DNA of 35,577 bases from a virus. Positions 1-35,577 of the stretch are shown piece by piece (the first letter of the stretch is position 1; each line of letters begins with the position of its first letter). Made by a program: the position numbers and the translations under genes. The stretch is taken from positions 1-35,577 of the IMG/VR virus record IMGVR_UViG_3300031707_000083; one strand, 5' to 3'. The notes under the pieces are model-generated. The model searched no databases. It was not told the origin of the DNA and worked only from the letters and a program-made list of their open reading frames with translations.

Positions 1-2573
1 GAATAGGGGATGTGCTAGGGGCGCAAAATGTAAAATCCCCGTTTATCAGTAGTGACTACTTTGATCTTGCCGGATCTTTTCAATTTAAGAGATTCAATTT
101 CTCATCAAATCCACCAAATGCAACATTAGAATTTGTAGATCCTACATTTACATTATTTGAAAAGGTATTAGCACTAGTTAACAATACAGATCCTATAAAC
201 AATTTAATATTTGCATTAACATTAGAGGTTACAATTGGATGGGCATTTAAAGATAAAACAGCTGGTGATGTTTTATATCCAATGTTTAGAAGTCAAATAC
301 TAAGAGTAGGCGGAAGATTGACAATAAAGGATAATGAATTAATAGGAACAACTAAGTATTCTTGTACAGTGATAAGCATGCAATATAATATACAAAGTAC
401 TGGTATTCATTATATTTTAACATTAAACCCAACAGCGTATCATCAAGAACAAGTATACTCTCAGTCTAAGGCTGTAATGCCAACAAACTGCCAATATCTT
501 TCAATATTCTATAAACTTGCAGCAGATATGAATTTATTGTTATTAATAGATGATAGTGTTAATATAAATCAATTAACAAAAACTGCAACGAAATTTGCAT
601 TTGAAAATAAAACTAACATCGATAATTTCTTAAGACTAATTAATACAGTAAATGAACCAGGGTCTCAATTTAGACCATTAGATTTTTCTATATCTAATCA
701 AGAAGATGATGCTAGAGCTGCAATGGATCAAATGTCTGGAATGTATAAAGATTTTACAAGAAGTACAGATGTTATTAATTATTCATCTATTGCAAATATA
801 TTAAATAATAATGCATATGCTTATGAAAATCCAGTGCCAGTTAATGAAATTGGGCAAGTAGATGGACAAATATCTTCAAGTGGATCTGGAAAAGATATGA
901 AAACATGGAATATGGCAGCAACTGGCGCTTTATATACAGACGCTAAACCACTTCAAGCAAAAACAAGTACTAATCTAACAAATGATCAACAGGCTGATAA
1001 TTTATCAATTGATCAATTATTATCTCAAGGTAATCAGAATGCAATATCATCTATTCCAAACTCTAATGAAATAATGGCAGAAGGTTTCCAAATTATAAGT
1101 ACAATAAAAAATGTTGATATAGCAAAGTCTGATAGAGAAAAACAGATGCTTTCTCAATCTATTCAAAAAATTATGCAGCAGTGGAGTTCTGTCTCAGCAA
1201 GGGAATATAAAGACTGGAAAATTTTGGTTGTTACAGAAGAACCTAATATTATTGAAGCAGATATACAAAATATAATTATTCAGTCGTCGATGGATTTGAA
1301 TCTTAGAGGAAAAAAATTTTTAGGAGTATATTCACACTTTGCTAAGGGTGATGATGAAGGTGAGTTGCTCGGGGTAAATGGAAAGGACAGCACTTTGGGG
1401 TTTCTTTTAACATCAATTTTACAAGAAGATAATTCGTTGCCAAGAGTATCTCAAAGAAAGTTTTATGATACATATAATGAACATTGTGGACAGCCACTTA
1501 ATAAATTATTTGATTTGTATAATATAGCATTTGGCAATACAGCAAAATCAGCGCTAGCTATTAAGGTTGATCAACAAGCACAAACACCAATAGCTGTAAG
1601 CCAAACTGTTAAAGCAATAAGAAGTAAACCTGTATTACAACAACAAATTACAAATAGTGCTATTGAAGTTAAATCTCCATTTCAGTCTGGAACTGCAAGC
1701 AGTACAGTTGGTATTTTTAATGCGCACGCTGCGAATGAAGTTATAGTAGGTAGTAGAAATGCTGAGAAAGAATTTTATGATTATTTAAGAGAAATGTTGG
1801 ACTTACCCCCAACTGCAACAATTTCTGATATTTACCAGGCAGCGAATAAACGACAAGATTGTTCATTGTCAGGTGCTAAAAATTATATTAAAGGCAAACA
1901 ATTTAATTTTTTTATGAAAAATGTGGAAAATCATATCAATGAACGCTTTCAGTCCACAATTAATCCAGAAGCATCCAGCTTAAAATTAATAAAACAAGTA
2001 ACAAGAGTGAAAATATGTGATTTATTTAATGAGGTTAATAAGCAGGCTGCATTTGATGTTGTTTATAATAAACAAGGCATGGTATTGACATTAAGAACAG
2101 TTGGAGATATAGCATTATCAATTGATCTTTGCAATAGTTCTTTCTTATATTTAAAATATTTTAATCCGAATGGAACACTTAATAGATTTTTAACAGGTTA
2201 TTATCTAATGCAATCATATTCTCATCAACTCAATTCTGATTCATTTTTTGTAACAGAAATGCAAGTGGCAGGATGGCAGCTTGTTAATAATGGCGTAGTT
2301 ACAGAGCCAGGAAATACAACTAATAATATTGATATTGGGCAACCAATACAATTTAATAATACAACAAATTTAATTTTTAATAATACTAATCCTAATCTAA
2401 GTAGAAGTACTAATGATGTTGGAACTACTATGCTTAGCGCCACAACTGGTGTAACAGGTGATTTAGAAAAAGTATTTCAAGTAACGGTTAATAATCCAAA
2501 TTCTAATAATGCGACTGGAAGTAATATAAATATTACAAAATTTCAGCAAGATGTAGCGGCTATAGAGGAATAA
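1..2573 (+). CDS. Tail/baseplate hub-like structural protein (5' end outside window)
   Basis: The reading frame is open to the left edge of the window, so the true start lies upstream; a GTG at position 12 is only the first possible start inside the window. At least 853 residues are visible. The C-terminal part (around residues 715-755) has a pattern of the type 'GYYLMQSYSHQLNSDSFF' followed by a beta strand, which resembles the last strands of phage baseplate hub proteins (gpD/gp27/gp44-like: 'G.Y.V..v.H....Y'). The rest is beta-rich with many Asn and Thr and no enzymatic motif that I recognise. The position directly before the tape-measure gene, the stop-to-start spacing of one base, and the following baseplate genes support a tail role. 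The exact role (hub, tube-associated or tail-end protein) is inferred and uncertain. Confidence 0.6.
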   Translation, partial: IGDVLGAQNVKSPFISSDYFDLAGSFQFKRFNFSSNPPNATLEFVDPTFTLFEKVLALVNNTDPINNLIFALTLEVTIGWAFKDKTAGDVLYPMFRSQILRVGGRLTIKDNELIGTTKYSCTVISMQYNIQSTGIHYILTLNPTAYHQEQVYSQSKAVMPTNCQYLSIFYKLAADMNLLLLIDDSVNINQLTKTATKFAFENKTNIDNFLRLINTVNEPGSQFRPLDFSISNQEDDARAAMDQMSGMYKDFTRSTDVINYSSIANILNNNAYAYENPVPVNEIGQVDGQISSSGSGKDMKTWNMAATGALYTDAKPLQAKTSTNLTNDQQADNLSIDQLLSQGNQNAISSIPNSNEIMAEGFQIISTIKNVDIAKSDREKQMLSQSIQKIMQQWSSVSAREYKDWKILVVTEEPNIIEADIQNIIIQSSMDLNLRGKKFLGVYSHFAKGDDEGELLGVNGKDSTLGFLLTSILQEDNSLPRVSQRKFYDTYNEHCGQPLNKLFDLYNIAFGNTAKSALAIKVDQQAQTPIAVSQTVKAIRSKPVLQQQITNSAIEVKSPFQSGTASSTVGIFNAHAANEVIVGSRNAEKEFYDYLREMLDLPPTATISDIYQAANKRQDCSLSGAKNYIKGKQFNFFMKNVENHINERFQSTINPEASSLKLIKQVTRVKICDLFNEVNKQAAFDVVYNKQGMVLTLRTVGDIALSIDLCNSSFLYLKYFNPNGTLNRFLTGYYLMQSYSHQLNSDSFFVTEMQVAGWQLVNNGVVTEPGNTTNNIDIGQPIQFNNTTNLIFNNTNPNLSRSTNDVGTTMLSATTGVTGDLEKVFQVTVNNPNSNNATGSNINITKFQQDVAAIEE

Positions 2574-2574
2574 T

Positions 2575-4467
2575 ATGGCAACAACAGGACCTGCGGATCA
2601 TTCATTAAATATACAATTGCGTATACAAGAAGCAATACCTGGGCTTATCAATAAATTGAAAGGTGAATTTGGTCTTCTTGGATCTGCAATACATATAGTT
2701 TCAGATTTATTTAAGAACTTTAACAAAGCGCTAATTGCTATAGGACAAGTTGCATTTCTAGGAACTATACTCTTACTAGCAAGACTTGTTAAAATGATAG
2801 TTGTAATGGATGAAAATATTGCAATAATGGGTCAAAGATATGGCATGAGTAAAATACAAATAAAAGAATTTAATGCTCAAATATACGAAGCATCTAAGCG
2901 TGCTGGTATAATGGCTGATCAGACAGCCCATATGGCAAAAACACTAATGGAAGCAGGCTTTAAAGATAGAAAAGGTGAATTGGCATCATTATCAGCAACT
3001 CTTTTTCAGTTTTCTGCAGTAACTGGTGTATCTGCTGAAACTGCTGCAGAGTTTGTAACTGAATTAAACAGAATTGGGTATAGTTCAGATAAATTATTAC
3101 AACAATTAGCATCATTAAGAACGTCTTTATCCCTATCTACAAAAGAATTTGAAAATGTTATGAAAATAACTCAGAAGGCAGCAGATTTATTATATATATT
3201 TGGAAATGCAACAGACAAGAATGTTCTTAGTGTCGGTAAACTTGCTGGAGTATTAACTCATTTAGGTATCGAGGGTGAATCTATAAGCGAGATAATATCA
3301 TCTCTTATGGATCCAAGAAAATTGTTTAGCAAAGAAGGCAATATATTTTCATTATTAGGGTATGATTTAAATGTTTTACAGAAGCACTTACAAAGAGGGT
3401 TTGGCCTAGAAGACATAATAGATTTACAAAATAGAATACGAAATTTGGGCTGGGTTGATAATGATCAAATGATGCAGACTATGGTGTGGACTGGAAAGAT
3501 AAGCGATGCACAAGCTAAATGGCTTAGACAAATATTAGGGTTGAGAGCTGAAAATATAGCGAAAGCAATTGATCAACAAAATACAGATAGAAAATTACAA
3601 GATTTATATATGGATATGGGTAAAGTTTTAGAACCATTACGGAAACAATGGATAGCTCTTCTTTCAGAAATATTACCAATAATCAGAGATCAAATAGTTC
3701 CTGCAGTAACAAAATTTTTAGAGAAGCTTATTGAGATTGCAAAGTGGATTCGTGGTAATAAAGATGCGGTGAAAGAAATAATTGATACAATTAAGGTTCT
3801 TGCATTTATAGTGATTGGAGCAGGAGTCTTTACATGGTTTGTTAATCTTAGCAGGCATATAAATATTGCTTTGAGATTAATGAGAAATATGGGTGATACA
3901 GCGAGAGTTGCATTAGGCTGGGCCGGCAAACTATTTGGCGCTATTGGTATTGCTACGACTGTAGTGGGTATTGCTACAAAAAAGAGTTTTACATTAAATG
4001 ATATAGCAATGTTTTTAGTTAGTTTGTCAATGATGGGTGCATTAGGACCTTATGGCCTTATAATTGGCGGAATTGCAGGATTATTTTTATTATCTCAACA
4101 TCTTCCAAATTGGTTAGGTGGTGGCTTTATGAAGAAGCTAGGAGCCACTGGAATTGGTTGGGAAGAAGGAAAGCCTGGTTGGGCAAAGGGTGGATTTGGC
4201 GCTGGTGAAGAAACAATAGCATCAACAGCAAATATAAAACAAATAAGTGATGAAACTACAGCAGTTAAAGCTGATGAAGATAGAAAAAATAAGGAATTAA
4301 TGCAACAAATTGCAGATGATATAAATAAAATGTCTGAAAATGTTCCTACTCAAAATCAGCTTGCTCAAGGACTTATACAAGTGATAAAACATGAAAGCAG
4401 AGCAGAGAGAGCAGAGAGATTAAATCGAGAAGCCGCACAGCAGGCCGCCAGTAGTGGAGGTACATAA
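2575..4467 (+). CDS. Tail tape-measure-like protein
   Basis: A 630-residue, mostly helical protein. Tape-measure proteins set tail length and sit inside the tail tube. Residues about 80-230 contain a stretch of short helices (for example 'GMSKIQIKEFNAQIYEASKR', 'FQFSAVTGVSAETAAEFVTE') typical of the TP901-type tape-measure core. Hydrophobic, Gly-rich segments follow at about residues 400-420 and 450-510, which in this family are thought to insert into the host membrane. The length is close to that of T4 gp29 (590 residues), consistent with a tail of roughly 90-100 nm by the usual rule of thumb. The ATG follows the previous stop by one base with a GAGGAAT ribosome site. The C-terminus is Glu/Arg/Ala-rich and probably coiled coil. 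Confidence 0.7.
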   Translation: MATTGPADHSLNIQLRIQEAIPGLINKLKGEFGLLGSAIHIVSDLFKNFNKALIAIGQVAFLGTILLLARLVKMIVVMDENIAIMGQRYGMSKIQIKEFNAQIYEASKRAGIMADQTAHMAKTLMEAGFKDRKGELASLSATLFQFSAVTGVSAETAAEFVTELNRIGYSSDKLLQQLASLRTSLSLSTKEFENVMKITQKAADLLYIFGNATDKNVLSVGKLAGVLTHLGIEGESISEIISSLMDPRKLFSKEGNIFSLLGYDLNVLQKHLQRGFGLEDIIDLQNRIRNLGWVDNDQMMQTMVWTGKISDAQAKWLRQILGLRAENIAKAIDQQNTDRKLQDLYMDMGKVLEPLRKQWIALLSEILPIIRDQIVPAVTKFLEKLIEIAKWIRGNKDAVKEIIDTIKVLAFIVIGAGVFTWFVNLSRHINIALRLMRNMGDTARVALGWAGKLFGAIGIATTVVGIATKKSFTLNDIAMFLVSLSMMGALGPYGLIIGGIAGLFLLSQHLPNWLGGGFMKKLGATGIGWEEGKPGWAKGGFGAGEETIASTANIKQISDETTAVKADEDRKNKELMQQIADDINKMSENVPTQNQLAQGLIQVIKHESRAERAERLNREAAQQAASSGGT

Positions 4468-4469
4468 AA

Positions 4470-5456
4470 ATGGCTAATGCATATAATTATTTAAGTTCAA
4501 GAGCGCAATCTATAATAGGTGGAGCAATACCTGAATCTATATTCTCTCTTGTTGTTGTTGATTTTGATAGTGGCATAGAAAAGATTAATTTTCAACTACC
4601 ACCTGAAAACATAACCGAAAGTAAGGCAGCAAGTTATGCTTCAGAATCTGTATTAGGTAGATTTGAACCTATAAGAATGTATACTCACTCAGAAGCTACA
4701 AAAATAAATTTTACTATTAGCTACTATTGGCTAGAAGATTCTTTAATAAATAATATAAATTCATGGGCTGGTATAAAAGATAATGTAAATAAATTACGAG
4801 CTTGTTTGTATCCATTTGATGGCGGAAAAATAAGCAATGTTTCTGGAGCATATACGCCATCTGATCCTGGTCTAAATCAATTGATGTCAGTCGACCTTAT
4901 TCCATTTAACCAATTTGTTTCGAAACTTACTCCTCCACCAACTCTAAGATTATTTTTTGGAGATATTTATAAGAATATACCTTGCATATTAACAAATTTG
5001 AACGTTGAATATAAAGGTCCCTGGAATGATAATGGTTTAGCTGCAATTGCTAGAAGAATAGCAGCTCAATCTCAATCCAGATTCTCAGATGGATTAAAAC
5101 ATAATGCCAATATAGATTTGGGTAATCAAAATATAGATCCAGCTGCTAGAATAGCTGATTTGATACCAACTAACTGGGGAGTTAAAGGATATCTTATAGA
5201 TGCATTACAAACTGCTATAACATCAGATAATATATTTCCATTAGAGACTAAAGTAACCATTAGTTTAGAAACTATGTATCCATTCGGAACTCAATATACG
5301 TATCAAAGTATTAGAGATTATCCAGTATATACGAAAGATGCTGGAATTAGTAAGAGCAAAAGTATTCCTATTGCTAATGGTACATACCAAATAGCTAATT
5401 CACCAGAGTCGCTAACATCAATTTCTGTTACTAATGGTAGTATTGGAGTAAAATAA
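4470..5456 (+). CDS. Baseplate tube-initiator/hub adaptor (CIS_tube-like)
   Basis: A 328-residue protein. The N-terminal half has the pattern 'FQLPPENITESKAASYASES' then 'VLGRFEPIRMY', followed by beta strands. This matches the layout of the contractile-injection-system tube protein family (T4 gp54/gp48-like and Afp7-like), which connects the hub to the first tube ring. A central segment 'PPPTLRLFFGDIYKNIPC' and 'EYKGPWNDNG' corresponds to the second part of that domain. The ribosome site GGAGGT lies inside the end of the tape-measure gene, eight bases before the ATG, so translation is probably coupled. In related phages a LysM/gp53-like gene follows this protein, as here. The family assignment rests on pattern recognition, not on a search. 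Confidence 0.65.
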   Translation: MANAYNYLSSRAQSIIGGAIPESIFSLVVVDFDSGIEKINFQLPPENITESKAASYASESVLGRFEPIRMYTHSEATKINFTISYYWLEDSLINNINSWAGIKDNVNKLRACLYPFDGGKISNVSGAYTPSDPGLNQLMSVDLIPFNQFVSKLTPPPTLRLFFGDIYKNIPCILTNLNVEYKGPWNDNGLAAIARRIAAQSQSRFSDGLKHNANIDLGNQNIDPAARIADLIPTNWGVKGYLIDALQTAITSDNIFPLETKVTISLETMYPFGTQYTYQSIRDYPVYTKDAGISKSKSIPIANGTYQIANSPESLTSISVTNGSIGVK

Positions 5457-5777
5457 ATGAATAACTATTATGATAGTTCTTCTAGATATAGAAAAAATAT
5501 GGAAGTTATTGATATAACTCTAAACAATAGATCACTAGCATTCCCATTAATGATTAGTAATATTAAGTTTTTAGAATCAGACATACAATCATATTACAAT
5601 GTTCAAGAAAATGAGTCAGGAAGATTAGATTTAATTGCCAATAGAATATATAATAACACAAGATTATGGTGGGCAATAGCAATTGCAAATAATATCGAAG
5701 ATACTTTAACTGAACCTTTAGCTAATACTTCACTTAAAATACCTTCGATAAATGCAATAAATCGTTATCTTTACTAA
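5457..5777 (+). CDS. Baseplate wedge protein, gp53/LysM-like
   Basis: A 106-residue protein. The segment 'GRLDLIANRIYNNTRLWWAI' followed by 'AIANNIEDTLTEPLANTSLK' and 'IPSI' is the pattern seen in T4 gp53 and in LysM-bearing baseplate proteins ('G.LD.IA...Y....LWW.IA..N....P..l..G..L.IP'). gp53 joins the baseplate wedges around the hub. The ATG directly follows the TAA of the previous gene, with GGAG nine bases upstream. The position between the tube adaptor and the spike supports the call. Confidence 0.75.
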   Translation: MNNYYDSSSRYRKNMEVIDITLNNRSLAFPLMISNIKFLESDIQSYYNVQENESGRLDLIANRIYNNTRLWWAIAIANNIEDTLTEPLANTSLKIPSINAINRYLY

Positions 5778-5788
5778 AGGGGATAAAA

Positions 5789-5917
5789 ATGAAATTCATT
5801 ACAGGTTGCTTGCTTTTAGTGATAAATATATTTTTAACAATTTGTTTAGTATATATTTTAAGCATAGCCGCTAAACTAATATGGCTTGTATGTTTGGCTG
5901 GGTGGAGAATGTTTTAA
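5789..5917 (+). CDS. Small membrane protein, 42 residues
   Basis: A short frame with an AAAGGGG ribosome site seven bases before its ATG; its TAA is directly followed by the ATG of the spike gene. The product is almost entirely hydrophobic: after 'MKFITG' one long or two short membrane segments run to the end 'WLVCLAGWRMF'. No family is recognised. Placement inside the baseplate operon could mean a holin or spanin-like helper, or a membrane-insertion peptide, but the sequence does not decide this. The tight spacing and good ribosome site make it likely to be translated. Confidence 0.6.
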   Translation: MKFITGCLLLVINIFLTICLVYILSIAAKLIWLVCLAGWRMF

Positions 5918-7921
5918 ATGGATAAATATTACAACCACCCAAATGTAGAATCTACAGTTGGCACTGGAATACAAAAGAATTTAGATAAGAATAGGGCTAA
6001 ATTCTTAAATACACATGATGTAATTTCTGCAAAGGTAGTAACCCTTAAAGATCCATATCGTTCTGGCAATATAGGAATAAAAATAACAGGTGTACATCAG
6101 GAGGATGTGCCAGCTGAGGATGTATTATTTGCTCCTATGTTAATGCCTTTTGGCGGAGGAGATGGTTATGGTTTCTTCTCTATGCCACCTATAGGATCTG
6201 ATGTAATGGTTACTTTTCTTGATGGAGATCTTAAAAATCCTGTGATTCTTGGGGCTTGGCAATCCAGAAAGATGATTTTAAAGAGTCAGTCTTCTTTTAA
6301 TGAAATAGCGACTACGATAGGAGCTGGTGCTAATTATAGAGCACTGGCTAATACAATATTAATCCCAGCATCAAAAGCTTTTGGAGATTCTAAACAATTT
6401 TTTCAGTTGGGTCAATTAACTCCTGCTTCTCAAGACGCTATTAAGGGTTTTGCATTAGGGGCAATGAAGACTATTATACCAGGGTTTGTAGGCCAAATAT
6501 TAGGTCCAGCTGCATGTTTCATTGATTTTAATACAGCAATAGACACAGTTCTTGGTCCTCCATTAACAGCAATCATATCTGGTCTTTCCACTGATGTTGA
6601 TACCTCAATTGCTATTGCTACCACTACTGATACAGTAACACCATTAATAATACAAGGGAAAGTTCAAGTTGTATCTTTAGTGGCTCAATTAAATTCCGCA
6701 TTTGCAATGGTTAGTACCCAATTAACATCATTAGATAGTGCTATAAAAGGAATGCCAGGCTTAATATCACAAGGATTAAACTCTGTAGCAAGCGATGCGC
6801 TAACTGGAATCCTAGGCCAACCAATAAAAGATGCTATTACAAGTGTAAATCCAATATTACAAGCACAAATTATTGGAAGTATACAAGCAGCTGCTACTCA
6901 AGGTATACGACAAATAACTGCTATGACTGGAGTCGGCTCAAGTCTAGACACAGCTTTAAAAGGTGCAAATTTAGCAACTGCTGTAACTTCTGGAACAATA
7001 ACAGAGGCAGAAGCAACTAAAGCATTGCAAGAAGATACAGTTGACTGGGTACTTGGGAAATCTGAAGGGGGAGAAGTACTTCAGGTATATGGGCCACAGT
7101 GCCCTCTTCCATATATGAATCAAACACCTGGCAGAGCATTAGATGTATTAGGACAAAATCTTACTCAAAATACAGATCCAAATCAAGAAGAACTTAATAG
7201 TTGTTATTTGTCACAAGATTTGGCAACAGATAGTAGTAGTGGTGCTATAAATCCTGCTCCGTGCAATTATATTTGGAAATCACCTGAAGGAAGCGCTATA
7301 GAAATAGACGATACAGGGTATGCAGAAAATGGAAAAGGAATAGATAACAGGGGTGTAAGATTAACAACAAAGAAGGGAGCATTAGTTCACCTTGTTGATG
7401 AGAAAGATGGTGAGTGTATTCTAATAAGAGATAAAAATAACAATTACATCTGGATTGATACTATTAACAATAATATCAATATATTCTCTAATAATAATAT
7501 GAGTGAGAAGATAACAAAAGACAAAACAACAACCTGCGTCAATATGTCAGAAACTATGACTGGTGCTCAAACTACTACTGTTGCAAAAGATCAAAAAGAA
7601 ACTATATCTGGAAACAAGTATAGCAATACCGCACTAAATAGAATAGAGACAGTAGGTACTAATTGGTCTATTACAGTTAATGGCAATGCTAATATTTATA
7701 GTAATGAGAATGTAGCTATTTCAGCAGCTAAAGAGGTAATTGTTGGCGGCGGCCTTAAGGCTGTACTAGCATCTGATGTAATGGTAAAGCTTAAGGCACC
7801 TATTATTAGTATAGAGGGTGGAACTACAGGTGCTTCTTGGATGGCTCCAACTCCAATACATATATGGTCAGCTGTTGAAGTTCATTTGAAAGCACCGTTA
7901 ATAAATATCGGAGCTACATAA
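5918..7921 (+). CDS. Baseplate central spike protein (gp5/VgrG-like)
   Basis: A 667-residue protein forming the membrane-piercing spike. Residues about 35-125 form an OB-fold of the gp5/VgrG N-terminal type: 'VISAKVVTLKDPYRSGNIGI' then 'PPIGSDVMVTFLDGDLKNPV' and 'ILGAW'. Residues about 130-380 are an Ala/Thr/Ile-rich helical insert. Residues about 445-660 are a repetitive beta region ('GSAIEIDDTGY', 'NNNYIWIDTINNNINIFSNN', 'NANIYSNENVAISA') that fits a trimeric beta-helix needle. There is no lysozyme domain between the OB-fold and the needle, unlike T4 gp5, so cell-wall cutting must come from another protein. The gene follows the small membrane gene without a gap and ends one base before the zinc-ribbon gene. 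Confidence 0.85.
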   Translation: MDKYYNHPNVESTVGTGIQKNLDKNRAKFLNTHDVISAKVVTLKDPYRSGNIGIKITGVHQEDVPAEDVLFAPMLMPFGGGDGYGFFSMPPIGSDVMVTFLDGDLKNPVILGAWQSRKMILKSQSSFNEIATTIGAGANYRALANTILIPASKAFGDSKQFFQLGQLTPASQDAIKGFALGAMKTIIPGFVGQILGPAACFIDFNTAIDTVLGPPLTAIISGLSTDVDTSIAIATTTDTVTPLIIQGKVQVVSLVAQLNSAFAMVSTQLTSLDSAIKGMPGLISQGLNSVASDALTGILGQPIKDAITSVNPILQAQIIGSIQAAATQGIRQITAMTGVGSSLDTALKGANLATAVTSGTITEAEATKALQEDTVDWVLGKSEGGEVLQVYGPQCPLPYMNQTPGRALDVLGQNLTQNTDPNQEELNSCYLSQDLATDSSSGAINPAPCNYIWKSPEGSAIEIDDTGYAENGKGIDNRGVRLTTKKGALVHLVDEKDGECILIRDKNNNYIWIDTINNNINIFSNNNMSEKITKDKTTTCVNMSETMTGAQTTTVAKDQKETISGNKYSNTALNRIETVGTNWSITVNGNANIYSNENVAISAAKEVIVGGGLKAVLASDVMVKLKAPIISIEGGTTGASWMAPTPIHIWSAVEVHLKAPLINIGAT

Positions 7922-8116
7922 ATGAAAGATCATATATACATATTTAAGGTAGAATGTAATAGTTGTAAAAAAATAAAAATTGAAAAAGTATTTCTAAGTT
8001 TATATATTGAACCTGAGATAGTATGGAAGACTTATTTATTATTAAGTGGAAGAAATTATTATACTTGTAAAGATTGTACATTAAGTTTTATAAAAAGAAT
8101 TGGGATAAATATATGA
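7922..8116 (+). CDS. Small zinc-ribbon-like protein, 64 residues
   Basis: The product has two CxxC pairs: 'CNSCKK' near residue 13 and 'CKDC' near residue 50, the spacing expected of a four-Cys zinc ribbon. It begins directly after the spike stop codon (TAA-ATG) and its TGA overlaps the ATG of the PAAR gene (ATGA). No family is recognised. Its place between spike and spike tip is unusual. It could be a structural adaptor, an assembly factor, or simply a small regulatory protein carried in the operon. Confidence 0.6.
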   Translation: MKDHIYIFKVECNSCKKIKIEKVFLSLYIEPEIVWKTYLLLSGRNYYTCKDCTLSFIKRIGINI

Positions 8117-8385
8117 GCCTACCACAATGTCGTGTTGGCGATACTTCAAATCATGGTGGTACTATAATAAGTACACCTATTACAGGAGTATATGTAGACA
8201 CTATATTGCCAGCAGTCATAGGAGCAATGCATTCATGCCCAATACCGTTTCACGGAATAACACCAATAGTATCTTCACCTATTACAAGTGTGCGTATTGA
8301 AGGAATAGTTACAGCAATGGTTGGTTCAGTTGCAGGTTGTGGAGCAGTAATGGTAACAGGAAGTCCTACAACAAACATAGTATAG
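8113..8385 (+). CDS. PAAR-domain spike tip protein
   Basis: A 90-residue protein starting at the ATG that overlaps the previous stop. An upstream in-frame ATG at 8074 is inside the previous gene and has no good ribosome site, so I prefer 8113. PAAR features are 'CRVGDTSNHGGTIISTPITG', then 'GAMHSCPIPFHGITPIV', and the Gly-rich end 'CGAVMVTGSPTTNIV'. PAAR proteins cap the spike with a metal-stabilised cone; the Cys and His residues at about 6, 14, 41, 43, 48 and 77 are the likely metal ligands. The order spike, PAAR, gp25 is the usual one in contractile tails. Confidence 0.85.
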   Translation: MSLPQCRVGDTSNHGGTIISTPITGVYVDTILPAVIGAMHSCPIPFHGITPIVSSPITSVRIEGIVTAMVGSVAGCGAVMVTGSPTTNIV

Positions 8386-8392
8386 GAGATTT

Positions 8393-8782
8393 ATGGCACA
8401 AACAGTTGTTCAGAACCCTAAGTACTTTGGGATAGGCTTTAACTTCGGAAAGAGTATTAATGGTTATTTTTCAACTTCTGCAGATAAGAAGCTTGTAAAA
8501 GAAAACATGAAACAGATACTTCTTACTAACCCAGGTGAAAGAATAATGCTTCCTGATTTTGGAGTCGGCTTAAGAAGATATTTATTTGAAATGAATGATG
8601 AACAACTAGCAACTGTTATTAGAGAGAAAATAGTTCAGCAAGTAGCTAAATATGAACCGCTTGCTAATATTATAGATATACAATTTAAACAACAAGATAA
8701 TGAAATGAGAATAAGAATTACATACCGATTGAAGGATGTAACTTATGAACAAGCTGTGTTGGAATTTTCTATAACCCAATAA
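8393..8782 (+). CDS. Baseplate wedge protein gp25-like (W-like)
   Basis: A 129-residue protein of the gp25 family, which nucleates the sheath on the baseplate. The diagnostic segment is 'ENMKQILLTNPGERIMLPDF' followed by 'GVGLRRYLFE', including the highly conserved 'NPGER...P.FG.GL...lFe' pattern. The family's usual length is about 110-140 residues. The ribosome site AGGAG is six bases before the ATG. The next gene is the gp6/J-like wedge protein, as in P2-like and T4-like baseplates. Confidence 0.9.
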   Translation: MAQTVVQNPKYFGIGFNFGKSINGYFSTSADKKLVKENMKQILLTNPGERIMLPDFGVGLRRYLFEMNDEQLATVIREKIVQQVAKYEPLANIIDIQFKQQDNEMRIRITYRLKDVTYEQAVLEFSITQ

Positions 8783-8798
8783 TTAGAGGAGATTAAAA

Positions 8799-11084
8799 AT
8801 GCCGGTACCAATTGAACTTGGAAGTTTAAATAATCTACCACCTTTAGATAAAATCAAATATACTCAGCTTGATTATGATACGATAAAACAAGGGATTGTA
8901 CAGTTTATACGCGCAAATTACCCTAATATCCAGAACGATTTTTTTGAATCTAATGCTGGTATAATGATTATTGATTTGCTTTCGTGGATAAATGATACTC
9001 TTGCCTTAAGAGCAGATTTCTTAGTTAATGAAGCATATCTCGCAACAGCATCAACGCAAAAGGCTATTCTACAGATGTTAAGTTATATTAACTATTATCC
9101 AGCAAGCGCATCTCCTGCAGTAGGTACAGTTACTATTACTCTTACGGATGGAGATCCTGGTTTATTTACTGGTGCAGCATTAACTAATGATGTAATCATA
9201 TCTACAGCGAGTGCACCCTATGAAATATTCATTACCGATAATTCTGGAAATCCTCTTACCTATGAAGTATTCAAGTCTTCGATAGACAGAGAATCTACAG
9301 TAATATTTCCAGCAGGTTCCATAATTGGTAGTTATATCACTGCTGATATACATGAGGGTAAAACAGTATTAAATAATATAAAATTACCTTCTAATGTTAC
9401 TCAAAATTTTACTATAACATTACCTGATACAAATATCATAGAAAACGAAAACGATGTTACTATAAATATCAATGGTGTTATATGGAGACAAACGACTAAC
9501 TTTGCATTTGAGAATGGTCAAACTAATACATTTGAATTAAGACAAATAAATCAATCACAATATAATGTAGTGTTCGGAGATGGTATTTTTGGAGCTATTC
9601 CACCATCAAATGGTTTAATTGATATTAAATATAGGATTGGTGGAGGAGCTGTTGGTAATATATCACTTGGTACAATGAATACTGTGCAGACACTCACCTC
9701 AAATCAATTACCTGTAACATTTAAGTTTTATAATTCAACAGCTGCTGTTGGTGGTGCTGATCAGGAGAATTTAGAATATAGTAAGAAAATAGCACCAAAA
9801 AACTTTGCTGCTCAATTAAGAACTGTAACTGGAGAAGACTATACTGTTTATGCCTTAGGTTATGGTAATGGTACAAGCGGTAGTATTGCTAAAGCATTGT
9901 CTATTATACGACCTTATCTCGCCGCCTATGGCAGAAATACAGGCAATTATGATATATCAAGCTCAAATAATAAAATAAAGCTCCGTATAGATGATACATA
10001 TAGAACCATTACACTTGCCACTGGAACAAACTTAACTCTTCAGCAGGTGTGTGATGATTTTAATACTAAAGTAGCTGCATTTTTTACACCTCCAACACTT
10101 GTTAATTTTTCTGCTTTTCCATATCCAGCTACTATTTATAAGATTACTAATACAAAAACAGACGCTGCTGTAACAATTGATAATTTAACTAGAAACATGG
10201 TCATAAAATATAATCTTGATCTTTTCACAGTTGCTCTTACGACTGGAATAAGAACCTATCAACAGATTTGTGATGATATTAATGCACAAACTAATATAGG
10301 AAATAATACAAATTTATATGAATTCAGAGCAGAGGTAATAAATGGGCATATAGAATTGATTGCAGTAAGACAATATGATCCAGGAACAGATATATTCTAT
10401 TTGGATGCTGCATCAAATAGCGCTTATCTGCTACTTGGTTTTACAATTTTAGTAGCTCCACTTGCATCTAGTGGAAACAAATTTGCAACAGGATTAAACT
10501 ATCATAATCCATCAGCTGCGCTTGAAGTAATGAATATTGCAAATAATGCTTATGATACACTTGGACTAGATTATAGCACATCAGGCAATGGATTAGGTAG
10601 AGCATTACCTATGGCAGCTAATTATGTGGATATATATGTGTTAGCTAACGGCGCTGGTAATATAATAACTACAGCTTCCACAGCGCTTAAAAGTGCATTG
10701 CTTAATTTTATTAATAGATTTAAAGTTTTAACAGATAATATTGGTATTTGGGATGGATCAATTAAGCTAATAGGATTTAATATTCTTATAGTTGTTAATC
10801 CATCTTATAATATTAAAACTGTTAGAAATAATGCATTAGCTTATCTAAATGTATATACTTCTGGGGCATTAAATAATTTTGGAGACTCAATGTATATATC
10901 AAAAATATATGAACTATTAGAGGCTGTTAATGGTGTAGATCATGTAGAAATAAATGATATAACTGAAAATGGTATTTCACAATTAACATCTGGAAATGGT
11001 CTAATAAGAGATATTGCAACGAATTGGAATGAAGTTTGGATTAGAGACATTATTACTTTGACAGCTGAATATAAGGCGGCATAA
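8799..11084 (+). CDS. Baseplate wedge protein gp6/J-like with an inserted module
   Basis: A 761-residue protein of the baseplate J / gp6 family, which builds the wedge ring. The N-terminus 'QNDFFESNAGIMIIDLLSWI' and 'RADFLVNEAYLATASTQKAI' is typical, as are the central 'NVVFGDGIFGAIPPSNGLID' and 'LRTVTGEDYTVYA' motifs and the end 'YVDIYVLANGAG', 'ALLNFINRFKVLTDNIGIWD'. Between the two halves, at about residues 375-590, lies an insert with two related units ('NKIKLRIDDTYRTITLATGT' + 'LTLQQVCDDFN' and 'MVIKYNLDLFTVALTTGIRT' + 'YQQICDDIN'), ending in 'AYLLLGF'. The insert resembles flagellin-IN-type beta modules. The ribosome site AGAGGAG is ideal. Confidence 0.85.
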   Translation: MPVPIELGSLNNLPPLDKIKYTQLDYDTIKQGIVQFIRANYPNIQNDFFESNAGIMIIDLLSWINDTLALRADFLVNEAYLATASTQKAILQMLSYINYYPASASPAVGTVTITLTDGDPGLFTGAALTNDVIISTASAPYEIFITDNSGNPLTYEVFKSSIDRESTVIFPAGSIIGSYITADIHEGKTVLNNIKLPSNVTQNFTITLPDTNIIENENDVTININGVIWRQTTNFAFENGQTNTFELRQINQSQYNVVFGDGIFGAIPPSNGLIDIKYRIGGGAVGNISLGTMNTVQTLTSNQLPVTFKFYNSTAAVGGADQENLEYSKKIAPKNFAAQLRTVTGEDYTVYALGYGNGTSGSIAKALSIIRPYLAAYGRNTGNYDISSSNNKIKLRIDDTYRTITLATGTNLTLQQVCDDFNTKVAAFFTPPTLVNFSAFPYPATIYKITNTKTDAAVTIDNLTRNMVIKYNLDLFTVALTTGIRTYQQICDDINAQTNIGNNTNLYEFRAEVINGHIELIAVRQYDPGTDIFYLDAASNSAYLLLGFTILVAPLASSGNKFATGLNYHNPSAALEVMNIANNAYDTLGLDYSTSGNGLGRALPMAANYVDIYVLANGAGNIITTASTALKSALLNFINRFKVLTDNIGIWDGSIKLIGFNILIVVNPSYNIKTVRNNALAYLNVYTSGALNNFGDSMYISKIYELLEAVNGVDHVEINDITENGISQLTSGNGLIRDIATNWNEVWIRDIITLTAEYKAA

Positions 11085-14000
11085 ATGGCACAAGAACCTC
11101 TTAAAGGATTAATTAGTTTTTCAACAAATAGTAATATAGTAACAGGGACTATAGATGCTAGAGGCTTTATGCCTTCCTTTACTACTCAATTGATTCCAGG
11201 CGATCTAATAAAATTAGGCCCTAGATTTGTAGGCACATCATTGCCTGCAGATTTAGATATGTATTATACTACAGTTAAGTCTATACAGAATGATATAACT
11301 TTAACTCTTACTAAACCATATCTTGGCAATACAGGATCATCTGACAGCACACCTGTAATTCAGAATGAAATAAAAGCATTTTTATATAAGAAAATACCTG
11401 ATGTATATAAAGAAGAAATACCTGAAGATGAATTTCAAATTGTATTAAATGTAATATCTTCTGCTTATCTAGAACTTTTGCCAAGAATAAAAGAAATGAA
11501 TCTTTTATATGATATAAATAATGTAGATCTTAGTCAACTTCCATATATTGGTTATTTATTTGGTTTCCAGTTTGATGAGAATCTTGGGCGAGTGTCAAGT
11601 TTTTTACAACAGCCTATACTTAAAAGAAATCAAGTACAGAATGCTGTGGCCTGGCAGAAGCTCAAAGGTTCAATGTTTGGTATACAGCAGTATCTTAAAA
11701 CATTAGCTATTGCTGCTACAATAAAAGAACTATGGTATGATAGTACATTCAGAAATCTATTAGATTCTAAAGTAGAAATATTAAGTGCTTCAGAATTATG
11801 GCAAGAAGATATTACAAGCAATTCTATACAATATTTTAAAGGTAATAATGGCATAGACACTAATGCCATAAACAGTTTAGTGCAGACAGTAGTTAATGGC
11901 AATTTGGTATATACCCCTGTAGTAAATACTACAATTAAGGCTGGAATATGGCAACAAGAAATAACTCCATTAACGGGCGGTTGCGCTTTTACTGCAAATA
12001 GTCAAATAGTTAATGGTACACTTACTGCATTTCTTGCAGAATTAATTGCTGGAGACAGGATAAAGCTTAATACTGGAACTACCTGGTATACAATTCAGAG
12101 CATAACTTCTGATACACAATTAATATTAACTGAGGTTGTAACTGCTAGTGGAGCTGGTGCTACTAGTAGAATAAAACAAGCTAAAGTATTAAAGACTGAG
12201 CTGAAACAAAATGGTTCTGGTGCTTTTGAATATGATGGTTTAAGTTTAATACCAGTAAATTTAGGAAAAGTTATTATTAAATCTTATAATAAAGAACCAT
12301 TTAATACTGCAACCGGTAATAGATTATATATTAGAGTTAATGGTGGAATAACACAATCAATTTGGGTTGGCGGCGGTCCTGGAGGTTATCAAACAGCTGG
12401 TGTAATTATTAATAACTTAAATAATAGTTTATCAGGTGCAATTGCTTATGGAGATGGTGAAGGACATATAATAATAGAAAATCAAACAAATGGTATATCT
12501 TCTACATTAGAAATAGTAAGTGGCGCTAATTCGATAAACACAGTATTGGGATTTGATTTAGGTATTTATAATGCAGCGACATATACTGCTTATGACGCAA
12601 CTACTGAATTTCTCTCAATAGAATTATTAAATCCAACAGATTTTAGTATTCTTTCTGGCGAAATTAATATAATTTATGATTATCTGAACTATACAGCTCC
12701 AGATATCATAAAAGAATTTGATTATAAAACTGGTGCTAAGTCAAATTGGTTTGATATAGAATTTAATAGTTCATTTATACTATTGCCAGATGATGTTGCA
12801 AAAATTGTTACTCAGGTAAAAGCAAATGTTAAACCATTTCATGCATTGCTAAGAACAATAAGATACGCAAGTGGTTTTATAGATACATGGGAATGGAAGC
12901 CAGATCAACCCTCCTTCTTCAAAAATTGTAGAGAAGATTATCTACTTACTGTAAATGCGGTACCATCTGACGTCCTTCAGCCAGGATCTTGTGCTTGTCA
13001 ATGTTGTCTTCTTTATAATAATTGCATCAAAAAAATATATAACGGAACTATTAATTATAATTGGGGAATTGTACGTACATCTGTTCTTACAGGATCAATA
13101 GCTTTTACAACTGGAAGCATGGTTGTTACTGGTACAGGTTCATTTTTTACAACTCAATTATTAGTTAAAGATCAAATACGTCCTGCACCTGGCAGTGCTT
13201 GGTATGAGATAGCAAATATAATAGATGATAATAATCTTTTATTGTCAAATATTTATACAGATGCAACTTTCATTGGTGATGCAGCGAAAGTTGATATATT
13301 ATTCTGCAATGGTTTAGGTATATATTATGATTCAAATCCTTGTTTACCTTATCATATGTTAATTTTATATAATGGCTATATAAGTTCATATGGTGGTTCT
13401 AATAATCCAACTCATAATTTATTAGGAGATACAATATTTACAAATGGTTCAGATATAGTAACTGGAATTGGAACAATATATCTAACTCAATTAGTTGCAG
13501 GATATTATATTAAGGATCCAGTTTATAATGTGTGGTATATTGTAATTAATGTTATAGATGATTTTACAGTACAATTAGAATGTATTTATGCTGGGCCTAC
13601 AGCAACTGTTACATCAGCACCAGCACTAGATTCTTCTATATATACTCATTATGTTTATGATTATAGTTTTATTGATTCTGGAATATTTCAAAACAGGATG
13701 ATTATATATTATGATGGCACTAAATATACAGATACTAAAACTGGAGAAACTTGTATATTCCATTATGATTTGGGAGAATATCCTAAGATAATAGGTTTAA
13801 ATGATGAAGAATATATCATAAATGTTAGTAATAATTTAATACAAGTTACTCCACAGAGAGTTAGAGAATTAACAGGCGATTCAACATTTTTCAATTCTGA
13901 TACAGTAGTGCTTGGAACACAGACAATAAGAGGCGAAATTACATTTACAAATGGATCAGATATAGTAGTTGGCAATATTGGACCTGGAAGCAATCAGACA

Positions 14001-15413
14001 TATTTTACTACTGATCTTGTACCTTTAGATTATATAAGGCCAATGAATTTAACTACTCCTTACGCCACTCCATATGCAGTATATCAAATATTGGCAATAA
14101 TAGATGATCAACACTTACAATTAACTATTCCATATGCTGATGTTAATTATGCTGGTGATGTAAGCAAACTTGGTGGAGGTAATTATTTAACAGAATTAAT
14201 TATCGGTGATTGGATAAAGCCTTCATCAATTGGATCTACATGGTACCAAGTGGCATTTATAGCGTCAAATGATATATTATTATTGACAAGCAATTATTTA
14301 GGGCCCGCAGCGCAAGCTGTAACAGATAAGCTAGTTGCTTCATATACAACTTACAATATTACTTTAACGCCTGGGCTTAGAGATGCTGATTATATAGCAA
14401 ATGAAATAAATTATCAAATTGGTCAACAATCTATCGTAGATGGAACATTAAACAGTGCTACCTGGACTTTAAATTCTAAGACTGTATCTGCGCCTATTGG
14501 TACTGGAAATTTCGATTCAGTTTCCACTGGTGACTGGATAAGGAATGATAGTGGATCTACTTGGTATCAGATAGATTATGTTATAGATGCTGATAATGTA
14601 ATGTTGAATGAAATGTTCTCAGATCCAACTATAACAGAAACAGGTGTTTATGGTAAGACTATTTTAATAAGCTGGGGAATACCTTATGGTGCCAATATAG
14701 GTTTTGTTAGGTTATTAGCTAAAGTCGGTATAGATACAATAACTGGTTCAAAAGGTGCTATCCTGTTAGACAATATAGCAAATAATGCTTATACAGTATT
14801 AGGATTTAATAAATTATATTCAAAAGCTTCTCCTTGCTATTTATTATATAATCCTGCATCAAGTTCTGTAATGCAAATCATATCAGTAACTGGATCTGTT
14901 ACTATAATTCATGGATCTGCTATTGTTGGTGGAGTTGGAACAGCATTTCTTTCTGATTTAAAAACAGGTGATCTTATTAAGCTATCAACTGGCACAAATA
15001 GTCAATGGTCATTTATTGCTGATATTACATCTAATACTAATTTAATATTAGATGGTAATTATACTGGTTTAAGCGGTACAGAAACAGATGTAAGAGTGAT
15101 GAGACAGTTGTATGATACAAGATTAACAGGAACTGTAAGTTTTGGTACCGCGAATCCATTTGTTACTGGTATAAATTCATTATTCCTTACTGAAGTATCT
15201 CCTGGTGATCTTATAAGACTTCCAGGAGATGCTGTCTGGGGAGAAGTATTAGTTGTACCAGATGATAATAATATAACATTAACAGCTGGTTATGGTGGAT
15301 CTACTGCATCATCTGCGCCTGGAACTACCAGAAAAGTAAGGCCTAGTTTATATATTCTGGGTGGACAAACCATTGAACCAGATTCTGTTAATATGGAAGT
15401 AACAACAGTATAA
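11085..15413 (+). CDS. Large gpI-like tail protein with nine beta repeats
   Basis: A 1442-residue protein. Residues about 98-220 ('KIPDVYKEEIPEDEFQIVLN', 'LYDINNVDLSQLPYIGYLFG', 'LKGSMFGIQQYLKTLA') resemble the P2 gpI / phage tail P2-I domain that links baseplate to fibres. The rest is beta-rich. A unit of about 65 residues with the pattern F-x2-GS-x-IVTG-x-GT-x-F-x-T-x-L-x2-GD-x-I, then W-Y-x-I, then DDN-x-L-x-L, occurs at about residues 9-84, 298-362, 669-735, 780-845, 949-1027, 1030-1082 (partial), 1124-1188, 1268-1336 and 1347-1412. A Cys cluster 'CACQCCLLYNNC' lies near 636. Flagellin-IN-like segments ending 'VLGF' occur near 395-490 and 1085-1240. It probably combines baseplate attachment with a fibre or host-contact role. 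The start directly follows the gp6 stop. Confidence 0.75.
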   Translation: MAQEPLKGLISFSTNSNIVTGTIDARGFMPSFTTQLIPGDLIKLGPRFVGTSLPADLDMYYTTVKSIQNDITLTLTKPYLGNTGSSDSTPVIQNEIKAFLYKKIPDVYKEEIPEDEFQIVLNVISSAYLELLPRIKEMNLLYDINNVDLSQLPYIGYLFGFQFDENLGRVSSFLQQPILKRNQVQNAVAWQKLKGSMFGIQQYLKTLAIAATIKELWYDSTFRNLLDSKVEILSASELWQEDITSNSIQYFKGNNGIDTNAINSLVQTVVNGNLVYTPVVNTTIKAGIWQQEITPLTGGCAFTANSQIVNGTLTAFLAELIAGDRIKLNTGTTWYTIQSITSDTQLILTEVVTASGAGATSRIKQAKVLKTELKQNGSGAFEYDGLSLIPVNLGKVIIKSYNKEPFNTATGNRLYIRVNGGITQSIWVGGGPGGYQTAGVIINNLNNSLSGAIAYGDGEGHIIIENQTNGISSTLEIVSGANSINTVLGFDLGIYNAATYTAYDATTEFLSIELLNPTDFSILSGEINIIYDYLNYTAPDIIKEFDYKTGAKSNWFDIEFNSSFILLPDDVAKIVTQVKANVKPFHALLRTIRYASGFIDTWEWKPDQPSFFKNCREDYLLTVNAVPSDVLQPGSCACQCCLLYNNCIKKIYNGTINYNWGIVRTSVLTGSIAFTTGSMVVTGTGSFFTTQLLVKDQIRPAPGSAWYEIANIIDDNNLLLSNIYTDATFIGDAAKVDILFCNGLGIYYDSNPCLPYHMLILYNGYISSYGGSNNPTHNLLGDTIFTNGSDIVTGIGTIYLTQLVAGYYIKDPVYNVWYIVINVIDDFTVQLECIYAGPTATVTSAPALDSSIYTHYVYDYSFIDSGIFQNRMIIYYDGTKYTDTKTGETCIFHYDLGEYPKIIGLNDEEYIINVSNNLIQVTPQRVRELTGDSTFFNSDTVVLGTQTIRGEITFTNGSDIVVGNIGPGSNQTYFTTDLVPLDYIRPMNLTTPYATPYAVYQILAIIDDQHLQLTIPYADVNYAGDVSKLGGGNYLTELIIGDWIKPSSIGSTWYQVAFIASNDILLLTSNYLGPAAQAVTDKLVASYTTYNITLTPGLRDADYIANEINYQIGQQSIVDGTLNSATWTLNSKTVSAPIGTGNFDSVSTGDWIRNDSGSTWYQIDYVIDADNVMLNEMFSDPTITETGVYGKTILISWGIPYGANIGFVRLLAKVGIDTITGSKGAILLDNIANNAYTVLGFNKLYSKASPCYLLYNPASSSVMQIISVTGSVTIIHGSAIVGGVGTAFLSDLKTGDLIKLSTGTNSQWSFIADITSNTNLILDGNYTGLSGTETDVRVMRQLYDTRLTGTVSFGTANPFVTGINSLFLTEVSPGDLIRLPGDAVWGEVLVVPDDNNITLTAGYGGSTASSAPGTTRKVRPSLYILGGQTIEPDSVNMEVTTV
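13089..15320 (+). repeat. Cluster of protein-level beta repeats in the gpI-like gene
   Basis: Seven of the nine copies of the repeat described for the 1442-residue protein lie here (residues about 669-1412). They differ strongly at DNA level, so this is an old duplication kept by selection and not a recent tandem repeat. Shared landmarks are the 'F.T.L..GD.I' turn, a Trp-Tyr pair, and an acidic 'DD(N)' turn before the last strand. The copy at 1124-1188 lies inside another module, splitting it. Confidence 0.7.
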
Positions 15414-15440
15414 AATTACTAAATATATAAAGGAGATTGC

Positions 15441-15446
15441 ATGTAA
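15441..15446 (+). promoter_or_regulatory. Start-stop ATG-TAA ahead of a small gene
   Basis: An AGGAG ribosome site at 15431-15435 is followed after five bases by ATG directly followed by TAA. The next ATG, at 15448, opens a 45-codon frame. The ribosome site is at the ideal distance from the start-stop ATG but twelve bases from the real start. Ribosomes may initiate and terminate at once here and then reinitiate, lowering expression of the small gene. This is an inference from spacing only. Confidence 0.4.
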
Positions 15447-15447
15447 C

Positions 15448-15585
15448 ATGTATATATTCAAGAAATTTATAGAATATGTTAAGGGATTCGTTAAGAAAGA
15501 TATAAAGAGTGAATGTTCTATTGATTGTTGTTGTGGTGATATTCGTAAGTTTTTACAGCCTAAGAAGAAAAAGGTAAAGAAATGA
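15448..15585 (+). CDS. Small Lys-rich protein with a Cys triplet, 45 residues
   Basis: The product starts 'MYIFKKFIEYVKGFVKKDIK', has 'CSIDCCCGD' in the middle and ends 'PKKKKVKK'. The four Cys within seven residues could bind metal or form disulfides; the basic ends could bind nucleic acid or membrane. Its TGA overlaps the next ATG (ATGA), which supports translation. The start is chosen as the first ATG after the ATG-TAA pair. No family is recognised. Confidence 0.5.
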   Translation: MYIFKKFIEYVKGFVKKDIKSECSIDCCCGDIRKFLQPKKKKVKK

Positions 15586-15935
15586 AATTGTTTGACAAAG
15601 CTATTAATATTATTAATAAGCTAGAGGAGGGTGTTGGTGAGATTCCTCCTCAGGTTCCATCTCCTGGTAATGTGGCTTATTATCAGTCTGTAGATGAGGC
15701 TGATGAAGGAGAATGGGGGCCTTGGCATTATAGTGACGGATCATGGAGTATAGAAGATTCATCACTTAATCATTGGAAGAAAGACCCATGGGGCAGACCA
15801 TTCCCAGATTCAAAAATATTAGATGGAAAGTTATTTGATACGATAAAGGATAGTGAAGGTGAAATAACACATTGGATAACTGTTATGAAATCTCCTAAGG
15901 GTGAAGTATTTGAAATAACAGTATGGAATGATTAA
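15582..15935 (+). CDS. Unknown protein, 117 residues, Trp-rich
   Basis: It begins with a helical, charged segment ('MKLFDKAINIINKLEEGVGE'), then a Pro-rich link ('IPPQVPSPGN'). A Trp/Asp/Gly-rich C-terminal part follows ('GEWGPWHYSDGSWSIEDSSL', 'HWKKDPWGRPFPD', 'HWITVMKSPKGEVFEITVWN'). The latter looks like a small beta domain. The gene overlaps both neighbours by four and one bases (ATGA before, TAATG after), so it is part of one translational chain. No function is assigned; a small virion or fibre-associated protein is possible from context. Confidence 0.6.
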   Translation: MKLFDKAINIINKLEEGVGEIPPQVPSPGNVAYYQSVDEADEGEWGPWHYSDGSWSIEDSSLNHWKKDPWGRPFPDSKILDGKLFDTIKDSEGEITHWITVMKSPKGEVFEITVWND

Positions 15936-16153
15936 TGAAAGAAATTATCATACACGATGCTGCTAAGGATATTATAATTTATAGAAAAATAAAATCTATA
16001 ATTGCAAATTTAGGTTTTGGTCCTGATACAAACATCTATATAAAAGATAATGATTTAAAGCTTGTAGTTTATAATAAAAATAATATCGATAGCATTAAAA
16101 AAGTTTTAATAGAAAACAACATACGCTCTACCTATGTAGAGATAGGAGATTAA
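15935..16153 (+). CDS. Unknown protein, 72 residues
   Basis: A small protein with a predicted alternation of strands and helices ('MKEIIIHDAAKDIIIYRKIK', 'LKLVVYNKNNIDSIKKVLIE'). Its ATG shares a base with the previous TAA. A strong AGGAG site inside its 3' end serves the next gene. No motif is recognised. Confidence 0.55.
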   Translation: MKEIIIHDAAKDIIIYRKIKSIIANLGFGPDTNIYIKDNDLKLVVYNKNNIDSIKKVLIENNIRSTYVEIGD

Positions 16154-16155
16154 AA

Positions 16156-16707
16156 ATGAAGTTTAATGATAAATTTATTCCTTTAAGAGGCCATTTTTTA
16201 GTAAGAGCAGAGAATGTTATTACTGGGAATAATTGGATCCATTATGAAGATCCTAATACAATAACTCTTATAGCAAAAAGAGATACAATCAGATTGTTAG
16301 GAAATGATGTGCCATCAGATCGTATTATTACTAAAATGACATTCGGTGATGGAGGACATATTTCAAATCCTTTAGATCCTAATTTTGGATTGCCGATAGC
16401 TACTTATGAAACTCAAACAGCCTTGCATGATCCATTGATCACAAAAAATATAGGTAGTGTTATATTTTATGATGATATGACAAACAATACATCTCAAGGT
16501 ACTTTTCAAGCAGTACTAGATACATCTGAAGGAAATGGCCCAAGTGGAACACAGATATATTCAGAAGCAGGATTATTTACCTTTAATGAAACATTAATTA
16601 ATCCTTTTGGTGTTCCTACAAGTGGATTATTTGCTGTAAAGAATTTTCCTATTATTTCAAAAACAGTTGAAATCAGGCTTATATTTGATTGGTCGATAAT
16701 TCTATGA
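16156..16707 (+). CDS. Probable tail fibre/baseplate-associated structural protein
   Basis: A 183-residue beta-rich protein. It contains 'RDTIRLLGNDVPSDRIITKM' then 'TFGDGGH', and later 'SEAGLFTF' and 'LFAVKNFPIISKTVEIRLIF' ending in 'DWSIIL'. This type of ending ('GL.........fp.i.Kt....l.f.W.i') occurs in small phage fibre or adaptor proteins near the baseplate genes. The family resemblance is from memory only. The ribosome site AGGAG is nine bases before ATG. The 3' end overlaps a degraded endonuclease remnant. Confidence 0.55.
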   Translation: MKFNDKFIPLRGHFLVRAENVITGNNWIHYEDPNTITLIAKRDTIRLLGNDVPSDRIITKMTFGDGGHISNPLDPNFGLPIATYETQTALHDPLITKNIGSVIFYDDMTNNTSQGTFQAVLDTSEGNGPSGTQIYSEAGLFTFNETLINPFGVPTSGLFAVKNFPIISKTVEIRLIFDWSIIL

Positions 16708-16798
16708 TACTTATGATGGATATTTAGTTCTTAGAATATGGGAATCTGATTTAGATAAACTAAATATAGAAGAGAAGCTTAAACAATTAATTTCTTAG
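16700..16798 (+). pseudogene. C-terminal remnant of a homing-type endonuclease
   Basis: In a frame different from both neighbours, 32 codons after a stop read as a plausible protein end: 'FYDTYDGYLVLRIWESDLDK' followed by 'LNIEEKLKQLIS'. 'GY.VLRIWE.(D/E)' is the usual C-terminal segment of small phage-borne endonucleases of the DUF559/Vsr-like or EDxHD type. There is no start codon of its own and no N-terminal catalytic part, so this looks like what is left after deletion of such a gene. The last bases also carry the ribosome site of the next gene. Confidence 0.45.
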
Positions 16799-16806
16799 GA
16801 GAGATC

Positions 16807-17640
16807 ATGGACATCAATAAGGAATATAATGACATAAATGAAATACTTAAGGGCCATAAACCTAAGATAATTGAGAAGGATTTTTATGATCTCCTTCTAA
16901 ATGAGGATATTGGCAGATTCATGGGAGAATCTCCTGATAAAGATATTTCAGTTTATGTTAAGATTCCTATGAATGAACTTCTTCAAATAAAAGCTTCTAT
17001 TGAAAGAGTAAATCAAGGTAAAATTCATGATCTTCCATTATTAGCTACAGATATAGTAAATAATATTATACAGAGATATTTTTCTGAGGAATATATAGAT
17101 CCTGAAGATTTTGTTGATCTTGTAGTAAGAGATGTAGGTGAAACTACCTTAGCTACTTCTGGAGAACCTACTGATAACACAGATGTAACACCGATTAAGG
17201 AAGGACATAAAAAAGAAGATATAATTGATGCAATTAAGAGTTTACTTAATAGTAATACAGATAATGAGAAGTTAAAAGCAATACTTTCAATTTTAATGCC
17301 AAATGCTAAAGGTGAAATTGAGATAGATGAGACTATTCTTTCTACAGCTAATACGCCTTCTGATCAGGATCAGCCAAGAACAATGAAAGAAAGATCTGGT
17401 ATTGAAAAAGCCTCTTTAAGAAATGCTTCTTATTATAGATGGGGAAAATATGTAGAAGATTTGCCTATAGATATTAGAGAAGTTGAAGATATGCGAATAT
17501 TAACAGCAGATGAACAGTTGACTTTAGATATTAGAGATGAAGATGCAAATAAGCTATTATATGCATATTCTGATGAAATAGATACAGATGAAACAGGCAC
17601 AAGCATCAAAAATGTTTATGCTATTAAAGGAGAAAAATAA
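16807..17640 (+). CDS. Unknown acidic protein, 277 residues
   Basis: A largely helical, acidic protein with a Thr/Asp/Pro-rich linker around residues 118-135 and another near 180-190. The C-terminal third ('IEKASLRNASYYRWGKYVED', 'LDIRDEDANKLLYAYSDEID') is more regular. No known domain is recognised. The ATG has an AGGAGAG site, and the gene ends two bases before the next one. Position among virion genes suggests a structural or assembly role, but this is context only. Confidence 0.6.
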   Translation: MDINKEYNDINEILKGHKPKIIEKDFYDLLLNEDIGRFMGESPDKDISVYVKIPMNELLQIKASIERVNQGKIHDLPLLATDIVNNIIQRYFSEEYIDPEDFVDLVVRDVGETTLATSGEPTDNTDVTPIKEGHKKEDIIDAIKSLLNSNTDNEKLKAILSILMPNAKGEIEIDETILSTANTPSDQDQPRTMKERSGIEKASLRNASYYRWGKYVEDLPIDIREVEDMRILTADEQLTLDIRDEDANKLLYAYSDEIDTDETGTSIKNVYAIKGEK

Positions 17641-17642
17641 AA

Positions 17643-18344
17643 ATGAATGATAGTAATGTATTCTGGGCTGGAATACCAGTAAATACGAACACTGAAACAA
17701 TTGGTGGTCCTTCTGGTGTAGTAGTTCCTAAAGTAAGAGCTATAGAAATATCTGATCCTGTATATTATGATATAGATGATAGAATGGGACAAGATCTCCG
17801 TATGAGAGATGTGGCTCTTGCTACTTCTATTGCGGCAGGTACAGGCGGATATTTTACTCAATATGTTGATCCTAATTTTATGTCAAATGATTTGACAAAT
17901 CCATTTAATTATGGTACAGCAAATAGTGCGTGTACTGCTGATTTTCCATCGAATACTGGAACTACACCAACATGTTATTTTCAGTTTCCTATAGCAAAAA
18001 ATCTTAAATTGGATCAAATTTTATATTTTAAGCTTCACTTTTGTATGTCTTCGTCTTCATTAAATGGCGTTGGTCTTGCATTTAATTATGCATTAGTTAA
18101 TCAAAATGATCCGATGACTGGAGGTTATGCTGGAGGTGGTGCAGAAACTATTGCTACTCCTGCTACTGGACTAACATTTAGTAACTGGACAAGTACAGTA
18201 TTCCAAATTTCGGCGGCGATATTAACAGCTAGTGCTACAACACATGGAATGATTATATGCAGCTTAAGTAGAGATAATAGTATAGTAGCAAATCACCCAG
18301 GTAAATTTCAATTAGTGGGTGTAAGTGTTTATCAACCTGTTTAA
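17643..18344 (+). CDS. Probable virion/fibre protein, 233 residues
   Basis: A beta-rich, Gly/Thr/Ser-rich protein with few charged residues, as is usual for fibre heads or decoration proteins. A conserved-looking N-terminal part ('MNDSNVFWAGIPVNTNTETI', 'GPSGVVVPKVRAIEISDPVY') is followed by a jelly-roll-like region from about residue 110 ('CYFQFPIAKNLKLDQILYFK' to the end 'KFQLVGVSVYQPV'). Its ribosome site AAAGGAG is ten or more bases before the ATG. It shares composition with the next gene. No family is recognised. Confidence 0.6.
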   Translation: MNDSNVFWAGIPVNTNTETIGGPSGVVVPKVRAIEISDPVYYDIDDRMGQDLRMRDVALATSIAAGTGGYFTQYVDPNFMSNDLTNPFNYGTANSACTADFPSNTGTTPTCYFQFPIAKNLKLDQILYFKLHFCMSSSSLNGVGLAFNYALVNQNDPMTGGYAGGGAETIATPATGLTFSNWTSTVFQISAAILTASATTHGMIICSLSRDNSIVANHPGKFQLVGVSVYQPV

Positions 18345-18359
18345 TAGGAGAATATAAAA

Positions 18360-19028
18360 ATGGCAATAGTACATGCAGATCTTTTAAAGGATCCATTTGT
18401 ATTTAATAGTGATCGTAATAATTGGATGGTTGGCGGTGGAGTACTTACATGGAGTGCTGGCGCCGGGCCTACACATACGTGGACATGGACGCAACCAATA
18501 TATATTAATTGGCTCGCTGGTAGGAGCACTGGTGCAGCTTCAAATAGAGGAACTGCTACTTATAATACAATACCAGCAAATCCTGTTGGAATTCCGATAC
18601 CAATAAATAATGTTGCTTATGTAACAATAGATGCAGAAAATGATGGTGTTGCACTTGGAATTACAGTATGTGCAGGAACTGCATTGCCTCAGAATGATAA
18701 TATATTCGTTCTTTGTTCCCATAGGGATGTTGGTCTTGGCAATCAAAATCCTCTCCAGATGAGATGGGGTAATTCTATTGCAACTGGTCAAAGCTATAAT
18801 GCTTCAGCTGGTTTTCCTACCCTTGGATATGCTAATAATTATACAGGAGCAACCTGGACTGTTAACCATGCATTAAGTTCTACAGACGTATTTGTTCAAT
18901 GTTTAGATAATGGTACGCCAAGAAATATAATATGGCCCCAAAATATAGCAATTACTGATGCTAATAATGTAACTATTACTTGGAGTTCAGCGGTTACAGG
19001 CCGAGCAATAATAATGAAAATAGTGTAG
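18360..19028 (+). CDS. Probable virion/fibre protein, 222 residues
   Basis: A beta-rich protein of low charge with many Asn, Thr, Gly and Trp ('GPTHTWTWTQPIYINWLAGR', 'YTGATWTVNHALSSTDVFVQ'), ending in 'NVTITWSSAVTGRAIIMKIV'. This end looks like a surface-binding or fibre-tip domain. It has an AGGAG site before ATG and forms a pair with the previous gene. Function as receptor-binding protein is possible but not shown. Confidence 0.6.
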   Translation: MAIVHADLLKDPFVFNSDRNNWMVGGGVLTWSAGAGPTHTWTWTQPIYINWLAGRSTGAASNRGTATYNTIPANPVGIPIPINNVAYVTIDAENDGVALGITVCAGTALPQNDNIFVLCSHRDVGLGNQNPLQMRWGNSIATGQSYNASAGFPTLGYANNYTGATWTVNHALSSTDVFVQCLDNGTPRNIIWPQNIAITDANNVTITWSSAVTGRAIIMKIV

Positions 19029-19054
19029 TTAATAAAATAAAAAAGGAGATAAAA

Positions 19055-19492
19055 ATGATGAAATTCGCATTCTCAGCACTAGGTGTAGGTTTTGTTGGAA
19101 ACGAAAACGTTTACTTTGGAGCGCTTTTAAGGTTTAACGACCATCTTAGCGCTCTTGTCATTATTAGAGAAAATGAACTCTATAATGATATCGTGAATAC
19201 AATGATAGGTGATGTAAAGCAGATGTGGGACGGATCTTATGATTTTGCTGCCGTAATGAGCAAAATAAACAAGTATTCAAAGTATAGAATCATGCCGTTC
19301 AGTGTTCAATATGCTTCACAAAATGACAAAATTACAGTTGAACAGTTAGCAATCGAGTGTAAGAATCGCTGTATTAAGTTCTTCAAGGAATGCGATATCC
19401 TTGTAAAGGACACGATGCAGGAGAAGAAAGATAAAGATTTGAAAGTCAAGGAAGCTGAAGAAGATAGAGTAGCTGTTGAAGGTCGTATATAA
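19055..19492 (+). CDS. Unknown protein, 145 residues
   Basis: The frame is open back to 18980, but that part overlaps the end of the previous gene, and an AAAGGAG site stands seven to eight bases before the ATG at 19055. The product has a beta-hairpin-like N-terminus ('GVGFVGNENVYFGALLRFND'), helices around residues 60-120 and a charged coiled-coil tail ('KKDKDLKVKEAEEDR'). No family is recognised. Confidence 0.6.
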   Translation: MMKFAFSALGVGFVGNENVYFGALLRFNDHLSALVIIRENELYNDIVNTMIGDVKQMWDGSYDFAAVMSKINKYSKYRIMPFSVQYASQNDKITVEQLAIECKNRCIKFFKECDILVKDTMQEKKDKDLKVKEAEEDRVAVEGRI

Positions 19493-19508
19493 ACGGAGAG
19501 GTTAAAAT

Positions 19509-20003
19509 GTGGCTGGCAGGCTGGAATTTGGAGACTTGGTGCTGCAAAGATATGGCAATTGGCATAGAGATCCAAACCCTCTTATATTTGTTCTTTATAG
19601 CGATGCTTTATATACACACGGACTTAATTCTCATTACATAAGTAAAACCGAAGCAGAACAATTACGTAAGCTAATGTGCTATATACCACCCGGGCAACAG
19701 CATCTTGCTTATGATTTTTTGAAAGCACGGTTTAACTCGGTTCTTAGAAGTTATAGAGTATATAAAACACCATTAATTTATATTATAAAAAAATGGAGAG
19801 CTATAGAGCTTAAGGATTCAAAGACACAGGATATAGTTAATAAATTTTTCGACAGTTCAAAAAGTTATCAGAAAGTATTACAATCGCATTATCAAACGCC
19901 AGCAAGTAAGAAAGCTGCTGGTATTAGTAGTACAGAACAGGCTCTATTAAGTTCATTAAGAAATGCTTTGGTTAAGTTATCAGCAAAGGCGGCTAAGAAA
20001 TGA
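19509..20003 (+). CDS. Unknown conserved-looking phage protein, 164 residues
   Basis: The best start is a GTG at 19509, two bases inside an ATG at 19507 that opens a different, 44-codon frame; both share one GGAGAGG ribosome site. The product starts 'MAGRLEFGDLVLQRYGNWHR' then 'DPNPLIFVLYSDALYTHGLN', a pattern (short beta protein, 'D.NPlifvLy.....hGlN..Yi') that I associate with small phage proteins of unknown role. A basic C-terminus ('LRNALVKLSAKAAKK') follows. It overlaps the next gene by four bases. Confidence 0.55.
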   Translation: MAGRLEFGDLVLQRYGNWHRDPNPLIFVLYSDALYTHGLNSHYISKTEAEQLRKLMCYIPPGQQHLAYDFLKARFNSVLRSYRVYKTPLIYIIKKWRAIELKDSKTQDIVNKFFDSSKSYQKVLQSHYQTPASKKAAGISSTEQALLSSLRNALVKLSAKAAKK

Positions 20004-20560
20004 AATCAAAATATTATAATACATTACACAAAATATTCGAAGCTAGATCATTCCAAGAATTCTTTGAAATTCAGCAAGATGTTTGGCGGAGAATTCAAGA
20101 AATAGCTAAATCAAAAAATTACATTTTGACCGATTATGAACTTCGAACTCAAGATGGAAAAACATTAATTGATATGAATTCAGATGATAGCTGGAATCAG
20201 CTATTAATCTTGTTAGGTTTAGAAGATCTGAAAGATGAACCAATAAGATCAATAAACATCAATCGATTCAGCAAAATCAAGGCTTACCCGAAAAGCAGCA
20301 TCTATAAAATCAAAATAGAGGGAGACCTTGGGGCAGAAGAATTACCAGACGAAGATCAAATCAAAGAAATATTAACTGCTAATCTGGCCCCACTTGATGG
20401 CAAAATTCAAGGCAAAGTTCAAATAACTAAGCAAGATGCTAATGTTTTTATAGCATTTGATGCTGTCACTAATTCAGATGAAGAGGATGTAAAGAAATAT
20501 ATCAGTACGAACTTTGATAAGATATTGTCTATTAAGAACATCTCAATTAAAAAATTATGA
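20000..20560 (+). CDS. Unknown protein, 186 residues
   Basis: The N-terminal half is helical ('RSFQEFFEIQQDVWRRIQEI'). The C-terminal half, from residue 95, shows alternating strands and acidic helices ('SSIYKIKIEGDLGAEELPDE', 'VFIAFDAVTNSDEEDVKKYI') that could form a ferredoxin-like fold. It overlaps both neighbours by ATGA. No function is recognised. Confidence 0.6.
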   Translation: MKSKYYNTLHKIFEARSFQEFFEIQQDVWRRIQEIAKSKNYILTDYELRTQDGKTLIDMNSDDSWNQLLILLGLEDLKDEPIRSININRFSKIKAYPKSSIYKIKIEGDLGAEELPDEDQIKEILTANLAPLDGKIQGKVQITKQDANVFIAFDAVTNSDEEDVKKYISTNFDKILSIKNISIKKL

Positions 20561-20952
20561 AGAATAAGTTATTTAGCATAATTGTTCGTTATTTTCCAGA
20601 AGAATTTTTTAATATAACTGAAAGACATGAAAAAATAGGTGCTTGGTATTTTGTAGTTGATGATAAAGATACTGAAGGTAAGAATATACATGCTTCTTTC
20701 TTTATATATGAAAATGAACCTAATAGTGTAAGCATAGAAATAAACAACGTTCTTGCTAAATCTGAAGTAGATGATTGTGGAGAAGCTATATTAAAAGTAC
20801 TGAATGATGCTATTGAACTTAGAGAGCGGTATCTAAAGATTTCAGAGCATCAAAAAAAGTTGATTGATTTGGAAAAGATAAGAAAAGGTGAATCTATAAA
20901 AGAGATAGTGTCTGAAGAACCGAAAGAAAAGCAAGAAGAAAAAACGGGATAA
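20557..20952 (+). CDS. Unknown protein, 131 residues
   Basis: A small alpha/beta protein ('KIGAWYFVVDDKDTEGKNIH', 'SVSIEINNVLAKSEVDDCGE') with a highly charged C-terminal helix ('EEPKEKQEEKTG'). It is translationally coupled to the previous gene (ATGA). It precedes the Csx15-like gene by 27 bases. No family is recognised. Confidence 0.6.
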   Translation: MKNKLFSIIVRYFPEEFFNITERHEKIGAWYFVVDDKDTEGKNIHASFFIYENEPNSVSIEINNVLAKSEVDDCGEAILKVLNDAIELRERYLKISEHQKKLIDLEKIRKGESIKEIVSEEPKEKQEEKTG

Positions 20953-20979
20953 AAATTATATAAAAGGTGGTTTAATTAT

Positions 20980-21423
20980 ATGGAGGGTAATAGAACTCTT
21001 TATATTATCAATTTCGGCAGAAAATTGCATGAAAACATCATAAAAGAAATAGAATCAAAATATAAGACGATAGTAATAGAAGAAATTGCAAAAGTCAATC
21101 TAAATCTTTCTAAGAATCTATATATACAAATAATAGATGTTATAAATTCTATTCCTAAAAACCTGTTAGATGGAAATAAAAAAATCTGTATCAATTTCCC
21201 TGGATTACCTATCGCAGCAGCATATATACTCGTAGAATTACATGCAAAATTGGGCTATTTTCCTCTTGGTCTTGAGTTATATAGAACCAGAGAAGAAGAT
21301 CCTATATTTAATAATTGGCAATTGAAAAAATTGACGGATTTAGAATATGAAAGAAGTAGAAGCAGATCTAAAATGTTTTCGCCAGAGGAACGTGAAATCG
21401 AAGAAGAATTACAGTTACATTAA
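20980..21423 (+). CDS. Csx15-like protein, candidate anti-type III CRISPR
   Basis: A 147-residue protein. The N-terminus 'LYIINFGRKLHENIIKEIES' and the central segment 'ICINFPGLPIAAAYILVELH' followed by 'AKLGYFPLGLELYR' match the pattern I know from Csx15, a small accessory protein of type III CRISPR loci ('LNF..PLt..q...Ie' and 'iNlPGL..AAa.LLaElHgr.GyFP.iirL'). Csx15 belongs to the group of proteins linked to cyclic oligoadenylate second messengers. A phage copy would most simply act by binding or degrading that messenger, as AcrIII-1 ring nucleases do. The C-terminus is charged (Arg/Ser then Glu-rich). It is the last gene of the plus operon, has an AGGTGG ribosome site, and no other cas-like gene or array is near. 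The function is inferred. Confidence 0.65.
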   Translation: MEGNRTLYIINFGRKLHENIIKEIESKYKTIVIEEIAKVNLNLSKNLYIQIIDVINSIPKNLLDGNKKICINFPGLPIAAAYILVELHAKLGYFPLGLELYRTREEDPIFNNWQLKKLTDLEYERSRSRSKMFSPEEREIEEELQLH

Positions 21424-21522
21424 TTTAATAAATAGAAGCAAAGAAATCGCTAAGATAATTATTGGTATCGCTATAACTATCCAATCTTCTTTCTTGAACC
21501 ATTCCCATATTTTTATTATCAC
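21415..21522 (-). CDS. Small membrane protein, 35 residues
   Basis: A GTG start six bases after a GAGGT site that lies in the end of the previous gene. The product 'MIIKIWEWFKKEDW' is followed by about 17 hydrophobic residues ('IVIAIPIIILAISLLLF') and a short basic tail. This is a clear single membrane segment with an amphipathic start. Its 3' end overlaps the end of the convergent Csx15-like gene by nine bases. No family is recognised. Confidence 0.5.
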   Translation of the reverse strand: MIIKIWEWFKKEDWIVIAIPIIILAISLLLFIKLM

Positions 21523-21524
21523 AC

Positions 21525-22076
21525 TTATACCTCAATATTAACATCAAATATTTCACATGTCTTATTGAACATTTCTTTATCACAAAAGAAAAAGAATCCA
21601 TTATTAAGTTCTAACCATCCAACCACACTATCTTCTATGCTTTCTTTAGATAAGCTTTCATTTAAACAAACGCGTTCTTTTGTATTATTATGATCTTTCT
21701 TTGCAAATTTCTTTATTCTTTCAATTACTTCACCACGATTTTCTTTCTCGCATATAACATATACTGGTTTTATGCCTTTAATAATTGAATCTATATGCCA
21801 ACTTTTATATTCAAAAGGAATATGTACAGTAAAAGCTATAAGCTTTTCAAAATTTTCTGCGATCTTAGCTAGGGCCTCAGGAACAGACCCAAATTCAAAC
21901 TCTGCAGCTCCCATATAATCAAATCTGAATATATCTTTTAAAAGTTTCATTCCTTCTTCAGGAATACCACCATCTATAAGTCCACCGCCAAAAGCAAATG
22001 CATTCTGCAAAGTTTGAAGCTTACCTTCTGTTTTATACGGTTTTTTAAGACGTTGAACTAGATATGTATTATTCAT
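21525..22076 (-). CDS. Conserved-looking phage protein of unknown function
   Basis: The frame is open from 22091, but an AAAGGG site six bases before an ATG at 22076 makes that the better start (183 residues). The segment 'LKDIFRFDYMGAAEFEFGSV' followed by 'PEAL' is a motif I have seen in hypothetical proteins of unrelated phages; I know no function. 'QNAFAFGGGLIDGGI' and 'GWLELNNGFFFFCDKEMFNK' suggest a compact alpha/beta fold. It is driven by its own promoter (22140-22174) after a leader of about 57 bases, separate from the DNA-metabolism operon upstream. It probably forms a small unit with the 35-residue membrane protein. A counter-defence role is possible but unproven. Confidence 0.65.
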   Translation of the reverse strand: MNNTYLVQRLKKPYKTEGKLQTLQNAFAFGGGLIDGGIPEEGMKLLKDIFRFDYMGAAEFEFGSVPEALAKIAENFEKLIAFTVHIPFEYKSWHIDSIIKGIKPVYVICEKENRGEVIERIKKFAKKDHNNTKERVCLNESLSKESIEDSVVGWLELNNGFFFFCDKEMFNKTCEIFDVNIEV

Positions 22077-22139
22077 TATTTCCCTTTCCATGGTTTAATC
22101 ATAAAGAAAAACATATATAATGCTGCAATTAATATTCTC

Positions 22140-22174
22140 ATTATATCACATTTGTGTACTTTTGTAAATGATTA
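22140..22174 (-). promoter_or_regulatory. Sigma70-type promoter, copy A of a 35-bp repeat
   Basis: On the minus strand: -35 TTTACA (22168-22163), a 17-base spacer, -10 TATAAT (22145-22140). The spacer holds the inverted repeat CACA-AA-TGTG. The whole 35-base element, starting with the TAA stop of the upstream gene, matches copy B at 32620-32654 with only two differences. It drives the 183-residue gene. Confidence 0.8.
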
Positions 22175-23125
22175 TTGTCCCGTAAGCCATTTTATAAACT
22201 TAAAGTTTTCAGGAATGTTAGAATAATCGAGAGACCTTAACATTTGAACTTCATGCACGTCGCTAATTTTTGGACAATCAACTTCGATATATTCATCATT
22301 CTGATTTGCTATAGTATCAAGCATATCATAATGCTTTTCATAAACATGGAATGAATCAGCAGAATGATAATAATTTCCATATTTAAGATCAGGATATAAG
22401 ACTTTTAATGTAACATACATCATTTCATGTATAAATGAGAACGTAGGAGCATCATTACCCATGCCAAATATAGCATCCATACTTCTCATTCTAACAGTCA
22501 TGGCCAATTCATTATTCCTGATCCTGAAGTTGATACAATAGGTGCAAGGATAATCTTTAGTCTTGGTTAATAGATGATGAGCTCCTAATATCATTATAGA
22601 AGCTCTTCTTGAATCCTTATCTTCACTTAGTATATCTACAACATTATCAAACTGGTTCATTGTTCCGAAGATATATTGACCGTAATTTGAATTGATAGAT
22701 CCATCTCTATTTATTAGTGTCTTCCACAATGATGCATGATTGCATATAGATGTGTCGTACTTATCACCTCGGAGATACCAGATGAATTCTTTTTTGATAT
22801 ATGATAGAGATAGCTTCCTAGATTTAAAGTTTACAAAGCGGACGTATGGCGGTAATGTGTAGTTATAGTTGCATATCTCTTTAACTTTACATCCTCTTGG
22901 TGCAACCTCTACTCCAGTATCAGCTACATCTTTAAGTATCTTTCTAAAAGACTCTTCATGAACATTCATATTTCCTCCTATTAGGCCGCATGGAACTGCC
23001 ATTAACTGCATAATTTTATCTTCTAATTCTTTTATCTTTGCCTCAGCTCTACACAAGCAACAGTTATTAGGATATAACTCATGAAGTGGTATATGCTGAT
23101 TTATATTTAACTGTTTTGTTGACAT
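22172..23125 (-). CDS. Thymidylate-synthase-fold enzyme, probable dCMP hydroxymethylase or methylase
   Basis: A 317-residue protein. Residues from about 53 on form the thymidylate synthase fold. The nucleophile is Cys194 in 'DYPCTYCINF'; Arg173/Arg174 ('SRRAS'), 'RSMD' at 214-217, and His260/Tyr262 in 'SFHVY' are conserved. Aligned without a gap to E. coli ThyA, the Asn177 position (in 'GLPFN') is Asp225 ('GMGND'). Asp at this site is the mark of dCMP-specific relatives such as T4 gp42. The likely product is 5-hydroxymethyl-dCMP or 5-methyl-dCMP made with a folate cofactor. The first 52 residues add a CxxC pair and a short coiled coil. A perfect AGGAGG site before Met53 (position 22969) suggests a second, shorter form. 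It is the last gene of a nine-gene operon. Confidence 0.8.
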   Translation of the reverse strand: MSTKQLNINQHIPLHELYPNNCCLCRAEAKIKELEDKIMQLMAVPCGLIGGNMNVHEESFRKILKDVADTGVEVAPRGCKVKEICNYNYTLPPYVRFVNFKSRKLSLSYIKKEFIWYLRGDKYDTSICNHASLWKTLINRDGSINSNYGQYIFGTMNQFDNVVDILSEDKDSRRASIMILGAHHLLTKTKDYPCTYCINFRIRNNELAMTVRMRSMDAIFGMGNDAPTFSFIHEMMYVTLKVLYPDLKYGNYYHSADSFHVYEKHYDMLDTIANQNDEYIEVDCPKISDVHEVQMLRSLDYSNIPENFKFIKWLTGQ

Positions 23126-23530
23126 TTAATACCCCCTCTTTTGTCTGTCGTGATTTTCTTTATTTTTAGCTACGTACATTGAGTACACTTCCTTGGCATC
23201 CATATCCCATACGAGCATCATACTAATTAAAAAATGTAGTAAGTCTACAAGTTCATATTTTAATTCTATTGCATCTACAGGTTCTGGTTTCTTCCAATGT
23301 TTCCATGACATGTGATTTAGTACTTCTGATAATTCATCCATGCAACATAGAATAAATTCTTTTGTCCACACCTGTTTTTCTTCAAGAGATAGTTTACCAA
23401 ACTTACAAAATTTGCCGCCAAACTCTTTCTGTCTGCTCATAATATCTTCAAGCTTATGACCTATATCAGTTTTATTCAAAATTTCTTGTCTATACTTTTC
23501 CACTTCTTTCATTGACTTTTTATCAGACAC
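23126..23530 (-). CDS. Dimeric dUTPase/dCTPase-like all-alpha pyrophosphatase
   Basis: A 134-residue helical protein. The metal-binding ExxE and ExxD pairs are seen as Glu66/Glu69 ('DELSEVLNHMSWKHWKK') and Glu93/Asp96 ('ELVDLLHF'), followed by 'YVAKNKENHDRQKRGY'. This is the layout of dimeric dUTPases and of T4 gp56, which hydrolyses both dCTP and dUTP. In T4 that activity removes dCTP so that only modified cytosine enters DNA, and supplies dCMP for the hydroxymethylase. Sitting next to the dCMP-type enzyme, this gene may do the same. Which nucleotide it prefers cannot be told from sequence. It overlaps the deaminase gene by eight bases. Confidence 0.8.
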   Translation of the reverse strand: MSDKKSMKEVEKYRQEILNKTDIGHKLEDIMSRQKEFGGKFCKFGKLSLEEKQVWTKEFILCCMDELSEVLNHMSWKHWKKPEPVDAIELKYELVDLLHFLISMMLVWDMDAKEVYSMYVAKNKENHDRQKRGY

Positions 23531-23984
23531 TTTTTTCCATCCTTTCTTTCATATCAACTATATCAATACCACGCATTTCTTTTAGCAGTTCTATTCCATT
23601 ATAATAGTTTTTAACTGAGGTATAATAAACTTTTGATATTCCAGCGGATACTATGTTTCTAGCACATAATCTACATATGGAACAATTAACATATAGGCTT
23701 GCACCTTTAGTTACTATTCCGTATCTAGCTGAGAATAGAATAGCATTTGTTTCCGCATGTTGGCAGTCACCGATTTCATAGTTTGTACCTGATACAATGT
23801 TGCGTCTAGGACAGTCTATGATATTTTCACAATTATGCATTCCAGGTAGCATTCCATTAAATCCCATTGATATTATTCTACCATCTCGTACTATAACTGA
23901 ACCAACTTTATTTTTAAGACAATGTGATCTTAATGCTATAATATCACAAATCTTCATCATCATTACATCAGAATCTATTCTCAT
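23523..23984 (-). CDS. dCMP deaminase
   Basis: A 153-residue zinc-dependent deaminase that converts dCMP to dUMP. The active site shows His76-Ala-Glu78 ('CQHAETNAI') and Cys104/Cys107 in 'NCSICRLCARNIVSAGISKV', the second zinc motif; the usual Pro before the first Cys is Ile here. An N-terminal 'NKVGSVIVRDGRIISMGFNG' and the 'CPRR' segment are typical of phage dCMP deaminases. An AAAGGA site precedes the ATG. In the operon it competes with, or balances, the dCMP-modifying enzyme for substrate. Confidence 0.9.
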   Translation of the reverse strand: MRIDSDVMMMKICDIIALRSHCLKNKVGSVIVRDGRIISMGFNGMLPGMHNCENIIDCPRRNIVSGTNYEIGDCQHAETNAILFSARYGIVTKGASLYVNCSICRLCARNIVSAGISKVYYTSVKNYYNGIELLKEMRGIDIVDMKERMEKSV

Positions 23985-23996
23985 TTTTTAATCCTT

Positions 23997-24173
23997 TTAA
24001 TATGGTTCAAATTCATATATCTCATCTTCATCGAACCTATATAGAATATCATTATGTTCACAGATGTATTGACCTTTATTTGATATAGCTATTATTTCCC
24101 CAACGCCTGGCATAAAAGAATTCTTACAATATGGGCAACTTGATACCAGCATGCCTATAGGAAATTTATTCAT
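23997..24173 (-). CDS. Small Cys-containing protein, 58 residues
   Basis: The ATG lies inside the end of the polymerase gene (eight bases overlap) and the frame runs to a TAA just before the deaminase ribosome site. The product has 'CPYCKNSF' and later 'YICEH', which could make a C-C-C-H zinc site, then an acidic end ('RFDEDEIYEFEPY'). No ribosome site is obvious, so translation is probably coupled to the polymerase. No family is recognised. Confidence 0.55.
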   Translation of the reverse strand: MNKFPIGMLVSSCPYCKNSFMPGVGEIIAISNKGQYICEHNDILYRFDEDEIYEFEPY

Positions 24174-27100
24174 ACAAATTTAAGTTAATATGTCCTAATA
24201 CTAACTTTCTTTTCCTTTCTGATTTTTCAAGTTCAACAAGTATTATATCATTTTCTTTTATGTCTTTCGTATTTGTAAACATTAATCCTTGATGGGAGTC
24301 ATTATTCTTATCTATAAAGTATAATGTGCACATTGCTCCTTCTTTGCCATTCTTAAATGTTTTTTTAACTACTTCAATCTCTATAACATAAACTATGAAA
24401 ATATCACCTATTGGTTTGCCTTTCCTTTTATAAGGATTAGACATCTGAGAGTTTATATATCCTTCAATAAGCTTTTCAGTTCCTTGTGTCTTAAAGCTTC
24501 TCAGTAACTCCATTATCGTTTTTTGAAACTCTAAGTCAGATTCACGCTGTATTATGTCGCCTTTATTTTCAGTAATGTCTAATACCTTTTCCTTATTAAT
24601 AAATTCTATAGTAAATATATTATTAATATCACCCTTTAAAATTGGATCAATCTTTAGTTGCTTCTGTGTCTTGTCTGAATACTTCTGAAAAAGATCTAAA
24701 TATTTGAATAATTGTGATCTATTTAATTTTATTTCTGATTTTTCTAATAATTTTATATCATCTAATAATCCTAATTCAATAATAATTTCAACTACATTCT
24801 TTTTTATTACTTTTTTACCACGTCTTAAAAAATCTTCTACAGAAGTGAATGGGCGCAAAGCTATCGCTTTGCCAAGATTTTCTTCATTCAAATATTTTAT
24901 ACATGCATACCCAAAACCAATAGTATTATGTACTATTTCAAATCGTGTTGTAAAATCATTTATATTGCCATAATAGATTCGTTTCTGGAGTTCATCTTCA
25001 TACATTCTTATATTATTATGTATCTTATTTTCATCTTCTCTACCATAAGATCTAAGATTTTCATTTAAATTTGCTAGACAGAACTCTAATGGATAATAAA
25101 CCTTCATATACATTTCCCAATATGACACTATAGCATATTCTATTGCATGAGATTTGTTGAAGCTGTAGCCTGACCTATCTTGAATATCTTTTATTAGCTT
25201 ATCCAATTCATATTCTGGTAATACCTTTAATTCCTTTATCTTTGTATAATACTTATCAATATTTCCACCCTCATCTAGTGTTCTGCGTAATATGTCTGCT
25301 TCTCCATAATCTAGGCCTAGCTTGTTGAACAGTTCAATAATCTGTTCTTGATATATTATAACACCAAGTGTATCAGAAAGTATATCTTTTGTTATAGGAT
25401 GTATATATGTTATTTCTCTATCGCCACTTCGTCTTTCAATATAATCTGAAAGAATGCCATGAGTAATAGGACCAGGTCTATGAAGTGCTGAACATATAGC
25501 TATATCTTCTACCGAATTAGGCTTTACCTTCTTAACTATTCCCGTAATTGATGGACCTTCAAACTGGAATATTGCTGATGTTTTCCCTTGATGAAAGTAT
25601 TCATATACAGCAGGATCATCTGTTGGCAAGTCATAAAGCCAATTAATGTCTTTATTTATCATCTTAAGACATTCTTTTAAGTAAGTTAATGTTTTTAATC
25701 CAAGCAAATCCATTTTTAAGAATCCACTAGCAATTAATTTTGATCCTTCCCATTCTGTAACTATTGCTTTATCTTTAGCTCTTCTTAATGGCAATATTTC
25801 TTGAAGTGGCTGATTTGATATGATCGTGCCAGCTGCAGCTATTGAAGTATTCTTGATTTGACCTTCCATTCTTGCTATCAATTCTGTTATCTCTACGCCA
25901 TCTGCTCCCTTACTATCTATAAAATCTTTCAACTTCTCATTTATTTCTAAGTTCTCTTTAAATGATCTAAGCTTTCTTAATTCAGCAGTTCCTGTTTCTA
26001 TAGTTTTTGCTATTTCATTATATACCATAAAATCATATTTATAAAGTTTGCATATATCTCTGAATAAACTATTTGCAGAATATCTCGAATATGCTACAAT
26101 AGGAGCTATACAATTTTCACCCCATTTATCAGCAAGATATTGTCTTACAAAATCTCTCTTTGTATCTTCTATATCAGTATCGATATCTGGGCTTTTCGCT
26201 CTTGCTGGATTTAGAAATCTTTCAAAGCTAAGTTTGTATTCTATTGGATCTAATTCTATTAATCCTATGATCCATGCTAGCACACTGCCACCTACTGAAC
26301 CACGACCTGGGCCTACAAGAACATCATTTCTTTTTGCATAGTTTATAAAGTCCCAAACTATAAGAAAATAATCAATATACCCCTTATCCTTAATTATCTG
26401 AAATTCATATTTTAGTCTATTAAGATAAAACTCTCTCATATTTGCAATATAAGGATTATTGATTTTGAACTTTTTTATCTTATATGTTTCATGAAAGGAA
26501 TTTACATTTGTTGGAAGTTTATCTATTCCTCTAGAATATATGCCTTTTACTATTAACTCTGATAAGAAGTCATGATTTTCTATATTCTTCGTATTTATAT
26601 ATTTTGGTTCCTTCTTAGACTTTACATCAATAGACGCATTACATTTTTCTGCTATTTCATTAGTATTCTTTAATGATACTTTAATAATATTATCCACTAT
26701 ATAATCATGATTTGATTTTACATGTTTAAAGAAATCATCATAGTTCATTAAATATAGGTCTGAAGCCGAAAATTCCCAATCGCTATCTGAATTAACCTTG
26801 ATCAATACTTCATGTGCTTTTTTATAATCCTTATTGATGTAATGAACATCATTTGTTATTATTGTTTTTATATTATGTTTTTTTGATAGTTCTATAAGCT
26901 TTTTATTTACAGCTTTTTGTTCCGGCATGGCATTTGCCTGAAGCTCTAAGTATAGATCTTCTTTAAATAATCCCTTTAAAAAGCTTATTTCTTGTTCTAT
27001 TTTGCTTTCATTATTATCTAGGATAAAGTTGCAGAGTCTTGAACCGAGGCATGCTGTTGTGCATATTAAGCCAGCAGAGTTCTTAGATAAGAAATCATAA

Positions 27101-27513
27101 TCAATTCTTGGTCTTCTATAAAAACCAATCATATTAGCCGCTGTAATGATATTGTATAATGATTTTATACCACTGCTATCTTTTGCTAATAGTATTAAAT
27201 GATTATTTCTTGATCGTGATTTTATTTCCTCTTTTCTATCAGCCTTATTGAAGTCTTCTTCTTCAGATATTCCCTTTAGAGTCATTTCAAAAGGAGCTAT
27301 GTATATCTCTAAGCCGAATATAGGCTTTATCTTAGCCTCTAAGCATAATGCCTGAAAGTCTAGAAACCCTGCACACGTTCCATGATCGGTTATGGATAAG
27401 CTATTGAACCCACATTCTTTTGCATATTTGACAAAATCTGTTATTCTGCCACAACCATCCAATAAACTATACATTGTATGGTTGTGGCATGAAACCCAAT
27501 TCTTTTTTTCCAT
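24166..27513 (-). CDS. dnaE: DNA polymerase III alpha subunit (DnaE-like)
   Basis: A 1115-residue replicative polymerase. I chose the ATG at 27513, which overlaps the previous TAA, and not the longer frame from 27549. The N-terminal PHP domain has 'HNHTMYSLLDG', 'ITDHGT', 'FGLEIYI', 'NNHLILLAKD', 'ICTTACLGS' and 'NDVHYI', so the usual metal ligands all seem present. The polymerase part shows 'GPGRGSVGGS', then 'SPDIDTDIED' near residue 443 (two catalytic Asp), 'FLKMDLLGLKTL' (third Asp), 'ALHRPGPI', 'VIIYQEQIIELFNKLGLDYG' and 'YSFNKSHAIEYAIVSYWEMY'. A C-terminal OB-like part follows. No separate proofreading exonuclease is seen in the window, so the PHP domain may serve. It is the largest gene of the minus operon. 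Confidence 0.95.
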   Translation of the reverse strand: MEKKNWVSCHNHTMYSLLDGCGRITDFVKYAKECGFNSLSITDHGTCAGFLDFQALCLEAKIKPIFGLEIYIAPFEMTLKGISEEEDFNKADRKEEIKSRSRNNHLILLAKDSSGIKSLYNIITAANMIGFYRRPRIDYDFLSKNSAGLICTTACLGSRLCNFILDNNESKIEQEISFLKGLFKEDLYLELQANAMPEQKAVNKKLIELSKKHNIKTIITNDVHYINKDYKKAHEVLIKVNSDSDWEFSASDLYLMNYDDFFKHVKSNHDYIVDNIIKVSLKNTNEIAEKCNASIDVKSKKEPKYINTKNIENHDFLSELIVKGIYSRGIDKLPTNVNSFHETYKIKKFKINNPYIANMREFYLNRLKYEFQIIKDKGYIDYFLIVWDFINYAKRNDVLVGPGRGSVGGSVLAWIIGLIELDPIEYKLSFERFLNPARAKSPDIDTDIEDTKRDFVRQYLADKWGENCIAPIVAYSRYSANSLFRDICKLYKYDFMVYNEIAKTIETGTAELRKLRSFKENLEINEKLKDFIDSKGADGVEITELIARMEGQIKNTSIAAAGTIISNQPLQEILPLRRAKDKAIVTEWEGSKLIASGFLKMDLLGLKTLTYLKECLKMINKDINWLYDLPTDDPAVYEYFHQGKTSAIFQFEGPSITGIVKKVKPNSVEDIAICSALHRPGPITHGILSDYIERRSGDREITYIHPITKDILSDTLGVIIYQEQIIELFNKLGLDYGEADILRRTLDEGGNIDKYYTKIKELKVLPEYELDKLIKDIQDRSGYSFNKSHAIEYAIVSYWEMYMKVYYPLEFCLANLNENLRSYGREDENKIHNNIRMYEDELQKRIYYGNINDFTTRFEIVHNTIGFGYACIKYLNEENLGKAIALRPFTSVEDFLRRGKKVIKKNVVEIIIELGLLDDIKLLEKSEIKLNRSQLFKYLDLFQKYSDKTQKQLKIDPILKGDINNIFTIEFINKEKVLDITENKGDIIQRESDLEFQKTIMELLRSFKTQGTEKLIEGYINSQMSNPYKRKGKPIGDIFIVYVIEIEVVKKTFKNGKEGAMCTLYFIDKNNDSHQGLMFTNTKDIKENDIILVELEKSERKRKLVLGHINLNLYE

Positions 27514-27796
27514 TATTTCTTCGCTTTCTTCCATATAAAACCATGGCAAATAATATTTTTATCACAACGACTGCTAATTGTGCTTGCGCATATTCCTGTT
27601 TTTCTTGCTGCGTCTCTAATTCCTTCATATTTTTCTAATAATTTTCCATCTATACTATATTTATTCACTGGAATTGAACGCTGATGATCTTTACCAAATT
27701 TACCAAATTGTGCACCTTTTATTCCAAGAACTTTATATGAATGGCAACGGGACCGCCGCCATATTTGCGGGCGATCCGGAGGCTGACCCATTCCAT
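27513..27796 (-). pseudogene. Frameshifted NUMOD-type homing endonuclease remnant with GC-rich start
   Basis: A GGAGG site precedes an ATG at 27796 whose 25-codon frame reads 'MEWVSLRIARKYGGGPVAIH', like the helix-turn-helix at the start of phage HNH proteins. It then stops at 27719. In the next frame (open from 27791 to 27513) the continuation reads 'LGIKGAQFGKFGKDHQRSIP', then 'VNKYSIDGKLLEKYEGIRDA' and 'ARKTGICASTISS', ending 'CHGFIWKK'. That is a NUMOD1 DNA-binding module. Both parts join if one base shift is allowed near 27735. No HNH catalytic motif remains. Bases about 27740-27790 are roughly 60 percent GC, unlike the surrounding 30 percent. The stop overlaps the polymerase ATG. Confidence 0.6.
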
Positions 27797-27797
27797 T

Positions 27798-27989
27798 CTA
27801 ATCAACCTCCATTATTTTTCTGACATCGTCTGCACTTAGTGTAGCAATGAAATTTGGGAATAAATATTTTATCTTCTTTCTCATCCATTTTCTAATAGTG
27901 CTAGCAAGATCTTTAGTTTTCTCTTTTTTTGTTGAGTATACTATTTTCTTGTTTGACCATTTGTCTAATATCTGCTCTAATGTTTCCAT
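27798..27989 (-). CDS. Unknown small basic protein, 63 residues
   Basis: A helical, Lys-rich protein ('WSNKKIVYSTKKEKTKDLAS', 'RKWMRKKIKYLFPNFIATLS') ending 'ADDVRKIMEVD'. Its ATG shares a base with the TAA of the glycosyltransferase gene. A basic helical bundle could bind nucleic acid. No family is recognised. Confidence 0.55.
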   Translation of the reverse strand: METLEQILDKWSNKKIVYSTKKEKTKDLASTIRKWMRKKIKYLFPNFIATLSADDVRKIMEVD

Positions 27990-29065
27990 TAGCTTTCCAA
28001 GAATAATCGTAGGTATTGATTTGATTTATAATCGAGTGTCTTTATGAACGCTCTATTGCTTTCACCTTCATTATAGATTTTTGGAATATCTGCAGCAATT
28101 AATTCTTCCATTGTTTTAAATGAATATCTTTTATCTAAACATTCTGCATATCCAGAATGGAATAATCCAATAACTGGAGCATAATATCCAACCTCTAATG
28201 CTGATATAGTCCACATCCCAGGATGTTCAAATAAGCAGAATCCCAAACTTGCTTTAGAACATAATTTTATATAATCTCTTCTTTTGTCTAAACTTACGAA
28301 TTCATATTTCATTCCCATTGCGTCAAGCTGATTTGTTATCGATTCCGAATCTTTTGCAGTAGGGTTTGTGAATATTATCTTTTTAGATTGTAAAAATCTA
28401 CTTGTACTTAATAGCCATATAAGATTATTAACTTGAGTATTATAATATTCGAGTGTACTTAACCTATGATTGAATATGATAAAATCTTCCTTCTTATTAT
28501 TTATGTGCTCTTCCATTTCTTCAATATCCACAAAAGGAGGAAGCTTATATAGTTTGTCTGCAAGCTTATCAAAATCTGTTATAAACAATTGCTTTGCATT
28601 ATTTAAAAATAGATCTACTGCAAAATTTGTATTAAAACCACTCTTATCTGCATAGAGATGACCTTCAAACTGACGATACATGTATGTTAAATAATCACAA
28701 GGAATTTTTCTATCCAGTACTGTATCAAGCCAATGATTGTATGTATATATCTTAAAGTTAAGCTTCTTATTAAATTTTAAAGCATTCCAGCACATTACTT
28801 TTGTAGGCTCATGTTCAAAAACTACATCAGGGTTTTTGTCTCTAATAAGTCTTTCTGCTTCCTCAAAATTAAAAACAAATCTGCTGTAGAAAGGATTGTT
28901 CACGAAAATATCATATTCGCCAGGGAGAATAAGCTCACATTCATGACCTTCATATTTTAAAGCTTTCATAAGATTAATATTAACTACATAATTAGAATCT
29001 TTTACAGGATCTAATTCGCCTTTAGCATTTCTAAAGCTTAGCTGCGGTATTAAAAGAAATTTCAT
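27989..29065 (-). CDS. Glycosyltransferase, GT-B fold
   Basis: A 358-residue protein. The start 'MKFLLIPQLSFRNAKGEL' and 'NINLMKALKYEGHECELILP' is a Rossmann half with the usual N-terminal loop. The second half has 'IIFNHRLSTLEYYNTQVNNL' and 'GFCLFEHPGMWTISALEVGY' followed by 'YAPVIGLFHSGYAE', the region that binds the sugar nucleotide in GT-B enzymes (Glu...Glu with 'G.PVI'). It overlaps the radical SAM gene by ATGA, so both are made together. Substrate unknown: hydroxymethylated DNA bases, a virion glycan or a host surface sugar are all possible. Its operon with the dCMP-type enzyme makes DNA the most attractive guess. Confidence 0.7.
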   Translation of the reverse strand: MKFLLIPQLSFRNAKGELDPVKDSNYVVNINLMKALKYEGHECELILPGEYDIFVNNPFYSRFVFNFEEAERLIRDKNPDVVFEHEPTKVMCWNALKFNKKLNFKIYTYNHWLDTVLDRKIPCDYLTYMYRQFEGHLYADKSGFNTNFAVDLFLNNAKQLFITDFDKLADKLYKLPPFVDIEEMEEHINNKKEDFIIFNHRLSTLEYYNTQVNNLIWLLSTSRFLQSKKIIFTNPTAKDSESITNQLDAMGMKYEFVSLDKRRDYIKLCSKASLGFCLFEHPGMWTISALEVGYYAPVIGLFHSGYAECLDKRYSFKTMEELIAADIPKIYNEGESNRAFIKTLDYKSNQYLRLFLES

Positions 29066-30006
29066 AGAAAAATCTCCTTATTTGTGATATCCCTATTCTT
29101 AATATAATTGCAAAGTTCTTCATTTATTTTAATGCCTCTATCACAGTCGGCACATTCTATACTTCTATTATTAAATATATTCAATCTCTTAGCCTTGCTA
29201 ATATCACTATTCCAAATATTGTAAAGTCGTTCTTCATTTACATTGCCAAGAATAAAATCTTTATTGATAGTCTTATAATCGCTATTATCATGAAGAAGCT
29301 TGCAGCACGTCATAACATTTCCTGTAGCATCTATTATGAAGTTAATAAATGTATACCAACACTTATCCACCCACCCTGCAGTTCCTTTAACTATATGCTT
29401 TTCAGCCTTTAATTTATCCCATGTTTTTACTCCGTAGATCGTATGTTTCGTTACATTCAGGCTTGAAATATACTTCTTAATATCGTCTATGTTATCCTCA
29501 TTCATTTTAGAAAGCACTGTCCATATATTGAATTGGGCACTATATGACTTAATCATACTACTTATTTCACTCAAACCGGCCTTAACCTGGTGAAGCTCCC
29601 CTATTCCCCGGGTGTGCTTATACACATCCTCGTTATCTGCATCATATGAAATATTGATCCGGGTTACGTTTTCTAATATCCTGCTCCAATCACGCTTTAC
29701 AGCTAGACTTGTAATAAGTGATATAGACATTCCGTAGCTATTTATCATTTTCAGGATATCGTATATATCATCTCTTAATAGAGGTTCTCCGCCGCTTATA
29801 ATTATACTCTTTATCCCCATTACATAGCAGTCATTTATTATGTCTTCAATTTTAGCAAATTCTAAATCTACCTGAGGAAATGTATGCTTTAGACAATATA
29901 CACAACGATTTACACAACGATTAGTTATATTTATTTGCCCACTTATAGGCGTACAATCTTCATATTGTTTAGCTATTAGTTCACTATATCTTTCAAGTTT
30001 ATCCAT
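29062..30006 (-). CDS. Radical SAM/SPASM-type enzyme
   Basis: The best start is the ATG at 30006 with AAAGGA four bases upstream (314 residues); a TTG at 30048 would add 14 residues. The 4Fe-4S cluster motif CX3CX2C is 'NRCVNRCVYCLKHTFPQVDL', the SAM-binding 'IIISGGEPLLRDDIYDILKM' follows, and 'RINISYDADNEDVYKHTRGI' is typical of the barrel. The C-terminus has SPASM-like Cys ('GNVMTCCKLLHDNSD', 'LGNVNEERLYNIWNSD', 'IECADCDRG'), which can hold one more cluster or a zinc. Such enzymes modify peptides, sugars or nucleotides. The coupled glycosyltransferase and the dCMP-type enzyme suggest a nucleotide or base-linked sugar substrate. Parts of the gene are more GC-rich than their neighbours. Confidence 0.85.
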   Translation of the reverse strand: MDKLERYSELIAKQYEDCTPISGQINITNRCVNRCVYCLKHTFPQVDLEFAKIEDIINDCYVMGIKSIIISGGEPLLRDDIYDILKMINSYGMSISLITSLAVKRDWSRILENVTRINISYDADNEDVYKHTRGIGELHQVKAGLSEISSMIKSYSAQFNIWTVLSKMNEDNIDDIKKYISSLNVTKHTIYGVKTWDKLKAEKHIVKGTAGWVDKCWYTFINFIIDATGNVMTCCKLLHDNSDYKTINKDFILGNVNEERLYNIWNSDISKAKRLNIFNNRSIECADCDRGIKINEELCNYIKNRDITNKEIFL

Positions 30007-30101
30007 ATAGTCCTTTAAATAGGCGGGGGCTGCTTTATCGTGCGTCAATTAATATTCGCATTTTTCTGCTATCTCAACTCGGCCTTGTTTTGATAGGTAT
30101 A

Positions 30102-30509
30102 TCACGAACCCCCATGATTTTTATATTTATCTGCACATCTACAATTCTTAAGCTTGTCACCATCTTTATGATCAGGATTTTCACAAATATTTATTGCTGG
30201 AGCACAAGGATCACCAATACAATTACTATGATATGGGCATGCAGTATCAAACTTACAATCTATTAAACATATACCACCGCACCAACCATATGGTTCTCGC
30301 TGAATATCATTAAGTATATTTTGTGCATCTTTTTCAATGTCTTGTAATACACATCTTTCGCATGGGCAAGGATCTGAAGTACAATCACCTACGTGCTGAA
30401 TAGTATCTTCTTTTACCCATTTTTGATATTTTGCATGACTTTCACATGAACCAATATCATAGCCGAATTTAAGACACCATACATAATACATTAATTGAGC
30501 ATGAGTCAT
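30102..30509 (-). CDS. Cys-rich protein, 135 residues
   Basis: Fifteen Cys in 135 residues, arranged in clusters: 'GDCTSDPCPCERC', 'GWCGGICLIDC', 'ACPYHSNCIGDPCAP' and 'NCRCADKYKNHGGS'. 'C..DPC' occurs twice, hinting at an internal duplication. Such a protein would bind zinc or an iron-sulfur cluster. The N-terminus 'MTHAQLMYYVWCLKFGYDIG' is helical. It is coupled to the 55-residue membrane gene (ATGA) and precedes the radical SAM gene by about 95 bases. No family is recognised. Confidence 0.6.
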   Translation of the reverse strand: MTHAQLMYYVWCLKFGYDIGSCESHAKYQKWVKEDTIQHVGDCTSDPCPCERCVLQDIEKDAQNILNDIQREPYGWCGGICLIDCKFDTACPYHSNCIGDPCAPAINICENPDHKDGDKLKNCRCADKYKNHGGS

Positions 30510-30673
30510 TTAATAAATCTCCAACAAACCCATATCCACATCATAGTCCAAATTGTAAGCTTAACTATAGTAACAGCATTCTCTTCCTTCTTATCTTTTG
30601 ATGTATAATTAATAAGGCCATTCCATACTGCCCAACCAATAAACCAACCTGAAATGTAAATTAACCAATTCAT
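30506..30673 (-). CDS. Small membrane protein, 55 residues
   Basis: An AGGAG site six bases before its ATG lies at the end of the previous gene. The product has two hydrophobic, Trp-rich segments ('MNWLIYISGWFIGWAVWNGL' and 'IVKLTIWTMMWIWVCW') around a charged loop 'TSKDKKEEN', so a hairpin membrane protein is likely. Its TGA overlaps the next ATG. No family is recognised. Confidence 0.65.
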   Translation of the reverse strand: MNWLIYISGWFIGWAVWNGLINYTSKDKKEENAVTIVKLTIWTMMWIWVCWRFIK

Positions 30674-30674
30674 T

Positions 30675-31211
30675 TTATTCTCCTATTATTTTTACATCTC
30701 CAGCTATTTTAAAGAAACTGTAATTATGACTTGCTGGATGTTTAATTGTTTTATGTTCTATGTTATTTTCTGAAAGTATATTGCCAGCAAAAGCGCCTAT
30801 AGCTATAGTCTTCTCTGGTTTAAATAATTCAATCTGTCTTCTTAATATAGGTACCATAGCATTAGCTTCATTTATTGTAGGTTGAATGTTGTTTATTGTG
30901 GAATATTTAACTATGTTTGTAAAGCCTATATCAAATACTGTAAGATCCAATTGTTTTAATATTGTCTTTATATAAATTCCTATTTTACATCTCAAGAATC
31001 CTTCAAAATAATTGAGTTGATGATTTTCGAATAACATTTTTTGATCTTGGTGGATGTCTGTTTTACTTGGTTGGCCTGGATTCTGACCTATAAACAATAT
31101 CTTATTACCATTAAAAAACCCTGGCATTATATTCTTACTTAGTCTATTATATGATTCATATATGTCATTATTATATATTGATTGATTATAATAGAACAGC
31201 TCTAGATTCAC
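30675..31211 (-). CDS. Uracil-DNA glycosylase superfamily protein
   Basis: A 178-residue protein starting at a GTG directly after the TAG of the kinase gene. 'NKILFIGQNPGQPSKTD' near residue 36 is the first active-site motif of the superfamily (variant of 'G.aPG'). 'EKTIAIGAFAGNILSEN' is the central strand-turn, and 'KTIKHPASHNY' holds the second motif with its conserved His-Pro. These enzymes remove uracil or other damaged or modified bases. In a phage with a dUTPase and dCMP deaminase, clearing uracil from its DNA is the simplest role. Attack on other modified bases cannot be excluded. The exact family is not certain. Confidence 0.7.
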   Translation of the reverse strand: MNLELFYYNQSIYNNDIYESYNRLSKNIMPGFFNGNKILFIGQNPGQPSKTDIHQDQKMLFENHQLNYFEGFLRCKIGIYIKTILKQLDLTVFDIGFTNIVKYSTINNIQPTINEANAMVPILRRQIELFKPEKTIAIGAFAGNILSENNIEHKTIKHPASHNYSFFKIAGDVKIIGE

Positions 31212-31781
31212 CTATTTCGTCTTTCTCTCAACAAAATATCCATTCGGACCCATTATTTTCCGGACAAATCGTTGTTCGTCTAAGTGCCAAAATATCTTTT
31301 CAAGTTGTCTATAAAGATCCTGATCTGTAGTATCTAATATTATACACTTAGCACTCGTTCTCTTTGCAAAGTCTCTATAAGCTTCTTTTAATTTGTCATA
31401 ATGTTCACAAAGAACAAAGTCATTCTCTTTCTGTGTATTAATAGATTTTTCTGTGATTATTATCAAATGTTGTTTAAAATTTTCAGAAAGATAGCTATCT
31501 ATAAATCCTATATCCTGAAATGTGGTATTCCTGAATATTTTTCCATAAGCATATTCTGAAGGATATTGACGATCTATAATGATATTTGGATTTCCTAAAG
31601 AGTTTAGGATAGATAGGCCATATATACTAGAATTAATATTAATTTTAGATAATATGTCTTTGTTGATATTATCTTTTGAAACATTGCTGAATTTTAGATA
31701 TGGACAACCAATCGCTTTAGATAGTGCTTGAGCAATAGAGCTTTTTCCTGTATTGTCGCAACCATCCATGATAATTAACAT
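31212..31781 (-). CDS. dNMP kinase, thymidylate kinase-like
   Basis: A 189-residue P-loop kinase. The Walker A is 'IIMDGCDNTGKSSIAQALSK', and 'IIIDRQYPSEYAYG' is the DR(Y/F)-type motif of thymidylate kinases. The middle carries a lid-like basic region. It makes dNDP from dNMP, possibly dTMP or a modified dCMP as T4 gp1 does. The start ATG at 31781 has no ribosome site: the bases before it form the long hairpin (31790-31849), so translation may depend on that structure. Its stop is directly followed by the glycosylase GTG. Confidence 0.75.
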   Translation of the reverse strand: MLIIMDGCDNTGKSSIAQALSKAIGCPYLKFSNVSKDNINKDILSKININSSIYGLSILNSLGNPNIIIDRQYPSEYAYGKIFRNTTFQDIGFIDSYLSENFKQHLIIITEKSINTQKENDFVLCEHYDKLKEAYRDFAKRTSAKCIILDTTDQDLYRQLEKIFWHLDEQRFVRKIMGPNGYFVERKTK

Positions 31782-31789
31782 ACAGATTA

Positions 31790-31849
31790 AAAGAGGGTAA
31801 TACTTTATCTATTCCTGTGGCCAGACAGGATTAGAGTATTACCCTCTTT
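31790..31849 (-). terminator. Large stem-loop between HTH gene and kinase gene
   Basis: A 14-base perfect stem (AAAGAGGGTAATAC pairs with GTATTACCCTCTTT) encloses a second stem of about 11 base pairs with one mismatch and a four-base bulge, ending in a GGCCAG-type loop. On the minus strand the stem is followed by TTTT and, eight bases on, the kinase ATG. It fits a rho-independent terminator or attenuator between the strong promoter at 32091-32119 and the downstream genes; it is nearly symmetrical so it may work both ways. Confidence 0.7.
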
Positions 31850-31869
31850 CATAAATCCTTTCTTAAAAC

Positions 31870-32067
31870 TTAAACTGCTACGGGCTGTTTAGCTGCCTGT
31901 TTAGCAGTAACTCCTGCAAAAGCTTTAATATGGCCTTTTATTGCAAGTTCTGAACGAACTACGCCAAACTTCTGCTGCACTATATCAATTACTTCCTTTA
32001 CACTCTTCCCCTGCTTAGCTAATTCTACAATTAGCTTTGTTTCCTCTGCCGAATATCTCTTACCCAT
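31870..32067 (-). CDS. Small helix-turn-helix protein, 65 residues
   Basis: A basic helical protein: 'MGKRYSAEETKLIVELAKQG' then 'KSVKEVIDIVQQKFGVVRSE' and 'LAIKGHIKAF', with an Ala/Lys/Gln tail. The spacing of three helices and 'RYS.EE...i..L...G.S' recalls Myb/SANT-like or small phage DNA-binding proteins. It has the strongest ribosome site of the window (AGGAGGT) and its own consensus promoter, so it should be made early and in quantity. A role as regulator of the early promoters is plausible but not shown. Confidence 0.65.
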   Translation of the reverse strand: MGKRYSAEETKLIVELAKQGKSVKEVIDIVQQKFGVVRSELAIKGHIKAFAGVTAKQAAKQPVAV

Positions 32068-32090
32068 ATTGCACCTCCTTGGTTAACTAC

Positions 32091-32119
32091 ATTATACTAC
32101 ACGACTTCTTGTTTGTAAA
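32091..32119 (-). promoter_or_regulatory. Consensus sigma70-type promoter
   Basis: On the minus strand: -35 TTTACA (32119-32114), 17-base spacer, -10 TATAAT (32096-32091). The -35 lies within the inverted repeat TTGTTT-AC-AAACAA, a possible operator. The region upstream is AT-rich. The expected transcript start is about 17 bases before the ATG of the small HTH gene. The spacer differs from copies A and B. Confidence 0.8.
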
Positions 32120-32166
32120 CAAAATTTACCAGATATGATAATCAATAGCAAACAAATCGTTTTTTT

Positions 32167-32613
32167 TCAGTATATTTGAACTTCTTTCCATTTGATACCG
32201 AAGTTTACTGCTGCGCTGTGATCAGGCAGGTATACATCTATATGCTTTATATGATTATTTTTATCACCAAATAAGGACTTGGCACCGCGGTCTTCTACAG
32301 TGAAAATACCAAGCCCTATAATATTAACTCTTGTTCCAAACTTCAGCCAATTACAAGCAACCATTCCCGGTTTTACCTTTTTCTGTGATGCTGTAATTCC
32401 TTTTGCAAGTGGGCCACAACACTTTTTACATGCACAGTATGCTGTAATTTTCCATTTAGTCTCTGGAACATCAGCAGCATGTGTTACACCACATATAAAT
32501 GTAAATAACAAAACAAGGATATATAGCTTGTAGTCATAACCCCGAGTGGTCGTTATTCCACTATCTTTTAGACTAGAACGAGTTGCTATTATATCCTTGC
32601 TATATTCGATCAT
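32167..32613 (-). CDS. Exported 3D-domain protein, candidate wall-degrading enzyme
   Basis: A 148-residue protein. After an odd N-terminal 30 residues there is a signal-peptide-like segment ('YKLYILVLLFTFICGVTHAA', likely cut after Ala). The 3D domain of RpfB/YuiC/MltA type follows: 'KWKITAYCACKKCCGPLAKG', 'VKPGMVACNWLKFGTRVNII', 'GIFTVEDRGAK' and 'HIDVYLPDHSAAVNFGIKW'. Two of the three Asp are kept ('EDRG', 'HIDVY'); the first is Asn ('VACN'). These domains cut peptidoglycan as lytic transglycosylases. The pair of CxxC-like Cys near the start may hold metal or disulfides. The -10 of its promoter ends six bases before the ATG, so the mRNA may be leaderless. Confidence 0.75.
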   Translation of the reverse strand: MIEYSKDIIATRSSLKDSGITTTRGYDYKLYILVLLFTFICGVTHAADVPETKWKITAYCACKKCCGPLAKGITASQKKVKPGMVACNWLKFGTRVNIIGLGIFTVEDRGAKSLFGDKNNHIKHIDVYLPDHSAAVNFGIKWKEVQIY

Positions 32614-32619
32614 AATGCT

Positions 32620-32654
32620 ATTATATCACATTTGTGTACTCTTGTAAACGATTA
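32620..32654 (-). promoter_or_regulatory. Sigma70-type promoter, copy B of a 35-bp repeat
   Basis: On the minus strand: -35 TTTACA (32648-32643), 17-base spacer, -10 TATAAT (32625-32620). It matches copy A (22140-22174) at 33 of 35 bases, including the spacer, and likewise begins with the TAA stop of the gene upstream. It drives the 3D-domain gene. Confidence 0.8.
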
Positions 32655-32936
32655 TATTATTATTTTATCTGTCTTGAGTTCCTCTATAAGTTGATTTATC
32701 TCTGGAGATTCATCTTCCTTATATACATAATATATTTCAAGCATCCTTAATATCTGATCCAGGGCATCCTCTAAACAGGTGCTTTCTGTTGATATTTTGA
32801 AAATTTTGAAATATTGACTTTCAATTATTATATTCGCTTGGAATATTCTGTCATATTGTTTTACATTGAATTCTGCCCACTCTGGCAGATAGTTGTTTAT
32901 TTTAATTAGAATATCTCTGGACTTTTCTGAAAGCAT
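32652..32936 (-). CDS. Unknown protein, 94 residues
   Basis: A small alpha/beta protein ('SRDILIKINNYLPEWAEFNV', 'FKIFKISTESTCLEDALDQI'), with an acidic helical C-terminus. A GGAGGT site precedes the ATG, and the first 31 bases overlap the end of the nucleotidyltransferase gene. Its TAA stop is part of promoter copy B. No family is recognised. Confidence 0.6.
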   Translation of the reverse strand: MLSEKSRDILIKINNYLPEWAEFNVKQYDRIFQANIIIESQYFKIFKISTESTCLEDALDQILRMLEIYYVYKEDESPEINQLIEELKTDKIII

Positions 32937-33361
32937 TTCACCTCCTTTACAAGTGACGAACTAGATTGTACTTTATCACCGCCTACTCCGAATACCATTT
33001 TTATATTATGCTTATTACAAATAGCTGCTTCAGGTATATTATCAATTGTTCTGTCTCCACCCTTAGCAAATATTAATTCACAATCATTAAGTTTAGGATT
33101 TAACCTAAGTAAAGATAATGTTTTACATATAGTCAAATCTTCATCAATGCACGGAATAACAAGATCAACATTTCTAATGTTTATCAATATTTCTTTTCTT
33201 TCGCTATATGGCATAAAAATATAACCTTTTTTGTCATTTAAGAACTTATCGCTATTTAATATTGCTATTAGCCTGTCTCCAAGCTTCCTTGCTTCATTAA
33301 TATATCTTATATGCCCAACATGAATAGGATCAAATCCGCCTGATATAAATACTATTTTCAT
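32906..33361 (-). CDS. Nucleotidyltransferase, RfaE/HldE-C-like
   Basis: A 151-residue protein. I chose the ATG at 33361, which overlaps the TAA of the small membrane gene, although the frame is open to 33475. 'MKIVFISGGFDPIHVGHIRY' carries the HxGH motif of cytidylyltransferase-like enzymes. 'LGDRLIAILNSDKFLNDKKG', 'PYSERKEILINIRNVDLVIP', 'IFAKGGDRTIDNIPE' and 'VGGDKVQSSSSLV' closely follow the heptose-1-phosphate adenylyltransferase (HldE/RfaE C-terminal) pattern. It activates a phosphorylated sugar or polyol as its NDP form, so it could supply a donor for the glycosyltransferase. The substrate is not known. Confidence 0.8.
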   Translation of the reverse strand: MKIVFISGGFDPIHVGHIRYINEARKLGDRLIAILNSDKFLNDKKGYIFMPYSERKEILINIRNVDLVIPCIDEDLTICKTLSLLRLNPKLNDCELIFAKGGDRTIDNIPEAAICNKHNIKMVFGVGGDKVQSSSSLVKEVKCFQKSPEIF

Positions 33362-33516
33362 TATATCCATATTGCAATCAATATTATCGAATTTGGTACT
33401 ATGAAAGCAAGTATTTCTTGCCAGAATGGCTGACAATGAAATTCTGTTCCTTGTATCACACTCATGAATAAGCAAGCTGTCGCGATTAATTTGAATACTG
33501 CCATTTCTGTACTCAT
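33361..33516 (-). CDS. Small membrane protein, 51 residues
   Basis: An AGGAGG site six to eight bases before the ATG and a TAATG overlap with the nucleotidyltransferase start support this frame. The product has two hydrophobic segments ('VFKLIATACLFMSVIQG' and 'EILAFIVPNSIILIAIWI') separated by 'TEFHCQPFWQ'. No family is recognised. Confidence 0.65.
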   Translation of the reverse strand: MSTEMAVFKLIATACLFMSVIQGTEFHCQPFWQEILAFIVPNSIILIAIWI

Positions 33517-33527
33517 TTTATTGCCTC

Positions 33528-35288
33528 CTATGCTAGAATACTGATTCCAGCTTCTTTAATTACTGTTACTGTATTCGGAAAATATTCAGACAATTGATTG
33601 TTATGGCTTACTACTATAATTGTTGGAATCCTATTATTTAATTCTAATAATAAATCCTTTACAGCTTCAATACCAATTTCATCTATAGAATCTAATACCT
33701 CATCTAATACTAATATATTATAACAACTCTTATATCTAAGTGTGGTAAGATCATATAAAGCAATAAGTACTGCTAAATCTACTCTCTTCCTTTCGCCACT
33801 AGAACAATTTCGATAGTTTAATCCTGATATTTTAAAGTCTAGGTACTTATCGAATTCTAGCTTAATAGCTCCTTTAGATAGTATATTAAGATAGAAGTCT
33901 ACCTTTTTATTAAGATATTTGATCATATTATCTAATATATAAATCTTGAGACCATCATTGCCGAATCCTTGTTTCCAGAATTCTAGATATGGTAGCTCCT
34001 TAGATATTTCTTCTATTTTCTCATTATTAATTTTTATGTTATTGTTAAGCGTTTCTACATCTAATTCAAAGTTTACTTCTTGGAATTTTGTTGGTTTAAA
34101 TTCTTCACTCCTTATTGCTTCAATTTTTTCTTCTATTCTCTTAGTATCAGCATCTATCGTAAGCAGATCAGATTCATCATATGTTGGCTTTAATTCAGCT
34201 AATGAATTTTTTATTTCATCTATATCTGTTTGTTTTCTTGCATTCTCATCTAATTTAATTGCCATATCTGCTTCTATGCTTATTTTTTCTAATTCTAAAT
34301 TGTTTATAAGTGTTTTTAATTCATTAGGATCTAATTTACTGCCACACTTTGGACAAGGTTTATCAATAAATTTTTTGTGCTCATTTATTTCATGCTCTAT
34401 CTTAGACTCCTTATCTTCAAGTTCGTAGATTGTTTTTTTAGTATTTGAAATGGTGCCATTTATCTTTGCGATTAATGATTTTGACTCTGTTATCTTTTTA
34501 TATATTTCTAGGTTGTATTTAACATCAACATCCTTAAGTTCTTTTATTTCTATTAGAAGATTGTTTATCTTTGTGCTCTTATCTGTATCAAATTCAATTT
34601 TCTCTAGTTCCTGATTTTTCTCAAATTTTTGTCTATCAGTTTTCATTTCTGCTATTTTATCATTATAGCTTTTTATTTGATCATTTGTATTACTAATCTT
34701 GTCTAATAATATTTTTTGTGCAGCTTCAGAATCTTTTAACTTATCCTTTGTAATAGTTAGATAGTCAGAGAAGTTGTTAATTCCAAGTATCTCTTCTATT
34801 ATTTGTCTCCGAAGTTGATTGTTTTTGTTATCAAGAAGGTTGATGCGGATATTGGAATTTGCTAATACTATAGAATTGATAAATATGTCTATGTGTATGT
34901 TGAATATTTTATTTATATCATCTTGTGTAAGCTTAGTGCTTGATTTGCTTATATCTCTACCATCTTTTAACAATATAAGCCTATTTTCATCTACATCATG
35001 CTTTCTAGCTCTTATTATCTGATAACCACCATCCAAATCAAGCGTACATTTACAATTTTTGCCTATCTTATTATTTACCACCTCATCTACTTTATCTATA
35101 CCCCTTATAGTATCTCCAAATAGAGTCCATACTATAGCTTCTATGATAGCACTTTTTCCAGATCCATTAGAGCCACCAGCATCCTTGTTTTCGCCTTTTA
35201 AGAATAATATGCCCCGATTTTCTAAATCAAAACTATGACCTTCCCCCCAGGACAAAAAATTATCTATGTGAACTTTTTTAAGCAGCAT
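33528..35288 (-). CDS. Recombination nuclease ATPase subunit, gp46/Rad50-like
   Basis: A 586-residue SMC-type ATPase. 'GGSNGSGKSAIIEAIVWTLF' near residue 38 is the Walker A; two coiled coils flank a zinc hook 'PCPKCGSKL' near residue 315. The signature 'NCSSGERKRVDLAVLIALYD' and Walker B 'ILVLDEVLDSID' follow. The length matches T4 gp46 (560) and is much shorter than bacterial SbcC. With a gp47/SbcD nuclease partner it resects DNA ends for recombination-dependent replication. That partner is not in the window and may lie beyond its right edge. The ATG lies within the last codons of the upstream gene. Confidence 0.9.
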   Translation of the reverse strand: MLLKKVHIDNFLSWGEGHSFDLENRGILFLKGENKDAGGSNGSGKSAIIEAIVWTLFGDTIRGIDKVDEVVNNKIGKNCKCTLDLDGGYQIIRARKHDVDENRLILLKDGRDISKSSTKLTQDDINKIFNIHIDIFINSIVLANSNIRINLLDNKNNQLRRQIIEEILGINNFSDYLTITKDKLKDSEAAQKILLDKISNTNDQIKSYNDKIAEMKTDRQKFEKNQELEKIEFDTDKSTKINNLLIEIKELKDVDVKYNLEIYKKITESKSLIAKINGTISNTKKTIYELEDKESKIEHEINEHKKFIDKPCPKCGSKLDPNELKTLINNLELEKISIEADMAIKLDENARKQTDIDEIKNSLAELKPTYDESDLLTIDADTKRIEEKIEAIRSEEFKPTKFQEVNFELDVETLNNNIKINNEKIEEISKELPYLEFWKQGFGNDGLKIYILDNMIKYLNKKVDFYLNILSKGAIKLEFDKYLDFKISGLNYRNCSSGERKRVDLAVLIALYDLTTLRYKSCYNILVLDEVLDSIDEIGIEAVKDLLLELNNRIPTIIVVSHNNQLSEYFPNTVTVIKEAGISILA

Positions 35289-35577
35289 TCAGTGATTTTC
35301 CATAATGTTGGAGCAGTATTGTAAATGGCATTGCAAGCGTCTTATATTTATTCATAAGTACACTTTGCATGTTTCCAGCTCCATAATAATTGCAAGAATG
35401 AATGAATACAAATGCTGTTCTATTCTTATTATAGATTGTTTCATCTTCTACTAATTTTTTTGCTACTTCATATCCAGTTCCTGTTCCAGATTCAACATAT
35501 ATTTGACCACCCAAATCATGGTCTAAAAAAAGCATATCATATCCTTCTTCCTTTTCAAGAGTTACTATTGCAGATTC
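35278..35577 (-). CDS. Cyclic-phosphate-processing receiver (cREC)-like protein, partial
   Basis: The frame is open to the right edge of the window, so the start is missing; the first Met inside is at 35535. The visible 99 residues include 'GYDMLFLDHDLGGQIYVESG' then 'TGTGYEVAKKL', and 'RTAFVFIHSCNYYGAGNMQS'. 'LDHDL......t.y.va..l' and 'iHS.N..Ga.nM' are the marks of the receiver-derived domain proposed to process or sense cyclic phosphates in RNA repair or conflict systems. The last 11 bases overlap the gp46-like start. The assignment comes from the motif pair alone. Confidence 0.6.
   Translation of the reverse strand, partial: ESAIVTLEKEEGYDMLFLDHDLGGQIYVESGTGTGYEVAKKLVEDETIYNKNRTAFVFIHSCNYYGAGNMQSVLMNKYKTLAMPFTILLQHYGKSLNAA

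Follow-up and report, generated by a model that had tools for sequence, protein, structure and literature searches.

Gene content around csx15

The stretch of DNA analyzed (the window) is a virus record from IMG/VR; it comprises 35,577 bases and may be a fragment. The features that surround its csx15-like gene are as follows:

20980..21423, plus strand: csx15-like gene, 147 aa, with an ATG start; the gene ends the rightward virion block
20963..20970, plus strand: strong ribosome-binding site AAAGGTGG, read from the sequence, 9 nt before the ATG
5918..11084, plus strand: baseplate hub and wedge genes (PHROGs tail families), in the same rightward block as csx15
19509..20952, plus strand: three genes of unknown function immediately 5' of csx15, compared by tblastn with related contigs L131/L132
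21525..23984, minus strand: leftward genes facing csx15, namely an unknown ORF, thymidylate synthase, dUTPase, and dCMP deaminase (Pfam)

The baseplate hub and wedge subunits are of the T4 type, and the phage is contractile-tailed. Their presence in the same block as csx15 agrees with the first-pass annotation of this DNA, which had called the gene phage-encoded; it had also placed csx15 at the end of a phage operon, and the gene is indeed the last of the rightward virion block. That annotation further stated that cas genes were absent. None of the ten window ORFs of unknown function matched a defense family, and no CRISPR-like repeat array was found in the window; judged by those ten ORFs and the repeat search, csx15 lies outside any type III CRISPR locus. 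The three genes immediately upstream gave no match in PHROG and PADLOC searches, and their order is kept in both related contigs (tblastn, L131/L132). Related cultured phages were sought as a clue to the host, and only distant matches to T4-type tail and polymerase genes were obtained.

Further leftward genes downstream encode DNA polymerase III alpha, a UDG-superfamily protein, and a Rad50-like protein (Pfam). Between window positions 22172 and 31211, the minus strand encodes thymidylate synthase, dUTPase, dCMP deaminase, the UDG-superfamily protein, DNA polymerase III alpha, and a radical SAM/SPASM protein. A short NUMOD-like ORF was noted by eye at 27513-27791 (minus strand), beside the 5' end of the DNA polymerase III alpha gene; it is perhaps a homing-endonuclease remnant.

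Csx15 family membership and occurrence in viruses

The window protein scored 42.1 bits (E 8.9e-11) against the NCBIfam model NF040560 (CAS_Csx15), whose curated cut-off is 35 bits, over model positions 1-124 of 125, and the PADLOC Csx15 model matched it at E 1.1e-9. Over Pfam, PADLOC, and NCBIfam, Csx15 models gave the sole significant family matches, and the protein fell into neither AcrIII-1 nor AcrIII-2. A six-frame translation search recovered the window at 41.7 bits and gave matches in none of the 14 control genomes. Working in the reciprocal direction, a profile made from three phage sequences alone (those of the window and of two close relatives, L002 and L003) found a bacterial Csx15 as its best match in each of three whole genomes (E 1.2e-8, 2.6e-8, and 5.8e-8), and BLASTP against one bacterial copy, the second Csx15 of Desulfofundulus thermosubterraneus, gave E 5e-13 at 28% identity. 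The first-pass annotation had named a profile search against Csx15 as a check on its assignment; profile-profile comparison of the phage clade with canonical viral Csx15 returned a probability of 96.8%. On sequence comparison, the ORF at 20980-21423 is real and its product belongs to the Csx15 family, as had been proposed.

Identity to bacterial Csx15 proteins is only 15-28%, and a single-sequence search of solved structures returned two weak hits only, both of them Csx15: 9tet at E 0.019 and 9teu at E 0.12, which, from residue spacing in the alignments, would be PfCsx15 and CliCsx15, respectively. Such figures might be taken to mean that the Csx15 match is fortuitous, and the contig might likewise be bacterial DNA mislabeled as viral; however, the curated cut-off was passed, reciprocal matches were found, and baseplate genes lie in the block that contains csx15, so that we regard either event as hardly credible.

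Pattern and profile scans found Csx15 on ten IMG/VR contigs: the window, its two close relatives, and seven (L122-L128) that carry a canonical form of the protein. All eight of the IMG/VR records tested passed the NCBIfam cut-off. Three of the seven canonical contigs are clearly phage, and the assignment of the other four rests on the IMG/VR label. On L125, which is 135 kb long, a baseplate wedge protein and a sigma factor are encoded close to csx15; L122 and L126, which carry an identical Csx15 protein, have exonuclease VIII, Sak4, and SSB genes. The canonical proteins resemble that of the window in being virus-borne and above the NCBIfam cut-off, but they retain the motif-I His discussed below and are placed with bacterial copies in the tree. 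In that tree (126 columns, poorly resolved) the window clade sits on a very long branch, and the canonical viral copies are scattered among bacterial ones, which suggests that canonical viral Csx15 was acquired several times.

The survey of 28,114 phage genomes by Hoikkala et al. 2025 reported other ring nucleases but not Csx15, and the only structural study of the family argues from its absence from phage genomes that it may have no anti-CRISPR use (PMC13148439). The IMG/VR contigs contradict the reported absence, and phage Csx15 reopens the question of its use by phages against host defense. Phage ring nucleases and cyclic-nucleotide sponges are known kinds of protein; in the literature searched, which covered few preprints and subscription papers, phage Csx15 and a clade devoid of the motif-I His are new.

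A tblastn search of 50,697 INPHARED records with the window protein and two canonical viral Csx15 proteins yielded nothing convincing; the single weak hit (29% over 55%, E 0.1) fell in a region of head-tail structural genes of Escherichia phage BUCT618 and was rejected. Plasmids searched for Csx15 gave no match. Scanning IMG/VR for the motif IINFGRKL brought up ten further contigs, and these too were rejected, since in each the motif lay in a short, fortuitous reading frame that did not match Csx15.

The predicted cA4 site

Csx15 dimers stack head to tail and sandwich cA4 between them (Chi et al. 2026, PMC13148439). Two members have been characterized, and both are cA4-specific: PfCsx15 acts as a cA4 sponge, and CliCsx15, a slow cA4 ring nuclease, relieved cA4-dependent plasmid immunity in E. 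coli (PMC13148439). The link between the family and cyclic oligoadenylate that the first-pass annotation had drawn is thus now published, as cA4 binding by a sponge or slow ring nuclease. One face of the site consists of H82, R116, R120, and R123, and the opposite face of S9 and H11 (Pf numbering), and an aromatic residue, F106 in PfCsx15 and Y113 in CliCsx15, flanks the adenine (PMC13148439). Orphans constitute about 25% of csx15 genes, and a CRISPR locus is not a requirement of the family (PMC13148439). The corresponding parts of the window gene, located by alignment, are:

21004..21027, plus strand: motif I, residues 9-16, IINFGRKL, with Arg14 at 21019-21021
21235..21264, plus strand: core motif, residues 86-95, ELHAKLGYFP; E86, L87, H88, G92, F94, and P95 are invariant in a 64-row alignment
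21316..21318, plus strand: Trp113, counterpart of the adenine-flanking aromatic residue
21340..21372, plus strand: arginine helix, residues 121-131, LEYERSRSRSK; L121, R125, and R129 are invariant in the 64-row alignment

The core pattern ELH..xG.FP and two arginines of the cA4 face are invariant in 64 sequences, that of the window included. His88 is the counterpart of H82 in PfCsx15 and H90 in CliCsx15, and Arg125 and Arg129 align with R116 and R120 of PfCsx15. The Trp113 column holds Phe or Tyr in 99 of 99 bacterial rows. The third arginine, R123 of PfCsx15, is replaced by Met132, with K131 adjacent, and S9 by G13. At the motif-I histidine (H13 in CliCsx15, H11 in PfCsx15), the window has Arg14; the same His-to-Arg change is found in all three phage copies of the clade, and all 102 bacterial copies that have the column in the main survey carry His there, a count made without a filter on that column. 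Other near-invariant residues are also altered in the window clade (HGR to HAK, R.R to E.Y, and AE to KK); by position, the changes in the window include R to E at 99 and E to K at 117. The motifs quoted in the first-pass annotation are accordingly sound as family consensus but not as the literal letters of the window, which read IINFGRKL instead of LNF and, in the core INFPGLPIAAAYILVELHAKLGYFP, HAK instead of HGR. In the alignments, the window clade has largely kept the arginine and aromatic face, and its histidine loop has changed.

PfCsx15, an orphan from Pseudomonas fluorescens, is like the window protein in standing alone without cas genes and in possessing the second His and two of the site arginines; it differs in being bacterial, in having the motif-I His that its sponging needs, and in its third arginine. 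CliCsx15, from a type III-A locus of Chlorobaculum limnaeum, has its H90, aromatic, and arginine counterparts conserved in the phage protein, but it is CRISPR-associated and its catalytic H13 becomes Arg14 in the phage.

Cleavage by CliCsx15 needs both H13 and H90, and only the latter has a histidine counterpart in the window protein. Because the motif-I His that is needed is Arg14 here, cleavage of cA4 by the phage protein is predicted to be unlikely, and the cleaving activity offered as one option in the first-pass annotation loses its footing. An active ring nuclease that acts as an anti-CRISPR would require that Arg14 or another residue replaces the catalytic His. The slow ring nuclease activity of CliCsx15 (PMC13148439) and the retention of the second catalytic His as His88 speak for it; nevertheless, H13A abolishes cleavage by CliCsx15 (PMC13148439), the counterpart is Arg in every phage copy of the clade, and PfCsx15 hardly cleaves even though it has the motif-I His (PMC13148439), making this an improbable explanation. 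The consequences of the change for binding could go either way. The CliCsx15 H13A mutation, which stops cleavage, has only a subtle effect on cA4-driven oligomerization (PMC13148439), and loss of the His therefore need not abolish binding; the H11A mutation abolished sponging by PfCsx15 (PMC13148439), and Arg14 could thus also mean that cA4 binding was lost.

The genome search with the phage profile uncovered the same substitution in a bacterium. The second Csx15 of D. thermosubterraneus (L162:9264-9647, minus strand, in genome G010, contig C8; also L161) has the motif I IINFSRPL, and its gene is flanked by Cas10 and a CARF/Csx1-like gene; the locus, of type III-D, also holds Csm3-like and Cas5 III-D genes. 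A His-to-Arg variant beside Cas10 makes the change compatible with a role in type III signaling. Apart from its bacterial origin and its Cas10 neighbor, this copy differs from that of the window in that both HGR and the third arginine are kept. Binding without cleavage has a test case in these natural His-to-Arg variants, one in phage and one beside Cas10. Csx15 is common in Chloroflexota, where several genomes have two copies (L026 and L037, Anaerolinea thermophila TT109; L011 and L050; L031 and L105).

CbCash (PDB 9ylu) also contains a Csx15-like domain, which the family profile matches at E 1.6e-27. The domain lacks the motif-I His, which is Gln; however, CbCash is a 297-aa multi-part protein and its second His is also Gln. 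The Csx15-like part is C-terminal, at residues 168-290, and 28 chains are present over the three entries 9ylu, 9ylv, and 9ylx; no paper on CbCash was found in the literature searched.

AF2 prediction using 64 family sequences gave a model with pLDDT 86 and pTM 0.78. Using phage sequences alone the pLDDT was 56, and that model was left out of fold searches; because prediction fails on the phage sequences, the fold is a corollary of the family assignment and lends it no independent support. Foldseek placed CARF/SAVED cyclic-nucleotide receptors among the top matches to the family-based model, with weak significance. The first-ranked match was the CalpL filament bound to A4>p (E 3.7e-3, TM 0.40), and the CBASS SAVED receptors Cap4 and Cap5 were also included, with weak scores. 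Matches to Cap4 and Cap5, together with the several otherwise near-invariant residues that differ in the site region, might indicate a sponge for a different immune nucleotide (cA3, cA6, or a CBASS signal), the altered site then reflecting a changed ligand; sponges that phages direct at CBASS and other nucleotide systems have been described (PMC13148439 discussion). The cA4 specificity of both characterized proteins, the location of the bacterial Arg variant in a type III-D locus, and the weakness of the fold scores leave this idea quite improbable. The best viral fold match, in BFVD, was A0A1S5Y369 (E 6.7e-4, 18% identity). This 123-aa protein comes from an uncultured archaeal virus and is perhaps another viral Csx15-like protein.

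Sequence constraint and proposed function

In both related contigs csx15 occupies the same position as in the window, at the end of the virion block. By tblastn against L131/L132, protein identity is 84% for csx15 and 42-69% for the other shared genes, a range that omits one 23-residue piece; csx15 is the most conserved gene shared with these relatives, more so than the virion genes that surround it. Compared with L002 over 129 codons, csx15 shows a nonsynonymous difference (pN) of 0.11 and a synonymous difference of 0.94, which is saturated; the values for the neighboring gene at 19509-20003 are 0.24 and 0.88, the gene at 20000-20560 being left out of the comparison as misaligned. There is strong purifying selection on csx15, and the gene, passed on together with the virion block, is old in the phage lineage and under tight constraint. 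Conservation above that of virion genes is unusual for an anti-CRISPR or arms-race protein.

This constraint supports a real function, but it is also the main reason to keep a virion-related alternative, in which the Csx15 fold, having ceased to act on cyclic oligoadenylates, was recruited to the virion or late program, for instance in a structural or assembly role or for injection. The gene comes last in the virion block of each of the three related contigs, none of its counterparts there is matched in conservation by another shared gene, and the motif-I His has been lost from all three copies. A structural role does not, however, require the ligand-site residues H88, W113, R125, and R129, all of which are retained; moreover, the csx15 product matched no virion family in PHROGs, and canonical phage copies are found in other gene settings. 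We consider recruitment to the virion unlikely.

We favor, with a probability of about 0.55, the interpretation that phage Csx15 sequesters cyclic oligoadenylate without cleaving it and so blocks activation of host type III effectors. The product would be a dimeric CARF-superfamily protein of the Csx15 family whose ligand site, formed jointly by stacked dimers, binds a cyclic oligoadenylate, probably cA4; the ligand would be removed by sequestration, its ring left uncut, and the host type III CRISPR effector would consequently not be activated. Binding, stacking, and sponging of cA4 are extended here by analogy from the two characterized family members, the anti-CRISPR role is suggested by residence in a phage and the absence of cas genes, and loss of cleavage by the motif-I His-to-Arg change. 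The four conserved ligand-site residues, cA4 sponging by PfCsx15 and relief of plasmid immunity by CliCsx15, the type III-D Arg variant, and purifying selection argue in favor of sequestration; the PfCsx15 H11A phenotype, the substitutions at 99 and 117, and the seat of the gene in a virion block whose other genes are less conserved argue against it.

Like AcrIII-1 and AcrIII-2, the phage protein would be a viral product directed against the type III second messenger, which is shown for those two and proposed here. Unlike it, both of them cleave cA4, AcrIII-1 being of the Crn2 family and AcrIII-2 a SAVED protein; the parallel to AcrIII-1 drawn in the first-pass annotation thus stands for the proposed role but not for the family. 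More tentatively, Csx15 may constitute a further viral anti-type-III family, a non-cleaving, stacking cA4 sponge that was fixed in one phage lineage under constraint exceeding that on virion genes, its canonical form having been taken up separately by other phages. The authors of the structural study argue that type III systems make so much cOA that sponging may be to no avail (PMC13148439); if phages do use a pure cA4 sponge, that would bear on whether sequestration works against such output.

The junction of csx15 with its upstream gene varies among the three contigs. In both L002 (3925-4428 and 4289-4732) and L003 (7589-8101 and 7953-8411), the csx15 frame starts before the upstream gene has ended, so that the two share about 130 nt in different frames; the window genes do not overlap. 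L003 also has, at 7097-7588 (plus strand), a gene that by eye looks like a GIY-YIG endonuclease; it is inserted shortly before csx15 and separates two conserved genes.
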